From a virus: DNA of 56,332 nucleotides. Where the stretch lies: the IMG/VR virus record IMGVR_UViG_3300029787_000057, positions 1 through 56,332 of that record. The stretch is one strand, 5' to 3'. The notes below the pieces were generated by a model. That model searched no databases, was not told the origin of the DNA, and saw only the letters and a program-made list of their open reading frames with translations. The position numbers and the translations under genes are program-made. Of this stretch, positions 1 to 56,332 are shown one piece after another; position 1 is the stretch's first letter; each line of letters begins with the position of its first letter.

Positions 1-166
1 CCATAAGTCTTGATCCCTCCTGTTGTGCGGTCTCCGCTTTACCCTCACTGTTGTATGCCAGCCTATAACTCTCGGCATAAGAATTCCCAGCTGCCACGTG
101 CCTAGCAAATGCCATCATCTTTGGCGTAAGTTCTCTTTTCTTTTTCGGCATCTCTTTTTGATCCAT
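1..166 (-). CDS. terS: Terminase small subunit, N-terminal part (gene split by window edge)
   Basis: The minus strand from ATG 166-164 encodes 55 residues (starting MDQKEMPKKKRELTPKMMAF) with no stop before the left edge. The end of the window continues the same protein (55960-56332), giving about 159 aa in total. The N-terminal pattern, a basic stretch followed by AFARHVAAGNSYAESYRLAY, is typical of phage small terminases with a helix-turn-helix DNA-binding domain; these recognise the packaging site and hand DNA to TerL. A second ATG lies five codons in (MPKKKRE), so the exact start is uncertain. It heads the minus-strand late block. The join across the window edge is inferred from circularity. 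Confidence 0.8.
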   Translation of the reverse strand, partial: MDQKEMPKKKRELTPKMMAFARHVAAGNSYAESYRLAYNSEGKAETAQQEGSRLM

Positions 167-308
167 GAAAGACGCTATCTATTCTGCCGGTCTTAAATCT
201 TTTTTCACTCCCACAAATAACAGCACACAATTTTTTTTGATTAATTTGTAATAACTTTTGAGTCCCGTCGTTTAAGTAGGTGAACGCAACACAAACAGGA
301 TCTAAAAA
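167..308. promoter_or_regulatory. Divergent intergenic region, terS / first early gene
   Basis: This AT-rich gap lies between two genes transcribed away from each other: terS leftwards and the 74-aa gene rightwards. It should hold a promoter for each. A T8 run and TTGATT/TAATAA-like boxes are visible around 230-255, but no convincingly spaced -35/-10 pair was found. The RBS of the rightward gene is AGGA at 298-301. Confidence 0.4.
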
Positions 309-533
309 ATGAACAACACAAAAAGAACGATCACAAAAAACGGGCAATCGGTTAGCTGTTTCGGCAAATGGAGATCAGACAGCAACGCCGCTTGTGTCTG
401 GAGCTTTGAGGATGGATATGTAGACACCGGATATTTCGCGGATGGTGCCGACACATGGGAACAGGCAGTTGAAAAAATGACGGCCTACACTCAAAGAATC
501 GGCGCGACATTGGACGAAATGCAGGCCTGTTAA
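309..533 (+). CDS. Hypothetical small protein (74 aa)
   Basis: First early gene. The ATG is preceded by AGGATCTAAAAA. The protein is soluble with aromatic-rich strands (CFGKWRS, CVWSFEDGYVDTGYF) and a C-terminal helix (WEQAVEKMTAYTQRIGAT), and no membrane segment. I do not recognise a family. It is followed by the non-coding leader region at 534-1032, so it is probably its own transcription unit. Confidence 0.6.
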   Translation: MNNTKRTITKNGQSVSCFGKWRSDSNAACVWSFEDGYVDTGYFADGADTWEQAVEKMTAYTQRIGATLDEMQAC

Positions 534-620
534 TAAAAAAATTTAAAAAAATAAAACCATATGAAACAACGACTTAACCATAAATCTCATTTGTCAAGTG
601 ATTTAATTGATGTGATACGC

Positions 621-651
621 TTGTTATTCGTTGTTCATTGTGGCTTATAAT
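621..651 (+). promoter_or_regulatory. Sigma70-like promoter for leader RNA and ardC operon
   Basis: A perfect -10 box TATAAT is at 646-651. Possible -35 boxes are TTGTTA (621-626, 19-bp spacing) or TTATTC (624-629, 16-bp spacing), neither ideal. Transcription would start near 657. About 380 nt of untranslated, structured RNA follow before the ardC start at 1033. Confidence 0.55.
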
Positions 652-656
652 AGGGC

Positions 657-967
657 CACGGCGACGGGGAGCCGACTGAATCCCGCCACTCTAACAAGGT
701 GAAGTGAGACTCCAAGCGAGCAGCACTGCCAGAGTGACCTACCAGCCGGGACAATGTGCTGGAGCGTGAGAGCCAAGATCTGAAGTGAGTCTCTTAGATA
801 GCAGCACTGGATCTAGCAAGCCACGCAAAGCCTAATCAGCTACCGAACTAAAGATGCGGTGAGGACTAGGGTTGAATGATTTTGTGAAGTACGACTTGGA
901 ACGAGCAACACTGCAAAGTCAGCCCGACATCTGGACGCATCCCAACTACCGGAAAACGATTTTTGTC
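657..967 (+). ncRNA. Candidate structured leader RNA with three hairpin repeats
   Basis: There is no ORF of note here. TGAAGT occurs at 700, 781 and 885, and each is followed exactly 19 nt later by AGCAGCACTG or AGCAACACTG (719, 800, 904). Each decamer sits in the loop of a hairpin whose stem differs but still pairs: ACTC/GAGT (709-712/732-735), TAGAT/ATCTA (795-799/811-815), GACTT/AAGTC (893-897/916-920). Outer helices may close each unit: TCCCG/CGGGA (681-685/747-751), GCGTG/CACGC (764-768/822-826), GATGCG/CGCATC (853-858/936-941). CCAGC/GCTGG (742-746/758-762) would make the first a possible pseudoknot. CTACC follows each unit (739, 840, 946). The 3' end would be set by hammerhead cleavage after C967. 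Pairings were found by eye; no known RNA class was recognised. Confidence 0.6.
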
Positions 968-1017
968 TACGTCTAGAGCTGGCGTACTGATGAGGCCATA
1001 GCAAGCCGAAACAAATA
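960..1017 (+). ncRNA. Hammerhead ribozyme, type III
   Basis: All core elements are present in order. Stem III 5' strand is TTTTTG (960-965), then U16.1 (966) and C17 (967), the GUC cleavage triplet. Stem I is TACGTC/GGCGTA (968-973/981-986, one G-U pair) with loop TAGAGCT. The core CTGATGA is at 987-993. Stem II is GGC/GCC (994-996/1005-1007) with an 8-nt loop. GAA is at 1008-1010. The stem III 3' strand is ACAAA (1011-1015), pairing with 962-966, plus one pair beyond a mismatch. Stems I and II are closed and III is open, hence type III. Predicted cleavage is between 967 and 968. The ardC SD (GGAG, 1020-1023) follows directly, so cleavage would leave a short 5'-OH leader on the ardC message. 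Confidence 0.82.
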
Positions 1018-1032
1018 ACGGAGAACTAAGTG

Positions 1033-1896
1033 ATGAGCGACAAGCAAAACATAAGAGAAGAAATCACGAACAACATCATAGCAATGATGGAGAAGAACAC
1101 CGGCGAATGGATTAAGCCATTTGCTGGACTAGCAGCTAGACCGATGAATCCTAAGACAGAGAAAAACTATAGCGGATTGAATGCGTTCTATCTGTCCCTA
1201 TTGGGTAATTCCTATTGGGCCACGTTCAACCAATGGAAAGAGATCGGCGCGAAGATCAAAAAAGGATCTAAGGGAACTCGGATCATGCGGCCTCAGGCAG
1301 TGATCATAAGAGATGAGAACGGTAAGCCTGAGATGGATAGCGAAGGCAATCCCAAAACTTTCACTCAATACAAGCCCTACCCGGTATTTAGTGCCGATCA
1401 GGTTGAGGGATGGGAAGCACCAGAGTTACCTACGATCAGCAATGTCCAGCGAATAGAAAACGTTGATAAGTATCTAAGGAATCTCGGCTCGGTGATCAAC
1501 TTCACGGACGCCGGACAAGCTTTCTATGATCGGTCAAGCGATCAGATCACATTGCCGAAAGAATGCCTGTTTAACGATACCGAAGGCTTCTATTCAACAT
1601 GGTGCCACGAAGAGATCCACAAGACCGGCGCACCTAACCGACTGAACCGAATCAAGGGTAAGAAGTTCGGTGATCGTGACTATGCTTTTGAGGAACTTGT
1701 CGCAGAGATCGGCGCAGCAATGCTATGTGTACAGCTACGAGTCACCCCAACAGTTCGCCAAGATCACGCCGAATATATCGGTAGCTGGTTGAAGGCTCTA
1801 CGCAATGATAAGAAATATCTAGCGGATGCGGCGACACTAGCCGGGGAAGCGATTGATTTCATGGACGCACAACAAACTAACCGGGCCGCTGCATAG
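1033..1896 (+). CDS. ardC: ArdC-like antirestriction protein
   Basis: The 287-aa product has the ArdC layout. The N-terminal part is an ssDNA-binding domain (EEITNNIIAMMEKNTGEWIKP, then NYSGLNAFYLSLLG and WATFNQWKEIGAKIKKGSKG). The C-terminal part is a zincin-like metallopeptidase domain with HEEIH at residues 192-196 and a downstream FEELVAEIGAAMLC helix carrying a likely third ligand. ArdC proteins protect incoming DNA from host restriction. The start is ATG 1033, with GGAG ten bases upstream; an in-frame GTG at 1030 is less likely. It is the first gene of the four-gene segment between the two hammerhead ribozymes. Confidence 0.85.
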   Translation: MSDKQNIREEITNNIIAMMEKNTGEWIKPFAGLAARPMNPKTEKNYSGLNAFYLSLLGNSYWATFNQWKEIGAKIKKGSKGTRIMRPQAVIIRDENGKPEMDSEGNPKTFTQYKPYPVFSADQVEGWEAPELPTISNVQRIENVDKYLRNLGSVINFTDAGQAFYDRSSDQITLPKECLFNDTEGFYSTWCHEEIHKTGAPNRLNRIKGKKFGDRDYAFEELVAEIGAAMLCVQLRVTPTVRQDHAEYIGSWLKALRNDKKYLADAATLAGEAIDFMDAQQTNRAAA

Positions 1897-1916
1897 CGGC
1901 TCAAGGAGAACGAGAG

Positions 1917-2144
1917 ATGATCGGAAAAAAAGTGATTGCGAATTACGGAGCCGGGTATCCATTGGAGTCTGGCGTGGTGTTCCAAGTTCAGGAGTCTGAA
2001 AAGAGCGTGGCGATTGAATGGGATTCTGGTGAAACCAGTTTCGTTCCAGTTGCCAAAATCAAAACAATATTTACCTCACTTGAGCTAGTCAAAAGATTTG
2101 AAGTGACTGGCCCGGTTGGAATTTTTTGGGAGAACAAGAGATGA
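1917..2144 (+). CDS. Hypothetical small protein, SH3/KOW-like (75 aa)
   Basis: Starts MIGKKVIANYGAGYPLESG and is rich in short beta strands with a pattern like small SH3-barrel or KOW proteins (VVFQVQESEKSVAIEWDSGE). It has the standard RBS cassette (AAGGAGAACGAGAGATG). The stop overlaps the next gene by four bases (ATGA), so the two are probably translationally coupled. It lies inside the ribozyme-flanked segment. The fold assignment is only a pattern guess. Confidence 0.6.
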   Translation: MIGKKVIANYGAGYPLESGVVFQVQESEKSVAIEWDSGETSFVPVAKIKTIFTSLELVKRFEVTGPVGIFWENKR

Positions 2145-2377
2145 GTTACTTAACTGACGATCAGATAGATCAAATGGCTGACGCTGTAATGACTTCCCAC
2201 TTTTGGAATTGCGATTGGAACAACGCTCGGAGAACGGCGTTTGAATACAGCATAGACGAGTTTGGTATCAAGCCTAGGAAATCGGCGGTGTTGCTGGCTG
2301 TAAAAATCGCGCAAGCAAATTGTCACGCCCTTAACATTTCCGTGGCACAAAAAATAGCAGAGGAGAACGAGAGATGA
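2141..2377 (+). CDS. Hypothetical small protein (78 aa)
   Basis: The start is ATG 2141 (MSYLTDDQIDQMADAVMTSH), placed by GGGAGAACAAGAG just upstream; an earlier in-frame start at 2126 lacks an RBS. The protein is mostly helical and acidic. It overlaps both neighbours by four bases. The function is unknown; similar tiny genes are common beside phage antirestriction genes. Confidence 0.6.
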   Translation: MSYLTDDQIDQMADAVMTSHFWNCDWNNARRTAFEYSIDEFGIKPRKSAVLLAVKIAQANCHALNISVAQKIAEENER

Positions 2378-3159
2378 GAATTTTATCTTTTGGCGGCGGC
2401 GTAGACAGTAGCGCAGTGATACTGCACCACATACACAAAGAGGATCTAGGAATAGATCACATAGTATTTGCTGACACTGGCGCGGAGTCACAAGGCACCT
2501 ACAAGAACGTCGAGAACTTCAAGGCGATCTGTGAGGCTCGTGGCATACCATTCACCATTGTCAGACGCGAGGGCGAGAACATAACCGAGTGGGTCACAAG
2601 GTTGGGTATCGTGCCAGTTATGCCCGGAGGTGCTCACGTTTGCAGCAAGAAGTTTAAAGGTGACGTTATCCAGAAATGGGCAAGCGAGAACTTCCCCAGT
2701 CAGGCGATCACTTACCTAATCGGCATCGAGGCAGATGAGGGCCATCGCACTGCTAGATTTACCAAGCCGAAGGGCGATCAGAACGAGTACGAATACCCGC
2801 TAGTCGAGCGTGGCATGACTCGCCAAGATTGCTTGGATCTAATCGCAGAGCATGGGATGACGATTCCAAAATCGTCTTGCGTGTTCTGTCCCTTTATGTC
2901 TGAGCCGGAGATCAGAGAGGTTCGCAAGAATCCCGAAGACTGGGCAACCATCAAGCTTGTCGAGCAAAGATTCAGTGAGGAATCTGGACGCAAGCACCAA
3001 GCATGGCTGGACGCTGGCAAGCCACTTAACAAGGGCGGCAGATGCAACGCCGGACACTGGCGAAAGGATAGCTGGGCCGAAGGCACACGGCTATTTATTC
3101 GCAAGGTAGACGGCAAGCAGCTAACCGTGGACGAATGGTCAGAGCGAGTCAGCGGATAA
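2374..3159 (+). CDS. PP-loop ATPase, PAPS reductase-like
   Basis: The 261-aa product opens with the PP-loop SFGGGVDSSA (residues 5-14), the ATP-pyrophosphatase signature of the PAPS reductase/DndC/N-type superfamily. FADTGAES follows. CSKKFK and SSCVFCPF (Cys169 and Cys172) could bind metal or carry sulfur, as could a later Cys (GGRCNAGHW). Relatives include 3'-phosphoadenylylsulfate reductase and DndC-type enzymes of DNA phosphorothioation; phage copies mostly have no proven role. Next to ardC, a role in DNA modification or in countering a host modification system is plausible but is inference. The TAA stop (3157-3159) abuts the type I hammerhead. Confidence 0.8.
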   Translation: MRILSFGGGVDSSAVILHHIHKEDLGIDHIVFADTGAESQGTYKNVENFKAICEARGIPFTIVRREGENITEWVTRLGIVPVMPGGAHVCSKKFKGDVIQKWASENFPSQAITYLIGIEADEGHRTARFTKPKGDQNEYEYPLVERGMTRQDCLDLIAEHGMTIPKSSCVFCPFMSEPEIREVRKNPEDWATIKLVEQRFSEESGRKHQAWLDAGKPLNKGGRCNAGHWRKDSWAEGTRLFIRKVDGKQLTVDEWSERVSG

Positions 3160-3215
3160 TTCCAACTGATGAGTCTGGATAGTTACCAGACGAAACCCCT
3201 TCGGGGGTCTTGGAA
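3160..3215 (+). ncRNA. Hammerhead ribozyme, type I
   Basis: A complete textbook hammerhead. Stem I is TTCCAA/TTGGAA (3160-3165/3210-3215), six perfect pairs with open ends. The core CTGATGA is at 3166-3172. Stem II is GTCTGG/CCAGAC (3173-3178/3186-3191), six pairs with loop ATAGTTA. GAA is at 3192-3194. Stem III is ACCCC/GGGGT (3195-3199/3204-3208), closed by a UUCG tetraloop. Position 17 is C3209, giving GUC with cleavage between 3209 and 3210. It starts on the base after the PP-loop gene stop codon and ends 21 bases before the next ATG, so cleavage would separate the messages. The upstream product would end in a stable UUCG hairpin. Confidence 0.92.
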
Positions 3216-3236
3216 AACTAACAAGGAGAACAGTAG

Positions 3237-3407
3237 ATGAAAACGAGGCTAGTTATGGTTTCGGTAAAGAGCGACGAGGGCAAAAGCTTGTATCGTTTGG
3301 CACATGGCAAAGTTCTGGACAATGGCAAAGTGATCGTAAAGAAAAGCACTAAGGATGCAATGATCAAAGAGCTAGGGATCCAGCGCGGTGAGAATGTCCA
3401 CGGCTAG
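3237..3407 (+). CDS. Hypothetical small protein (56 aa)
   Basis: ATG 3237 has a strong RBS (AAGGAGAACAGTAG). The product, starting MKTRLVMVSVKSDEGKSLYR, looks like a small beta/alpha basic protein ending in a helix (KDAMIKELGIQRGE). It is the first gene after the type I hammerhead, so its message would begin with a cleavage-generated 27-nt leader. No family was recognised. Confidence 0.65.
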   Translation: MKTRLVMVSVKSDEGKSLYRLAHGKVLDNGKVIVKKSTKDAMIKELGIQRGENVHG

Positions 3408-3472
3408 AGCTTGCAATCAAAACAATAATCACTAAACTAAAAACACAACTAACAACTAACGGAGAACAAGAG

Positions 3473-3673
3473 ATGAGAAACTTTATTAAAGACAGCGTTA
3501 AATACTATTTAGCAGTAGTTCAAGGAATGTGGATGCCGGTGTTCATTATTGCCGGTATGCAATATCTAGGTTACGAGTTCTACCTTTCGTTTAACTCGCT
3601 GATCTGTGGAGTGCTGATCGGGTTAAGCATGATGTCCATATACCTATTGGCACCTACCAGCGAGGAGGAGTGA
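3473..3673 (+). CDS. Small membrane protein, two helices (66 aa)
   Basis: Two hydrophobic segments are visible (residues about 13-33, AVVQGMWMPVFIIAGMQYLG, and 38-60, LICGVLIGLSMMSIYLLA), with a charged N-terminus and an acidic tail (TSEEE). RBS is CGGAGAACAAGAG. It shares TGATG with the next gene. Function unknown; an early inner-membrane protein could act in host takeover or exclusion. Confidence 0.65.
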   Translation: MRNFIKDSVKYYLAVVQGMWMPVFIIAGMQYLGYEFYLSFNSLICGVLIGLSMMSIYLLAPTSEEE

Positions 3674-3882
3674 TGGGCCTAATGAAACACAACGAGAGAC
3701 ACGGCGGCGCATATGACCGAGGGAGTGCTGATGCTTGGTATGGGCGACCATGCCAGCCACACTACTATGTAGGCGACTCATACTTTAGCGATAGGGTAGA
3801 GGAAGCAGACATGAGCGAGGAAGAGATCGCCGCTTACATGAAGGGCTACGGAGACGGCCCCCACGATCAGAAAGAATACTAA
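3673..3882 (+). CDS. Conserved small phage protein, YDRGSADAWYGR type (69 aa)
   Basis: Contains RHGGAYDRGSADAWYGR followed by PHYYVGDSYFSDRVE and EEIAAYMKGYGDG. I recall this arrangement as a small conserved protein in many phages, where it has no known function. The start is ATG 3673, overlapping the previous stop, with GAGGAGGAG just upstream as RBS; an in-frame GTG at 3670 is less likely. Confidence 0.7.
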   Translation: MGLMKHNERHGGAYDRGSADAWYGRPCQPHYYVGDSYFSDRVEEADMSEEEIAAYMKGYGDGPHDQKEY

Positions 3883-3897
3883 ACAGGAGAACTAGAG

Positions 3898-4350
3898 ATG
3901 AAAAGGAAAGGATGGATTGTAAGAGAAGCAACACAACAATATTTAATCAACAGTATAACCCTAGACGGGTACACCGACGAGAACGGCAACGAATACAATC
4001 GTCGAGTTTGGAACTTCAATCGTCTTGAAGATTCGTCTAGGAACAACGAGGCAACTATGACAGACGGAGAGAAGATTGCTGCTGCAAAGCGGATCTTTGA
4101 GTCTGAGATGGGCTGGTTGATTGAGAGATCAGGAAAGCGAAGAGCCTGTGCCGATTGGCTGGCTGGACTGTGCAGCACTGTATCAATCTCATTTACCTAC
4201 TGCGACATAATCAAACTAGCCCACGAGACTGGTGCGCTAAACGAAAACTCAACGGAGAAAGAAGAAGACCGCATTTGCGAAAACTACTTTTCGTACATGG
4301 CAAGTAATCTTGTGGAGCTATTCAACAAACAAGAAAGGAGAACAGCATGA
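3898..4350 (+). CDS. Hypothetical protein (150 aa)
   Basis: Starts MKRKGWIVREATQQYLINSI. The middle and C-terminal parts look helical (EKIAAAKRIFESEMGWLIE, RRACADWLAGLCSTVSISF, DIIKLAHETGAL). RBS is AGGAGAACTAGAG. The stop overlaps the next ATG by four bases. I recognise a resemblance to uncharacterised phage early proteins but no function. Confidence 0.65.
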   Translation: MKRKGWIVREATQQYLINSITLDGYTDENGNEYNRRVWNFNRLEDSSRNNEATMTDGEKIAAAKRIFESEMGWLIERSGKRRACADWLAGLCSTVSISFTYCDIIKLAHETGALNENSTEKEEDRICENYFSYMASNLVELFNKQERRTA

Positions 4351-4565
4351 GTTGTAACACTCAAATTGGTAAATACTTTAGATGCGGCGGTCATAACATC
4401 GCCGGACAGAGAATACTTTGTGACGTTTGTGAAGACAAACAGTCGAGGTACCCGAAACAAAGACCCCTCGAATCATGGAGTGCTGACACTTGGGAAGATT
4501 GGGACTGGGTTGATACAGAAAAGCCAAAGAAAAACCCACGGACTTATGATTTGAGCAAATGGTAA
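4347..4565 (+). CDS. Hypothetical small Cys-containing protein (72 aa)
   Basis: Cysteines at residues 3, 13, 25 and 28 (the last two as CDVC), plus a nearby His, suggest a small zinc-binding knuckle. The C-terminal half is rich in Trp and charged residues (ESWSADTWEDWDWVDTE). RBS is AAGGAGAACAGC. A second frame over the same bases (4366-4554) is a shadow. Function unknown. Confidence 0.55.
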   Translation: MSCNTQIGKYFRCGGHNIAGQRILCDVCEDKQSRYPKQRPLESWSADTWEDWDWVDTEKPKKNPRTYDLSKW

Positions 4566-4578
4566 AAAGGAGAAAATG

Positions 4579-4962
4579 ATGAAGTATCACGAATGGTATA
4601 CGAGCGAGAGAATATGTCGGACTTGGAAAGATGATTGCACTGTGAGATCTCTGAGCATTGTGCTCAACAAGCCATACAAAAAAGTGTTTAGCGAGTTGAT
4701 GCACCTTGGCCTAGAGATGGGTGCCTATCCAGACCACGATAAAGTATGGATTGCATACGCTGAGGATCAAGGGCTAGTCAAACGCAAATGCCCACGAGAT
4801 GACAACGGGAAGCTTATCAAGCTTAGAGACTGGGACTTCAAGGGAGTGGCAGTCGTAAAGAACAGCGGTCATCTAACGGCAGTTGAAGACGGCTATGTGT
4901 GTGACATATGGGATTGTAGATATAGGCCAGTGAATACTTACTGGGAAAAAATAAACTTTTAG
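4579..4962 (+). CDS. Papain-like (C39-type) cysteine peptidase
   Basis: The 127-aa product shows the compact papain-like pattern of phage and C39-type peptidases: nucleophile region KDDCTVRSLSIVLNKPY (Cys20), then late GHLTAVEDGYVCDIWDC, with His98 and Asp109 or Asp112 as the likely remaining catalytic residues. It may cleave a host or phage protein; the substrate is unknown. Of two adjacent ATGs the second (4579) has better spacing to AAGGAGA. Catalytic assignments come from the motif pattern only. Confidence 0.65.
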   Translation: MKYHEWYTSERICRTWKDDCTVRSLSIVLNKPYKKVFSELMHLGLEMGAYPDHDKVWIAYAEDQGLVKRKCPRDDNGKLIKLRDWDFKGVAVVKNSGHLTAVEDGYVCDIWDCRYRPVNTYWEKINF

Positions 4963-4973
4963 GAGAACGAGTG

Positions 4974-5192
4974 ATGGAAAGATTAAAACAAGGGATCGTC
5001 ATAGAGATACGCAACGTTTACGGAACAGAAAAAGTCTATCCAGTTTGCGAACACGCTCACGCATTTGCAGAGATCGCAGGGACTAAGACTCTGACTCACG
5101 AGGCTTTGGTTCTCATTAGGGATAAACTGAAATACGAGTTGATATTGGAACAGAAGTCGGTACTAGCTGAATCATTGGGGGTGCAACAATGA
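4974..5192 (+). CDS. Hypothetical small protein (72 aa)
   Basis: Starts MERLKQGIVIEIRNVYGTEKV. It has an N-terminal beta hairpin followed by helices (HAHAFAEIAG, THEALVLIRDKLKYELILEQ). RBS is AGGAGAACGAGTG; the in-frame GTG at 4971 is less likely than ATG 4974. It overlaps the next gene by four bases. No function assigned. Confidence 0.6.
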   Translation: MERLKQGIVIEIRNVYGTEKVYPVCEHAHAFAEIAGTKTLTHEALVLIRDKLKYELILEQKSVLAESLGVQQ

Positions 5193-5428
5193 ACGTAGAG
5201 AAAAGAATTGACGAGATCAGAGCGAAGCTAGAATCAGATCTACCACGCAAGCAGAGAATCCTTTGGATTTTTGAGATCGGGAGACTTGCTGAGGAGCTAC
5301 TTAGATTCGCCAAGCAAGGAGAGATCGGTAATCGTAACTGGACTGAGAATAAAGAAATGATTGTCTTTCTGGATTCATGGGAACACGCAGAGATGCAAGA
5401 GATGATGGCCGCTAACGAGGAGAACTAA
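5189..5428 (+). CDS. Hypothetical helical protein (79 aa)
   Basis: Mostly helical and charged: RIDEIRAKLESDLPRKQR, IFEIGRLAEELLRFAKQ and SWEHAEMQEMMAANEEN. The ATG overlaps the previous stop. Part of the run of small co-transcribed early genes; no recognised family. Confidence 0.6.
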   Translation: MNVEKRIDEIRAKLESDLPRKQRILWIFEIGRLAEELLRFAKQGEIGNRNWTENKEMIVFLDSWEHAEMQEMMAANEEN

Positions 5429-5430
5429 AG

Positions 5431-5601
5431 ATGAAAGCAACACTACATTTCAAAACGACTGACGAGCCTATTGATATTGAGGCAAACACATTTGCCGGAT
5501 TGTTCAGATCATTCACTAAGACTCTGAGAGATCAGGGTCTTTACGAAGACGATCTGACATTGGTAGTGATGGATTACAAAACTCAAAGGGAGGCGAGTTG
5601 A
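5431..5601 (+). CDS. Hypothetical small protein (56 aa)
   Basis: ATG 5431 follows GAGGAGAACTAAAG. The product is MKATLHFKTTDEPIDIEANT, then AGLFRSFTKTLRDQG and a final strand LTLVVMDYKTQ, a compact alternating strand/helix pattern. The TGA stop shares a base with the next ATG (TTGATG). Function unknown. Confidence 0.6.
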   Translation: MKATLHFKTTDEPIDIEANTFAGLFRSFTKTLRDQGLYEDDLTLVVMDYKTQREAS

Positions 5602-5843
5602 TGAAGAGAAGGAAGAGAACAAACATCTTAAAGTTTAATAGACCAAGAACCATCAAAGAGGTAGAGGCTTTATGGTTTGTTGATTACATAGAAAGGGATT
5701 GGGATCCTTTTGAGAGTTCTTACTGGATCTATCTCAAAGAGGGATTCAGATTAAAAACACTTGAAACTATTTGTATTCACGAGGAAACCCTACGAGAAGC
5801 CATTGAGATGCTAGACGATGTATATGAGGGGGAGTGGGCATGA
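5601..5843 (+). CDS. Hypothetical small protein (80 aa)
   Basis: The start is ATG 5601, overlapping the previous TGA; AGGGAGGCGAGTTG supplies the RBS. A basic N-terminus (MKRRKRTNILKFNRPRT) is followed by an aromatic, acidic body (WFVDYIERDWDPFESSYWIY). The four-base overlap with the next gene suggests coupling. No family recognised. Confidence 0.6.
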   Translation: MKRRKRTNILKFNRPRTIKEVEALWFVDYIERDWDPFESSYWIYLKEGFRLKTLETICIHEETLREAIEMLDDVYEGEWA

Positions 5844-6172
5844 AAAAAGGAATATATCTTGTTTACGAGTGGGCGATCCACACTAACTGCACAGAGATTC
5901 AGGAGGATGATGGGTCAACCTCGATTGACTATGACGGCGATTGCCAGTTTCACGATACCTATGCTGGTGTTGCTGACATTGGCAACCCCGATGAGATCAA
6001 TGTAATCGAGCTTCAAAGATCTCACAGATATGTAGAAGACGGAGATCTTATTGAGAGGTATTACGCAGTGATGGAGGAAGGCAAGCTACCAGAGTTTTTT
6101 GACGGAACGCAGATAAAAATTCCAAAAAGATTCCATGATGAGCTTAACAACTACAGGGAGAAAGCAAGTTGA
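5840..6172 (+). CDS. Hypothetical protein (110 aa)
   Basis: Begins MKKGIYLVYEWAIHTNCTEI, followed by an acidic stretch with several Asp (DDGSTSIDYDGDCQFHDTY) and strands (ADIGNPDEINVIELQR). ATG 5840 is chosen over in-frame GTG 5834 because of GAGGGGGAG just upstream. The stop overlaps the TTG of the next gene. Function unknown. Confidence 0.6.
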   Translation: MKKGIYLVYEWAIHTNCTEIQEDDGSTSIDYDGDCQFHDTYAGVADIGNPDEINVIELQRSHRYVEDGDLIERYYAVMEEGKLPEFFDGTQIKIPKRFHDELNNYREKAS

Positions 6173-6420
6173 TAATTAATTTTAAGAGTTTAGATGATGG
6201 CCTTAGTTTACTTATGAAAAGGCCAAAGAAGAAACCCGATGCTTTCTACGGCAAAGCTAATAGGCTTGCAAAAAAACTTGGCGTTGAAATCACTATCGAG
6301 AAAAACCAAGACTATGGTAATGGCTATTGGATCGAGACTGATGCCATGCAAGACGAAAGGTTTTCAAGTAGCTGGGAAGATGTCTACTACAAGTTAAGGG
6401 CAATAGAGGAGAACGAGTAA
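6169..6420 (+). CDS. Hypothetical small protein with TTG start (83 aa)
   Basis: The only plausible start is TTG 6169, overlapping the previous TGA and preceded by AGGGAGAAAGCAAG. The product is basic at first (KRPKKKPDAFYGKANRLAKK) and then strand-rich (VEITIEKNQDYGNGYWIET). It ends with AIEENE encoded by a GAGGAGAACGAG that mimics the RBS cassette used elsewhere. Function unknown. Confidence 0.55.
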   Translation: MIINFKSLDDGLSLLMKRPKKKPDAFYGKANRLAKKLGVEITIEKNQDYGNGYWIETDAMQDERFSSSWEDVYYKLRAIEENE

Positions 6421-6433
6421 AGGAGATGAGTTT

Positions 6434-7075
6434 ATGGAATGCAGGAGCTTAGACTTTGATTTGCTAGCAAAAGCAGAGGCAGAAACAAAAGCCAACGACA
6501 AAGGCTATTTTGTTAGGCAAGTTAATTACAGGGACACGATTGATTTCATACTAAATATACACTACGCAAAAAGGGTGCCATCAATCTCTTATGCCTACGG
6601 ACTATTCTATGAATCAGAATTGACCGGGGTTGTGACTTATGGAAAACCGGCTAGTAGAAATTTGTGTGAGGGAATTTGTGGTGTGGAATATTCCCCGATT
6701 GTATTTGAACTGAATCGTCTGGTTCTTAAAAACAACAAGAAAAACGAAAGCAGTTTCTTAATATCCCAAAGTTTAAAGATGTTACCAAAGCCAATGGTAA
6801 TCGTCAGCTATGCCGATACAGAACAGGATCATGTTGGTTACGTTTATCAGGCAACGAATTTTCTATTCACTGGCACTACGAAAGAACGAACAGATATGGC
6901 AAGCGAGGATGGAAAACATAGTAGACACGATCTCGGCGATCCCGATCAAAGAAAAAAAAGATGGGCAAAACACCGCTATATTTTTTTTGTGGGTAGCAAA
7001 AAGGATAAGAAAAATCTTTTAGGTAAATTGAAGTATCCAATAAAACCCTACCCAAAAAATATCGAGGGAAACTAG
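6434..7075 (+). CDS. mom: Mom-like DNA modification protein
   Basis: The 213-aa product has the pattern of phage Mu Mom-family proteins: HYAKRVPSISYAYGLF, GVVTYGKPASRNLCEG, ELNRLVLKNN, SYADTEQDHVGYVYQATNF and a C-terminal DGKHSRHDLGDP stretch. Mom proteins have a GNAT-like fold and add a carbamoylmethyl-type group to adenines, shielding phage DNA from restriction. With ardC upstream it makes a second antirestriction layer. The start is ATG 6434. The family call is from recalled motif order, and the exact modification is unknown here. Confidence 0.75.
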   Translation: MECRSLDFDLLAKAEAETKANDKGYFVRQVNYRDTIDFILNIHYAKRVPSISYAYGLFYESELTGVVTYGKPASRNLCEGICGVEYSPIVFELNRLVLKNNKKNESSFLISQSLKMLPKPMVIVSYADTEQDHVGYVYQATNFLFTGTTKERTDMASEDGKHSRHDLGDPDQRKKRWAKHRYIFFVGSKKDKKNLLGKLKYPIKPYPKNIEGN

Positions 7076-7306
7076 ATGAAAAATAAACACGGACAGACCC
7101 CGCAAGAGGTTACACGGGCAAACGTTCTGCAACAGCTACGCTTCATGGCAACAAACGAAAGTGGATATGCAGAACTAAGTCTCTACAACGAGAACACCTC
7201 GTCTTTCTTGAAAGAGGTGCGAAAGCATTACGCCAAGATCAATAACACCCTAGCTTATAAGTGGGGCATGGACGAGAACACTATTGATATGAAGGAGGTC
7301 AAATGA
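7076..7306 (+). CDS. Hypothetical small protein (76 aa)
   Basis: Starts one base after the Mom-like stop codon, with GAGGGAAACTAG as RBS. Helical and polar (QEVTRANVLQQLRFMATNES, SFLKEVRKHYAKINNTLAYK). Likely co-translated with the Mom-like gene, so an accessory role in modification is possible but unproven. Confidence 0.6.
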   Translation: MKNKHGQTPQEVTRANVLQQLRFMATNESGYAELSLYNENTSSFLKEVRKHYAKINNTLAYKWGMDENTIDMKEVK

Positions 7307-7310
7307 CGGC

Positions 7311-7565
7311 ATGGCTGAAGTAAAAAAACTCAAACGAGTTAACGAGATCGGGTTGCGATACGTTTATCAGATCCTAAAGAATGAGAGTCAATACGGCTCT
7401 GTCTATCAGGACTTTAATCAAAACGATATGGCGATCCACAACCTAGCTAAAGAAGCTGATGACAATGTGATGAGGGGCGGTAAGCCCCTCTTTACTTTGA
7501 GGGATCACGAGACTTTATCTAGGGAGGAAAAGGTTTACGAAATACCCGAACAAGGTGTTGACTAA
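7311..7565 (+). CDS. Hypothetical small protein (84 aa)
   Basis: ATG 7311 follows AAGGAGGTCAAATGACGGC. The product is MAEVKKLKRVNEIGLRYVYQ, then a segment around MRGGKPLFTLRDHETLSREE whose DNA contains a strong GC hairpin (7472-7490). Codon use continues through the hairpin, so the frame looks genuine. Function unknown. Confidence 0.55.
   Translation: MAEVKKLKRVNEIGLRYVYQILKNESQYGSVYQDFNQNDMAIHNLAKEADDNVMRGGKPLFTLRDHETLSREEKVYEIPEQGVD
7472..7498 (+). terminator. Terminator-like hairpin inside a coding sequence
   Basis: GAGGGGC (7472-7478) and GCCCCTC (7484-7490) form a perfect 7-bp stem with loop GGTAA, followed by TTTACTTT. It looks like a weak intrinsic terminator or attenuator, although it lies within the 84-aa gene. 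Confidence 0.45.
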
Positions 7566-7615
7566 CAAACAACAATCAACGAGGATACGACACATAAATA
7601 ACAGGAGAACTAAAG

Positions 7616-7945
7616 ATGGCAATGGAAATGGCAACACAAGAAGACTACGAAGCGTTGGAGATGGAACACGGCGGCACCGACTATCATAAGTATTGCATCG
7701 TCATACAGGGAAGTGATGGCGGCATGGGGATTGTAGGCGAGTTTGGCACCCCAAAAGATGCGGCAGTTTACTACAAAGAAATGATCGAGAAAGACGCAGA
7801 GCCAAATGACGTTGTAACGATTCATCCAATAACTATGGTGTCCAGACTCTATACCCCAGAAAGAAAAGACGAGCTTTTAGTTCGTAACGAGGATGGAAAC
7901 TATTACGTTGCAGACAAAGACATACACATCAACAAGGGAGAATAG
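7616..7945 (+). CDS. Hypothetical protein (109 aa)
   Basis: The 50-base gap before it and the strong AGGAGAACTAAAG RBS mark a fresh start. The product has a strand-rich core (KYCIVIQGSDGGMGIVGEFG, DVVTIHPITMVSRLY) and an acidic N-terminus. No family recognised. Confidence 0.6.
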   Translation: MAMEMATQEDYEALEMEHGGTDYHKYCIVIQGSDGGMGIVGEFGTPKDAAVYYKEMIEKDAEPNDVVTIHPITMVSRLYTPERKDELLVRNEDGNYYVADKDIHINKGE

Positions 7946-7947
7946 TG

Positions 7948-8160
7948 ATGAAAGTATTTGATATATCCGATGACCCCCAATCTATCTTAGGCCACTTGAT
8001 GAATACAGCTATGACTAGATCATGGCGCGATAAAGTCGAGCAGCAAGGATACTTACCAGAAGCAGCCGACGAGCAGATGGAACGTTTATACGGCGATCAA
8101 TGGATTGCTGCTAGAGAAAGTATCTGGCAGCAAGTGGACAACGAGATGGAGAACAAGTGA
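7948..8160 (+). CDS. Hypothetical small protein (70 aa)
   Basis: The start is ATG 7948 with AAGGGAGAATAGTG upstream. Contains MKVFDISDDPQSILGHLMNT and a helical acidic remainder (EAADEQMERLYGDQWIAARE). The stop shares a base with the next ATG. No function assigned. Confidence 0.55.
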   Translation: MKVFDISDDPQSILGHLMNTAMTRSWRDKVEQQGYLPEAADEQMERLYGDQWIAARESIWQQVDNEMENK

Positions 8161-8528
8161 TGGCGAAAGAGAAAGCAGAAGAGAGCGAGATAGCTGATCT
8201 CAAGGAGGAGATCAAAGAACTGCAAAAGTGTGTTGAGGAGATTAAAGAACTGAAAAGAAGATTGGACACACAGAAACACATTATTCAAGAGCAATACGCA
8301 TTGAGATACCGAGGCGACAAGATTGGGGATATTTTAGGAGACATATCTCTCAAGGATCTTTTAGAGATCATTATGCACCAGCGGCACAATATCGTTTTCA
8401 AACATTATCCAGCAAACGGAGATTATGGTTATCTGATTGATCTGGATTTAGATTCGTCACCATATGTCTGCCCAGATGGAGCACTGCATCTTGAATTCAG
8501 ATACTCACCCGACAACTACGAAACTTAA
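8160..8528 (+). CDS. Coiled-coil protein (122 aa)
   Basis: Residues about 5-45 form a heptad-patterned coiled coil (EIADLKEEIKELQKCVEEIK, then ELKRRLDTQKH). A globular, strand-rich half follows (NGDYGYLIDLDLDSSPYVCP, LHLEFRYSPDN). RBS is TGGAGAACAAGTG. Probably oligomeric; function unknown. Confidence 0.6.
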   Translation: MAKEKAEESEIADLKEEIKELQKCVEEIKELKRRLDTQKHIIQEQYALRYRGDKIGDILGDISLKDLLEIIMHQRHNIVFKHYPANGDYGYLIDLDLDSSPYVCPDGALHLEFRYSPDNYET

Positions 8529-8546
8529 CCAACAGGAGAACTAAAA

Positions 8547-8813
8547 ATGGAAAAACCAATAACAAAATTCTTTACTTTCAAGTCTCTAAAAGACGCTAAC
8601 GAGAAAGCAAAATCCCTCAACTTGAACAGGACTTTGAGCAAGAAGTTTTTTAAAGAGCTTGATCGTTCAAAGGTCTACCCGATTAGCTTCACGATGACTC
8701 ATAACGATGATCAAGTGAGGGTTCGTTTTGTTCATGATGAGCATGGCACTGAACTAAGCGCGGCTTGGATTGATATGACGTTTGAAGATTTTTTCGCATT
8801 ACCATCAGCATAG
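8547..8813 (+). CDS. Hypothetical small protein (88 aa)
   Basis: RBS is AGGAGAACTAAAA. Starts MEKPITKFFTFKSLKDANEK; the middle has strands (VYPISFTMTHNDDQVRVRFV) and the end is acidic and aromatic (MTFEDFFALPSA). No family recognised. Confidence 0.6.
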   Translation: MEKPITKFFTFKSLKDANEKAKSLNLNRTLSKKFFKELDRSKVYPISFTMTHNDDQVRVRFVHDEHGTELSAAWIDMTFEDFFALPSA

Positions 8814-8825
8814 GAGAATTAAGTG

Positions 8826-9101
8826 ATGAACTTATTTAAAGCACCGATTATGTTTTCTTTAACCATTGATGAGATAGAACTTCTCATGGATGTTTTGAAC
8901 AGGGCCGAGAGTGATCTGAGCGGAGTGGCAGATGTGCCAGAACGTGATGATGGCATAGAGGGATACGCCGAGTATGCCCTGATTACTATGCACTCTAGGT
9001 TGACGAGCCTCTTAAGTAAGCTTGAGGATCAATCTGGTTTGGATTGGGAGTTTGACGTAGCGACTCAAAGATACTTTCATGTCCAAGATACTGGAGTGTG
9101 A
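8826..9101 (+). CDS. Hypothetical helical protein (91 aa)
   Basis: The start is ATG 8826 behind AGGAGAATTAAGTG; the in-frame GTG 8823 is less likely. Helical pattern: SLTIDEIELLMDVLNRAES and YALITMHSRLTSLLSKLED. The TIDEIELLM opening resembles the next gene product (TLTDDQVISLIECV), so the pair may be distant duplicates. Confidence 0.6.
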   Translation: MNLFKAPIMFSLTIDEIELLMDVLNRAESDLSGVADVPERDDGIEGYAEYALITMHSRLTSLLSKLEDQSGLDWEFDVATQRYFHVQDTGV

Positions 9102-9102
9102 T

Positions 9103-9285
9103 ATGAAAACTAGAGAGCTAACCCTAACCGACGATCAGGTTATTTCTTTGATTGAATGTGTCAGGTTTGGAATCAACTCAAAAGACATGGAACTCTTTGA
9201 GAATGATCTATCTGATATTAAATCCGAGTTAGAAGTGATCCTGCGATTCATGGAAGCAGATCGCAAAGAGATTGTGTCGGCATAA
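9103..9285 (+). CDS. Hypothetical helical protein (60 aa)
   Basis: The start is ATG 9103 (MKTRELTLTDDQVISLIECV), one base after the previous stop; an upstream in-frame ATG at 9079 lies inside the preceding gene. Two helices, acidic. Similar in layout to the gene before it. Last gene of the first early block. Confidence 0.5.
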   Translation: MKTRELTLTDDQVISLIECVRFGINSKDMELFENDLSDIKSELEVILRFMEADRKEIVSA

Positions 9286-9403
9286 AACCCAAGGCCAGCG
9301 GAGAGGTCAGGGGGTTCTCACAATACTACGGTGTTGTTTCTAGTGAAACAGGAGAGATGAAGTGGATCCGACTAACATCATCCCAATCTCTCCATTCTCC
9401 GCA
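9286..9403. terminator. Convergent intergenic region with hairpins
   Basis: Lies between convergent genes. ACAATAC/GTGTTGT (9320-9326/9331-9337) is a 7-bp hairpin closed by a stable cUACGg tetraloop and followed by TTTC. GGAGAGAT/ATCTCTCC (9351-9358/9386-9393) is a perfect 8-bp inverted repeat with a 27-nt loop. Together they probably stop transcription from both sides. AGGTCAGGGGG at 9304-9314 recurs in the other convergent gap near 17.4 kb. Confidence 0.5.
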
Positions 9404-9892
9404 CTAACCTACCCTTAAATATCTGCGATCAATAAGATCTAGACCCACCTTCAAAATGAGCAGCTCGTCAGCATTTACAGGGCGATCATCACACACAACA
9501 TTGACTACCATCTCAGCACCCGACCGACCGATCTCTCCACTCATCAGGTTCATGATTCTGGAAAGCTTCAGTATCCCGTAGTTATATATATCCTTTGACC
9601 CACCACCACCAACTGCCATCAGGTTTGGAGTCTTTACAAACAGACCAGCATTAACGGCAACGGTCAGTAGATACTCTGCTGCTTTGTGCTGATTCATGTC
9701 TATGTAATCATCCAGCAACAAGCGATCAATCATCTTCTGATCGGCAACCCTAGCTCTACCTATCGCCTCACCTTCAGGCTCTTCTAGTATTACCTCGTGC
9801 TTTTTGTGGAGTTCTAGACTTCCAATGTCATTAAAAGTCCCACTCGTTTTCCGTTTCTTGGAAACTTCGCACCCCCTTAATATCAGGAACAC
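9404..9892 (-). CDS. Hypothetical phage protein (162 aa)
   Basis: Downstream of and overlapping the primase-helicase gene by 62 bases in another frame. The central part ARVADQKMIDRLLLDDYIDM then NQHKAAEYLLTVAVNAGLFV is a helical pattern I recall from uncharacterised phage proteins near replication genes. The start at 9892 is uncertain because few in-frame start codons exist. Function unknown. Confidence 0.6.
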   Translation of the reverse strand: MFLILRGCEVSKKRKTSGTFNDIGSLELHKKHEVILEEPEGEAIGRARVADQKMIDRLLLDDYIDMNQHKAAEYLLTVAVNAGLFVKTPNLMAVGGGGSKDIYNYGILKLSRIMNLMSGEIGRSGAEMVVNVVCDDRPVNADELLILKVGLDLIDRRYLRVG

Positions 9893-11579
9893 TTACCACA
9901 TTCGGCTCGTAGTATCTGCCATTAATGAAATTATAGTGTAACTCGCCCATCCCAACTGATCCAACCCATTTAAATCTGCTCTTCCAGCAGTGAACCTCAA
10001 TGTGCTCGTCTTCTCTATGGACTGTGATCCCACAATCTGCTTTGGCAAACCATGCCGCACTACCCGATATGTGATTGCCGTTTGGTATTGGGAACTTCCC
10101 CGAATCATTCGCTCTCATTTTTGCTGGATGTGCCACAAACCAAATATGCAAGTCATGAGATCTAGCAAACGTAACCATGCGAGTTAGCATTTCAGATATG
10201 GATTGATGCTCGTTCTCTGTAGCTACTTGGGCTATGTAATTGTATGGATCAACAATCAAACCCCTGCATCCTAGTCGCAGCACTGCTGACTTAGTGCGAT
10301 CAATGATTGACTCTATCGTTGACGGCTCTCCATCTCGGCTATCAAGAAATGCAAAATGATTGTTAACCCATTGTTTCGCTTGTGTTTTTTCATCGTCACT
10401 CATTCTCTGATGAGCACCATCAAAGAACGGTTTGCCGATATACTTCTCAGCTAGTTTTATAATGTGAAGTGCTGGGGGATTCTCAAAGGAGGCAACAGCA
10501 AACTTCCAATCATGATCTAATGCTAGGTTGACCATAACGGCATCAACCCACTCAGACTTACCTGATCCCGGTTGACCAGTGACAACCGTTAACTGTCCCG
10601 GCAAGACCGTGTAAATATCATCAAGACATCTGAAGCCAGTGGACTTACCGCCCATCAATCCCTTCTCGTAAAGAAAGTCTACATCCTCAGAGTAATCGTT
10701 GGCAGAATACACACCGACCAGTGGCACCGGCTCTGCTTGATCTATGCAATCAGATAATATTTCTTTCCCAAGATTAACGAGTATGTCGTTTGGATCTTTG
10801 GATCCTTCTGGATACTGCACCCGATAGCATTTAGCTCTACCGACTCGACGCTGTATCTCTTCAGCCAAAGCTTCTCCCGGCTCGTCGTTATCAACTGCCA
10901 ACACAATCTTTTCTGTTTGTTCTAGTAAATCTTTTGCAGCCCATAGATATGCAAACTTGCGATCTTCACTAGGCTCAACTTTACGATTGGATACCTTTTG
11001 TGGTGCTCCGTTGGGTACGCTTACTACGAGCGTGTCTGAGTCGGTTATAGAGCTTTTGATAGCTAGGACATCTATCTCCCCCTCAGTGATCACAATACGC
11101 TTATACGGCTCTTCACGCAGCTTCTTAGGCATCCAAAATGTTCTTGCTGCACCGTCTTGAGTAAAGAACTTGAAGTTAGTAGATCTCCACTTGATCGCTT
11201 CGTTGTCTTCATAGACGAATCCGATAGCTTGCATCTCGCCCTCATTGTGAAAATATTTAGTGCCAGATACGATCCGATAATCTTTTACGTCTTGGTAGTC
11301 TATCCCTCTCGTTTCTAAGTATTCTTTTATCATCCCCTCATCACTTTTCTTTGGCACCGAGATCGCTGTTACAGGACTCTTCCATACTGGTGCTCCACCC
11401 TTCTTGGCAGCACCCGATAGGCCACAGTGCCAACACTGATATAACACTCGATCAACCTCAACAGTGATCTGTAAATCACTCCTACGTTTCTTCCTGTCAT
11501 TGCTACACATGGGGCAGGGAACACGTTTCGTTTCTGTGTGAGAGGTGACAAATGCCTTTAGGTCTTCTTCGTTCATCAT
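9831..11579 (-). CDS. Bifunctional DNA primase-helicase
   Basis: The 582-aa product is arranged like T7 gp4. An N-terminal zinc finger (Cys22 and Cys25 in CPMC, Cys49 and Cys52 in CWHC) is followed by a TOPRIM primase domain (IVITEGEIDVLAIKSS, later VLAVDNDEPGEALAEEI). The C-terminal DnaB/RecA-type helicase has Walker A TGQPGSGKS and Walker B-like RGLIVDPYNYI. It would unwind DNA and lay primers at the fork. No phage DNA polymerase is present, so it presumably works with host polymerase. A four-site operator array lies upstream. Confidence 0.9.
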   Translation of the reverse strand: MMNEEDLKAFVTSHTETKRVPCPMCSNDRKKRRSDLQITVEVDRVLYQCWHCGLSGAAKKGGAPVWKSPVTAISVPKKSDEGMIKEYLETRGIDYQDVKDYRIVSGTKYFHNEGEMQAIGFVYEDNEAIKWRSTNFKFFTQDGAARTFWMPKKLREEPYKRIVITEGEIDVLAIKSSITDSDTLVVSVPNGAPQKVSNRKVEPSEDRKFAYLWAAKDLLEQTEKIVLAVDNDEPGEALAEEIQRRVGRAKCYRVQYPEGSKDPNDILVNLGKEILSDCIDQAEPVPLVGVYSANDYSEDVDFLYEKGLMGGKSTGFRCLDDIYTVLPGQLTVVTGQPGSGKSEWVDAVMVNLALDHDWKFAVASFENPPALHIIKLAEKYIGKPFFDGAHQRMSDDEKTQAKQWVNNHFAFLDSRDGEPSTIESIIDRTKSAVLRLGCRGLIVDPYNYIAQVATENEHQSISEMLTRMVTFARSHDLHIWFVAHPAKMRANDSGKFPIPNGNHISGSAAWFAKADCGITVHREDEHIEVHCWKSRFKWVGSVGMGELHYNFINGRYYEPNVVSVPDIKGVRSFQETENEWDF

Positions 11580-11618
11580 TTTCTTCCATTTGACTGACTG
11601 TTATTTGTGTGCTAATTG

Positions 11619-11704
11619 TTTATAGGACACGCTCATTGAGATCGTTCTCTTACTAAGTAAGAAGAGAACATTCTCATCTAGATTGTTCTCATGAGATTGT
11701 TCTC
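11619..11704 (-). promoter_or_regulatory. Helicase promoter with four-site operator array
   Basis: Four related 12-bp sites on the plus strand: GAGATCGTTCTC (11638-11649), GAGAACATTCTC (11664-11675), TAGATTGTTCTC (11679-11690), GAGATTGTTCTC (11693-11704). Each is a 5-bp inverted repeat around a 2-bp spacer or nearly so. A minus-strand -10 box TATAAA (11624-11619) puts a -35 box at 11642-11647, inside the first operator. The last sites reach into the end of the upstream gene. The 15-mer AGAGAACATTCTCAT (11663-11677) recurs at 55603-55617 upstream of terL. Confidence 0.65.
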
Positions 11705-11934
11705 CTTATTTTTTTAATAGATTGTTCTACGAGCTTTTCCGCTCTGGCACCATCCTCACTGAGAATATCTGTTGCCATGCGTTTTAATTCTTCTGTATCT
11801 AAGCCAAGTGTTTTTGCGGTAGTGCCTAGCATCTGATCATCTAGGAAAAAAGAGCAAGCGGATCGGCGGTCTTTGCTGCTCTTGGAGGTGAGGTCTTTGA
11901 AGCTACGTTCAAGGACTGCAAGCGATAGACTCAA
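11689..11934 (-). CDS. Hypothetical small phage protein (81 aa)
   Basis: The pattern SSKDRRSACSFFLDDQMLGT then TAKTLGLDTEELKRMATDIL resembles small phage proteins with an RRSA...LGLD layout and no known function. It overlaps the RusA-like gene by 26 bases. Its last codons contain parts of the operator array (the final ISKKIRR-type end is encoded by an operator). Confidence 0.6.
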   Translation of the reverse strand: MSLSLAVLERSFKDLTSKSSKDRRSACSFFLDDQMLGTTAKTLGLDTEELKRMATDILSEDGARAEKLVEQSIKKIRRTIS

Positions 11935-12274
11935 CTAGAATCTCCGCTCTAGGATTCTCTTTATCAAGACCATGATAAATATGCTTCTCTTTAATTTGGC
12001 GATCATTCTTATACGCTACCCCTTCCAGTAGATCCATGATCAGGCTTTCGTCTAGATCAGGTCTTCTGGTTGCGTAGTAGATAGTTGCTGTTAGTCTTAC
12101 ATCCCCCTCGATGAGTTCTTCTCTTTGAGGGCATTGGGCATCAAATGCTTTCTTGTAATCCAGAGCTTTCTTGGATTTCACAAACCTTGGTTTGCCACCG
12201 AAAGCCACTAACCTTCTACTGTTTGCTTTACTAGCTGGCTCTCCATATACTGTTATTTCGTAAGAGTTTGACAT
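11909..12274 (-). CDS. rusA: RusA-like Holliday junction resolvase
   Basis: The 121-aa product matches RusA family length and layout: TVYGEPASKANSRRLV near the N-terminus, then RRPDLDESLIMDLLEGVAY and KNDRQIKEKHIYHG, which carry the conserved catalytic Asp residues (D-x-D, then a later D). RusA dimers cut four-way junctions made by recombination or fork regression. First gene of the minus-strand replication unit, with its start 44 bases from a divergent plus-strand gene. Confidence 0.85.
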   Translation of the reverse strand: MSNSYEITVYGEPASKANSRRLVAFGGKPRFVKSKKALDYKKAFDAQCPQREELIEGDVRLTATIYYATRRPDLDESLIMDLLEGVAYKNDRQIKEKHIYHGLDKENPRAEILVESIACSP

Positions 12275-12318
12275 GATATGTTGGTTACTATACGATTGTC
12301 AAATAACTGGAGAACGTG
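12275..12318. promoter_or_regulatory. Short divergent promoter gap
   Basis: This 44-base gap separates the RusA-like gene (minus) from the recombination block (plus). It contains TTACTATACGATTGTCAAATAA and the RBS TGGAGAAC for the plus-strand gene. Both promoters must overlap here or lie within coding sequence; none is clear by eye. Confidence 0.3.
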
Positions 12319-12702
12319 ATGAGTAAGATTGGTAACTATGTTATTGCAATGGAGGAGGAAGGCAACTTCTTCTACAACGAAAAGGAAAAACGATATGAGC
12401 GAAGGCGTACTGAAAAGAAACGTAGATCACCCCGTCAGGGCGAAGATGCAACGTCTACCCCAGATACCATTCTCACAGATGAAATACCGAGACTGTTGGG
12501 AACTGGAAGTGGAGGAGGGTCAGTTTACGAGCAGGATCGCAGCAGTAAGGTCTTCCTACAAAAGATGGAGAGATGCAAACGAAGAGGACGAAAGGGAGTT
12601 CTCAATCGGAAAGAGCAACGATCAAGAAAACACTATCGCCGTATACTGTTACTCGGACAAGAGCCAAGAATCAGAAAGCTCTCAATCAACAGGCGTAAGT
12701 AA
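12319..12702 (+). CDS. Small basic protein, MSKIGNY type (127 aa, overlapped)
   Basis: ATG 12319 follows TGGAGAACGTG. The first about 25 residues (MSKIGNYVIAMEEEGNFFYN) look like a real phage protein start. The remainder is Arg/Lys-rich and low in protein-like pattern, and it overlaps the better-looking frame that starts at 12395. Its TAA stop overlaps the ATG of the next gene exactly. Either both frames are used, or only the start of this one is genuine. Confidence 0.45.
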   Translation: MSKIGNYVIAMEEEGNFFYNEKEKRYERRRTEKKRRSPRQGEDATSTPDTILTDEIPRLLGTGSGGGSVYEQDRSSKVFLQKMERCKRRGRKGVLNRKEQRSRKHYRRILLLGQEPRIRKLSINRRK

Positions 12703-12778
12703 TGAAGCTGACGAACAAGTTCAACTTACCGGCACCGATAGTCGCGGCGTTATCGGAGAACAACTACACCAAGGGTGA
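12395..12778 (+). CDS. Small phage protein in overlapping +1 frame (127 aa)
   Basis: ATG 12395 has AAGGA eight bases upstream. The product resembles a widespread small phage protein with a P-F-x-Q-M ... R-x-A-A-x-R ... F-S pattern (IPFSQMKYRDCWELEVEEGQ, RIAAVRSSYKRW, DEREFSIGK). It overlaps the gene at 12319 by 308 bases and the start of the next gene by 77 bases. The C-terminal part, inside the next gene, looks less protein-like. Confidence 0.55.
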   Translation: MSEGVLKRNVDHPVRAKMQRLPQIPFSQMKYRDCWELEVEEGQFTSRIAAVRSSYKRWRDANEEDEREFSIGKSNDQENTIAVYCYSDKSQESESSQSTGVSNEADEQVQLTGTDSRGVIGEQLHQG

Positions 12779-13577
12779 GTCTCACCGATCAGTAACAACT
12801 CTGATTGATTCCCCACGAGTCAGGATTCTCAGGGAGCAATACGAAGATCAGATAGAGGAAGATGTATCTGAGATGATGTGGTCTGTGCTTGGCACTGCTA
12901 CCCACAACATCTTTGAGAACCACGCAGAGGGTGAATATGTTTCTGAAGAGCGACTCTTCGTAAAGAAAGATGGCTGGATTATATCGGGTGCCATTGATTT
13001 ACAGGACGAGAACGGGCCATCAGATTACAAAGTCACTAGCGTTTGGTCTGTCATCTTTGACAAGAAGGAATGGCACAACCAACTAAACGCATACGCTTGG
13101 TTGATGCGCCACGCAAAAGGTAGACCATCTAAAAGACTACGGATCATAGCGATACTCAGGGATTGGAAGCGCAGGGACGCAGAGACTAAAGACGATTATC
13201 CAGAGTCTCCGATCATGATCGTAGACATCCCCATGTGGACTGAGCAGGAGCAAGATGAATACATGGAGGAGCGCATCAGGATTCATCAGGAAGCAGAGTT
13301 ACGCCAGCTATCTGGAGAGCCTTTGCCCCCATGCAGTGATCATGAGAGATGGAAGAAGGAAGACTCCTATGCAGTTCGCAAGAAGACAAACAAAAGAGCA
13401 CTTAGAGTTTTTAGCTGCATGGATGATGCTAACGATTTTGTTGAGGCGAACAGTTTAGAAAAGGATCATGTTGTAGATCTACGTCAAGGCGTGGCTACTC
13501 GCTGCGATCAGAACTGGTGCCGTGTAGCTGAGTGGTGTGATCAATATCAATCAGAACTTGGAGTAAGCCATGTCTAA
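12702..13577 (+). CDS. PD-(D/E)XK nuclease (recombination exonuclease-like)
   Basis: The 291-aa product carries the RecB/Cas4-like nuclease pattern: GTATHNIFENH (motif I His), SGAIDLQ followed by SDYKVTSVW (the D...xxK core), and the helical motif WHNQLNAYAWLM (Q-x-x-x-Y). In phage recombination modules such an enzyme resects ends for a single-strand annealing protein. The ERF-type gene at 14897 fits that partnership. Closest behaviour (lambda Exo-like versus RecB-like) cannot be settled by eye. Confidence 0.8.
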   Translation: MKLTNKFNLPAPIVAALSENNYTKGESHRSVTTLIDSPRVRILREQYEDQIEEDVSEMMWSVLGTATHNIFENHAEGEYVSEERLFVKKDGWIISGAIDLQDENGPSDYKVTSVWSVIFDKKEWHNQLNAYAWLMRHAKGRPSKRLRIIAILRDWKRRDAETKDDYPESPIMIVDIPMWTEQEQDEYMEERIRIHQEAELRQLSGEPLPPCSDHERWKKEDSYAVRKKTNKRALRVFSCMDDANDFVEANSLEKDHVVDLRQGVATRCDQNWCRVAEWCDQYQSELGVSHV

Positions 13578-14439
13578 TGGACGTTTAGAGTTATTGCCAA
13601 GACAAACCAGTGGGGGATTTGTTTTTCATAACCCACCAACTATTAAGCTTGGCGCAACCACGCGAGAACAGTTAGAGCAAGCTTTAAGTAAAGAATTAGA
13701 TGAGGAGATGAAGAGGTTAGAAAAGATGGCTCTGGCTAATAAATTCAATCCCTCACAAAGTCACAAGGGAGAAACCTCTAACGAATTAGAAAGAAGAGCA
13801 TGGCAACATGAAAATATTTCGTATGACGAACACAGCGGGAGATGGATGGGATGCGGTAACACCGATTTAGACGAGTTCTTTGCACATTGCCATACAGCCC
13901 GTGAACATAGCTGTGATCGCAAGCTAGATGAAATATGCAGCTTGCTTAAAGATATTAAAAAGCGTATGGAACAGCCAGTGGTCTACAAAGATCGCGTGAT
14001 CGTTAAAAGATCGCCATACGAACCGAGGCCAGAATCTTTAGCTAAGTCTAAACGGATCAGTATCGGATCAGTTCTCAGGCCGTGTATTTATTTCTTGTAC
14101 GACGAAGACAAGATCATCTACATCGGACAATCCATCACGCCATACAGCAGAATAGCCGCACACAACAAGGATAAAAACTTTAGCTCTGTCAGGCTTTTTG
14201 CTTGCAGGAAAGACCGTCTGGATTATTGGGAAAGGATTCTCATCAAGAGGTATACGCCGCAACTAAATAAGGCACATAACAACGGTAAGCCAGCCAGAAT
14301 GAAAACCCCCAAGAAACAAAGATATGTTCACGGTGATCGGCAAGCGCAAAGACAAGTAGACCCTTTGAGGTTTGGTTTATCTAATCATGCGTCAATAAGT
14401 TTTCCTGCTCCGTCACCAAATACAGTCAAGGCTTTATAA
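13570..14439 (+). CDS. GIY-YIG nuclease domain protein
   Basis: The 289-aa product has an N-terminal helical region of unknown type (EQLEQALSKELDEEMKRLEK), a middle segment with DRKLDEICSLLKDIKKRMEQ, and a C-terminal GIY-YIG-like domain: CIYFLYDEDKIIYIGQS with TPYSRIAAHN and later ERILIKRYTPQLNKAHN. It may be a free-standing homing-type endonuclease or a repair nuclease. Overlaps the previous gene by eight bases, in step with the operon, which argues for a functional phage gene. Confidence 0.75.
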   Translation: MSNGRLELLPRQTSGGFVFHNPPTIKLGATTREQLEQALSKELDEEMKRLEKMALANKFNPSQSHKGETSNELERRAWQHENISYDEHSGRWMGCGNTDLDEFFAHCHTAREHSCDRKLDEICSLLKDIKKRMEQPVVYKDRVIVKRSPYEPRPESLAKSKRISIGSVLRPCIYFLYDEDKIIYIGQSITPYSRIAAHNKDKNFSSVRLFACRKDRLDYWERILIKRYTPQLNKAHNNGKPARMKTPKKQRYVHGDRQAQRQVDPLRFGLSNHASISFPAPSPNTVKAL

Positions 14440-14440
14440 C

Positions 14441-14614
14441 GTGCATATTGAATTCAGTTTAATTTACGACACAGAAACGGAGGAGGTTTCTATGATGATT
14501 CCTACGGGAGATCTGGAAAATGACAGAGAAAAAATTGTAGCAGCCATATATGGGCTAAGAGATTTCTGTGATTTTTTCTTGGCAGGGACTGGGGATGAAG
14601 ATGCTAAACACTGA
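14441..14614 (+). CDS. Hypothetical small protein, start uncertain (57 or 40 aa)
   Basis: The GTG at 14441 opens a frame VHIEFSLIYDTETEEVSMM whose strand pattern looks genuine. However, a strong GGAGGAGG lies just before an in-frame ATG at 14492, which would give a 40-aa product ending FCDFFLAGTGDEDAKH. It ends inside the start of the next gene. Confidence 0.5.
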   Translation: MHIEFSLIYDTETEEVSMMIPTGDLENDREKIVAAIYGLRDFCDFFLAGTGDEDAKH

Positions 14615-14888
14615 TAAGAAGTTATATGAAAAGATGGTAGCGATTTGGTCTATAACAAAGATACCTATGCTTAACGGCGAGATCGTATCAGGAGAAGTCA
14701 GGTTCTCTTGGGCCAAAGGCCCGATAGTTAACCTAACTATGGAGCTATTCGAGAAGCTTGAGCCTATTGAAATAGTGCAACATTTGGAAAAAAAGATGGA
14801 TGAAAAATATGGAATCAATGGAAAGCGTTTCCGATCTGATTTCAGTGGGTACTTTACGCACCCATTCTCCTCTCAACGAACTAACTGA
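14601..14888 (+). CDS. Hypothetical protein (95 aa)
   Basis: Start taken at ATG 14601 (MLNTDKKLYEKMVAIWS), with GGGGATGAAG upstream; in-frame ATGs at 14568 and 14595 are alternatives. Mixed strand/helix content (GEVRFSWAKGPIVNLTMELF, EIVQHLEKKMDEKYG). It precedes the annealing protein gene; function unknown. Confidence 0.55.
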   Translation: MLNTDKKLYEKMVAIWSITKIPMLNGEIVSGEVRFSWAKGPIVNLTMELFEKLEPIEIVQHLEKKMDEKYGINGKRFRSDFSGYFTHPFSSQRTN

Positions 14889-14896
14889 GGAAACTT

Positions 14897-15646
14897 ATGG
14901 ATACAACAAAACTAATTGAAAATCTGATCGCAGCGCAGAAGGAGATCGAGAACGCCAACAGAACGGCGGTCAATGATTTCTTCAAGAGCAGAACAAAGAA
15001 GGATGGAAGCCCATACGCCACGCTAGAGGATGTCATAGAGGCTGTGAAGGATAAACTGCTAAAGCATGGCATATTGTACCAGCAGATCTCTGAGTCAGTA
15101 GATGGCGGCGTGTGCATTGAGACAGTCTTCTACGGACACGGAGCAGAACTTTCTACAGGCAAAATGTTTGTGCCAGCCGATAAACAAACCCCTCAAGGAT
15201 ACGGCAGTGCGTTGACATATGCTCGTCGTTACTCACTCAGTCTGGCTTGTGGTATCGGAGCAGATGATGACGATGGCAACAAGGCGACTCAGGCTGTTAA
15301 AGAGAATCCAGAAAGCGTTGCTAAAGACAAGGCACCGAAGGCTCCTGCTAAGAAAAAGTCTAGTGAAGACACTGGACTCACGTTGGCATCAGATAGCAGT
15401 AAGCCACAAGTAGTGGAAGCTGGAGACTACTGGTTGCCAAGGAATGAGGGAGATGCAAAGAAATTTGTAGAGAAGTGCAAAGAGATTATGTCTATGCACG
15501 ATGACATGGACAAGTGGTCTGGATATTACAGAGCTAACGCTGGGAGGATTGATGTATTGAAGGACAACTATCCAGATTTATACGAGGAGATTGGAGCAGC
15601 TTTCACTGCACAGAAGATGAAAATACAAGGAGAAGAAAATGCCTAA
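14897..15646 (+). CDS. erf: ERF-type single-strand annealing protein
   Basis: The 249-aa product has the ERF-family pattern: LIAAQKEIENANRTAVNDFF, SPYATLEDVIEAVKDKL, then the signature QGYGSALTYARRYSLSLACG followed by DDDDGN. A flexible, Lys/Ala-rich linker (AKDKAPKAPAKKKSSEDTG) leads to a C-terminal helical domain. ERF proteins anneal complementary single strands during phage recombination and circularisation. It sits between the exonuclease-like and SSB-like genes, a standard module. Confidence 0.85.
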   Translation: MDTTKLIENLIAAQKEIENANRTAVNDFFKSRTKKDGSPYATLEDVIEAVKDKLLKHGILYQQISESVDGGVCIETVFYGHGAELSTGKMFVPADKQTPQGYGSALTYARRYSLSLACGIGADDDDGNKATQAVKENPESVAKDKAPKAPAKKKSSEDTGLTLASDSSKPQVVEAGDYWLPRNEGDAKKFVEKCKEIMSMHDDMDKWSGYYRANAGRIDVLKDNYPDLYEEIGAAFTAQKMKIQGEENA

Positions 15647-15956
15647 TTATGATTTAAAAAAAGAGTCAAAGGGAAACCTATGGCCTAACAATGATCGGTC
15701 AGGAAAGATGCCCCACTACAGGGGCCATGTGACTGTGACTAAGGAACAGGCAAGGCACATCATGTCTCACATGAAGAATGGGGCAGACGAGGTGAAGATC
15801 ACCATAGCTGCTTGGGATAACACGGGCGATGATGGCAGTAGCTGGATGGGACTTAAAACAGAAACCCTGCCACCAGAAAATAGTGATGCGCCACCGCCTC
15901 CACCTCCTCCACCACCGCCACCTCAAGATGACTTTGAGGATGACATTCCGTTCTGA
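15639..15956 (+). CDS. SSB-like protein with polyproline linker
   Basis: The 105-aa product has a small strand-rich N-terminal domain (YRGHVTVTKEQARHIMSHM, EVKITIAAWDNTGDDGSSWM), a run of about 11 prolines and an acidic tip DDFEDDIPF. The tip is nearly identical to the C-terminal tail with which bacterial SSB recruits partner proteins. I infer an analogue of SSB acting with the ERF protein. The N-terminal domain is too short for a classical SSB OB fold. Overlaps erf by eight bases. Confidence 0.65.
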   Translation: MPNYDLKKESKGNLWPNNDRSGKMPHYRGHVTVTKEQARHIMSHMKNGADEVKITIAAWDNTGDDGSSWMGLKTETLPPENSDAPPPPPPPPPPPQDDFEDDIPF

Positions 15957-16381
15957 TGGAGATCAGATTAGATTTTGATAAAAGCAGTGGATGTCAGATC
16001 GTTAACATCCTCTGCTTGAGTCATCCATCAAGAGCGGGAGAGCTAGAGCATCTTATGAAAGATGAGACTGGCGTGACGGTCAAGATAAGCAAAAGAAAGA
16101 AAGACCGATCAAGATCTCAAGAGAACTACTACCGTAAATGGAGCAGGGAGTTTGGAAAGTTCTGTGGACTGGCACCAGATGAAATACATGACGAGCTTTT
16201 GTGTATGACGTTTGGCAGTGACGAGTTCGTAACTAAATTTGGAACGACAAGAAGAAGGCCACACCAGAGAAGCTCAGACTGTACAACATCAACGTATGCT
16301 GATTTGATTGATACTCTTATTAGAATCAGCGCAGAGATGGGCTTTAAGGTGCCACCACCACATGAACAAGATAACTATTGA
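15956..16381 (+). CDS. ninB: NinB-like recombination protein
   Basis: The 141-aa product has the NinB/Orf-family pattern: KKDRSRSQENYYRKWSREFG, APDEIHDELLCMTFG and the C-terminal YADLIDTLIRISAEMGFKVP. NinB proteins bind single-stranded DNA and help load annealing or recombination proteins. The start shares bases with the SSB-like stop (TGATGG). Confidence 0.75.
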   Translation: MEIRLDFDKSSGCQIVNILCLSHPSRAGELEHLMKDETGVTVKISKRKKDRSRSQENYYRKWSREFGKFCGLAPDEIHDELLCMTFGSDEFVTKFGTTRRRPHQRSSDCTTSTYADLIDTLIRISAEMGFKVPPPHEQDNY

Positions 16382-16502
16382 ATTAGATCTGGATAATCCA
16401 GAGATCACTAATTTAGCTTTGAGTGCCATTGAAACTCTGAAGTTGATCATACAACTCGCAGAGAAGGCCAGAGAAGATGAAGAAGAAGATATTCAAGTCT
16501 AA
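16362..16502 (+). CDS. Hypothetical small acidic protein (46 aa)
   Basis: ATG 16362 lies within the end of the NinB-like gene. The product MNKITIELDLDNPEITNLAL continues as a helix and ends acidic (AREDEEEDIQV). It overlaps the next gene too, so translation is probably coupled. Function unknown. Confidence 0.5.
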   Translation: MNKITIELDLDNPEITNLALSAIETLKLIIQLAEKAREDEEEDIQV

Positions 16503-16791
16503 GAAGCACTTACAAGAAGTATCTGAAATGTATTGTTGTATAACAGACTTCTCTTGTGGGGGTGACGTTCAGGCACACCACTTGCTCAAACCTTGGACTG
16601 GAGGTAGGGGTATGGGCATGAGAGCCTCTGACGAGAACGTGATACCGCTATGCCAGCATCATCACGCTGTACTTCATGATCAGGTAGGCAATGAGTTTAA
16701 GTTCTTTGTTAAGTATGGAAGGAAAGAAACATTCGGTCAGGAACTTGCGAGGGATTTGTATGAGCAGTTTGAAAGCAGGAATGGATCGTAA
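16477..16791 (+). CDS. HNH-type protein (DUF968-like)
   Basis: The 104-aa product has a zinc/HNH pattern: YCCITDFSCGGDVQAHHLLK, GRGMGMRASDENVIPLCQHH then HAVLHDQVGNEFKFF. The HH ... PLC..HH...H order matches the small phage Ref/DUF968-like nucleases that cut DNA during recombination. Located at the end of the recombination block. Confidence 0.7.
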   Translation: MKKKIFKSKKHLQEVSEMYCCITDFSCGGDVQAHHLLKPWTGGRGMGMRASDENVIPLCQHHHAVLHDQVGNEFKFFVKYGRKETFGQELARDLYEQFESRNGS

Positions 16792-17320
16792 AGAGCATTA
16801 CGAAATGCGGATCGGCGGGTCTTCTCTATCGGAAAAGATGATCGCCACTTGGATGCTACTCAACAACAAAGAGAACTGTGTGAAGGTATTTAACAAAACC
16901 ATAACGCCAGACTTTGAATCTCGTATGGATCATGTTGATTCAGGTGACTTGCTTGTCAACGGAAGGAAGATAGAGATCAAGCACTCATCCAGATCGTTTC
17001 AGTATGGACACTGGCCTTTTGATAAGTTCTTCATTTGCAACAAGAATAGTTTTGATCGGGCATATCCAGAGCCATCGTTTTACTTTGTGATAAACAAAGA
17101 GATGACTGTGGCAGCGGTAGTTAACGTATCAACCACCAGAGATCGCTGGACAGTGGAAAAGGTAAGCGATAGAGATAGGCCGGGAGGAGACAACTATCTA
17201 GCATATTGTCTCCCATTAGACGATATTATTTGGCAGAATATTGGGAATGATACGCTATTCCCAAAGTATCAGATTACGTTCTCAGAAAGCATGGAGATAG
17301 TTTCATGTGGAACGGTTTAG
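16781..17320 (+). CDS. PD-(D/E)XK-like endonuclease candidate (179 aa)
   Basis: Start at ATG 16781 (MDRKEHYEMRIGGSSLSEKM). DSGDLLVNGRKIEIKHSSRS matches the D-x(n)-E-x-K core of restriction-like nucleases, followed by FQYGHWPFDKFFICNKN. Overlaps the HNH gene by 11 bases. Last gene before a strong terminator hairpin. The substrate is unknown; DNA degradation or a recombination nuclease are both possible. Confidence 0.6.
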   Translation: MDRKEHYEMRIGGSSLSEKMIATWMLLNNKENCVKVFNKTITPDFESRMDHVDSGDLLVNGRKIEIKHSSRSFQYGHWPFDKFFICNKNSFDRAYPEPSFYFVINKEMTVAAVVNVSTTRDRWTVEKVSDRDRPGGDNYLAYCLPLDDIIWQNIGNDTLFPKYQITFSESMEIVSCGTV

Positions 17321-17354
17321 ACCAAGGGGATTTCATCACCCCCTTCCAGCACGT

Positions 17355-17394
17355 TCCCCGTCCGTGTGGTCTAGCAGACGGGGGCTATTTTATG
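17355..17394 (+). terminator. Terminator of the plus-strand recombination block
   Basis: CCCCGTC (17356-17362) and GACGGGG (17377-17383) form a 7-bp GC-rich stem with a 14-nt loop, followed by CTATTTTATG. It lies 35 bases after the last plus-strand stop codon. Confidence 0.65.
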
Positions 17395-17521
17395 TAGGAT
17401 TTTGAATAGGTCAGGGGAGCACATTACTCCGCTTCCTTAGAACTACTCCCCCAGTAGTAGGGCCGAAACTGGGAAGAATTTAGGTCAGGCGTTCCCCTTA
17501 CAAGAACGTGACACATCTGAA
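17395..17521. other. Convergent intergenic spacer with repeated motif
   Basis: No ORF. AGGTCAGGGG (17408-17417) and AGGTCAGGC (17482-17490) repeat a motif also found at 9304. Each is followed by a short inverted repeat (GGAG...CTCC; CGTTC...GAACG). ACTACT/AGTAGT with a C5 loop forms another hairpin near 17445. Confidence 0.35.
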
Positions 17522-17548
17522 GCCGCCCAGATCTGGCCTAGAGGCGGC
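17522..17548 (-). terminator. Possible terminator of the late block
   Basis: GCCGCC/GGCGGC (17522-17527/17543-17548) is a 6-bp GC stem just past the last late-gene stop codon on the minus strand. The following T-run is poor, so it may need a factor or act only partly. Confidence 0.45.
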
Positions 17549-17551
17549 ATT

Positions 17552-20500
17552 CTACTTATCTTGTCCTACGATGTAACTGAATCTTTTATTGAAGCGATCA
17601 TAAGCTTGCTTCTTTAACTGCAATAATTTTTCTTCTTCATCCATATATCTCTTAGCGTTATCAGGGCTTTTCGCTGACAAAGATCTTAATTGTGTAAGCC
17701 TCTCGTTTATCGCTCTAATACGTTTGTCGGTTGCTTTCATAGCAGATTCCATCGAGAGATATGGCTGATTCTCTTTGATGTAAGCCGTTCGTTCTGCACC
17801 TCTTAACACGTTTCTAGTTTGATTTGCTTTTCGTTTTATATCAGCGGATCGCTCGTAAAAGTCCTGCTGGCTAGTCCTGTGATCTACTTCACCAAGCACC
17901 CTTCTAAGAAACGGTATTTGATTTACTGATATGTTTTCATCATTAGCAAACTTATCAAAAGCCGTCTTTGTTCTAAGGGCAGTGGCACCCATACCACCCA
18001 ATGAGAAGTTAAACAGATGCTGTAGCTTGTCAGGAGATATATCCATCAAGCCTCCGGCTCCCGGCTCACTCTCGTTGCCGCCTCCTAATCCATTTATAAA
18101 CTTAGCTAGGTTCTTGAAGTATTCGTTTGTGGAAGCTTTTGATAACTGTGATTCAGGTAGATCTGTGCCAAAAGGGAAGTTCTCTGTATAAACAGGTGAG
18201 CCGAAAAAGTTTTCGTTTACCGCTATCTCAACAAAAGGATCCAGAGCTGTCGGGCTACCCGTCTTTAATAGCTGTGTAGAGAAGTCTTGAGATGATGCAA
18301 AACCAATCGGGTTGAAAGACCCCATTAATGTTTTAGTTACCATCGTTGCTGCTTTCTCTGGAGATTTTAATCCAGACAACGACTCAAAAATGTTTTGTCC
18401 CATCACATGAAATGCGTTGTAGCCGTATGGCAAAGGTATTTTGAAGTAATCCTTACCATTAGGTTGCATGATTATGATATTCCTTTCCTTCTCAAACTCA
18501 GGAATATTCATGTAAAAGGACTTGCCGTTTTCGTCTTCGTCACTCATTGCTTCTGCTAATGCAGCAGCCAAAGCACCGGCACCTACCATAGACCCAACTA
18601 TTTTCTGCTTGAGTCTTGAAGCCCGTGGATCAAATACATTTAACCCTCTCGCAAAGTTTAATGTGCCTTGAACAGAAGCATTGAAGAATAGATACAGGCT
18701 GTTTAGTGTAGGGCCGAGATCACCAGATCTATTAAAGTTTACAGTTAGGTTCTTAGCTAGTGTGGCGGCTTTGGCAATAGCCTCATCACGAGGTATGCCT
18801 TTCTCTATGAACTGATCTCTTGCTGCTTTGAAAGAAGCAAAACGAACACCATTCTCTACAGCCGAATTTCCGTCTTCAACATAATCTAAAATTGTATCTT
18901 TAGCCTGAACAACATTACCTTTGAATGTTCCTTTACTCATCTCCATTAAGCTTTCTATGGTCTTCAGTTCCTCTTGTGGAGGTCTGCTATGAAACCAATC
19001 TGCTTTTGCACCGGCACTTATGTATTCTTTGTAATCTTGTTGCTCTTGTTCTGTTTGATTGGCACTGTTTCTAAAGCCTTTGTAAAAAGCTTTGATACTT
19101 GGGAACGTATCTTTGACTACCTGTTTGACTATCTTGGTATCTTCAGCTTTACCCGCTGGCATAGATTGCTCACCAAGTATGTTATAAACCGCTGTCTGTA
19201 TGTCCCTAGCAAAGTTACCCACAACGAACTCAGGGTTAAAAGATGTGTTTACCATCGAGAAGAATCTGTTAACCGTACCCAATGTTTGTATTATCTTGCT
19301 GGTGTTATCGGCATCTAAATTCAACAAAGCCTTTTTCAGATCAGGATCTTTGATTTCTATGAAAGCTTGCTCTCCGTTTATCTTTACACCAAAAAGATCT
19401 GGATTTGTTCTACCAACTTCTTTTGCGCTTTTTGCGGTTAGCTTTGTTCTTCTTACATAATTCTTTCTTTCTTCTTTAGATGTGCCTTCAGGTATGTTTG
19501 CTACCTTTTGACCAGTTGGTATATAGGTATAAGAACTTTCAACTATGCGATCAAACTTAGGATTTTTAGCATCAACAACTTCCCAAACATCTGTGTTGGG
19601 ATTTTCTTTTGCTAAGTCGTACAGCCTCTGACCTATGTTGACATTCTTAGCTGCTCTAGCTATTTGTCTATTTCTGTCTGCTATTAGTGTCGCCAGTGGA
19701 GATTCTGCCGCAGACTTTCTTCCCAAAGCTCTCTTTCCTTCTGCACCTTTGGTGCCAAGGTTGCCACTTGTCCCGGCAGTTGCAGAGTACAACTCAGCAA
19801 AGTCATCCTCGACTGCCTTGCCTTTCAGCGGGACGTAATACTTAAATAGACCAGACAACATATCGTGATCTTCTTGCGAGTGCAGCCCAGACTCTAATTG
19901 TAGATCCAGTGTGCCTTGTATGATCGCATCTGTTTTTTTAGCAATCTTTTCTAATTCTTTTGCTCTCTTGTTACCGCCAGTCCACTCGCCTTTACTATCA
20001 TTCCAGTCGAGATTGAACTCTTCTTTCATTCTTTTTTTGACATAATCATTTGTCAAACGCACTTCTTGATCACCAACCAATATTGAACCAGCACCACCAT
20101 CAGCAAAGTTTTTTGGATCAACTTCAGAAATCCTTTTATTTCTCTCTACTGCATGACGCAAGGCTAGATAGTCATCAAACTCTTTTCTTGCCTCTTGTGT
20201 GCTTTTTTCAGTATTGATCGCAACCAGATCTTCAACAATCGGATCAATCTCTTCTCTTTGAAACACCCTTGAGGTTTCTCCAACCTTACCGGCTATAGAC
20301 TCCTCACCAAGATAAGCTGACTTGAGTGCCGGTATAGGAGGCATACCAAGTTTTTCTCTGCCAGCATTTATTGCTTCCTCTATCTTTTTTAATCCGATCA
20401 GCTTGTCAGCAAACTGAAAGATAAACCTGTCACCCCTAGTAGTAGTAGGTGTTTCAAAGGATGCAAACTCATCTGGAGGTAAGTTTCTTTCTGCTCGATC

Positions 20501-23272
20501 AACAGTCTCTGCCTCAATCACCTCTTCTACAGTGGCATTACCAACCTCGCTGGGAGGTAAAGATTGTTTTACTTGATCAACACTTCTTTTTGCTTGTCCT
20601 GTTTTGACACTAGCTTCCTGTTGACCCTTGGTTTCTATTTGTTTTGCTCTTACCTCTACAGGGAATCCAAATGTTTCATCCAGCACAACAGGGGGCTGAG
20701 TAACTTCTGGCTCTGCTTCTAAGGTAGGCTCTGGGGCTGGTGCTTGCTCTGGTCTAGCAGGGGATGGTGCCAGTACCTTGCCTCGCTTGTTTATAACTCC
20801 CTGCTCTACAAGCTCCTCTCTCAAGCTCAAAACTTTTTTGTTTGTCAGAGAGTCTTGATCTAGCAATCCAGAAGCTTGGCGAATGGTGTTTATACCGCTA
20901 TCGCCACTATCGTTTATGGCACTCTTCGCAGCGTTAAACTGTTGTCTTGTAAAAGGTTTTATCCGAAAGAAGTTTTTCGGTAACTTGGTAGGTTTATCAA
21001 ACTTGGGTAAGGCTCTGAGCTTGTAATAAAAAAGCTCTCTTTCTGGAGTGGTCATCTTGCCTATATCGCTCTTGCCGACAAACGACTTAGCTATAGCCTT
21101 AACTTCTCTTGAGTTTACTTTGGCATCTATGTTCTTGTTGTTTAGGAGATTCTGTATCTCTGTAGCAGCACCACCACCCTCAAGATCAGCTATACCTCTA
21201 GGAACTGGACCTGTGCCAATCGCCTGATTTTGTTTGTTAGCAAAGTTGGTTGCATCTCTTTGGGACGTAAACTTAACTAAAGAATCTGGGTTGATACCTT
21301 CTCTTTCGGCTTGCGCTTTTTCTCTCTCGTTTCTTGGGCGAAAGCTAGTGGTCTTACCATCAGTTGATATTACCGCTGGCTCACCTTTTTCATTTCTAGT
21401 TGACTGATAGCTTTCTGATTCTGTTCTAGCCTTAACCTGAATGCCAATCAAATCCTGCATCTGATCAGGATTTAGAATTTTAGCAGCTTCTTCAAACGTG
21501 AAAGAGTCAGACTCAGGCAGACCATCTCTGTATCTGTCTAGGTTCAACTGCATAGAGGCGGGGAGATCAGATCTATTTATTGATTTGCGCCCTGTGCGCT
21601 CTATGATCTCTTCAAAGGTAACTGTTTCTGGGAAGGAGACAATCTTTCCATCTTTGTCTTCAACGAGGAATGTGGTTCCAGCGGCCTCATTTAGCGAGGC
21701 AGCGGTTACTGTGTTGGCTTCAGGCTCTAATACTCGCTTATGTACTCTGTATAGCTTGCCAGCTTGCTCTGTATCGTAGGTTTCTGGAGAAATATCCATA
21801 GCGTCAGTGGCTTGTTGCATGACGTTTTTAGATATGACTTTTTTGTTTAGACCATCTAAGAGTTTGACAGCATCTTCTTTCTTAACTGGCACACCGAATC
21901 TTTGATCTGTAGAGGTTTCAAAAACCTCAAACATAGCTTCTTCTTGACCAGTAGTAGGATCTACAGCAACAGATTCTCTTACATCAAACTTTGCGCTAGA
22001 TGGGAAGTAAGCACCCATGCTAGTTTCTATGATTGATGCGTAATCTTGCCCTCTTCTTGGGGGTATTCCGTCAGGACTTGCTTCAGCCCTTCTTCTTTCC
22101 CTTATCTCTGCTTCTCTTGCGGCTAAAGTCTGTGCATCAAATGTAGCCGTTTCTGCCTCAAGCCCAGCTTGACCAGCCTCTACAGCAGCTTGATTTAAAG
22201 CATCTACTGTTTGAGCTAATTCTTGTTGTATCTCAGCTTCTTCTCTAACAGTCTGCTCTGCTGTCTGCTGATCTTGCTCTTCTTGTTCAGCAAAATCTTG
22301 ATCTTTTGCTTTTTCAGAATCAACAGATGTTTGTCTTCTTCTTCCGGCAGCGGAGGTCAACACCAAATCAGCTAACGCACCAGTGGCACCACCAACAGTT
22401 AGATCGTCCATAAACGATCCACCGACAGGTAGGTTCTCGTTATATAAGCCCTGCTCTATCAGGTCTTGTGCAATCCCAGCACTAGCCTCTTGCACAGCCT
22501 CAGTTGATCCCGAAGCCAATGCGCTTTTTACTCTTCTTACCGCTTCCCTTTTAATATCGTCACTGGCTATGCGATCAAATCGTTTGAATAGATTTATAGG
22601 GAGTATTAACTCAGACAAGCCAACAGCCGCACCGCTGACTATTGCCTGATCTTCAGTCATATTATCTACATTTAAACCAGCATCTCTAGCTGCTTGTATT
22701 CTTTGTGCCTGATCACCAGCACCAGCACCAACAGCGAGTGCTCCAGCACCACCGTACTCTATGGCTTTCATAGTTTTGCCAGCAGTGCCAGCAACACGAG
22801 CAATGACTCCGGGCGTTAGGAACGTAGCTAGTGATCCAACTCCCTCACCAAGCTTTGTAGTCCAAGCGTCTTTGTACTTCTCATCAACACCCAGAAAGCT
22901 TTCGTTTAGTGATTTGCGGCCCTCTCTAGCAAGACGAACCAACTCATTCTCTTCGCCACTGTCTATGAGATTCTCAAGACCAACAAAGTTTGTAGTGGCA
23001 TCTGCTAACTCAGCGATACCTTCAGCAGAAGATAGAAAGCCAGAAGCAAAGCCCCTTGGGACTGCTTTCAAAAACTCACCAGTCTGCCCTATTATGCTGG
23101 TTTCTTCTTCAACTTCCTCTACAACAGGAACAGACATTGGGACGGGCTGAGGATCAAAATCCTCTGCTGTAGCCCACCCTGAATTTATTGATATTTCTTT
23201 TAATTCCTCATTTGAAATATCTTCTGGAACGTCAAATACGATCCTACCGTTAGGAAGCGTTACGTCTTGCAT
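17552..23272 (-). CDS. Giant internal virion (ejection) protein, polyvalent type
   Basis: The 1,906-aa product is the largest gene. The N-terminus MQDVTLPNGRIVFDVPEDIS, with the following ISNEELKEISINSGW, is a motif seen at the start of large podovirus internal proteins. Hydrophobic Gly/Ala-rich stretches (GAGALAVGAGAGDQAQRI region) are followed by a Gln/Glu coiled region near residues 310-380. The C-terminal part has NTSFNPEFVVGNFARDIQTA, the pattern of the large polyvalent protein-associated domain (LPD38). Such proteins are packed in the capsid and injected with DNA. It is the last gene of the late block. Confidence 0.75.
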   Translation of the reverse strand: MQDVTLPNGRIVFDVPEDISNEELKEISINSGWATAEDFDPQPVPMSVPVVEEVEEETSIIGQTGEFLKAVPRGFASGFLSSAEGIAELADATTNFVGLENLIDSGEENELVRLAREGRKSLNESFLGVDEKYKDAWTTKLGEGVGSLATFLTPGVIARVAGTAGKTMKAIEYGGAGALAVGAGAGDQAQRIQAARDAGLNVDNMTEDQAIVSGAAVGLSELILPINLFKRFDRIASDDIKREAVRRVKSALASGSTEAVQEASAGIAQDLIEQGLYNENLPVGGSFMDDLTVGGATGALADLVLTSAAGRRRQTSVDSEKAKDQDFAEQEEQDQQTAEQTVREEAEIQQELAQTVDALNQAAVEAGQAGLEAETATFDAQTLAAREAEIRERRRAEASPDGIPPRRGQDYASIIETSMGAYFPSSAKFDVRESVAVDPTTGQEEAMFEVFETSTDQRFGVPVKKEDAVKLLDGLNKKVISKNVMQQATDAMDISPETYDTEQAGKLYRVHKRVLEPEANTVTAASLNEAAGTTFLVEDKDGKIVSFPETVTFEEIIERTGRKSINRSDLPASMQLNLDRYRDGLPESDSFTFEEAAKILNPDQMQDLIGIQVKARTESESYQSTRNEKGEPAVISTDGKTTSFRPRNEREKAQAEREGINPDSLVKFTSQRDATNFANKQNQAIGTGPVPRGIADLEGGGAATEIQNLLNNKNIDAKVNSREVKAIAKSFVGKSDIGKMTTPERELFYYKLRALPKFDKPTKLPKNFFRIKPFTRQQFNAAKSAINDSGDSGINTIRQASGLLDQDSLTNKKVLSLREELVEQGVINKRGKVLAPSPARPEQAPAPEPTLEAEPEVTQPPVVLDETFGFPVEVRAKQIETKGQQEASVKTGQAKRSVDQVKQSLPPSEVGNATVEEVIEAETVDRAERNLPPDEFASFETPTTTRGDRFIFQFADKLIGLKKIEEAINAGREKLGMPPIPALKSAYLGEESIAGKVGETSRVFQREEIDPIVEDLVAINTEKSTQEARKEFDDYLALRHAVERNKRISEVDPKNFADGGAGSILVGDQEVRLTNDYVKKRMKEEFNLDWNDSKGEWTGGNKRAKELEKIAKKTDAIIQGTLDLQLESGLHSQEDHDMLSGLFKYYVPLKGKAVEDDFAELYSATAGTSGNLGTKGAEGKRALGRKSAAESPLATLIADRNRQIARAAKNVNIGQRLYDLAKENPNTDVWEVVDAKNPKFDRIVESSYTYIPTGQKVANIPEGTSKEERKNYVRRTKLTAKSAKEVGRTNPDLFGVKINGEQAFIEIKDPDLKKALLNLDADNTSKIIQTLGTVNRFFSMVNTSFNPEFVVGNFARDIQTAVYNILGEQSMPAGKAEDTKIVKQVVKDTFPSIKAFYKGFRNSANQTEQEQQDYKEYISAGAKADWFHSRPPQEELKTIESLMEMSKGTFKGNVVQAKDTILDYVEDGNSAVENGVRFASFKAARDQFIEKGIPRDEAIAKAATLAKNLTVNFNRSGDLGPTLNSLYLFFNASVQGTLNFARGLNVFDPRASRLKQKIVGSMVGAGALAAALAEAMSDEDENGKSFYMNIPEFEKERNIIIMQPNGKDYFKIPLPYGYNAFHVMGQNIFESLSGLKSPEKAATMVTKTLMGSFNPIGFASSQDFSTQLLKTGSPTALDPFVEIAVNENFFGSPVYTENFPFGTDLPESQLSKASTNEYFKNLAKFINGLGGGNESEPGAGGLMDISPDKLQHLFNFSLGGMGATALRTKTAFDKFANDENISVNQIPFLRRVLGEVDHRTSQQDFYERSADIKRKANQTRNVLRGAERTAYIKENQPYLSMESAMKATDKRIRAINERLTQLRSLSAKSPDNAKRYMDEEEKLLQLKKQAYDRFNKRFSYIVGQDK

Positions 23273-23274
23273 TA

Positions 23275-24843
23275 TTACTTCCTATCAGCAAAACTTACCG
23301 AGGGTTTGTACTCGTAAAACTCTCCAACTGACTCTCTAATTTTTCTTGTTTCACTTTCAATAAGAGCTTCTTGTTCCTCTGGATTTAACATAGCAAGTCT
23401 ATTTTGGAAGGAAGCAGAGCCTATATATTTAGCTATTGCATCACCCAACGCCTCATTGCCTTTTTGCACCTGACCTTCGTTAAATAATCTTCTAGCTTCG
23501 GTTTGTTTTTTATCTAAGATAGTCAGGTCATTTTTGAATTGATTCTCAATCTGCAAATTTCTAGCCTTTATCTCATCAGCAGAAAGATCTCTTCTTAACT
23601 GCATCTCTGCATCTGATTTAGCTATGTTCGCAGAAAACTCAGCAGCAGCTACATCTAGCTGTTGATCATAACGTTCCTGCTCTTGAGCAGATTTAAATGC
23701 TTCTATTGAGAATGATTCTCCTCTTTGTCTGGCAGCTTCAGAAAGCCTCCTAGCCTCTGCCTCTTCAGCTCTAGCTTGCGTTGACGCAGTTTGCTTGATG
23801 TCAGCAGCAGATCTTCCTGCTTTAGATAAACCACCAGCTAGATCACCAGCGGCTATGCCAGCACCCAGCTCTATTAACGCACTACTCAACATATCTTTCT
23901 TAGATTCCTTTCTTAAATCTTCTGCTCGTTCTGCTGCCTCTCTAGTGTACTGTTCTGCACTGGTATTTGCCCGATCAATCAAAGCCTGATAATTAAATTC
24001 CGCATCTGACTTCTTACCTCTTGCAGCAGCAACTTGGGCTAATGCTGTTTCTAACGGACTAACAGTGGCATCTTCTTTAACAGCGTTTGAGGTTAATTTA
24101 GATGTGTCTTGAGGTTGTATTTCAGGGCTAGAGAAAGCTTCCATTTCCTCTAGCTTTGATTCAGTTGATGGCTCTACCCCCTTCTGACTCATAGAGAAAG
24201 CAGCAATATCCTGAATGTCTTGCGCTCCTTGGGCAAAAGGATCTGGTTGTGGCGGTGAGTAAGGCAAATCTACATCATCAAACTCAGGCTCAACCTCCTC
24301 TATGTTGGCACCAAAAAATCCACCCTTTTGTTCTATATTGGGAGGAAGACCAAACTCTTCAACGTATTGCCTGTATGCACCTTGCTGTGTCTGCGTTAAA
24401 GGCTTTTCTGCGTACAACCTACCAGTCATGTTTTGGAACGCTTTCTTTCTTCTTCCTTCAAGATCAAAGATAGTATCCTTCAAAGGGTCTTCGCCAAAAA
24501 GTTTGATCGGCTGTCTGCTTATACCCATACCACCGCCATACATACCTACAACACCACCAGCAGCCATCTGCTGTGGCATCTGTTGAGGTTGCATAGGCAT
24601 AGGAGCTTGCATTTGAGGAGGAGGTGCCAGTGAAGCCAAGCCTTCATCAACTATTCTATCTGATACCGATCCTTGAGGTTGTTGCTTTTGAGCCTCAAAA
24701 CGCTTTCGCATATCCGTTCTGCGCTGTATCTCACTAACAACAAGAAACTGTGGAACCTGACTGCTTGGCTGTCTCGCCAACATTTGAAGAGTCTGATCAG
24801 GCATACCCTTAACGTCATCTTCCATTTGTATAATGTTTTGCAT
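23275..24843 (-). CDS. Internal virion protein candidate (522 aa)
   Basis: Met/Pro/Gln-rich N-terminal third (PPPQMQAPMPMQPQQMPQQM), then an acidic region. A long helical, Ala/Glu/Arg-rich C-terminal half follows, with a hydrophobic Gly/Ala stretch (SSALIELGAGIAAGDLAGGL) that could insert in membrane. The position between giant gene and 516-aa gene, and the composition, fit an ejection protein. No catalytic motif seen. Confidence 0.6.
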   Translation of the reverse strand: MQNIIQMEDDVKGMPDQTLQMLARQPSSQVPQFLVVSEIQRRTDMRKRFEAQKQQPQGSVSDRIVDEGLASLAPPPQMQAPMPMQPQQMPQQMAAGGVVGMYGGGMGISRQPIKLFGEDPLKDTIFDLEGRRKKAFQNMTGRLYAEKPLTQTQQGAYRQYVEEFGLPPNIEQKGGFFGANIEEVEPEFDDVDLPYSPPQPDPFAQGAQDIQDIAAFSMSQKGVEPSTESKLEEMEAFSSPEIQPQDTSKLTSNAVKEDATVSPLETALAQVAAARGKKSDAEFNYQALIDRANTSAEQYTREAAERAEDLRKESKKDMLSSALIELGAGIAAGDLAGGLSKAGRSAADIKQTASTQARAEEAEARRLSEAARQRGESFSIEAFKSAQEQERYDQQLDVAAAEFSANIAKSDAEMQLRRDLSADEIKARNLQIENQFKNDLTILDKKQTEARRLFNEGQVQKGNEALGDAIAKYIGSASFQNRLAMLNPEEQEALIESETRKIRESVGEFYEYKPSVSFADRK

Positions 24844-24845
24844 AT

Positions 24846-26396
24846 TTACGTTCCCAGTGCTTTATACAGACCCACACCACCAATACCGGCACCAAGCAAC
24901 GACTGAGCCTCTGTAGGCCCAACACCGAATGAAGCCATAGTGCTTCCGGGTGTAACGGGCAAACCTTGCAACATATTGCTGAAGAATCCGATCTGCTCTC
25001 TTGGGAATGCCTGTTGACGCAAGAAGTCTTGATAACCAATATCCAAACCTCTTTGAGCCAACTGTCTTTGTATTTCCCCAGCAGCTTGTAGATTCTGCAA
25101 TCTATCAAAGCCCATCGCTTGCTCTTGACCGCCTAGAGAGCTTAATAACCTTGCAGCATCTAAAGCTTGACCTCTTGTTGCCTGATCAGCCTGTAGTCCA
25201 GCCAACCCAAGCTGTGCTCGATCTTGAGCTGCTTGAACATTGAACTCTCTGGATCTCATCCTCGCTTCGTTATCTGCTTGTCTTGCTCTTTCTTCAATCT
25301 CTTGAGCAGAAAGACCCAACTGTGCCGCTTGTTGCCTAGCAGCTTCACTAGCCTGAAAAGCAGTTCTATCTTCTTGTTGTTGTGCCAGCCTAAGCTGCTC
25401 GTTTTGTTGAAATTGTTGCTGCGTAAAGTCTTCTTGCGCTCGTTGAGCCGCATCTTCTTGCTGTTGTGCGGTAAGTCCAAGTTGAGCCGCTTGCTGTCTG
25501 GCACCTTCTCCAGCTTGAAATGCTGACTGTCTGAGCTGCTCTGCTTGCTGCAAGGCTCTTTGTTGTTCAGTGCCAGTTTGTAAGCCAAGTTGCGCTTGCT
25601 GTAGTCTAGCCGCTCTGTCTGTCTCAAACGCTCTCTGCGCCTGATCAAACGCTGCCTGACCGCCTCTAGATTGTATATCAGCTAGTTGCTGACCTAAATT
25701 TCTTTCTCTTTCTGCTTGCAGAATACCTTCTCGATATCCACCAAGACCGCCAGCCATTGCAGCTTGTTGACTTATCTCTGCTGCCTGAGTGTCTGAAGCT
25801 CTTTTAGCCTCTCTTTTTTCAATATCTGTAACTAACTGCTGGTATGGATTCATGTAGCTTTGGATCGTTGCAGCGTCTGATACAGTTCCTGCTTGAAATC
25901 CGGGGCCAAAGTCAGCTTGACCTGTATATTGAGTTTGAATATCTCCTGCCGTGTAGCCCGGATCAAACTGACCAGCCTGATAACCAACACCTCGCTGACC
26001 GGCTTGGAATCCCTGACCTAGATCACCAGCAGCATAGTCGGCAGTTATATCCCCAGCCTGATAACCAGAAAACTGAGCTTGAGGAGTAAAGCCTTGAGCT
26101 ATGTTTAGCCCTAGATTTGATGGTTGAAAGCCTATTTGGGTAGCTATGTCACTGGCAGATCGGATCTGTTGTGGAGCACCAGCACCAGCCATCTCTGCTA
26201 TGCCCGTCATAGCTGTTTGTTCAAAAGGATTGAACTCAGCTAGTCTTTGTCCGGGGAACGCCTCATAAGGTCTTGTGCTCTCGTAAACGGTACGACCAAG
26301 CATCTCTTCATAGAACGGCTTTGCATACTCAGGAAGATTAGTCTGAGTAACTGTACTCTCTTGGGGGCCACTAGGTGCTTTGCTACCTTTACCCAT
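24846..26396 (-). CDS. Repeat-rich internal virion protein (516 aa)
   Basis: Residues about 110-175 contain YQAGD/FQAG/YTAGD-type repeats. Residues about 250-420 contain repeated ARQQAAQLGL-like helical units rich in Ala, Gln, Arg. Between them is SYMNPYQQLVTDIEKREAKR, a helical phrase I recall from ejection-type proteins of marine podoviruses. Ends with a hydrophobic Gly-rich tail (LLGAGIGGVGLYKALGT). Confidence 0.6.
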   Translation of the reverse strand: MGKGSKAPSGPQESTVTQTNLPEYAKPFYEEMLGRTVYESTRPYEAFPGQRLAEFNPFEQTAMTGIAEMAGAGAPQQIRSASDIATQIGFQPSNLGLNIAQGFTPQAQFSGYQAGDITADYAAGDLGQGFQAGQRGVGYQAGQFDPGYTAGDIQTQYTGQADFGPGFQAGTVSDAATIQSYMNPYQQLVTDIEKREAKRASDTQAAEISQQAAMAGGLGGYREGILQAERERNLGQQLADIQSRGGQAAFDQAQRAFETDRAARLQQAQLGLQTGTEQQRALQQAEQLRQSAFQAGEGARQQAAQLGLTAQQQEDAAQRAQEDFTQQQFQQNEQLRLAQQQEDRTAFQASEAARQQAAQLGLSAQEIEERARQADNEARMRSREFNVQAAQDRAQLGLAGLQADQATRGQALDAARLLSSLGGQEQAMGFDRLQNLQAAGEIQRQLAQRGLDIGYQDFLRQQAFPREQIGFFSNMLQGLPVTPGSTMASFGVGPTEAQSLLGAGIGGVGLYKALGT

Positions 26397-26904
26397 CTTT
26401 TAAACTCCTTTCGTAAACGACATACGATCTTTCGTACCCGTCTTGCTGTAACCACTTCCAGAAACCAAGCCTTGCAGTGGCCTCGATGCCATCACAATCA
26501 TTATCAACAGCCCAGTCTGTAAGCCTTTGTAACATATCCCAAACCCAATCGTTAAACCTCTGACCGCCAAGAAACTGTATACACAGCATCTTCTTGCTTG
26601 GATACATAACAAGCTCAGTAGTTCCGACTCCATCTATTTGATTTTCTGAATCAAAAGCCAGCCATAGTTGTTGGCTGTTGTTTGATATGGACTGCAACAG
26701 AGAGTCCATATTCCATCTGCCCTTAGACCTAACAACCGCTTTTACCAAGTGATGCTCTATCTCAGGCCAAAGTGTTTGTACATAATTTGCAGGAACTAAA
26801 GTAATAGTGTGAGTGATCTCTCTGGGAGCATCCTTTCTGCGAACCTTATGTTCTCTTGATACGTCCCTAAACTTGACTTGATCTATCTCTAATACTTGCT
26901 TCAT
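26389..26904 (-). CDS. GNAT-like acetyltransferase-fold protein (171 aa)
   Basis: The pattern LWLAFDSENQIDGVGTTELV, MLCIQFLGGQRFNDWVWDML, then DWAVDNDCDGIEATARLGFW and GYERSYVVYERSL fits the GNAT-like phage proteins found among internal virion genes. The acetyl-CoA binding loop is not clearly conserved, so enzymatic activity is doubtful. Overlaps both neighbours by a few bases. Confidence 0.65.
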   Translation of the reverse strand: MKQVLEIDQVKFRDVSREHKVRRKDAPREITHTITLVPANYVQTLWPEIEHHLVKAVVRSKGRWNMDSLLQSISNNSQQLWLAFDSENQIDGVGTTELVMYPSKKMLCIQFLGGQRFNDWVWDMLQRLTDWAVDNDCDGIEATARLGFWKWLQQDGYERSYVVYERSLKDG

Positions 26905-28841
26905 GCGGGAAGCATACCTCCCATCTTGGCTGATATTGCGTCAGGCTGTTTAGTAGTGCCTGTTTTATCCATTCTAACTCTGTCTAGCATACCATCTAGT
27001 TGCTCCACACCAGAGTCTGTACTGCCATCTCCTATTGAAGAAACGACATCTGCTGGCACCACATACTCACCGGGAGATAGTGCCACTGGTTGCTGACCGG
27101 CTATCGTGCCTCCAACCATATCATCCATTCCTCCCCCCTCTCCGACAATCTCACCCTCAGTCTGAGGCTCTGATTCTGATACGGCAGCTAGAGCTTCTTG
27201 TCTTAGCTGTTGGAAAGCTTCAACTCCATACTCATCAACAAATCTAGATATAACTATGTCTGACTCGTCTTGAGATAGTCTTCCTAGCACAGCCATGATC
27301 GTTTGATCTATAAGAGCATCAGCAGAACGCACCTCTCCACCTTCCTGCATACCACCCTCAAAGTCATAAACATCGGTGTAGTCCCTATCTCTTTTTCTTC
27401 CTTTTCTTGGGATCTTTTGCTCTGTGACTCGCATACCCATTTCTTGTATGTTGCCCATCGGCATATCTTCGCTGATCATGCCATCGGTCAAACCAGCTAA
27501 ACCAGCAAACTCACCAATATCAAAAGGAATGTTATCCAAGAAGTTATCAGGCAAATCAATAGGCGGTGTTGTGCTGGGAGCATCAGGGGCATCAGGTGTG
27601 GCCTCTGTTGTTTTTTGTCTGAAATACATAATCTCTGGATCTATGCCGGGACGATAACCTTTTAACTCTTCTGGTGTTATTACTTCCGGCCCTCTTAGCT
27701 GGGCTTGTCTAGATGCAGCAGATCCGGGGCCAAACCTAATGTTACTCATGGTGTCTGCAAAAGGAGGGGCAGCAGTTGTCGTTGTGGTGGTGGTAGTTCT
27801 TGATCTACCGCCCATCCTCATGCCTACAGGCTCAGTGCCGATCATTGCTGCTTCTTGCAAAGCTCTTTGATAATAATCTGGGTTAACCGAAACGATACCG
27901 CCCTCTGCATAACTAGGATCGTAAGCAGTGTATGGATTGTTACCACCAGATAAATCTAATCCATAGTCCTGACCAGCCAACCCAATAGAAGTGCCTAGTA
28001 TTTCTTCTGCTCTTCTTCCTTGTTCTTCTTGATCTCTTTCGTACTGCCTAGCTATTCTTTCTTGCTGTTTCATGGCATCCATTTGTGCTCTTTGCCCTTC
28101 TCCTACAGCGACAGGAACGATAGAACTGGCACTCATGAGCTGCTTTCCAACCGCTCCGGGGTTAGTAGCCATAGCCTTTAATCTTCCACCAAAATTTAGA
28201 TCTCGTAAGCTTTGACCATAAGCGGATTGAGTGTCTGCTAATGTTCTGGTGGCTTCATCTAATGCAGCTTGTTTAGCTAAAGATTCTTTACCATAAAGGC
28301 TTTTAAGTATCGGGTCTTGTCCTATGTTTGCAGCAGCAGCATCCTTTGCAGCAGCTCCAGCAACCTTAGTAGCTTCAGTAACGCCTTCTTTGGCAGCATC
28401 AACGGCAGCAACAGATTCTGTAACTCCTTTTGCCGCATCTAATCCCGCGCCAAGTGCTTTACCTATGCCGAATCCTGTAAGCCCACTAACAAGCCCTTCT
28501 TTTAAATCACCAGTCAATGCAGTGGTTGCAAGCCCAGAACCTATCGCTCCAGCGGCAGCAGAACTCAATCCAGCAGCACCCAACACTCCTGCACCGGCAC
28601 CAGTCAATGCAGCAGATCCGAGCATACTACCGATTATAGGTGCCAAAAACGGTAAAAACGCTTCTGGTTGCCCTGTCATTGGGTTAGTGGTCAGACCACC
28701 CGGAACCAAAGATGCTATACCTTGAACCTCCGCTGGGTTCATGTGAACAAGCATACTGTCTCCGTACCTTCCATACTGAGCCATCTGATTTGCAACACCC
28801 TGTAATGGTGCTGCTTGCATTTGACCGTTTACATAATTCAT
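26901..28841 (-). CDS. Internal virion / tail protein, Gly-Ala-rich (646 aa)
   Basis: Hydrophobic Gly/Ala-rich stretches (residues about 65-135: SMLGSAALTGAGAGVLGAAG, SSAAAGAIGSGLATTAL) alternate with helical and Pro/Thr-rich parts (TTTTTTTTAAPPFADTMSN). The C-terminal half is acidic and Gly-rich, with PVALSPGEYVVPADVVSSIG, a phrase I recall from large phage structural proteins of marine podoviruses. Likely ejected with DNA. No catalytic motif seen. Confidence 0.6.
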   Translation of the reverse strand: MNYVNGQMQAAPLQGVANQMAQYGRYGDSMLVHMNPAEVQGIASLVPGGLTTNPMTGQPEAFLPFLAPIIGSMLGSAALTGAGAGVLGAAGLSSAAAGAIGSGLATTALTGDLKEGLVSGLTGFGIGKALGAGLDAAKGVTESVAAVDAAKEGVTEATKVAGAAAKDAAAANIGQDPILKSLYGKESLAKQAALDEATRTLADTQSAYGQSLRDLNFGGRLKAMATNPGAVGKQLMSASSIVPVAVGEGQRAQMDAMKQQERIARQYERDQEEQGRRAEEILGTSIGLAGQDYGLDLSGGNNPYTAYDPSYAEGGIVSVNPDYYQRALQEAAMIGTEPVGMRMGGRSRTTTTTTTTAAPPFADTMSNIRFGPGSAASRQAQLRGPEVITPEELKGYRPGIDPEIMYFRQKTTEATPDAPDAPSTTPPIDLPDNFLDNIPFDIGEFAGLAGLTDGMISEDMPMGNIQEMGMRVTEQKIPRKGRKRDRDYTDVYDFEGGMQEGGEVRSADALIDQTIMAVLGRLSQDESDIVISRFVDEYGVEAFQQLRQEALAAVSESEPQTEGEIVGEGGGMDDMVGGTIAGQQPVALSPGEYVVPADVVSSIGDGSTDSGVEQLDGMLDRVRMDKTGTTKQPDAISAKMGGMLPA

Positions 28842-29170
28842 TAACTTGTCTCCACCCCGAATAGGTTAAAACTAACATTTGCTGCGCTTGCGTATACCTT
28901 GACCACATCTGTTTGAGCTAAACAAATACCAATAACCACTGTCCTGCTCGTGGTTGCTGCTAGGTCTTCATCGTAAAATATAAACTGTTTGTCATCTGCT
29001 CCAGCCCCAGCAACATGAATACTTACTCGGAACGTAATTCCAGAACCGCTTCTATTGCAGATCACAAGTGAACTGACAGTTGTTTGTGTCAGATTGGGAA
29101 CCGTGTAAAGAGTAGTAGTCGTTGTAGCCGAAACATCAACCTGACCCAAAACTTTTATAACATCTGTCAT
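28841..29170 (-). CDS. Virion-associated small beta protein (109 aa)
   Basis: Starts MTDVIKVLGQVDVSATTTTT and is almost entirely strand-forming (TVSSLVICNRSGSGITFRVS, QTDVVKVYASAANVSFNLFG). This matches a common small structural protein of marine phages, probably on the tail. It shares bases with both neighbours (TAATG). Confidence 0.6.
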   Translation of the reverse strand: MTDVIKVLGQVDVSATTTTTLYTVPNLTQTTVSSLVICNRSGSGITFRVSIHVAGAGADDKQFIFYDEDLAATTSRTVVIGICLAQTDVVKVYASAANVSFNLFGVETS

Positions 29171-29367
29171 GAAGCACCCATGAGAAGAAACTGAAACCTT
29201 CTCATTGCCAGAGATCCCTCTTTATCACCCTGAGTTTTAGCTAGAACTACATCGTTTTCTATCTGATCTAGGGTCAACTCTATAGTTCTTCTGTTTATTG
29301 CTTCTGCTCTTGCATCGTATTCAGGAGGAGGAACAGGTAATGGTGTTGATCTTGTCTGTGTGCTCAT
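29167..29367 (-). CDS. Hypothetical small structural-operon protein (66 aa)
   Basis: Pro-rich start (TRSTPLPVPPPEYDARAEAI), then helices (RTIELTLDQIENDVVLAKTQ). Four-base overlaps with both neighbours. The position beside the gp10-like gene suggests a tail role, but nothing in the sequence shows it. Confidence 0.5.
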   Translation of the reverse strand: MSTQTRSTPLPVPPPEYDARAEAINRRTIELTLDQIENDVVLAKTQGDKEGSLAMRRFQFLLMGAS

Positions 29368-31214
29368 CTTCTTCCATCCGCTTTAACATCAAATCTTAGA
29401 TCACCAAGTCTCCATCCATAACCTAACCCTGCGCTCTCCACCCTAACTATTTGATGCCTAGCCCTAGCCCTAACATGGTTCTGAGTAGAGGATGATGTAA
29501 TCGTTGAGGTTGATAAGGTTGTTGCTGATTGCAACGGAAAGTCTTTTCCTTTCAACGTCATACTGATCGAGGCATCGCTTGTGGCACCCGTAAACGCAAA
29601 GTCAGGCAAGATGCGCTTGATCATCATAAATCTTTCGCCTTCTTGAACCTCAAGATCTCCACTCTCGACAAAAGCATTCATCGCTGATCCATCATCATCA
29701 AATCCATTTTCATGGTAGTAGAGATAATTATTGTTACTTGTGGTAACAACAGATGTAGCCATAGGAAAGTTTTGCGTTCCAACGCCTTGCCAAGCCGCTC
29801 TCTCTAGGGTTCCCACAGACCAAAGATTCTCTGCGTAATTATAGCTAACGTAGTTTGTTATCTCTGTAGCCCCACTTCCTACTGGATAGAACCACATAAC
29901 CTCAGAGAATGCGTTGTTTTCTGCTGCAAAGACTTTAAATGCTTGACCCACATTCAAGTTAGAAAATACAAACTCTTTTACTGAGCAAGGCAACGGTTGG
30001 ACAGATCCGTTATAAACGTAGAATCCACCCTTATCCATGAAGTAAACAGACCCTCTTGCGTTAACAGCAGCATTAGGGCTGATCATTGATATGTCAGTGC
30101 TGACTGTTTGAATCTGGAATGTAAACGGCGCACCGACAAATCGCATTGAATGCAAGCTTACATCTGTAAACACCAGTATCTCTTGTCTTCCTTGAACAGC
30201 ACCAATAATCTGTGATCCAGAGTTTATCCTTATGCCGCCAGCAGTATTTGTTGCTGTAGGAGTCCAGTCAGTTGCGTTTTCTTGATCAGAGAATCTAATA
30301 AACAAAGGGTCTATTTGACTAGAACCAATCGGATTAACACCAAAAGCTATAACGTGCTGATCTATATCGCTCGTCATAATCTGCAAAGCTATTGTGGGCT
30401 GATCTGATCCGCTAAGACTTGTAATATTTACAGCCCTTGCTCCTGTGCCACCAGACTCATCCCAAAAGAATATGCCTCCACCTCTAGCATTGAAAAGTAA
30501 ATCTTCTCCGAAGTTGTCTTGGCTAAACAGTCGTAACTGTCCGGCAGCAGATATACTACTCGCACTACCCCAAGCAGACATTCCGTATGATCCAGCACCC
30601 CAACCAGTGCCTTCTAAAAAGTCATTCAATCCTGTGTTGATCTGGTAGGCACCAACAGTTGAGCTACCACCATTACCCGTATCGCTACTGTTTGCTGTGA
30701 CCGTGGTTCCGCTCGTGTCTTTAGCAGTGAACTCGTAGGTGTTAACCGTAGGAACAGCAGTAATCTGATACTCCTGATTTAACACAGCAGCAGTAACATT
30801 TCCTCCTAAAGAAGCTGCTCCAGAAAACGTAACAAAATCATTTACTACGGCACCATGAGATGTATCTGTAGCAGTGATCGTACTTGATCCGTTAGTGGCA
30901 GCAAATGTTACATCACCAGCGGATGTTGTGGATCTGATCGGAGTAACATCATTGAAGCTATTACCCTCTACCACATAAAACTTTAGATGAGTTCCAAGGC
31001 CGATATACCTAATTGACTCTAACGATGCCCAGTCATGTATTGATCGGCAAACGCCTAAAAATGATGTCTCAGAATATTTAACCCAACCGCCTATCTTTTC
31101 CGGCCTTCCTTGCCTAAACCTTATCTTGTCGGCATCAAACCAACCCGCATCAGCAGAGTATTCTGTTCCCTCTTTGTTTACACCGGGAGCAAACTTTATC
31201 TTGCTAAGTGGCAT
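29364..31214 (-). CDS. P22 gp10-like tail hub / DNA stabilization protein
   Basis: The 616-aa product starts MPLSKIKFAPGVNKEGTEYS with DADKIRFRQGRPEKIGGWVK, the typical opening of the packaged-DNA stabilisation family. It continues as regular beta strands typical of a propeller (QIIGAVQGRQEILVFTDVSL, GSVYFMDKGGFYVYNGSVQP). Contains an insert with immunoglobulin-like pattern (GSSTITATDTSHGAVVNDFV). It would close the portal channel and hold tail parts. Confidence 0.75.
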   Translation of the reverse strand: MPLSKIKFAPGVNKEGTEYSADAGWFDADKIRFRQGRPEKIGGWVKYSETSFLGVCRSIHDWASLESIRYIGLGTHLKFYVVEGNSFNDVTPIRSTTSAGDVTFAATNGSSTITATDTSHGAVVNDFVTFSGAASLGGNVTAAVLNQEYQITAVPTVNTYEFTAKDTSGTTVTANSSDTGNGGSSTVGAYQINTGLNDFLEGTGWGAGSYGMSAWGSASSISAAGQLRLFSQDNFGEDLLFNARGGGIFFWDESGGTGARAVNITSLSGSDQPTIALQIMTSDIDQHVIAFGVNPIGSSQIDPLFIRFSDQENATDWTPTATNTAGGIRINSGSQIIGAVQGRQEILVFTDVSLHSMRFVGAPFTFQIQTVSTDISMISPNAAVNARGSVYFMDKGGFYVYNGSVQPLPCSVKEFVFSNLNVGQAFKVFAAENNAFSEVMWFYPVGSGATEITNYVSYNYAENLWSVGTLERAAWQGVGTQNFPMATSVVTTSNNNYLYYHENGFDDDGSAMNAFVESGDLEVQEGERFMMIKRILPDFAFTGATSDASISMTLKGKDFPLQSATTLSTSTITSSSTQNHVRARARHQIVRVESAGLGYGWRLGDLRFDVKADGRR

Positions 31215-31216
31215 TG

Positions 31217-32698
31217 TTAACCTCTACCTCTCGCGCCTCTTCTGCCTCCCTTTCTCTTTTTCTTGGGCTGCTGTTTCTTTCTTGTCTTTGGTTTTGTCTC
31301 AACTTGTTGCGTATTAGGCTTTGGAGGAGTAACTGCTGCTGTAGAAATAGCGGGTATTTCTTTTGTTCTTGTTGGAATAGCTTGAGTTATAGACTTCCTA
31401 CCTTTTATTGGCGTAGGGAGGGCAACGTCTGGTTCAGGCTGTATTACTGCAACCCTTCTTCTAATTGCATCCAGATCTATCTCTGGGATAACCGTGGGTT
31501 CTTGAAGGTCTCCTCTAGGAATACTACTTGGAGCACCGAACATTCCACCGATTACACTCGCAAGACCTCCTTTACCCGTATTGCCAAATGTCGCATTTGC
31601 TAATCCAGCAACTGATCCAGAGGCAGGAGCCATACCCTGCTCACCCCTTTGAGAAACAATATCTCCAAAAAATCCGCTCGTTGGTATATTACCTTGTGCT
31701 GCAATCATGTCAGCCTCGCTAGGCATTGGAGGTCTTACAACTGGTGGAGGCGGTGGGGGGATTGTCCCACGACCCGCAGTGTCGGGCCTACCTACACCAA
31801 TTAAAGAGCCTATACCAGTTTCAGGAGGTGGAACAAAAGGTATAAAGTCTTCACCCGGAACTTGCGGTCTAATATCATCAACAAAACCACCCGTCATAGG
31901 TGGCTCTATAGGATTCATCACTACGCCACCAGCAGGAAGAACGCCTCCCGGCCCACCTTTATCACCACCCATGCCGACAGACGGCCTGACTGATCCCATA
32001 ATCTCTTCTTTTGTAGGCATCACTACTTCACCAGAAGCGATCCTTGCAGCAACATCAGCAGCGGCCTGTTCAGCAGCGGTTTGCTGTGCCGTTTGTTGAG
32101 TCGCAGTGGCTTCAGTATCTGTTTGAGCTTGAGCTTCAGCAGCGGCCTGTTCTTGAGCAATCTTTTTTGCTTCAGCAGCAGCGGCTGCTTGTTCAGCAGC
32201 TATCCTAGCGGCCTCTTGTTCTTGAGCTATTCTTGCAGCTTCAGCGGCAGCAGCTTGTTCAGCGGCTATACGATCTGCTTCTGCTTTTGCGGCTGCTTCA
32301 GCAGCTTGTTGTTGAGCCGCAGCTTGAGCTTCTGCCTGTCTTAATAGTTCTGCTTGATTGGTTCTGTAATCAGATGCTGCCTGAGTTACATCTCCGGCAG
32401 TGAAGGTTTGAAACCCTCCACCTGTAAATGGATTAGTGCCAGCAAGAGCATTTGTAGAAACAGGGGCTTGAGGAGAAAGTAAAGCCCCTGCTTGGGGTGC
32501 CATCATAGGATTTTGCCCACCTAACAGCGAACCTATCCCAGAAGGAACCCCGTAATTTGGATTTCTTGATAAAGCTGGCATTCCCTGCATTTGACCGTAG
32601 CCGAAGGGAACAGGGGGAGGAGTATAGCTGGGCTGGGGTGTTAAGTTTAACGGCCCAGCCATACCCATTGGGAGCTGATTTGGATCGCCTATAGCCAT
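31217..32698 (-). CDS. Ala-rich coiled-coil structural protein (TolA-like)
   Basis: Start ATG 32698 (MAIGDPNQLPMGMAGPLNLT), with GGGAGG upstream. The N-terminal 110 residues are Pro/Gly/Met-rich. Residues about 115-225 are a long helix of EAARIAQEQ/AAAEAKK-type repeats like TolA domain II. The C-terminal half is Pro/Gly-rich, ending in a strongly basic tail (KPKTRKKQQPKKKRKGGRRG). A needle, tape-like or internal protein is likely; the sequence does not decide. Confidence 0.55.
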   Translation of the reverse strand: MAIGDPNQLPMGMAGPLNLTPQPSYTPPPVPFGYGQMQGMPALSRNPNYGVPSGIGSLLGGQNPMMAPQAGALLSPQAPVSTNALAGTNPFTGGGFQTFTAGDVTQAASDYRTNQAELLRQAEAQAAAQQQAAEAAAKAEADRIAAEQAAAAEAARIAQEQEAARIAAEQAAAAAEAKKIAQEQAAAEAQAQTDTEATATQQTAQQTAAEQAAADVAARIASGEVVMPTKEEIMGSVRPSVGMGGDKGGPGGVLPAGGVVMNPIEPPMTGGFVDDIRPQVPGEDFIPFVPPPETGIGSLIGVGRPDTAGRGTIPPPPPPVVRPPMPSEADMIAAQGNIPTSGFFGDIVSQRGEQGMAPASGSVAGLANATFGNTGKGGLASVIGGMFGAPSSIPRGDLQEPTVIPEIDLDAIRRRVAVIQPEPDVALPTPIKGRKSITQAIPTRTKEIPAISTAAVTPPKPNTQQVETKPKTRKKQQPKKKRKGGRRGARGRG

Positions 32699-32700
32699 TA

Positions 32701-33144
32701 TTACACATCCTCCCAAGGTTTGCCTTCAAAAAGAAGAGCTTCTGCCTCTCTTCTTCTAATAAGACCATCTAAAACTTTACCGCCAGCCATGTTCCAACGC
32801 TTAATCTGCTCTGGAACACCTTTGTAATTTTCGTCGTTAAGCACTTTTAGTAATGTGCTTGAAGACAATGCGCCCCATCCCAAATTAAAAGTCCATGAAA
32901 CAAGCGAATCAAACTGATTTTGCGTGAGATCAACTTCAACCAACCTAGAAACCGCACCCTCAAAACTCTCTAAATCGTCTTTTAGAAACTCTTCTGCTTC
33001 TTCAGAAGTGCAAGTGTCACCATCTTTTACATCTTTGGTATGACCATAACCGATTGTTTGAACGCCACCAGAGCAGATATAAGAGGACAGCTCACAGCCT
33101 TCAAACTTTTTTATAAGAGCTATACCCTCTTTGCTGGTTTCCAT
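32701..33144 (-). CDS. Endolysin, GH24 lysozyme (T4-type)
   Basis: The 147-aa product shows the GH24 pattern: ALIKKFEGCELSSYICSGG with catalytic Glu15, VQTIGYGHT, later FDSLVSWTFNLGWGALSSST and a C-terminal GLIRRREAEALLFEG. It would hydrolyse peptidoglycan at lysis. The start METSKEG is chosen because AAGGA lies seven bases upstream. The same frame is open back to 33234 (MWSAYRRLSKLI), so an extended N-terminus is possible. Confidence 0.88.
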   Translation of the reverse strand: METSKEGIALIKKFEGCELSSYICSGGVQTIGYGHTKDVKDGDTCTSEEAEEFLKDDLESFEGAVSRLVEVDLTQNQFDSLVSWTFNLGWGALSSSTLLKVLNDENYKGVPEQIKRWNMAGGKVLDGLIRRREAEALLFEGKPWEDV

Positions 33145-33236
33145 TTGTTTTTCCTTTTTTTCTGGAGTAGCGGTGAGTATGTTTAGTTGCGGTATACAGA
33201 TTAACTTACTTAATCGCCTGTATGCGCTCCACATAG

Positions 33237-33626
33237 TCACTTCTCTCTGCTCACTCCTTGTACTTTTTCGTATGATCTCATAGCTCCAAGCCCCAACATA
33301 CCCATCATTACTGGAACAAGTAGCGTTGTGTCTATCTCTGGCACCTCTACCCAGATGCCAAGTATGTTTGAAAGAATCGTATTGTATAAAAGACCCAGCG
33401 CACACACCCAACCAATACAGGGTCTCCATCCGCTAACAAATATACTGTGGTGCGCCGCCTCGACCTTGTTTACATCTAACTGACCTTTGGCAAGCTCTTG
33501 TGCATGACGCTCTGCCATCGTCGCAATCTCATGAGCCAAAGCGTTCTTTTGATCTTTGTCCTCGATGACTTTATCAAGCAGCTTCGTAGCTGGCTCTATC
33601 AAAGAGCTAAGTATGCTCACGCCCAA
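33237..33626 (-). CDS. Holin, 3TM type
   Basis: The 129-aa product has the layout of the three-transmembrane phage/GTA holin family. A helical N-terminal part rich in Ala/Glu (EPATKLLDKVIEDKDQKNAL) is followed by FVSGWRPCIGWVCALGLLYN and a second hydrophobic stretch LLVPVMMGMLGLGAMRSYE. It would permeabilise the inner membrane to release endolysin, which is encoded just downstream. Confidence 0.8.
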   Translation of the reverse strand: MGVSILSSLIEPATKLLDKVIEDKDQKNALAHEIATMAERHAQELAKGQLDVNKVEAAHHSIFVSGWRPCIGWVCALGLLYNTILSNILGIWVEVPEIDTTLLVPVMMGMLGLGAMRSYEKVQGVSREK

Positions 33627-33997
33627 ACCTTAGTCTTCTTACCGCCATAATACTCAACAGCATGGCCTGTTTTAATCATAAGATTGCAAATATCTAAACC
33701 AGTCTCTGAGTAAATAATCCCCAGTATCCTGCCAAACTTTCCTCTACCCATAGAGGCTACTGTAAATGTGTTGCGGCATTGCTGTGTCAGAAATTCTTTA
33801 GCTGCCAAGCCAAGCACTTTTTCAGCTTTGTTGCGGGTGCGGGACTCCGGCGTATCTATGCCATACAACCTAACTCTTTGATTTCTAAGCCACACATCAA
33901 AACCTAGATCAATATCTATATCAATCGTATCACCGTCTACAACCTTTACCAGAGTGCATTTGTAATTGTAGACTTCTTTTTCTTTTGCTTTTGGCAC
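33617..33997 (-). CDS. Staphylococcal nuclease-like (SNase) protein
   Basis: The 126-aa product matches SNase: VKVVDGDTIDIDIDLGF, VRLYGIDTPESRTRN (catalytic Arg and Glu) and KFGRILGIIYSETGLDICNL (second Arg), then MIKTGHAVEYYGG. It is close to minimal SNase length and has no clear signal peptide. Encoded between the holin and EF-hand membrane genes, so it may degrade host nucleic acid around lysis; this is inference. Confidence 0.8.
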   Translation of the reverse strand: MPKAKEKEVYNYKCTLVKVVDGDTIDIDIDLGFDVWLRNQRVRLYGIDTPESRTRNKAEKVLGLAAKEFLTQQCRNTFTVASMGRGKFGRILGIIYSETGLDICNLMIKTGHAVEYYGGKKTKVWA

Positions 33998-34320
33998 TAC
34001 GGCCTCCTGCTCATATACGCAGTTGCACCGAAATACAAACCGACAATAGAGGCTTGAGATAAAAACAACATATCACTTAGCGCAGCAATAGTGTCAAGGC
34101 GACTGTCTGGGACAAAAGGAGCAAGAGGCAACAAAGCAAAACAGCACATAGAAACCATCGCAGTCCATGCCATTTTTCTTTGTGAGTCTGCTTTTTCTTC
34201 TTGAAGCTCAAGTTGTAACATCTCCTGATGGCGCGATATTTCTTGATCGCTGACTACTCCATCACCATCTGCATCATACTCTGCATATCTAGACTTTGGC
34301 TCCAGTTTTTTAGGAGTCAT
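33997..34320 (-). CDS. EF-hand membrane protein (107 aa)
   Basis: Residues 15-27 are a canonical EF-hand loop (DADGDGVVSDQEI), followed by a charged helix (EMLQLELQEEKADSQRKMAW). Two hydrophobic segments follow (WTAMVSMCCFALLPLAPFVP and MLFLSQASIVGLYFGATAYM). A similar calcium-loop membrane protein recurs in lysis-type clusters of marine phages. A holin-like or regulator role is possible; not proven. Confidence 0.7.
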   Translation of the reverse strand: MTPKKLEPKSRYAEYDADGDGVVSDQEISRHQEMLQLELQEEKADSQRKMAWTAMVSMCCFALLPLAPFVPDSRLDTIAALSDMLFLSQASIVGLYFGATAYMSRRP

Positions 34321-34519
34321 CTTTTTTGCCTTGATCTCTAGCTAAATATCCAGATATCACACCGATAAATCCAACGATTGCATTTTGTGCCAAGACAATA
34401 ACCGACTCATCAGGCGGTTTGTTTTCTTTAACGCTAATGTAAAAGTCACCAATAATAATAATTCCAAGCAAAACGAACAAACCAACAACCATTGTGTAAA
34501 TCATATTAGCATTTGTCAT
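34310..34519 (-). CDS. Small membrane protein, two helices (69 aa)
   Basis: Hydrophobic segments at residues about 6-27 (MIYTMVVGLFVLLGIIIIGD) and 42-59 (IVLAQNAIVGFIGVISGYLA) flank a polar loop with KENKPPDES. The tail is charged (ARDQGKKDDS). A holin- or antiholin-like role fits the lysis region. Overlaps the next gene by 11 bases. Confidence 0.6.
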   Translation of the reverse strand: MTNANMIYTMVVGLFVLLGIIIIGDFYISVKENKPPDESVIVLAQNAIVGFIGVISGYLARDQGKKDDS

Positions 34520-34740
34520 ACAGTCACCATGATTTGCTGTCCCGTTGCTTTTGGCGTTGTATAACTAAAAGCTCCGTTTTTGTAGGTATAAACCTTAGAG
34601 TCGTAGTAAGTTGTTACTACTTCACTCTTCCGATTAGTCTCCCTGACTTGCAACCTTTCTACTTCAATTTTATGTATCTGATGCTTTGCATTAGGTGGTT
34701 GCACTTGAACACTGTTTGGGAAAGGCGGTATGTCAGTCAT
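34516..34740 (-). CDS. Hypothetical small protein (74 aa)
   Basis: Start at ATG 34740 (MTDIPPFPNSVQVQPPNAKH) is preferred over 34794, which lies inside the previous gene. Strand-rich remainder (KIEVERLQVRETNRKSEVVT, KVYTYKNGAFSYT). Four-base overlap with the following membrane gene. Function unknown. Confidence 0.5.
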   Translation of the reverse strand: MTDIPPFPNSVQVQPPNAKHQIHKIEVERLQVRETNRKSEVVTTYYDSKVYTYKNGAFSYTTPKATGQQIMVTV

Positions 34741-34996
34741 CTTTCTTTTTAATAGTTGGGTCTCGAAAAATGTACCTGCCTTTTCCCGCTTCACTTTGAG
34801 GGATAAGCCTTACCTCACAATACGCATCAAATTTATTCGTTCCCCTACCAACAACATAGTTGTGGATATGGGTAGATTGATTAACTAAGGCATCACGATA
34901 CTCAAGGCAGCTAGTTAATTCTTGGAATGCAAGCTCGACACCAGTTTTGTTCCCACCCGCATCGAGCATCACCAGAATAAAAATCATTAATGTCAT
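34733..34996 (-). CDS. Hypothetical protein with hydrophobic N-terminus (87 aa)
   Basis: The first 11 residues (MTLMIFILVML) could be a short signal or anchor. The rest contains two Cys (SCLEYRDALV, AYCEVRLIPQ) that could pair outside the cytoplasm. Overlaps neighbours at both ends. No lipobox and no recognised family. Confidence 0.5.
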   Translation of the reverse strand: MTLMIFILVMLDAGGNKTGVELAFQELTSCLEYRDALVNQSTHIHNYVVGRGTNKFDAYCEVRLIPQSEAGKGRYIFRDPTIKKKDD

Positions 34997-35172
34997 ATGC
35001 GTCTTTTCTTTTTTATGGCTTGGGTTTTCTCAGCCTGTGGAGCAACAAGCTCCCAAGTCAACATTTCAACGTCAACCTGATGAGCCGTACCAAGAACTCT
35101 TGGCATACTGTTTCTAACGTAAATCATTGCGCCATAACCACATTGTCGGTGATTAAACTTCAACCACTCCAT
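34993..35172 (-). CDS. Protein without a clear start codon (59 aa from ATG; frame open far upstream)
   Basis: The frame from ATG 35172 encodes MEWLKFNHRQCGYGAMIYVR then LGTAHQVDVEMLTWELVAP and a basic tail. However, the open frame continues upstream through protein-like sequence (NLFCDLREWNNLQLVQPPAY) to at least 35270 and beyond, with no ATG, GTG or TTG. It is the -1 frame of the preceding gene (35268-35573). Either the short ATG is used without an SD, or it is expressed by frameshifting, or an indel separates the two. The stop overlaps the next gene (ATGA). Confidence 0.5.
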   Translation of the reverse strand: MEWLKFNHRQCGYGAMIYVRNSMPRVLGTAHQVDVEMLTWELVAPQAEKTQAIKKKRRI

Positions 35173-35267
35173 TGCAACTGTGCGCCGATATGCTGGAGGT
35201 TGAACTAACTGAAGGTTGTTCCACTCCCTTAAATCACAAAATAGATTAGGGCTTTCGGGATCGTAGT

Positions 35268-35573
35268 TTACTGCTTCTGAAGCATTATCTGGATCAACTG
35301 AGCCAGCTTCTCGTCCGTTGACTTCAGAGTCTCCTGTTGTTGACTCAGGCTGTCCACCACCGCTTTTATCTGCGTCTGATTGACTGCCGACAGTTGCCCG
35401 TTGGCTACCGCCTTCTCCGCTGTCTCCTTTACCACTTGCTCGATTCTAGCCACCTCCGAACTGGTAGCTTGCGCCTGTGCTTGCATAGATCCCCATGCTA
35501 TTGCTCCAGATATAGCAGCAGCAGCTACAGGCAATGCCCATGTAGGGACTTTAATTGAAGTGCCTTCACTCAT
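35268..35573 (-). CDS. Membrane-anchored coiled-coil protein (101 aa), spanin-like
   Basis: One N-terminal hydrophobic segment (residues about 11-27, TWALPVAAAAISGAIAWGSM) is followed by a heptad coiled coil (SEVARIEQVVKETAEKAVAN and SLSQQQETLKSTDEKLAQLI). This topology resembles an inner-membrane spanin, but no outer lipoprotein partner was found. The 3' half overlaps an unusually open -1 frame. Confidence 0.5.
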   Translation of the reverse strand: MSEGTSIKVPTWALPVAAAAISGAIAWGSMQAQAQATSSEVARIEQVVKETAEKAVANGQLSAVNQTQIKAVVDSLSQQQETLKSTDEKLAQLIQIMLQKQ

Positions 35574-35574
35574 C

Positions 35575-35763
35575 CTAAGCTCCTAAAAACTGGGGAACCA
35601 AAAGACTCCCTATGATTAAAATAATAACGCCCCATAACATTCGCTCAATACGATCAAACCGTCTTGATCCATCAGCTAATCTTTCTTCAATTCTTTCATA
35701 ACGAAGAGCACACTCTCTTTCATGCGTGTTTATCTCTTGCAAAGCTTCGTCTGCCTTATCCAC
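35575..35763 (-). CDS. Small tail-anchored membrane protein (62 aa)
   Basis: A charged helix (EALQEINTHERECALRYERI, ERLADGSRRFDRIERM) is followed by a single C-terminal membrane segment (LWGVIILIIGSLLVPQFLGA). It is a recurrent small gene in marine phage late regions, resembling hemolysin XhlA-like holin partners in topology. Confidence 0.6.
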   Translation of the reverse strand: MDKADEALQEINTHERECALRYERIEERLADGSRRFDRIERMLWGVIILIIGSLLVPQFLGA

Positions 35764-35765
35764 TG

Positions 35766-35933
35766 CTACGCTTTATCTTTTGCTTTGCCAATAGTTAAAG
35801 ACATATACTCTATGATTGGGTAAACATACTTACCCATAAAGACATCATCTTTAGGTGTTGGGGTAGCAGCCGTGACAGCACTCGCTAGGGTAACAACGGT
35901 AGTTACAAGGGTCCAAATTTCCATTAAGTCCAT
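35766..35933 (-). CDS. Small membrane protein (55 aa)
   Basis: ATG 35933 overlaps the stop of the previous gene (TAATG). Contains one hydrophobic segment (MDLMEIWTLVTTVVTLASAV) and a C-terminal basic end (LTIGKAKDKA). Ends two bases before the next gene. A longer frame covering the same region (35851-36063) is a shadow. A holin-like role is possible. Confidence 0.6.
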   Translation of the reverse strand: MDLMEIWTLVTTVVTLASAVTAATPTPKDDVFMGKYVYPIIEYMSLTIGKAKDKA

Positions 35934-36181
35934 TATTGTACGACCTCTTTTTCTTCCTCAACCACTTGTATTGACTCTCTGAGCAAAGCCTCTCTAGCTG
36001 CAATAACCACTTGAATATCATAGGCATCCTCCTGCAATGAACCAATTTGATTAGCTGTTGCATCTAATCTTGCCCTAAGATCCTGTAGTTTTGTAATCTG
36101 CCTATGCGCCTCTGGCTTGAGATCTTCTATCTTATAATCCTCGCCAAACAAGTTTATTACATCAGTGCTTTGTTCCGTCAT
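35933..36181 (-). CDS. Conserved small helical phage protein (82 aa)
   Basis: Start ATG 36181 (MTEQSTDVINLFGEDYKIED), which overlaps the oxygenase gene end. The opening INLFGEDYKIEDL, followed by two long helices (EAHRQITKLQDLRARLDATA), matches a small conserved protein family of marine phages with no known function. An upstream in-frame ATG at 36199 is less likely. Confidence 0.6.
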   Translation of the reverse strand: MTEQSTDVINLFGEDYKIEDLKPEAHRQITKLQDLRARLDATANQIGSLQEDAYDIQVVIAAREALLRESIQVVEEEKEVVQ

Positions 36182-36872
36182 CTGCGACTCTCCAAACATT
36201 TAAATTAGCTGCTACTGTTCTTCTTTCACCCGGCCCTTCAAAGGGGTACACCATGTGCTGCAACCAAGATGGAAACATATAAAACTTACCCACCTCTGGC
36301 TTTAGTATGCAGGATTGTGGTGGTTTCAACCGCTCTGTGTCCATCAAAGACCCTGCGCCATACTGAAACGAAATACAGCCGTCAGAGTTACCGCTTGCAT
36401 TATACAAAGAATACTCTGAGGTTCCTGACGTTGGGTTATCTAATATCTGTTGCGGAACCTTTGTCCAACAAGTGCAACTAATCCCCATGACAGTTTTAGT
36501 GCCATGATCATGTATTGGGTTGTAGTCACGCTCGTAACTGTGCACTGACCAAAGCTCATCTGTCTCAACTAATCTTTTTCCCGTAAAAGGATTGACAGTG
36601 GCAGTAGAGAAGTTTTTCAGATAATCAGCACCCATGATTTGAATCAGCTCGTTGAACTTTGCAAGTTTCGGGTGATTATGATCCATTGTAAGCTGTTCGC
36701 CATGACCTATCTGGCCAACTAGCGTACCCGCATGAGATCTACGGTCCTCTTGCTGTAAAAGATCATCTAAATAATCGTTAAGATTACTTACCATCTCATC
36801 AGATAAATCTGCCTCCATCAGAAAGACGGCTGGCAGTGCGTGCATCCGATACTCTTGTCTTACTTCACTCAA
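36162..36872 (-). CDS. 2OG-Fe(II) oxygenase-like protein
   Basis: The 236-aa product shows the 2-oxoglutarate/iron oxygenase pattern of the 2OG-FeII_Oxy_5 type: ELWSVHSYERDYNPIHDHGT (iron-ligand H-x-D/H region), then PEVGKFYMFPSWLQHMVYPF (distal His) and GERRTVAANLNVW (2OG-binding Arg). Such enzymes hydroxylate proteins, nucleic acids or small molecules; the phage substrate is unknown. It is embedded in the structural gene block beside the tail fibre gene, so modification of a virion protein is a reasonable guess only. Confidence 0.75.
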   Translation of the reverse strand: MSEVRQEYRMHALPAVFLMEADLSDEMVSNLNDYLDDLLQQEDRRSHAGTLVGQIGHGEQLTMDHNHPKLAKFNELIQIMGADYLKNFSTATVNPFTGKRLVETDELWSVHSYERDYNPIHDHGTKTVMGISCTCWTKVPQQILDNPTSGTSEYSLYNASGNSDGCISFQYGAGSLMDTERLKPPQSCILKPEVGKFYMFPSWLQHMVYPFEGPGERRTVAANLNVWRVADDGTKH

Positions 36873-36948
36873 CTAATTATTCCTTACCATAACCAACTAA
36901 AAACTATTATCGGCAATATAACTAATACCACCAATACAAATTCTATCA

Positions 36949-37266
36949 CTAGCTAGGTATTTGATAATCGTTATCTGGCACTGGGTCTGCTGGAGGATTA
37001 GTTATTACAGAATCATATTGACTGTTGAATATCGTATCCCATCTTGCGGTAGGGCAAAGAGCCTCTAACTCTGATTTAGTCCAATCAGCTTCTGCCTTTG
37101 CAGTAAAGTCACCATCAGCAGCCACTAATGTTGCAGACTTTTCGTTGGTGTAGTAATCAGCTTCACCTTCCGTGCCTTCTTCGTACTTCATCGTAAGCTC
37201 CCACTTCTCAACTTTATTGCTGAGATTGTAAGGAACCGCTTTCACTAAAGTTCTAGTAATTGCCAT
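36949..37266 (-). CDS. Hypothetical fibre-associated protein (105 aa)
   Basis: Two bases downstream of the large fibre gene. Starts MAITRTLVKAVPYNLSNKVE, strand-rich and acidic, ending PPADPVPDNDYQIPS. Proteins of this size after the fibre gene are often chaperones or tip proteins; no motif proves it. Confidence 0.55.
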   Translation of the reverse strand: MAITRTLVKAVPYNLSNKVEKWELTMKYEEGTEGEADYYTNEKSATLVAADGDFTAKAEADWTKSELEALCPTARWDTIFNSQYDSVITNPPADPVPDNDYQIPS

Positions 37267-37268
37267 TT

Positions 37269-40200
37269 CTATCCTCCTTTAAGGGTTTCTATTTCTGCCG
37301 AAAGTTCTTGGATTGCTTTAACAAGCATTGGGATCAGTGCTGCTGGGGCTAAAGTCTGTACAGTAGTTTCATCTGTCATCCAAACATCTTGTCCGTCTTT
37401 GACCTCAGAATGGTTATCAATAACTGTTTTTACTTCTTGAGCAATAAACCCATGAAGCTCCTTTCCATATTCAGATCCCAAGCAGGGATTATCTGATCCA
37501 TCTATATATTGAGGCAACTCATTAGGAACATCTTTTGCTTTTTTCCAGTTATAAGTTACTGGCCTAAGATCGTTAATAAATGAAAGTCCCGCCGTGCTGT
37601 CTGTAATATTTTCTTTAAGTCTTTCATCAGAACTAGCAGCCCAACTTGTATCTGAACCATTTAATTCTAAAGATGCTACATTACTGCCACTGCCTATTGT
37701 TACTCTGTTATCGGCAGCAACAGTTACTTCTTGTCCAATTGCGATAGCGTTATTTCTTGAAGTAGCATTTGTATCTGCTCCTTTACCTATGCAGGTATTT
37801 CCACCACCAGTACTAATTGTAGCACCAGCACTAACTCCTAAAGCAGTGTTGCTATCACCTGTGCTAACAGCTTCTATTGCAGACGTACCGACTCCTGTAT
37901 TGCTTCCACCAGTTGTAAGTGTTGTTAAAGCAGCTTTACCAACGGCAGTGTTGCTGCTTCCTGTTGTGTTAGCATCTAATGCACTACCACCGACTGCTAC
38001 TAGGTTGTTTCCTGTAGTATTACTTTTAAGAGCACCGCTCCCAACGGCGGTATTTCCTGCAGCTGAACTTCCAGTAGAAACTGACTGTAAAGCTTGTTTT
38101 CCAAAAGCAGTGTTATCATTCCCCGTAGTAAGATATTGACCAGCTTGAAACCCCGCGATTGTACTAGCAGCCCCTGTAGTAGTGCTTTCTCCAGCACTAG
38201 TTCCTAAAAAGGTTCCTCCATCTCCGCTAGTTAAACTAAGTCCAGCCGAGTGACCAATTGCTGTGTTGGAACCCGAAGTAGTTATTGCACTCAAAGAACT
38301 TTTGCCCACCGACGTATTGTAACTGCCGGTAGTATTAGCATCTAAGGCAAATGCCCCTACAGAGACATTCTCTGTGCCTGTAGTGTTTTTGTTTAACGCA
38401 TCATACCCAACGCCCGTGTTGTAGTTTGCTAGATTATTTGCTAACACTTGGTAGCCAGTACCCAAGTTACCCGTTCCTGTTTCGTTCAGCGATAAAGTGT
38501 TATGTCCCAAAGCCGTATTTGCATCAGCAGTCGTATTAGAATTTAAGGCTTGGTATCCAACCGCCGTGTTGTTTGCACCAGTAGTATTTTGTGACAACGC
38601 ACTACGCCCAAGACCTAAATTATTACTTGCAGTAGTGTTATTCGCTAAAGCATTAACACCCATTGCTATGTTGCTACCGCCAGTTGTGTTTGCCCCTAGA
38701 GCATTCATGCCCACGGCTGTATTTTCCGCGCCAGTACTATTAGCATCTAAAGTGTTATAGCCGACCGCCGTGTTATTATCAGCAGTGCTATTAACCCCTA
38801 AAGCACCTGATCCAACCGCCGTGTTTTGTGAACCCGTAGTCGTTGATGCTGCTGCACTTTTTCCCACCGCTGTGTTGTTGCTTCCAGTAGAATTACTGGA
38901 CATAGCAGCTTGTCCAACGGCAACATTAGAGCCACCTGTCGTATTGGCGTCTAGCGCAAGAGTACCCACCGCTACATTTTCAACTCCGGTGCTGTTAACT
39001 AGCAACGCGTCTTTACCAATAGCCGTATTACTATGGCCTGTGGTGTTTGCTCTCATGGCGTGCTTTCCAACTGCCACGTTATTATCTGCTGTGGTATTGG
39101 CGTGTAAGGCTTCTCTACCTATTGCAACGTTAGATACACCTGTAGTGTTATCTGCAAGAGCATTAGATCCTACAGCTACATTTGAACTTCCTGTGGTGGT
39201 TGATAATGCGGCGTTATGCCCCACGGCTGTATTTTCATCGGCAGTACTATTATTACCTAAAGCATTTTGCCCGACAGCGACATTAGAACCCCCGGTTGTG
39301 CTTGCTCCTAATGCAGAAACGCCCAACGCACTATTACCAGTGCCTGTTGTATTAGCGTCGAGAGCGGCTGATCCCACAGCGGTATTAGCTGCTCCTGTTG
39401 TGGTTGCACCCATCGCTCCTGTACCAATTGCTGTGTTGTCTCCAGCAGTAGTAGCAGCGTCTAACGCTCTATATCCCACAGCAGTGTTAGACTGCCCTGT
39501 GGTGTTATCATTAAGAGCTTGATCTCCAACAGCGACGTTGCCGGAAGCGGTTGTATTTGCCTCAAGTGCAGAGTTGCCAATCGCAACATTGTTGGAACCC
39601 GTTGTATTTGAAGCTAACGCAGAGGTTCCCATCGCATTGTTTGCACTGCCCGTGGTATTAGCCGTCAGTGCAGCACCGCCAACAGCCGTGTTAAATGAAG
39701 CTGTAGTGTTTGCTGCGAGAGCCTCAGAGCCAAGGGCAACATTAAATGTTCCAGTTGTGGCAGCAGTTAAAGCATTGTAACCAACCGCAACAGTGTTACC
39801 CGCTGTTGTCAGAGCATCACCAGCAAGACCACCTACGAGCGTGTTTTGAACTCCCGTAGTGAGTGAAAAACCAGCAACATATCCAACCCCTACATTGTAA
39901 ACATCAGTGGTTGTTGTGAAGTTTTGAGTAGCTAATGCAGCAGAACCTAACGCAACATTTCTATCTCCTTTAGTATCAGCACCTAAAGAGTTGAATCCCA
40001 CGGCAACATTGTTGTCCGCAGTGCTTATAGCATCTCCAGACCTTGAACCTATGAAAGTGTTATTAAATCCAGTGGTTACTTCGGTTCCAGCGTTATCTCC
40101 AACCAGAGTGTTATCATTCCCCGTAGTTAGCGCATCTCCTGCGTTTTCACCAATAGCTACGTTGTCATCTCCAGTAGTGAGGCTACTACCTAACGCACCC

Positions 40201-40643
40201 GAACCAAGGCCAACATTATTAGTTCCACCTGTTACGTCTAATACATCAGTGACAGCGCCGCCTGATCCAGCACCATCGGTAGCTACCATCTTGATACCGC
40301 CGTTGGGTATTGTAACTGTAGAGCCAGTGCCTTGTTTAATAATTACGCTGTCACCAGCAGAGTTTTGTATGACCCATACATTTGAAAGCGTGTTGGGAGC
40401 AAGAGTTACAGTACAAGCTTGCGAAAGAGATCCCGTAAGCGTTAAAGAAAAAGAGCGGAACGCATCGCTCGATCCATCTGCCATCGTAATCGTTGCAGTC
40501 GAGGCATCAGATAAAGCTTCAGAACCAGTGCCAAATTTTTCTGCAATAAGCTCCAAATTTGTATTTGTGCTATTTCCCCAAGTTCCTGCTTCATCGCCTG
40601 TGGCGATTTCTTTTAAGCGTAAATCATTTACATACGTTGCCAT
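37269..40643 (-). CDS. Tail fibre with 17-residue repeats and S74 chaperone domain
   Basis: The 1,124-aa product has three parts. The N-terminal about 130 residues (MATYVNDLRLKEIATGDEAG) look like a virion-attachment domain. About 130-960 is a long array of 17-aa repeats, consensus NTTGSNNTAVGxxALxA, expected to form a trimeric beta-rich shaft. The C-terminal about 110 residues match the intramolecular chaperone (peptidase S74) domain: SSDERLKENITDSTAGLSFI, LHGFIAQEVKTVID and a final coiled helix. S74 domains help fold the trimer and then cut themselves off after the Ser of the SSDERLKEN motif. Likely host-recognition protein. Confidence 0.85.
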   Translation of the reverse strand: MATYVNDLRLKEIATGDEAGTWGNSTNTNLELIAEKFGTGSEALSDASTATITMADGSSDAFRSFSLTLTGSLSQACTVTLAPNTLSNVWVIQNSAGDSVIIKQGTGSTVTIPNGGIKMVATDGAGSGGAVTDVLDVTGGTNNVGLGSGALGSSLTTGDDNVAIGENAGDALTTGNDNTLVGDNAGTEVTTGFNNTFIGSRSGDAISTADNNVAVGFNSLGADTKGDRNVALGSAALATQNFTTTTDVYNVGVGYVAGFSLTTGVQNTLVGGLAGDALTTAGNTVAVGYNALTAATTGTFNVALGSEALAANTTASFNTAVGGAALTANTTGSANNAMGTSALASNTTGSNNVAIGNSALEANTTASGNVAVGDQALNDNTTGQSNTAVGYRALDAATTAGDNTAIGTGAMGATTTGAANTAVGSAALDANTTGTGNSALGVSALGASTTGGSNVAVGQNALGNNSTADENTAVGHNAALSTTTGSSNVAVGSNALADNTTGVSNVAIGREALHANTTADNNVAVGKHAMRANTTGHSNTAIGKDALLVNSTGVENVAVGTLALDANTTGGSNVAVGQAAMSSNSTGSNNTAVGKSAAASTTTGSQNTAVGSGALGVNSTADNNTAVGYNTLDANSTGAENTAVGMNALGANTTGGSNIAMGVNALANNTTASNNLGLGRSALSQNTTGANNTAVGYQALNSNTTADANTALGHNTLSLNETGTGNLGTGYQVLANNLANYNTGVGYDALNKNTTGTENVSVGAFALDANTTGSYNTSVGKSSLSAITTSGSNTAIGHSAGLSLTSGDGGTFLGTSAGESTTTGAASTIAGFQAGQYLTTGNDNTAFGKQALQSVSTGSSAAGNTAVGSGALKSNTTGNNLVAVGGSALDANTTGSSNTAVGKAALTTLTTGGSNTGVGTSAIEAVSTGDSNTALGVSAGATISTGGGNTCIGKGADTNATSRNNAIAIGQEVTVAADNRVTIGSGSNVASLELNGSDTSWAASSDERLKENITDSTAGLSFINDLRPVTYNWKKAKDVPNELPQYIDGSDNPCLGSEYGKELHGFIAQEVKTVIDNHSEVKDGQDVWMTDETTVQTLAPAALIPMLVKAIQELSAEIETLKGG

Positions 40644-40646
40644 AGC

Positions 40647-40778
40647 TTACCTTTTCTTAGTTTTAGCTTTAGGTTTTTTCATTGAGGACAAATGCTTCTT
40701 CAAAGTATCAGCTTGCTTTTTATGGGTCTTAGATGCTTTCTCTAAACCCTTAATCACTTTCCTTACTTTGCGAACCAT
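40647..40778 (-). CDS. Small lysine-rich protein (43 aa)
   Basis: ATG 40778 overlaps the stop of the repeat-protein gene (ATGA). The product is MVRKVRKVIKGLEKASKTHK, then a basic helix ending KKPKAKTKKR. Highly basic, probably nucleic-acid binding or a packaged small protein; one of several such genes in the late block. Confidence 0.6.
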   Translation of the reverse strand: MVRKVRKVIKGLEKASKTHKKQADTLKKHLSSMKKPKAKTKKR

Positions 40779-41671
40779 CAGGCTACCTCTTTCCAATTCG
40801 GTGTTTGTGTGTCACTAACTGATGTCCAGTTAGGCGTTTGAGAATCATCAATAGAACTCCAGTTGGGAGTTTGCGAGTCATCTACTAGTGTCCATATATT
40901 TACTAATCCGATTTGTCCTGTGCCAACAACTCCAGTCGGCTCGACGTTTGCATCTGGGACGATTGATACAACCCCGATTGATCCAACCATCTCAGGCATC
41001 GAGACATTAATCGTTTGAGCTGTGCTAGTAGTGACTGAGCCAACAGAACCAGTGCCTTCCACGCCAGTAGGGGTAGCTGATGCAGCAGCAGTAACGGATA
41101 CCGAACCGACTGAATTAGTAGCACTAACCCCAGTAATAGAAGCGTTGGCCCCAGCAGTAGCAGTGACAGAACCCACACCACCAGTTGCTGCAATGCCCGT
41201 GACACTGACGTTAGCCTCACCCGTGACTGTAACGCTGCCAGCGGCTGAAGTGCCAACAACACCAGTAGGACTAACATTCGCAGCGGCGGTAACAGAAACT
41301 GATCCCACAGATCCTGTTGAAGATACGCCGGTGACTGAGGTGGTTGCTTCCGCGACGACCGATACAGACCCGATAGAACCCGTACCCGCGACACCAGTTG
41401 GCGTAATGTTAGCTGTTCCCGTAACCGATACAGATCCAACAGACCCTGTTGCAGATACTCCTGTAACTGAAGTATTAGCGGCTGCTGCGACTGTGACCGA
41501 TCCGACAGCAGATGTTCCCGCCACGCCTGTGACAGCGGTTGTTGCCGTCCCTGTGACCGTAACCGAACCGATTGATCCAGTTGCAGATACACCTGTGACA
41601 GTGACTGGGACATCTTCATTCCACGGGCCTTCGCCCCAAGTGCCTCTACCCCATCCATTAACAATCGCCAC
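40778..41671 (-). CDS. Repeat-rich adhesin-like structural protein (297 aa)
   Basis: N-terminus MAIVNGWGRGTWGEGPWNED, then eight to nine 22-aa repeats of the form TGVSATGSVGSVSVTGTANx, entirely strand-forming. It ends with three 11-aa repeats (DDSQTPNWSSI type). The composition suggests a tail fibre or appendage exposed on the virion. An alternative ORF in the same strand (40903-41673), with Leu/Gln-rich sequence, is a shadow caused by the repeats. Confidence 0.65.
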   Translation of the reverse strand: MAIVNGWGRGTWGEGPWNEDVPVTVTGVSATGSIGSVTVTGTATTAVTGVAGTSAVGSVTVAAAANTSVTGVSATGSVGSVSVTGTANITPTGVAGTGSIGSVSVVAEATTSVTGVSSTGSVGSVSVTAAANVSPTGVVGTSAAGSVTVTGEANVSVTGIAATGGVGSVTATAGANASITGVSATNSVGSVSVTAAASATPTGVEGTGSVGSVTTSTAQTINVSMPEMVGSIGVVSIVPDANVEPTGVVGTGQIGLVNIWTLVDDSQTPNWSSIDDSQTPNWTSVSDTQTPNWKEVA

Positions 41672-41674
41672 ACT

Positions 41675-41929
41675 CTACTTCCTATGTCTAGCGGTTTTCT
41701 TCGCTATTTTTTTAGGCTGCTTTGAATGCTGCTTTCCTTTCTTTGTGTCTGCTTTTTTCTTTCTGGATGTAGCAGCATATTCCGCATCTGATAAAGCCTG
41801 TCTAGCCTTCTTCGGGAGATACCTTTCACCTGTCGCCTTTTTTCCTTGTGTTGATGGCTTTCCTGATTTGGTTCCCCAATCCTGCTTAGTCCATTTCTTT
41901 AAAGACTTTTGTGATTTTTTTAAAGACAC
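41675..41929 (-). CDS. Lysine-rich small protein, GERYLP type (84 aa)
   Basis: Contains SQKSLKKWTKQDWGTKSGKP, GERYLPKKARQALSDAEYAA and SRKKKADTKKGKQHSKQPKK, a pattern I recall from small basic phage and virus proteins of unknown function. The single-base overlap with the next gene suggests coupling. Probably binds DNA. Confidence 0.65.
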   Translation of the reverse strand: MSLKKSQKSLKKWTKQDWGTKSGKPSTQGKKATGERYLPKKARQALSDAEYAATSRKKKADTKKGKQHSKQPKKIAKKTARHRK

Positions 41930-42180
41930 TACTTGTAGCCACCACCCGCATCTTTGTAAGCTTTCGCAAGCATTTGAGCTTTACGAGCAGACCACTGACC
42001 GGGCTTGCCACCTTTGCTACCAGCTTTGATACGATTAAACTGACGCTTTCTCATTTCTGGCTTAGTGTAGTTACCAGCCTCATTAACACGCGACTTTGCC
42101 TTTTTCCCATCCTTCATTGCGACTGGCTTTTTTACCACTCGCTTAACAGCTTTTTTAACAGGCTTTTTAGCTGCTGGCAT
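41929..42180 (-). CDS. Lysine-rich small protein, KPGQWSARKAQM type (83 aa)
   Basis: Start at ATG 42180 (MPAAKKPVKKAVKRVVKKPV), with AAGGA nine bases upstream. The body VNEAGNYTKPEMRKRQFNRI then KGGKPGQWSARKAQMLAKAY is a well-conserved signature in small basic phage proteins. The strongly basic N-terminus resembles histone tails. Function unknown; likely DNA-associated. Confidence 0.65.
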   Translation of the reverse strand: MPAAKKPVKKAVKRVVKKPVAMKDGKKAKSRVNEAGNYTKPEMRKRQFNRIKAGSKGGKPGQWSARKAQMLAKAYKDAGGGYK

Positions 42181-42181
42181 A

Positions 42182-42610
42182 TTAGGCAATCCTTATGATC
42201 GCATTAGAAGCATCTGCTGTAGGAAACTGAACAGTGAAGTCTCCGGCAGTGCTAGTCTTATCACCACCAAATGCCAAAGCACAAACCGCTTTGTTAGAAG
42301 CACTGCTGTTATAAATTAGTGCTCCATTCGCCGTGATTGTTGCGCTGGAGAAGGTAAGATCTGAGAAGTCGCATAGAGCAGTCGTTCCAGATGTCGTGGG
42401 AGTCACTGAAGTCAGGTTTGACCCACCACTAGAATAACCTGTGCCACTAACCTCGTTAGTTGTAGCAAACGCCGTAGTACTTGCCCCCAAAGATGCACTG
42501 CTCGTAAACAACGCAAGTTTAAAAGTGTTACCCGTGGTAGCAGTAAAGTTGTGAGTTCCAACAAGTATTTCCTGCTTAAACGAGGTACACATAGCTGTAG
42601 ATATAGCCAT
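42182..42610 (-). CDS. Structural beta-rich protein (142 aa)
   Basis: Starts MAISTAMCTSFKQEILVGTH. Ser/Thr-rich and strand-forming throughout (NTFKLALFTSSASLGASTTA, GDFTVQFPTADASNAIIRI). A recurring type among marine phage late genes, probably a tail or head-decoration protein. It shares a base with the upstream gene. Confidence 0.6.
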   Translation of the reverse strand: MAISTAMCTSFKQEILVGTHNFTATTGNTFKLALFTSSASLGASTTAFATTNEVSGTGYSSGGSNLTSVTPTTSGTTALCDFSDLTFSSATITANGALIYNSSASNKAVCALAFGGDKTSTAGDFTVQFPTADASNAIIRIA

Positions 42611-42894
42611 TATAGTCTCCTTAAAATGTTAGCCATCTCTTGTTGGCCTTGGTTTTCTAACTCTGCTATCAAGGTTGTCCGATCACTCTTGATCGCCTCT
42701 TTCATGTAATATGAAATCTGTTGTAGCACCGCTTCTTTGAAAGCTTCTGCTTGCTGGGCAATGATTGGATGGCAGTTGCCTCCTATGCTTACTATTCTTT
42801 TTGTAGCTTGCTCTGCCCAAAAATCTGGATCGTGACCCATATTTTGAGTGGTTGTCACATCCACTGTACCAACTTCAAATGAAGAAAAGGACAC
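42610..42894 (-). CDS. Hypothetical helical protein (94 aa)
   Basis: Starts MSFSSFEVGTVDVTTTQNMG. HDPDFWAEQATKRIVSIGGN is followed by two helices (AEAFKEAVLQQISYYMKEAI, RTTLIAELENQGQQEMANIL). It lies between connector genes; possibly a small connector or assembly protein. Confidence 0.55.
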   Translation of the reverse strand: MSFSSFEVGTVDVTTTQNMGHDPDFWAEQATKRIVSIGGNCHPIIAQQAEAFKEAVLQQISYYMKEAIKSDRTTLIAELENQGQQEMANILRRL

Positions 42895-43532
42895 TACCTA
42901 GCTACCCTGACTGCACCAGCCCTATAGCTATCTGTTGTATTATAGCCTTCACCTAAAGACTTGATGTCATTCAAAGCGGTTTCGTATCTGGTATTATAGA
43001 CTTGCATCATGTCTGGTTCGCTTTTCAGAAAGGTTGATGCTTCAACCAAACATCCATACAACAAAGCACTTTCTGCATTTGTACCAAGCCAACTTGTGCC
43101 GCTAGCAGCGACAGTTATTGACTCTGGCTTGTAAAAATAATGCAGCTCACTCGTTAGGTTTGCATTAGGTGTTGGCCCTAGAATAAACGTGCTTGAGTCA
43201 AACAATCCATAATACTTTGGTATGCCAGTGGTAGAAGAAACCGGATAAGCCTCTCTAATAAAGTTAACATCCTTCTGGATCAAAAACTCATATCCACTGT
43301 TATCAATAGCGATTGAATACACCGCCAAAAAGTCTGATGGCGTAGAAAGATACTCGTTACCGCTTGTTGTTGTGCCGGTAACATTCTTTCTAAAATCAGG
43401 CAGTTGAACTGACTTCAGTATTCTGTTTTCAGCTTGAGTTATGATAACGGGTAAGTTAGTAACAAACGTGGATTCAGATGTCTCCATGTAGTCTTGTATC
43501 GCCGTCTTTAGGGTGGTGAATGTGAAAGCCAT
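42894..43532 (-). CDS. Phage adaptor-like protein (212 aa)
   Basis: Helical N-terminus (FTTLKTAIQDYMETSESTFV, LPVIITQAENRILKSVQLPD) followed by strands and a C-terminal helix (ESALLYGCLVEASTFLKSEP). This matches adaptor proteins that form a ring below the portal in P22-like and marine podoviruses. Confidence 0.65.
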   Translation of the reverse strand: MAFTFTTLKTAIQDYMETSESTFVTNLPVIITQAENRILKSVQLPDFRKNVTGTTTSGNEYLSTPSDFLAVYSIAIDNSGYEFLIQKDVNFIREAYPVSSTTGIPKYYGLFDSSTFILGPTPNANLTSELHYFYKPESITVAASGTSWLGTNAESALLYGCLVEASTFLKSEPDMMQVYNTRYETALNDIKSLGEGYNTTDSYRAGAVRVAR

Positions 43533-43846
43533 CAGCTTATAACCACTCGCGCAATACCAACCTCGCCCCGCATAAACACAGCATCATTGCCAACAGGATC
43601 AAAGGCAGCTAACGCCCTGCTTTCTTCTAACGACTGATCCGGCCTTGGATTCCTCAAAGCTTGAGGATCGTTAACCTTCACTCTTCCCAAATGAAGTTGA
43701 GGCTGATCAGGACTCCAAACGTCCTTCCCCACAAGCAGCCCAGTAGGTCTGCCATTTTTTATTTCTGGTTTTAAATCTTTTAATGGATAGCGAAACCCAG
43801 TTAGATCGCAAAATCCGTAAGCATATTTACCACTAGCAAAGCTCAA
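43532..43846 (-). CDS. Hypothetical structural protein (104 aa)
   Basis: MSFASGKYAYGFCDLTGFRY and KDLKPEIKNGRPTGLLVGKD, with a pair of FCDxTGFRYP-type turns, followed by Arg/Pro-rich and acidic segments. A recurring small protein between connector genes of marine podoviruses; precise role unknown. Confidence 0.6.
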   Translation of the reverse strand: MSFASGKYAYGFCDLTGFRYPLKDLKPEIKNGRPTGLLVGKDVWSPDQPQLHLGRVKVNDPQALRNPRPDQSLEESRALAAFDPVGNDAVFMRGEVGIARVVIS

Positions 43847-44535
43847 TATGTATACCCTCCGGGTGCTATAAACAAAGAGGCTTTCTCTCTAGCAGAATCA
43901 GCCGCCATCATCCATTGTTCTTCGTAATCTGCTTTCAAAGCCTCCATGCGATTCGCCGCTGACGGAAACTTCAAGCTCAACTGAAAAGCCAATCCAGATA
44001 TTAAGCAAGGTAAAAACCTAGCCGGTATGTCCATATTATTACTTGCTGGAGATCCGCTGTCTTCTATTCGCTCCATGTAGTAGTAAGCAAATATATATGT
44101 TTCCTGATCGTCAGGCGTGGGCCATAAATTTATCGTTATACCATCTGGAGTTCTCTCAACGTAATACTCAAGAGGCTTAGATCTTGTTAGTTTATTTGAT
44201 AAATGTGAATACTGGCTAACAGATATTCTACTCATACTCTGATCAAACTGCTTGTCAGTGTCTCCAGAGTCTGTCCTCAAAAAACCTTCAACAATGTCAA
44301 ATATCTTAGCATTAAGAGAGTATGTATTAGTGCCAGCAGTTAGTGTTTGTGTCCCAAACTTCACAGTCCACAAATTCAAACCACGGTTCTGCCACTCAAG
44401 CATCAACAGATCAATGCTTCTTCTTGCTGTTTTGTAGTCGTAGCCACTACGCAGTTCCAACCCCGCCCTCTCAAACGCCTCTTCCATAGCGTCAGAAAGA
44501 TCAAGATTGAAAGTATGTGTACCGCTTGTAGCCAT
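43843..44535 (-). CDS. Tail accessory / head-tail connector protein (230 aa)
   Basis: Helical start (LDLSDAMEEAFERAGLELRS, KTARRSIDLLMLEWQNRGLN), then strands (TVKFGTQTLTAGTNTYSLNA) and IPARFLPCLISGLAFQLSLK near the C-terminus. This layout is typical of the P22 gp4-like accessory factor ring that binds the portal. The start overlaps the stop of the 28-aa gene (TAATG). Confidence 0.7.
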   Translation of the reverse strand: MATSGTHTFNLDLSDAMEEAFERAGLELRSGYDYKTARRSIDLLMLEWQNRGLNLWTVKFGTQTLTAGTNTYSLNAKIFDIVEGFLRTDSGDTDKQFDQSMSRISVSQYSHLSNKLTRSKPLEYYVERTPDGITINLWPTPDDQETYIFAYYYMERIEDSGSPASNNMDIPARFLPCLISGLAFQLSLKFPSAANRMEALKADYEEQWMMAADSAREKASLFIAPGGYTY

Positions 44536-44621
44536 TACTTCTTCCTTTTAACCTTGGCTTTTCTTTTTTTTGCAGGAGCCGAGGATATTTGTTTTTTCTG
44601 CTGCGCCCTACTGATCGGCAT
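44535..44621 (-). CDS. Very small basic peptide (28 aa)
   Basis: ATG 44621 to TAA 44535 encodes MPISRAQQKKQISSAPAKKR with a KAKVKRKK end. It overlaps the previous gene stop (ATGA) and the next gene start (TAATG), exactly as real coupled genes do. A similar tiny MPxSRAQ gene recurs in phages. Too short for automatic calling. Confidence 0.55.
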   Translation of the reverse strand: MPISRAQQKKQISSAPAKKRKAKVKRKK

Positions 44622-44953
44622 CAAGACTTACCAAACTTTTGCTTTTGTGATTTAGGGGGAGACTTCTTGCTCCCGCCTTTACCGGCCCAAAAAACTTTAT
44701 TTGCCCAGTATGCGGCACTTGTTGGCCCCTTCTTTATATTCTTCGCATGACGAGCCTTGAAGCTCTTACGAGCCTCTGGGCTGTAGTTATGGCCCATCTT
44801 CTGATCACCAAACCGAATGATCTTCATTTTCTCGCCATCCCTGACGGCAACAACCGCTTTTTTCTTGGGATGCTTGGGCGTTCTTTTGGGTTTGTTTAAA
44901 CCAGATAAACCAACCTTTTTCAGCCTGTTTTTTTCTGATTCACTTAAACTCAT
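44621..44953 (-). CDS. Conserved basic phage protein, GLNKPKRTPKHP type (110 aa)
   Basis: Contains VGLSGLNKPKRTPKHPKKK, VVAVRDGEKMKIIRFGDQK, FKARHAKNIKKGPTSAAYWA. I recall this signature from many uncultured phages as a conserved small basic protein without known function. Its ubiquity in late blocks suggests a DNA-packaging or virion-internal role. Confidence 0.7.
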   Translation of the reverse strand: MSLSESEKNRLKKVGLSGLNKPKRTPKHPKKKAVVAVRDGEKMKIIRFGDQKMGHNYSPEARKSFKARHAKNIKKGPTSAAYWANKVFWAGKGGSKKSPPKSQKQKFGKS

Positions 44954-45174
44954 TTTTTTCTCGATCTGTTCTTTGATCTAGATTCAACCCGAAGGTTGCT
45001 TCTCCTGTTGTTATGAGTGTTTCCGTCTTTATGGTGGACATCTTTATTATCCCCCTTAGAAACAGCTCCAGAAGAAGCCATTTTCCTTCTAGCGGCATTT
45101 CTGCCAGCCCTTCTTTTCTTCTCTTCAGGCTTAGAATGGAACTTCTTGTATTCTCTCTTGTAGTTCCTAGCCAT
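44950..45174 (-). CDS. HNH-like small basic protein (74 aa)
   Basis: KDVHHKDGNTHNNRRSNLRV carries the H-H...N...H/N pattern of HNH nucleases in a strongly basic context (KPEEKKRRAGRNAARRKM). HNH proteins near terminase genes often assist packaging. This one is far from terL and short, so activity is uncertain. Overlaps the next gene by four bases. Confidence 0.65.
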   Translation of the reverse strand: MARNYKREYKKFHSKPEEKKRRAGRNAARRKMASSGAVSKGDNKDVHHKDGNTHNNRRSNLRVESRSKNRSRKK

Positions 45175-45179
45175 AGAGA

Positions 45180-45398
45180 TTATTTTTTAGGTGCTGCCTT
45201 TTTAGGTGCAGCTTTCTTAGCTGGAGCCTTCTTCTCTTCTGGTGCCATGTCTTTCAACGCAACTTCAGCGTCTGCCTTGACAAACACATCCCCAGAAACA
45301 GCGACATACTCACCATCTTCGTTTTTACTACCGATCTGATAAGCATCTTCGCCAGTTTTGCCGAATACTCCACTAACAAATATTTCAAGCTTTGCCAT
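45180..45398 (-). CDS. Small protein with KAAPKK tail (72 aa)
   Basis: N-terminal strand pattern (MAKLEIFVSGVFGKTGEDAY), acidic middle (DVFVKADAEVALKDMAPEEK) and a repeated KKAAPKKAAPKK tail like histone H1-type or DNA-binding tails. It shares a base with the upstream structural gene. Function unknown. Confidence 0.55.
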   Translation of the reverse strand: MAKLEIFVSGVFGKTGEDAYQIGSKNEDGEYVAVSGDVFVKADAEVALKDMAPEEKKAPAKKAAPKKAAPKK

Positions 45399-45802
45399 TA
45401 GTACACCTTCCTAACTTGCATGATTATGTTGTACACATCACCGTCTGTATGGGCCACCGTGGTAAATAAAACATCACCTGTAGTCCCACTCGGCTTTGAG
45501 TCTGGTATACCTGTGAAATCAGAAAAATCCAAGGTATCTGACCAATCAGCATTTAACTGCCAAGCTAGTACATCTGTACCTGCATCAAAGAATATCTTCA
45601 CTCCCATCCCTATGGTTGAGTAATAGATCTTTTGAATCGTCACACCAGTACATGATGCACCAGTCATAGGATCTTTAGACAAAGCAGAAACATCAATCTT
45701 TGCAACGGCAGCTTCACCAGTGCCGTCACTTACATTTGTAAACCTAAAGATGGCGGTTGTTGCGCCATCCTGTATGGTTTGTGTAGTTACTGCATCAGCC
45801 AT
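45398..45802 (-). CDS. Structural protein candidate (134 aa)
   Basis: Beta-rich (TTAIFRFTNVSDGTGEAAVA, IYYSTIGMGVKIFFDAGTDV) with the SKDPMTGASCTG loop. Positioned between the capsid-type genes and connectors; resembles small virion proteins of marine podoviruses. No known function. Confidence 0.6.
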   Translation of the reverse strand: MADAVTTQTIQDGATTAIFRFTNVSDGTGEAAVAKIDVSALSKDPMTGASCTGVTIQKIYYSTIGMGVKIFFDAGTDVLAWQLNADWSDTLDFSDFTGIPDSKPSGTTGDVLFTTVAHTDGDVYNIIMQVRKVY

Positions 45803-45813
45803 GATTCACTCCT

Positions 45814-46434
45814 TTAGGACGCTGCGTCAAACCCTGTAATTTCAATCAAGAAACGTCCAGCGGTATAAGTTGCATCGCCAGTGCCTTGGCTAACCAGATA
45901 CAAATATTGGTCTGCTACAATGTCTCCACCAGCAACCACCGTGCCAGCAGAAGCTGCGCCAGCATTGATAATTTGAGTTTCTGTCAAGTCACCGATTGCA
46001 GTGTCGTTAACGCCTGTGCCTTCCGTAGCGGAGAACAGATCAATGTCTGTGCTGCCCCCAGCGGGAGTCTCAACACAAGTCATCGTTACTCCGAATACTG
46101 TGCCTTGGTTAGCTGCTGTAACTCTACCAATAAACGCAACACCTGAACCGTCTTTACCGATAATGTCTCCAGCAGTACCACCATCCTTCAAACCTGTCAG
46201 GTCAATCATAATAGTTGACTTAACAATGTTTACGTTAGTGTCCACATCGCTTTTTAGGCGAGTTACCTGAGTGACATAAACAGCCGCAGTGCCTTCAATA
46301 CCAGCACTTCCAGTTGCTTCAGTTGCCCACTTGTCGCCAGACGTTACCGTTATGGCACCAGTGGTTGAGTTCTTAGAAATCTGTTGATAACCCTTTTCTG
46401 AACGAATCGGGCCTGTAAAAGTAGTATTAGCCAT
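45814..46434 (-). CDS. Structural protein, capsid-decoration type (206 aa)
   Basis: Starts MANTTFTGPIRSEKGYQQIS and is strand-rich with GKDGSGVAFIGRVTAANQGT. I recall the MANTTFxGPVRS opening from small structural proteins in marine phages. It is the first gene after a terminator-like hairpin following the major capsid gene. Confidence 0.6.
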   Translation of the reverse strand: MANTTFTGPIRSEKGYQQISKNSTTGAITVTSGDKWATEATGSAGIEGTAAVYVTQVTRLKSDVDTNVNIVKSTIMIDLTGLKDGGTAGDIIGKDGSGVAFIGRVTAANQGTVFGVTMTCVETPAGGSTDIDLFSATEGTGVNDTAIGDLTETQIINAGAASAGTVVAGGDIVADQYLYLVSQGTGDATYTAGRFLIEITGFDAAS

Positions 46435-46463
46435 TATTGTCTCCTGTCTTGGCTAGTGTCTAA

Positions 46464-46479
46464 TGTTCCATGTGGAACA
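46464..46479. promoter_or_regulatory. Perfect 16-bp inverted repeat (operator-like)
   Basis: TGTTCCATGTGGAACA has 7-bp arms around TG. It lies between the major capsid gene terminator and the start of the next gene, where a promoter for the downstream structural genes would be expected. A -35-like TTGTTC overlaps it on the minus strand. Confidence 0.45.
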
Positions 46480-46489
46480 ATTAGTCAGG

Positions 46490-46525
46490 AAAAAAATAAG
46501 AGCCACTCCAGTTTCCTAGAGTGGC
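46490..46525 (-). terminator. Intrinsic terminator after the major capsid gene
   Basis: On the minus strand GCCACTC/GAGTGGC (46525-46519/46508-46502) forms a 7-bp stem with a 10-nt loop, followed by TCTTATTTTTTT. This is a good Rho-independent terminator 15 bases past the capsid stop, so capsid message probably exceeds that of the distal genes. Confidence 0.8.
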
Positions 46526-46539
46526 CCTCATAAATGGAA

Positions 46540-47448
46540 TTAGCTGGTTCCCGGTGAACCGTAAATTCCGAGTGGATCAGATACCCCAAACGAGTATCTT
46601 TCTCTCGCCTTGTAACGCACGTTACCAGTGTCAAAGTCACCGTCCATGCTGGTTTCCAAGGCAGTTCTTTCAAAATGCTTCATACCGTTAGGTACGTCCG
46701 TCATCAAGAAGAAAGCGTTGGTGTCAGTCAGGTAGTGATTGACCGCATAACCGCCGGGGATCGCTCCCATGTTGCGGATAGCGTTGATGTCGTTGTCAGC
46801 CGTAGAAACCCTTTGTGCAGTTTCTAAAAGTCTTTCTGCCGTAAACATCAAAGCCGGAGGAACGATCAGTGACGTAGGACGAGCAGCGATCAAAAGACCT
46901 CTCTCATCCGTGAAAGCAGCGATCTCAATGATCGCGTTTTCCAGTGACGTTTCGTTTAAATCCGCAGCCGTAGACGGCCGGTTTGCATTCGTGCCGCCAT
47001 TAACAAGCGGGTGAGATGCGTTAAACAGCGATACACCATCTCCAGATTGGAATGTGTTGAAACCATTGTTAAGAGGGTTTGCTGCTTTAACTTGCTTTGT
47101 GTAAGCCATCGCTCGTGCAAGAGCCTTGGTATAACGTGCAGACAGTGAGTCATACAAATTATCTTCCATCGCCTCTTCCGTGATCGAGAATCCCATAGCA
47201 ATCGTTTCGTGATTGTATCGGGCTGTGAAGCTTTCTTGTGCTGAATCATAAGAGATTGCAGAACCTTCTTGCTTAACAGGAGCTGCCCCAAAACCTGACA
47301 GCTTGACCTCTTCTTCAAAGCTACGATCTGAGCTTTCTGTCTCATAAATGAGAGTGTGCTCATCTTCGTATTTTTCGTACTCCAAACCAAAAAGAGCATT
47401 AAGCCCCGGCAGGAGTTCTTTAAGCATTTGCGCTCTAGAAATTGCCAT
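46540..47448 (-). CDS. Major capsid protein, Mu gpT-like
   Basis: The 302-aa product matches the gpT-like major head subunit pattern: NALFGLEYEKYEDEHTLIYE, ARYNHETIAMGFSITEEAME, KALARAMAYTKQVKAANPLN and FNASHPLVNGGTNANRPST, later NAFFLMTDVPNGMKHFERTA. Expected to form an HK97-fold T-number shell with the scaffold encoded upstream. RBS GGGGGATTAAGAAATGG is present. It is followed by an efficient terminator. Confidence 0.85.
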   Translation of the reverse strand: MAISRAQMLKELLPGLNALFGLEYEKYEDEHTLIYETESSDRSFEEEVKLSGFGAAPVKQEGSAISYDSAQESFTARYNHETIAMGFSITEEAMEDNLYDSLSARYTKALARAMAYTKQVKAANPLNNGFNTFQSGDGVSLFNASHPLVNGGTNANRPSTAADLNETSLENAIIEIAAFTDERGLLIAARPTSLIVPPALMFTAERLLETAQRVSTADNDINAIRNMGAIPGGYAVNHYLTDTNAFFLMTDVPNGMKHFERTALETSMDGDFDTGNVRYKARERYSFGVSDPLGIYGSPGTS

Positions 47449-47461
47449 TTCTTAATCCCCC

Positions 47462-48037
47462 TTATACGCCAGTGGTGTTTGTGTACTGATGACCCACGTT
47501 AAAGAAAACGAGAGCATCAGTGAACGCATCACCCACTGCACTATTTGGCCCGTCAACGAATTCAATGATTCGCATCGGAAGCGTGTTGGTCGTAGCTCCA
47601 GTATCTCCAAGAGAGTTTTTGCTACGTCCGATTGAAGTAGATCCAGCAGTTTGTACAACTGCAATGTTGTTACCTAGCTCTGTCTGAGACAAAACGCCAG
47701 ATGACTGCATTTGCATTACTACGTTTGGATCATCAACGACATAAGCCACGATGTCATCCGCAGCAGTGCTTGCTGGAAAGGTTTGGTTGAAAGTCAACTG
47801 ACTCGTAGAAGGGTCAGTGTAGGAACATCCTACAAATACACCAACAGGTGTAAGAGAAGTTGTGCCTGTGTCTTTTTCTACGGTGCCTGTGTTAACAAGC
47901 TTTAGAAAATCTCCGTAGAATATTGCAGTGCCGTAACCAGACGCTATTTTGATGTGACGAACTTTACCTGTGAAAGAGCCACTAGCACTTAGCGTATTAA
48001 CTGGTTCCGCACCCATAGGGGTTGCAACGGTAGCCAT
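47462..48037 (-). CDS. Head decoration / structural protein (191 aa)
   Basis: Directly upstream of the major capsid gene. Starts MATVATPMGAEPVNTLSASG and is strand-rich (GKVRHIKIASGYGTAIFYGD, TPVGVFVGCSYTDPSTSQLT). The DxxNVVMQMQSSG and TTNTLPMRIIEFVDGP patterns are familiar from uncharacterised capsid-adjacent phage proteins. Confidence 0.65.
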   Translation of the reverse strand: MATVATPMGAEPVNTLSASGSFTGKVRHIKIASGYGTAIFYGDFLKLVNTGTVEKDTGTTSLTPVGVFVGCSYTDPSTSQLTFNQTFPASTAADDIVAYVVDDPNVVMQMQSSGVLSQTELGNNIAVVQTAGSTSIGRSKNSLGDTGATTNTLPMRIIEFVDGPNSAVGDAFTDALVFFNVGHQYTNTTGV

Positions 48038-48078
48038 ATTCGGCCTCCTTTAGTTAACGACTAACCCCTTGCCAGAGA

Positions 48079-48534
48079 TCAGTCCTTGCCAAATGAAGAT
48101 ACCCGTGAGCTTCTCTCTGGTTGTAAGAGAGGCATACGAGGATCATTTTCTCGCAGGAAGTTATTGTCTACTGATTGCATTTGCTGGGAAGCTAGTTGAT
48201 CAAAATGACGCTCTCTAGCCTTCATTTTATCTTCTGGTGCTTTACATAAAAGCAAACCACCTACCTCTATATTTCCCTCAAATTGAGTGCCAATGTCTGA
48301 CGTAAGCTGTAGTTCTGGATGATCCTCTGCTTTCACAGGTTGCCATCCTTCCCTAAACATCCTTGATACGTGGACATTATCAGATTCTCCTAGAACCTTA
48401 GTCTTTATCCACCTGAAAACCCAACCATCTTGTGGTTCTGGATCAGGCAATATAGACGCTGGAGTCCATGAGTCATCTGGTCTAGTAGACACTTCTCGCG
48501 TTTCGTTAGTTCTTGGTGTGCGCTCTTCAGTCAT
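48079..48534 (-). CDS. Hypothetical structural-operon protein (151 aa)
   Basis: Between scaffold and decoration genes. Contains DDSWTPASILPDPEPQDGWV, FRWIKTKVLGESDNVHVSRM and REGWQPVKAEDHPELQLTSD, a pattern common in marine phages for a conserved protein of unknown role. Overlaps the scaffold gene by four bases. Confidence 0.6.
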   Translation of the reverse strand: MTEERTPRTNETREVSTRPDDSWTPASILPDPEPQDGWVFRWIKTKVLGESDNVHVSRMFREGWQPVKAEDHPELQLTSDIGTQFEGNIEVGGLLLCKAPEDKMKARERHFDQLASQQMQSVDNNFLRENDPRMPLLQPERSSRVSSFGKD

Positions 48535-49583
48535 GTTCTACCCTCCTTCAAGAGTTGTGCTGCATACTGTTCGTTGGTAAGTCCAAGTCGCTTGGCGAGG
48601 GCGCGTTGGCTGGGCGCGAGCTGTACTTTGCGCGGTTTGGCTCCGTTATTTCTAACTTGTGGTGCCACCACCGTCGAGGGTTGATTGACCGTCACAGGTG
48701 CGTTACGCCCATCTGTATCGCTTTTTCCCGGCCAATCATGTTCTGGAAATCTTTGTCTTAGCTCTGCATCAACAATGTTGTAGTAATCCTGAGAGTTTAC
48801 AATCACTCCAGATTCAGGCTTTTTCAGTTCCTCGTGTATACCAAGAGCCAAACTGGTCATCTTTTCGTATCCCGGTTGCATGAACCAAGGATTCTTTTCT
48901 GACCATGCTTTTGCTTCTGGCTGAATAACCCGTTGAGGCTGTTGAGGAACATATTGCTGTTGAGGCTGTTGTTGAGGCTGTTGTTGTGGTTGTTGAGTAA
49001 ATGACTCTTGTTGCCTTACAAGATTGTTTTCATACTTCTCAGCTTCCATAAACTCAGATTGCGCTCGGTTCAGAGTTTCTTGTGCTGACACAATCCCATC
49101 TGTGTTGCCTTCTTCATAAGCCCTCTTGTAAGAGGTCTTAGCGGCTTCTAACGCTAACTGAGCCTTTTGTTTGATCTGACCAACTAGAGCGGCCTCGCCT
49201 TTGTTAATAAGCGATTCATACTCTTTGTTTTGAGTCAGAACATTTTGAGCATACAGAACGGCCTCTTCACGCATCTTTTCGGCTTCTTCTCGCCTTCTGC
49301 GCTCTTCATGCTGCTCATACTTGAGTTTGTTGATTCGCTTTTGAACCTTATCGCTGTACCCTGAAAGCTCTTCGTCTTCATCCGACTCTTCGCTTTCTGG
49401 CTCAACTTTAGGGGGTCTGCGATCTTCTTCCGGGCGATCATCAACCAGCTCCACCTCAAACTCAGAAGATGATTCTGTTTCTTCCTGATCGTCCTGTTTT
49501 TTGCCTATGGTGTTTTTTACGCCAAAGAACTTATCTTCTGCTGACGTTTCTTCAAACCCCATGTCTTCTTGTGCTTCACTCAT
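48531..49583 (-). CDS. Scaffolding protein
   Basis: The 350-aa product has scaffold features: highly acidic N-terminal 75 residues (EETESSSEFEVELVDDRPEE), a central coiled coil (RINKLKYEQHEERRRREEAE), a Gln/Pro-rich hinge (QPQQQPQQQPQQQYVPQQPQ) and a basic helix at the C-terminus (PSQRALAKRLGLTNEQYAAQ). It lies between portal and capsid genes, as in other phages. It assembles the procapsid and is then released. Confidence 0.75.
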   Translation of the reverse strand: MSEAQEDMGFEETSAEDKFFGVKNTIGKKQDDQEETESSSEFEVELVDDRPEEDRRPPKVEPESEESDEDEELSGYSDKVQKRINKLKYEQHEERRRREEAEKMREEAVLYAQNVLTQNKEYESLINKGEAALVGQIKQKAQLALEAAKTSYKRAYEEGNTDGIVSAQETLNRAQSEFMEAEKYENNLVRQQESFTQQPQQQPQQQPQQQYVPQQPQRVIQPEAKAWSEKNPWFMQPGYEKMTSLALGIHEELKKPESGVIVNSQDYYNIVDAELRQRFPEHDWPGKSDTDGRNAPVTVNQPSTVVAPQVRNNGAKPRKVQLAPSQRALAKRLGLTNEQYAAQLLKEGRT

Positions 49584-49978
49584 ACCTTAACTATCCCCCT
49601 TGGATCTTCAACGACTGCTTCTACGCTATCGTCGTTTATTAAACGAAACTCTTTGCCATGAACCTTGAATCTGGTTCCTGAGTAAGATCTCATTAATATC
49701 CAGTCGCCTTCCTTGCATGACGGACCAGAAGGGAATCGCTGTGGATCTTTGTAGCAGTCTGGCCCTAATTCTAGAACCATACCTACAATAGAACCTACTT
49801 CTTCATTTTGCAGCGTTTCAGTGGCTTTTAGTATGCCGCCTTCGGTTTTCTTGTCAGGCTCTGGCAGCGCAATCAGGATTTTATATCCTCTAGGCTGGGG
49901 TAGCTGTTTAGCTTTGCGGGTGGCTTCATCCTCCTCGGAGGGAAGCTCTTCCTCGTTTTTTGCTAATGACTGACTCAT
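49580..49978 (-). CDS. GroES-like co-chaperonin
   Basis: The 132-aa product starts at ATG 49978 (MSQSLAKNEEELPSEEDEAT), with GGAG six bases upstream. The GroES-like core is GYKILIALPEPDKKTEGGIL then GSIVGMVLELGPDCYKDPQR, KEGDWILMRSYSGTRFKVHG, with a mobile-loop region near TEGGILKATETL. It would assist the host GroEL-type chaperonin in folding capsid or other virion proteins. An upstream start at 50023 would lie in less conserved sequence. Confidence 0.8.
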   Translation of the reverse strand: MSQSLAKNEEELPSEEDEATRKAKQLPQPRGYKILIALPEPDKKTEGGILKATETLQNEEVGSIVGMVLELGPDCYKDPQRFPSGPSCKEGDWILMRSYSGTRFKVHGKEFRLINDDSVEAVVEDPRGIVKV

Positions 49979-50039
49979 TAGTTTCTCCTGCACTGGAAAT
50001 TCGCGTCCAGAGTCGCGTTGCACCGCCTTATGCGGAGAT

Positions 50040-50237
50040 TCAGTCCTCCTCCATCCTCTTTTGAAGATCTAGGAGTTCCCTTTCAGCTATAGCTAATCCT
50101 TCTATGATGCCACAACTTTTGGTGTATTCACTATATTCTTTGCAAGCACCGCCAGCAACATGATCGGTATACTCGTTCATCTGCTCTCTAATGGCTTTTC
50201 TCAGATACTCCAATAAGTTATCTGAGGCTCTACTCAC
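50040..50237 (-). CDS. Hypothetical small helical protein (65 aa)
   Basis: MSRASDNLLEYLRKAIREQM, DHVAGGACKEYSEYTKSCGI, IAERELLDLQKRMEED, all helical. Similar small proteins occur after the portal gene in marine phages. Overlaps the portal gene by eight bases. Confidence 0.6.
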   Translation of the reverse strand: MSRASDNLLEYLRKAIREQMNEYTDHVAGGACKEYSEYTKSCGIIEGLAIAERELLDLQKRMEED

Positions 50238-52704
50238 TCAATAAATCCTCTGCGATATCTTTACCGATCTTCAAACCCTCTATCTGTTCTTTTGAGGATA
50301 TCCTTCTGTTTTCGGTATCGGTACGAGCATTGTCTTCCGCTAGGCGAACTGCGATCTTGGCTTCCTCAGTTCTCTCCTGAAGATTTAGCTTTTCTCTTTC
50401 AAGCTGAGACTTATCAACAGCCTTCTGCATATCAAGATTAATCTTAGCCATTTCAGCTTGAGCTTTAGTTTGAGCTTCTAACTCTTTGATTTGTAACTCT
50501 CTTTGTTGCATCTGAATTACAGGATCTTGCATTTGTTGTTGCGCTATTTGCGCTTGTTGCATTTGTTGATTCTTTCCAAGCAACTGTTCTGCCGCTACAG
50601 CAACCAACTTAGATATCCTAAGTTCTATATCTTCTGGGAGTGGCTCTCCGGGTGGTGGCAACTGCACCCCAAGCTCCTTCTCTATCTCCATCCTGTACTT
50701 AAATGCCAAATGTTCCTGAACATGAGCAGCCATAGCAGCAAATGCCTTCTGAGCATTAGGACTTTTACTCATAAGCTCAATGATTGTTGGATCTTGAACA
50801 AATGAAGTGTGAACTTTTATGTGTGCATCGTGATCTTGGTAGATATATGCCCTAACAGGCTTGCTGTTTAAGATCTCCATGTTCTCTGACACTGGATCAG
50901 TCGGCGGTATCTCGTCTTCTAGCGGTACAATCCTGTCTGCATCCCGAATATTCAGTATTTCCAGCATTTGACGGTGCAATAACGGCATATCGTACATTTC
51001 AGGAGCTTGTGCAGCCAGTTGTAGGGCTGCTTGGTACTGCATTATGCGTTGAGCCATCGTTCCAGCGTTAGGATCACTTACCGGAATGACATCAACACGG
51101 CTATCAAAGTCCTGTTGAGTCAATTCTTGGCCTTCTTCTTCGTATGGATAAGCATCTGGCCCAAAATCCTTCACAATATTGGATAAAAGGCGTAATTCAG
51201 TCCTCATAGAAGCGTGTAATCGGGCTTGAACGGCACTCATCACCTTCATAGACCGCTCTAATATAGCTAAAGTGGTGCCAACAGGTGCTTCTGCGTTCAT
51301 ATCAGACACTTTTACGTCAGCAGCAGAGGCAAAACGCCTCCCTTCTTCCACAATATCGCCCATCAACTGATACAAAACGCTGCTAGGCTCTTTGTAAGGA
51401 AGAAAACTGATGTTATCTCTTATCGCTCCACCCGGAACGTCTACATCCCTGAACTCTCCGGGCATGATTGGGGTGTCATCACCCTTAATTCTTAGCCCTC
51501 TAGCCTTCAAACCACCCGGCAAGTTAGCCAAGGTGCCAGAATCAACCAGTTGTCGGAGTAATGAGGTAGCAGATTTAGCCAATCCACCGATCATATGTAT
51601 CAAACCGAAGCCATAAAACCCTAATCCGGGCATATACTGGTAATGAACATAGTGCTGACGCTTCATTTTTTGAGGATCATCCTCGTAATAGTTGCGTCTA
51701 ATCGCCAATATAGACCTAGATGACAACTCTATGCTGACTATATAGGGCAGTTGTATTCCTGTTTCTTCACCCCTAAAGGTATCTTCAAAACCCGGAAGAT
51801 CTAAATCCACCATTATCTCAAGAATCGTGTATCGGCTGTCTGTTTCATAGCTACTGCTATCGCCAGTCAGCTCATCATACTTATCCTTTATTCTATCTTC
51901 TGAACCAGCAGATGAAGCTGTGGATAAGTCTACGTCAAGATAGAAGCCTGACACCTGAAGCTTCCTAACATCATTAGGAGACTTCTTCATGATATGCGTG
52001 GCACGTTCACAGGTTTCCAGATCGGAAGCCCCGTAACTCACCACAAAGTCCTCTGCTGGCACAAACATACTGCAAGGCCGTCCCATGTTGGGATCGTAAT
52101 ACACCTTTCTAAACGCAGAACCAGCAAGGGGGAGAGAGAAAAGCATCCTTTCTGTCTCCGACCTGTATTCGGTCATTTTTTCTGTCAGTAAGTAATTCAG
52201 ATAATCCTGAACCCTGTTCGCTTGCTTTTGCTTTTCATCATCAATCTTACCCACAACCGAGGTTTTAACTGGGCCGGATGCAGGGAATATTTCTTGTATC
52301 GCTTGTGATTGGAATCGTATAACGGACTCTGTGAGTAGTGGATGGAATACACCACAAGCCCCATCCCAAGGCATAGACCTTTCTTCATGCTTCAAGCCCA
52401 GAAGATCCAAGCCCTCTATGTAAGATCGCTCCCAGTCTGATCTGCTTTCTTTGTCGGACTTAAAATACCCGATCAGCTCAGAAGATAGGATGTCGAGATC
52501 CCTATCCTCTATGTATTCTGCAAGGTTGGCATCATGAGGAATAATCCCCTCTAAGCCATCCTCATCAAACTCCATAAGAGTTTCACCGCCAGCCTCGACA
52601 GAGACTGACTCAGGATTCACGATCTCTATTTCTATCGCGCCCTCCATCTCGTCGCCCATAGGGGCAACAGGAACTGGAGTAGCGAGAGGACGATCTATAG
52701 CCAT
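50230..52704 (-). CDS. Portal protein, P22-like
   Basis: The 824-aa product shows a portal pattern: GYFKSDKESRSDWERSYIEG, MPWDGACGVFHPLLTESVIR, LNYLLTEKMTEYRSETERML and QHYVHYQYMPGLGFYGFGLI, followed by long C-terminal helices rich in Gln (QQMQQAQIAQQQMQDPVIQM) forming a coiled barrel. Twelve copies form the channel for DNA. Its N-terminus is Pro/acidic rich. The size is well above T7 portals and near P22-type ones. Confidence 0.85.
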   Translation of the reverse strand: MAIDRPLATPVPVAPMGDEMEGAIEIEIVNPESVSVEAGGETLMEFDEDGLEGIIPHDANLAEYIEDRDLDILSSELIGYFKSDKESRSDWERSYIEGLDLLGLKHEERSMPWDGACGVFHPLLTESVIRFQSQAIQEIFPASGPVKTSVVGKIDDEKQKQANRVQDYLNYLLTEKMTEYRSETERMLFSLPLAGSAFRKVYYDPNMGRPCSMFVPAEDFVVSYGASDLETCERATHIMKKSPNDVRKLQVSGFYLDVDLSTASSAGSEDRIKDKYDELTGDSSSYETDSRYTILEIMVDLDLPGFEDTFRGEETGIQLPYIVSIELSSRSILAIRRNYYEDDPQKMKRQHYVHYQYMPGLGFYGFGLIHMIGGLAKSATSLLRQLVDSGTLANLPGGLKARGLRIKGDDTPIMPGEFRDVDVPGGAIRDNISFLPYKEPSSVLYQLMGDIVEEGRRFASAADVKVSDMNAEAPVGTTLAILERSMKVMSAVQARLHASMRTELRLLSNIVKDFGPDAYPYEEEGQELTQQDFDSRVDVIPVSDPNAGTMAQRIMQYQAALQLAAQAPEMYDMPLLHRQMLEILNIRDADRIVPLEDEIPPTDPVSENMEILNSKPVRAYIYQDHDAHIKVHTSFVQDPTIIELMSKSPNAQKAFAAMAAHVQEHLAFKYRMEIEKELGVQLPPPGEPLPEDIELRISKLVAVAAEQLLGKNQQMQQAQIAQQQMQDPVIQMQQRELQIKELEAQTKAQAEMAKINLDMQKAVDKSQLEREKLNLQERTEEAKIAVRLAEDNARTDTENRRISSKEQIEGLKIGKDIAEDLLSE

Positions 52705-53058
52705 TTAGCCATTCTTCCTGAATTTTTGTGGTCTAGCAGCACCAGAACCTCTAGCAGTTGTCACCTCACCGCCAGCAGACATATTCCTTGAAACTCTAGC
52801 TTTACCCCTGCCACCGCCAGTTTTACCTTCTGGGACTTTCATCATGTCTCCCATATTTAGCGGGTCTTTTACCACTCCAGAAAGATTCTTTAGGTATGGA
52901 TCTTCTTTGATGTAGCGAGGTAAATCCTTGACTAACTGCTTAGTATTTTTAGCATAACGCTTTGCTGCCTTTCCAGCCTCTTTGGGAATGCTGGCGTAAG
53001 CTTTACCAAGCTCTCTAACAACGCTGCGTTTTTTCTTTGTCTTTTTGCTTTCAGCCAT
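52705..53058 (-). CDS. Basic protein beside portal (117 aa)
   Basis: Lys/Arg-rich N-terminal helix region (MAESKKTKKKRSVVRELGKA, YASIPKEAGKAAKRYAKNTK), then KDPLNMGDMMKVPEGKTGGG and a Gly/Arg-rich tail. Ends one base before the portal start. A DNA-binding or virion-internal role is likely from composition only. Confidence 0.55.
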   Translation of the reverse strand: MAESKKTKKKRSVVRELGKAYASIPKEAGKAAKRYAKNTKQLVKDLPRYIKEDPYLKNLSGVVKDPLNMGDMMKVPEGKTGGGRGKARVSRNMSAGGEVTTARGSGAARPQKFRKNG

Positions 53059-53060
53059 TT

Positions 53061-53309
53061 TTAGCCTTTGCCGCCGCGCTTACCACCTTTGGTGGACATC
53101 TTAGTCATCATGGTCTTACCACCCTTGAAGTAGCCCTTGGTCTTTGGAACCATTCTGCCAGCTTTCATTTTACCCACATTATCAGCAGCAAAAAACGGAA
53201 CCATTTCCCCATCTTTCTCTACCATAGGCAGCTTGGTCTTCTTGCCACCAGCATAACCCATTTTGGTTTTCTTGCCGCCAGCCATACCCATTTTAGATTT
53301 CATCTTCAT
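53061..53309 (-). CDS. Small basic GGK-repeat protein (82 aa)
   Basis: Start ATG 53309 (MKMKSKMGMAGGKKTKMGYA), with GGAG six bases upstream; it overlaps the previous gene end. Repeats of MGxAGGKKTK and KGGKTMMTKMSTKGGKRGGK give a strongly basic Gly/Lys/Met protein. Function unknown. Confidence 0.55.
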   Translation of the reverse strand: MKMKSKMGMAGGKKTKMGYAGGKKTKLPMVEKDGEMVPFFAADNVGKMKAGRMVPKTKGYFKGGKTMMTKMSTKGGKRGGKG

Positions 53310-53985
53310 GCCGATCTCCTGCATATAAGTTATCAAAGACCTGATTCACATCTAAGGTGTAATCCAGATCTGATTTACTGTAATGAATGTGTTGAGATGG
53401 CCTGAAGTCAGGCGCACCTTCTCCTGTTTCAAACCATGCTGGGTGGGTGACTCTTACCCGATTATTAGGTAGTGCCACGATATTGCCAGTCCATTGACCG
53501 GCATCCAGCAACTCCAGCACATGAGACTGCTTGTGTTGAGCAGGATCATCCGCTATTTCATTGTCAGTGTAGTCCACGGTAAAATAATATTTCGCCGGAT
53601 AGAACTCACCATCTATCTTTGCAAGCCAAGGTGTCGGCGTTGCCCGATCAAGAACATAAACACTGTGATCCCTAGAGCTACAATCCCAAGGCTGTGCAGC
53701 CCATGTAGGCATTGGTGTAGGCCACTCATCAAACGGTGTATCGCCCACTAGTCCAGTGATCGGCATTCTAGCCCACATTGCGCCACCATGAACATTCGGA
53801 TCATCGGTGTCGTAAGTCTCTGCGCCGGTAAAGATCACCTGAAAACTTAAACTACGACAAGGCATCGTTGTAACTGCGATTGCCATTGCATGAATAAACT
53901 CACCATGATATTTGGTGTGATTGTGCGTGTATTCTTTTCGCACCCAGCATTTGAAATACGGGATGTTACTTTGCAAATAGGCCAT
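53293..53985 (-). CDS. Conserved phage protein downstream of terL (230 aa)
   Basis: Strand-rich, with many Trp/His (YTHNHTKYHGEFIHAMAIAV, GAMWARMPITGLVGDTPFDE, AAQPWDCSSRDHSVYVLDRA, SQHIHYSKSDLDYTLDVNQV). The start overlaps the terL stop. I recall it as a conserved protein encoded after terL in marine podoviruses, without a known function. Confidence 0.65.
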   Translation of the reverse strand: MAYLQSNIPYFKCWVRKEYTHNHTKYHGEFIHAMAIAVTTMPCRSLSFQVIFTGAETYDTDDPNVHGGAMWARMPITGLVGDTPFDEWPTPMPTWAAQPWDCSSRDHSVYVLDRATPTPWLAKIDGEFYPAKYYFTVDYTDNEIADDPAQHKQSHVLELLDAGQWTGNIVALPNNRVRVTHPAWFETGEGAPDFRPSQHIHYSKSDLDYTLDVNQVFDNLYAGDRHEDEI

Positions 53986-55496
53986 TAATAATAGCTGGCC
54001 TTCTTTGGATAGAAAGGCTCTTCCTCTTCATCACTTTTCAACCTTAAAAACCCGCCTTGCCGGAATCTCAACAAGGCTTGAGTAGAGGAGTCCACAAGGT
54101 CATCGTGCTCTCCTGCCGGAAAAGCCGCGAACTCCTCTACCACTTCTTCTGCAAATCTTGTATTGGGTCTCCACACATTACCAGATGCGAATAGATCCGC
54201 AACAGCGTTAACCCTAGCTATTTTGTCATTTCCCCTTGATGGGGTGTATTCCGAAACAGGTATCCCCATAGCTCTAAGCTCAAATATCAGGGGTGTGCCA
54301 GCAGCCTTCGCTTCAACTATGCAAGCGTCTGGCTCCCAGTAATCATAGTATTCCTGTGCTTTTCTTTTTAGTTCTGGAAACTCTAATCTTTCCTTGAGCG
54401 CATCTAAAAGAATAATATTTGCTTGCGTAAGCCCATCATCATCGGGTATATAAAATACCCCCCATGTGGTGCAAGCGGAATAGTCTGAGCGTTGTGTTTT
54501 TAAAAACGCCGTATCCCAAGACTGTATAACGAACTCACAAGGGGGTGGCGTGTCTTGTTCCCACTCCTTCCACCACTCCCTTTTCACCAGCGCACCCTCT
54601 TCTGACGTAGGGTTCTGCTGGTACTGGGCGTTCCATTTGGGAGCTGGCAGTTCGTTTCTCAACGATTCAAGTTCATCTAAAGGCCAGAACTCAGGCCATA
54701 GAGACTTACCTGACGGCATGATGGCTGGAAATTCAATCAACTCCCATTCATCGGTGCCAGACCGTTGAATAGATGATTTAATGATCTGTCCAGTCAAATC
54801 ACGTTTGTGCCATCGAGTCATTACCACGATGATCGCCCCTCCCGGCTGAAGCCGTTGACGAGGCCCAGAAGTATACCATTCGTAAACTCTATCAAAGACG
54901 GATGGATCGGCACTCTGACCTTCCTGTTCGGAATGCGGATCATCAATGATCAGCAAGTCAGCACCTTTACCAGTAACAGCTCCCCCCACGCCTATAGCGA
55001 AGTATTCACCGCCCTGATTAGTACTCCAGCGTCCGGCAGCTTTTGAATCAGATCGCAAAGCCACGGATGGAAATATATTCTTGAAATCACCACTATCTAC
55101 GAGGTTACGAACTTTCCTACCAAAGCCAACCGACAACTCGGCAGTGTGGGCTGTTTGGATAATCTTCTTCTCTGGGTATTTACCCAAGAACCAAGAAGGG
55201 AGCAGAAAGGATGCAAACTCAGATTTGGTATGTCTCGGTGGCATATTTATGATTAGCCGCTTCAACTCACCATCGGCTACACGCTGAAACGCATTAGCCA
55301 TGATCTTATGGTGCCTACCCTCTATAAAAGCGGGCCACACAGATTTAACAAACCCCATGAAAGTCTCGACAGACCTCTCACGCTTCTCCGCTGATTCATA
55401 TTGCTCCAGCAGATCAAGGATCTCCCTCTGCTCCTCTAACGGGAGAGATGGAAGATTCTTTAAAAGATCAGGATCTATTTTATCTGAAAGACTCAT
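53985..55496 (-). CDS. terL: Terminase large subunit
   Basis: The 503-aa product has both motor parts. The ATPase has INMPPRHTKSEFASFLLPSW (Walker A-like) and DLLIIDDPHSEQEG (Walker B, Asp/Asp). The RNase H-like nuclease domain has QSWDTAFLKTQRSDYSACTT (first Asp) and AGEHDDLVDSSTQALLRFRQ (last acidic pair), with DACIVEAKAAGTPLIFELRA between. It pumps DNA through the portal and cuts concatemers. The upstream region holds an operator array. Confidence 0.92.
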   Translation of the reverse strand: MSLSDKIDPDLLKNLPSLPLEEQREILDLLEQYESAEKRERSVETFMGFVKSVWPAFIEGRHHKIMANAFQRVADGELKRLIINMPPRHTKSEFASFLLPSWFLGKYPEKKIIQTAHTAELSVGFGRKVRNLVDSGDFKNIFPSVALRSDSKAAGRWSTNQGGEYFAIGVGGAVTGKGADLLIIDDPHSEQEGQSADPSVFDRVYEWYTSGPRQRLQPGGAIIVVMTRWHKRDLTGQIIKSSIQRSGTDEWELIEFPAIMPSGKSLWPEFWPLDELESLRNELPAPKWNAQYQQNPTSEEGALVKREWWKEWEQDTPPPCEFVIQSWDTAFLKTQRSDYSACTTWGVFYIPDDDGLTQANIILLDALKERLEFPELKRKAQEYYDYWEPDACIVEAKAAGTPLIFELRAMGIPVSEYTPSRGNDKIARVNAVADLFASGNVWRPNTRFAEEVVEEFAAFPAGEHDDLVDSSTQALLRFRQGGFLRLKSDEEEEPFYPKKASYY

Positions 55497-55505
55497 AAGA
55501 TCTCA

Positions 55506-55668
55506 TAGAACAATCCTAGTATAGAACATTCTAGCTTAGGATAATCACAAGATGCCCGTCATCCAAAGGGCATCTAGAAAGTCATCAACTGGAGTGTTCT
55601 CAATGAGAATGTTCTCTAGTCAACTTTAGTGATTTTACCATACTGAGGGTCTTGACAATGTATGTCAA
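55506..55668 (-). promoter_or_regulatory. terL promoter region with operator sites
   Basis: Sites resembling the helicase operators: TAGAACAATCCT (55506-55517), TAGAACATTCTA (55522-55533, perfect), TGGAGTGTTCTC (55590-55601) and GAGAATGTTCTC (55605-55616, reverse of GAGAACATTCTC). Just upstream on the minus strand is the 17-bp inverted repeat TTGACA-N5-TGTCAA (55652-55668), whose left arm is a consensus -35 box. A matching -10 is not obvious. The arrangement suggests terL is under the same control as the helicase. Confidence 0.6.
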
Positions 55669-55959
55669 ATTTTTTTAGAAATTTTTTTTGGGGGTAGGAT
55701 TCCTAGGGCAATTCCCTAGAAAAAAAGGGGTGGGTTGTGGGTTGTTAGGTGGTTAGTTAGAAAAAATAGTGATTTTTTGAGCGTTTTACTATGTATATGT
55801 TTATATGTACGCCGTGCGTGTACAGGGGGGTGGGGGTCATCTGATCTACTATCATTCTTCCCAACAGTTTTACTTAGGAGCACCCCAACAGATTTACTTA
55901 GCTGCAACTAACACACAACTATAGGCGCACAACCAACAACTAATTTTAGGTGCATAGAT
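55669..55959. other. Non-coding region between terS and terL (possible packaging or replication site)
   Basis: No ORF with coding character. T-runs and G-runs are adjacent (for example a T8G5 stretch near 55682), the inverted repeat CTAGGG/CCCTAG is at 55703-55719, and two direct repeats occur: CCAACAGTTTTACTTAGGAG (55861-55880) and CCAACAGATTTACTTAGCTG (55885-55904), 24 bp apart. Such AT/GC-skewed repeat regions near terS are candidates for a pac/cos site or an origin; neither is proven. Confidence 0.4.
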
Positions 55960-56332
55960 TTAGTGAAGCTCTTTCTGATCGTCTTCTAATAAGTTTGCTA
56001 TTCGTTGCTCGATCTCTGCGCTGATCTGATCAGTTGATTTCTGCTCACTCGTTTCCAGCTTGTCAGTAAATAGCGCAATCGTTTTTCCTAAAAGATTAGC
56101 CGCTTGTAACTGAGCCGGTGAAGGTTCTTGTCCAGTCGTGGGATCCACATTCGTTTCTAGCCATGCTCTTAGCTTACTCGTTACCCGTTCCTTATCGCTC
56201 ACACTAGAGCGTATCAACGCATCCTCTCGCGCCTTAATCAAGACAGCCACCCTTGCGGATATCTGAGGGTCACTCATTAGCCTAGACCCTTCCTGTTGTG
56301 CTGTCTCCGCTTTACCCTCACTGTTGTATGCC
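55960..56332 (-). CDS. terS: Terminase small subunit, C-terminal part (gene split by window edge)
   Basis: The minus-strand frame runs in from the right edge and continues through MSDPQISARVAVLIKAREDA (an internal Met at 56277, not the true start). A helical body follows (KERVTSKLRAWLETNVDPTT, SPAQLQAANLLGKTIALFTD), with an acidic C-terminus (ANLLEDDQKELH). The residues just inside the edge, up to GKAETAQQEGSRLM, match the left-end fragment exactly. Oligomerisation and TerL contact normally lie in this half. Confidence 0.8.
   Translation of the reverse strand, partial: AYNSEGKAETAQQEGSRLMSDPQISARVAVLIKAREDALIRSSVSDKERVTSKLRAWLETNVDPTTGQEPSPAQLQAANLLGKTIALFTDKLETSEQKSTDQISAEIEQRIANLLEDDQKELH
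56274..56332. repeat. Terminal overlap with positions 1-59
   Basis: Aligned without gaps to 1-59, 52 of 59 bases match. The right 30 are identical (30-59 and 56303-56332). Differences are at positions 1, 5, 8, 11, 14, 17 and 29; the last six are third codon positions of terS and silent. This joins the ends into a circle of about 56.27 kb. Confidence 0.85.

Follow-up and report, generated by a model that had tools for sequence, protein, structure and literature searches.

Two predicted hammerhead ribozymes and a structured leader RNA at the ardC antirestriction operon of a marine tailed-phage record

Hammerhead ribozymes occur in prophages as clusters that flank single genes or short gene blocks, for which the processing of long transcripts has been proposed; spliced or circular RNA was also raised and could not be detected (Perreault et al. 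2011, PMC3088659). Tandem phage hammerheads cleave in vitro, a triple hammerhead cluster at ardA of A. tumefaciens cleaves in vivo in E. coli, and ardA is located directly 3' of a hammerhead in three Legionella strains (PMC3088659). Bacterial hammerheads and twisters were further found to be over-represented in the vicinity of phage-related genes and of one another (PMC10085705). As regards phage RNAs, the put RNA of HK022, an antiterminator that counteracts transcriptional pausing and termination in cis, measures ~70 nt and comprises two stem-loops (PMC9378689).

Here, we analysed a stretch of 56,332 nucleotides (positions 1 to 56,332 of the IMG/VR record IMGVR_UViG_3300029787_000057), hereafter called the window; loci used for comparison carry L numbers. 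The first-pass annotation had presented two hammerheads bracketing an antirestriction message as an arrangement not known to be described, a claim that fails, clustered gene-flanking hammerheads, including those at ardA, having been reported by Perreault et al. 2011 (PMC3088659). What is newer is that the upstream ribozyme (HH1) ends a large structured RNA that is absent from Rfam 15 and common to many relatives.

Two hammerheads around the ardC block

The record is that of a marine tailed phage, whose terminase is closest to those of Pelagibacter phages (57 % identity). Whole-region blastn against 50,697 phage records returned zero matches, and a tRNA/tmRNA scan of the window returned none. 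Features of the early operon are listed in Table 1. Between both predicted cuts lie 2,242 nt (968-3209) that contain only ardC, two small ORFs and the PP-loop gene, and the bracket of these four genes by two hammerheads had been correctly annotated, in coordinates as in gene content. The ardC product combines an ArdcN domain with a zincin-like metallopeptidase domain and matches the anti-restriction protein family phrog_7245 (1e-68). The PP-loop gene has 14 relatives in IMG/VR.

Table 1 Position of the RNA elements and genes of the early region of the window
Feature	Position	Strand	Remarks
-10-like element TATAAT, presumed early promoter	646..651	+	conserved in L020, L059, L276
Structured leader RNA, ~310 nt	658..967	+	modelled part 659-946; HH1 would make the 3' end
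Leader 5' element	659..684	+	hairpin 659-662/671-674, possible pseudoknot 667-670/681-684
Three internal-loop module repeats, UGAAGURNG...CARCACUG	699-729, 780-810, 884-914	+	flanking helices covary
HH1, type III hammerhead	962..1016	+	predicted cleavage 967/968; covariation with relatives; stems III 962-966/1011-1015, I 968-973/981-986, II 994-996/1005-1007; core CTGATGA 987-993, GAAA 1008-1011; loop I-loop II contact GCU 978-980/AGC 1000-1002
ardC-like antirestriction gene (ArdcN + MPTase-PolyVal)	1033..1896	+	PF08401 3.4e-23, PF18818 3.4e-40
Small ORF, 75 aa	1917..2144	+	no Pfam/PHROG family
Small ORF, 78 aa	2141..2377	+	homologue in L147 (5129-5359); no family
PP-loop / PAPS-reductase-like gene	2374..3159	+	phrog_424 1.8e-34
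HH2, type I hammerhead	3160..3220	+	predicted cleavage 3209/3210; adjoins PP-loop stop codon; stems I 3160-3165/3210-3215, II 3173-3178/3186-3191, III 3195-3199/3204-3208; core 3166-3172; pseudoknot loop II UAGUU 3180-3184/AACUA 3216-3220
First gene of downstream message	3237..3407	+	start 27 nt past HH2 cut

Judged from the sequence and its covariation, HH1 and HH2 are real hammerheads with predicted cleavage, and the proposal of two such ribozymes on one coding strand stands. Both cores are complete. HH1 has a hammerhead core with stem III open, i.e. type III, and its loops I and II can form three pairs; HH2 shows the CUGANGA and GAAA core, three stems with stem I open and a UH before the cut, i.e. 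type I, as well as a tertiary contact from stem/loop II to the stem I side that covaries in relatives. Motifs of this quality are far above chance, since 400 dinucleotide shuffles of the window yielded no equally good motif of type I and two of type III.

The seven HH1-type sequences aligned (window, L015, L016, L020, L275, L286 and L287) form 16 pairs in 100 % of cells, with a covariation of 0.414 versus 0.139 when shuffled and at most 0.071 when slid. All three stems and the loop I-loop II contact show it, two of the three contact pairs being altered on both sides. The case for HH1 rests on this covariation; thermodynamic folding alone gives no support (z +0.36), the hammerhead fold not being preferred by the isolated HH1 RNA. 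For the HH2 type, pairs are formed in 94.6 % of the cells of a 26-sequence alignment and covariation reaches 0.389, versus 0.148 when shuffled and at most 0.118 when slid; stems II and III and the pseudoknot between loop II and the tail covary in this aligned subset, the letters of stem I being mostly fixed by the search pattern and little informative on that stem. Of the 77 type I motifs, 45 show at least 4 bp of complementarity between loop II and the tail, where 13 were expected with shuffled tails and 15 with swapped ones. The stem III loop of HH2 is UUCG; relatives keep the stem III hairpin but not this loop.

At its gathering score, which is a library cut-off and not a property of ribozymes, Rfam called neither HH1 nor HH2 in the whole window. 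HH2 nonetheless matches the type I layout of RAGATH-1-hammerhead (RF03152) end to end and HH1 the type III core of Hammerhead_3 (RF00008), both scoring far below the cut-offs (22.8 of 56.3 bits and 17.7 of 48.5 bits, respectively; HH2 also reaches 18.3 bits with Hammerhead_3). Among relatives, the type II hammerheads of L280, L284 and L290 pass the cut-off and the type III ones of L286 and L287 fall just below it. Such low scores in the window, together with a stem II of just three pairs in HH1, are what decayed or inactive relics could give, a reading that we hold to be very improbable: the cores are undamaged, and the covariation of stems and pseudoknots is what selection would be expected to produce.

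The HH2 layout is widespread, the pattern being found in at least 120 stretches of IMG/VR. Among the 77 unique type I motifs, the median distance was 4 nt from the upstream stop to the ribozyme and 33 nt from the cut to the next start. Two or more hammerheads are present in 27 loci, and within each of these loci they share one strand; the window likewise holds two on one strand, flanking a gene block.

The leader RNA

The region 5' of HH1 is devoid of any sizeable ORF on the + strand and is nearly identical in L020 and L059, the differences between these phages being compensatory (e.g. GATTTTG/CAAAGTC, replaced by GGTCTCG/CGAGACC and GGATACA/TGTAACC). On comparative grounds, it is a member of a structured RNA class with strong covariation, shared by many related phages. 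An alignment of ten sequences supports the 40 proposed pairs in 97.4 % of cells, and 24 of them are altered on both sides, with a covariation of 0.509 versus 0.201 when shuffled and 0.04-0.08 with slid partners. Thermodynamic folding alone leaves the leader unsupported (z +1.18), hence the case for its structure rests on covariation. The 5' element is conserved as GGCGACGGGGAGCC...AAUCCCGCC; as it is invariant in the alignment, its pairing rests on few changes, the closing pair being C-G, U-A or G-C in L276, L282 and L286.

A covariance model of the leader matched sequences outside its training set, not all of them distant, with 238.8 bits for L212/L265 (near L284 and L290), 205.3 for L295 (near the training sequence L281), 127.6 for L280, 79.8 for L287 and 61.4 for L201. 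It gave no match in 883 kb of control contigs, i.e. viral contigs retrieved with a loose leader-repeat pattern, mostly chance matches. The same leader RNA is present in many hammerhead phages, and the 5'-element pattern retrieved 24 IMG/VR stretches; none was retrieved from 84,980 prokaryote genomes with this exact pattern, which diverged copies would escape. The leader matches no family of Rfam 15, and blastn against the 50,697 phage records returned zero matches.

The leader directly follows the presumed early promoter. A perfect TATAAT precedes 9 of 22 leader loci, and the mean best score was 3.23 versus 1.99 in random windows (300 windows, maximum 2.82). A sigma-70 scan did not call this promoter, and a good -35 element at standard spacing was not found. 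The position past an early promoter is also that of putL of HK022 (PMC9378689), and one may ask whether the leader acts in cis on RNA polymerase as an antiterminator of the put kind, with the hammerhead in a secondary role, merely detaching the leader from the mRNA afterwards. Its repeated modules, and the fact that other structured leaders substitute at the same promoter (L275 has a different one), agree with such a function. The leader, however, has neither the size nor the fold of put (~70 nt, two stem-loops): it measures ~310 nt here and up to ~600 nt in L015/L016, and neither its sequence nor its structure was seen to connect it with put. We consider this explanation unlikely.

Recurrence in other phages

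The first-pass annotation had treated the hammerhead pair around ardC and the PP-loop gene as a unit, and its conservation fails in relatives. HH1 is kept in L015, L016 and L275, HH2 not being found in the sequence examined. A hammerhead past the PP-loop gene is missing from ten of its relatives (L001-L005, L007-L010 and L013), and in L006 and L011 a hammerhead lies upstream, not downstream, of it. From these comparisons, conservation does not extend to the pairing: HH2 is absent from the majority of PP-loop relatives, most of which have no hammerhead in the vicinity of this gene, and the genes bracketed together vary. Such relatives are what the first-pass annotation had named as refuting its proposal, and they do so for pairing as a conserved unit. 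The type III motif of HH1 is shared by the closest ArdC relatives (L015/L016) and by near relatives (L020/L275), other genes separating it from ardC in L015, L016 and L275.

A hammerhead close 5' of ardC is of type III in the window and L020, of type II in L153, L201, L212/L265, L280, L284 and L290, and of type I in L012/L237, L164/L182 and L175. In L164/L182, an independent phage, ardC and two small genes lie between two type I hammerheads. HH1 and HH2 could be independent, ordinary intercistronic phage ribozymes between which the four-gene segment merely falls. This possibility, which we regard as less likely than not, agrees with the diversity of genes adjoining type I hammerheads (82 downstream proteins forming 55 clusters), with the relatives that lack pairing around ardC and the PP-loop gene, and with flanked-gene identities that are not constant in described clusters (Perreault et al. 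2011, PMC3088659). It accounts less well for the recurrence of types I, II and III upstream of ardC in several lineages and for the independent bracketing of ardC in L164/L182, owing to which the ardC side looks non-random.

In all 12 loci with both leader and ardC (window, L020, L147, L153, L201, L212, L265, L280, L284, L286, L290 and L295), several of which are close relatives of one another, a type II or type III hammerhead is located in between; many loci were picked for carrying a hammerhead or leader, so that these frequencies are not population estimates, and the ribozymes of L015, L016, L201, L212 and L265 were found by a relaxed scan allowing weak stems and short core insertions. Type III hammerheads stand directly 3' of the leader (window, L020, L282, L283, L286, L287, L289 and L294), type II ones farther downstream, before ardC (L147, L153, L201, L212, L265, L280, L284 and L290). 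The PP-loop gene is the first gene past leader and hammerhead in L287. Four loci (L154, L161, L185 and L226) have no hammerhead near the leader 3' end and only type I copies, at ~700-1,230 nt from the point where the leader begins. Among 119 contigs retrieved with a loose pattern (L025-L143), the sole ardC match is a copy of L020, a comparison that is suggestive only, these contigs coming from other phages.

In L282, L283, L289 and L294, the type III hammerhead holds the GGAG ribosome-binding site of the first gene in its stem II loop and the AUG of that gene in stem III. The predicted activity of these four is less certain because of a core insertion after A9, which is a hairpin in L282 and L294 and one U in L283 and L289.

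Taken as a whole, we give an even chance to the following interpretation: the leader would represent a class of phage noncoding RNAs not described before, which start at an early promoter, carry a conserved 5' element and repeated modules, and are cut off by an interchangeable type II or III ribozyme, often immediately upstream of an antirestriction gene; in certain phages the first gene would have its ribosome-binding site and AUG inside this ribozyme, which would set the release of the RNA in competition with the initiation of translation. Novelty was judged against Rfam 15 and the open-access literature, and the class may be described elsewhere.

Proposed processing and likeness to known systems

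The division of the early transcript into a leader, a 2,242-nt ardC message and a downstream message, suggested at first pass, is the simplest reading of this anatomy, with cleavage being predicted. We think that it probably holds. Transcription of the early operon would start from the promoter near 646, and the first ~310 nt would fold into a large structured RNA. HH1, just before ardC, would cut at 967/968, giving a leader with a defined 3' end, detached from the mRNA, and an ardC message with a 5'-OH that begins directly at the stem I hairpin (968-986). HH2, which separates the PP-loop stop codon from the ribosome-binding site that follows, would cut at 3209/3210. The 3' terminus of the ardC message would then be the stem III hairpin bearing a 2',3'-cyclic phosphate, and the downstream message would begin 27 nt before its own AUG. 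The end chemistry and the 3' UUCG hairpin are as first annotated. From what is generally known of RNase E, RppH and 3' exonucleases, ends capped in this manner should slow degradation by enzymes that recognise a 5'-monophosphate or require a free 3'-OH. We infer cleavage in the cell, this stabilising effect and an independent existence of the leader; its role, at a guess, is that of a trans-acting RNA or of an RNA acting on RNA polymerase early in infection.

RNAs with 5'-OH and 2',3'-cyclic phosphate ends are substrates of RtcB. It had accordingly been suggested that the 2,242-nt segment could become a circular mRNA through an RtcB-type ligase, for which the predicted ends would be suitable and which hosts may carry. 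We regard this outcome as extremely improbable, and support for it is limited to the end chemistry: a search of the phage record found no RtcB or RNA ligase gene, the two ends of the segment derive from different ribozymes, and circles were sought and went undetected in comparable clusters (Perreault et al. 2011, PMC3088659). The retention of a hammerhead between leader and ardC despite a change of type makes the role of hammerheads in phages testable, and the question becomes whether the ribozyme is kept for freeing the leader, for shaping the 5' terminus of the antirestriction message, or for the two together. The leader, with its strong covariation, is a candidate new RNA family.

GOLLD and ROOL RNAs are often found in phages. 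The leader resembles them as a large structured noncoding RNA (PMC12286853) and differs in having no Rfam match to either or to any other family. With put of HK022 (PMC9378689), the likeness is by analogy only, both being phage RNAs made of stem-loops and produced from an early promoter; the leader, with a ribozyme at its end, exceeds put several-fold in length, and no homology is shown. The closest system remains that of Perreault et al. and the ardA cluster of A. tumefaciens, with which the window shares same-strand, pseudoknot-stabilised hammerheads flanking a gene or gene block beside an antirestriction gene. The bracket is a new example of this arrangement, with ardC replacing ardA; it differs by the presence of ardC together with a PP-loop gene in a tailed-phage record with a terminase nearest to those of Pelagibacter phages, and by an upstream ribozyme that terminates a large structured leader.

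A structured leader RNA class ahead of the first hammerhead

The RNA that precedes HH1, the predicted type III hammerhead between leader and ardC, belongs to a structured class common to many phages with hammerheads, for which Rfam 15 holds no family. This structured leader alters the reading of HH1.

At the same promoter position, leaders look exchangeable between phages, judging from sequence comparison. In the comparison stretches L275, L146, L156, L176, L254, L277 and L278, this position holds another kind of structured leader, one that contains a UAAAGCGAUAC element; in L275 the same type III hammerhead as in the window comes after it. Leaders of about 600 nt, each with about six GUCCCG..CGGGCA modules, were found in L015 and L016, a type III hammerhead forming their 3' end.

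Features of the window and of other phages
Feature	Stretch	Positions	Match
Leader RNA	window	658-967	
Mom-like DNA modification gene	window	6434-7075	PF25680, 1.7e-35
UAAAGCGAUAC-type leader	L275	5330-5483	
Modular leader	L015	3200-3865	
Modular leader	L016	2600-3257	
Type II hammerhead-like motif	L022/L023	9761-9828	

Elements between leader and first gene

Just 3' of the leader and ahead of the first gene, a conserved hairpin element, CAGAGCGCACUGGC..GCUAGUGCUUUCGAGU, whose outer stem seems to covary, was observed in L147, L153, L201, L212, L280, L284 and L290 (without Rfam match in the last three). In L282, L283, L289 and L294, the leader is followed by a type III hammerhead with an insertion after core position A9, the ribosome-binding site lying inside the stem II loop and the start codon within stem III.

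A likely second antirestriction gene and further hammerheads

The Mom-like gene is likely a second anti-restriction function of the early region, as its sequence suggests. In L022/L023, a distant phage carrying ArdC, the type II hammerhead-like motif (stem III of 13 bp) lies 3.8 kb downstream of the ardC start. L183 and L208 carry a series of four type I hammerheads on one strand, spanning about 4.5 kb.
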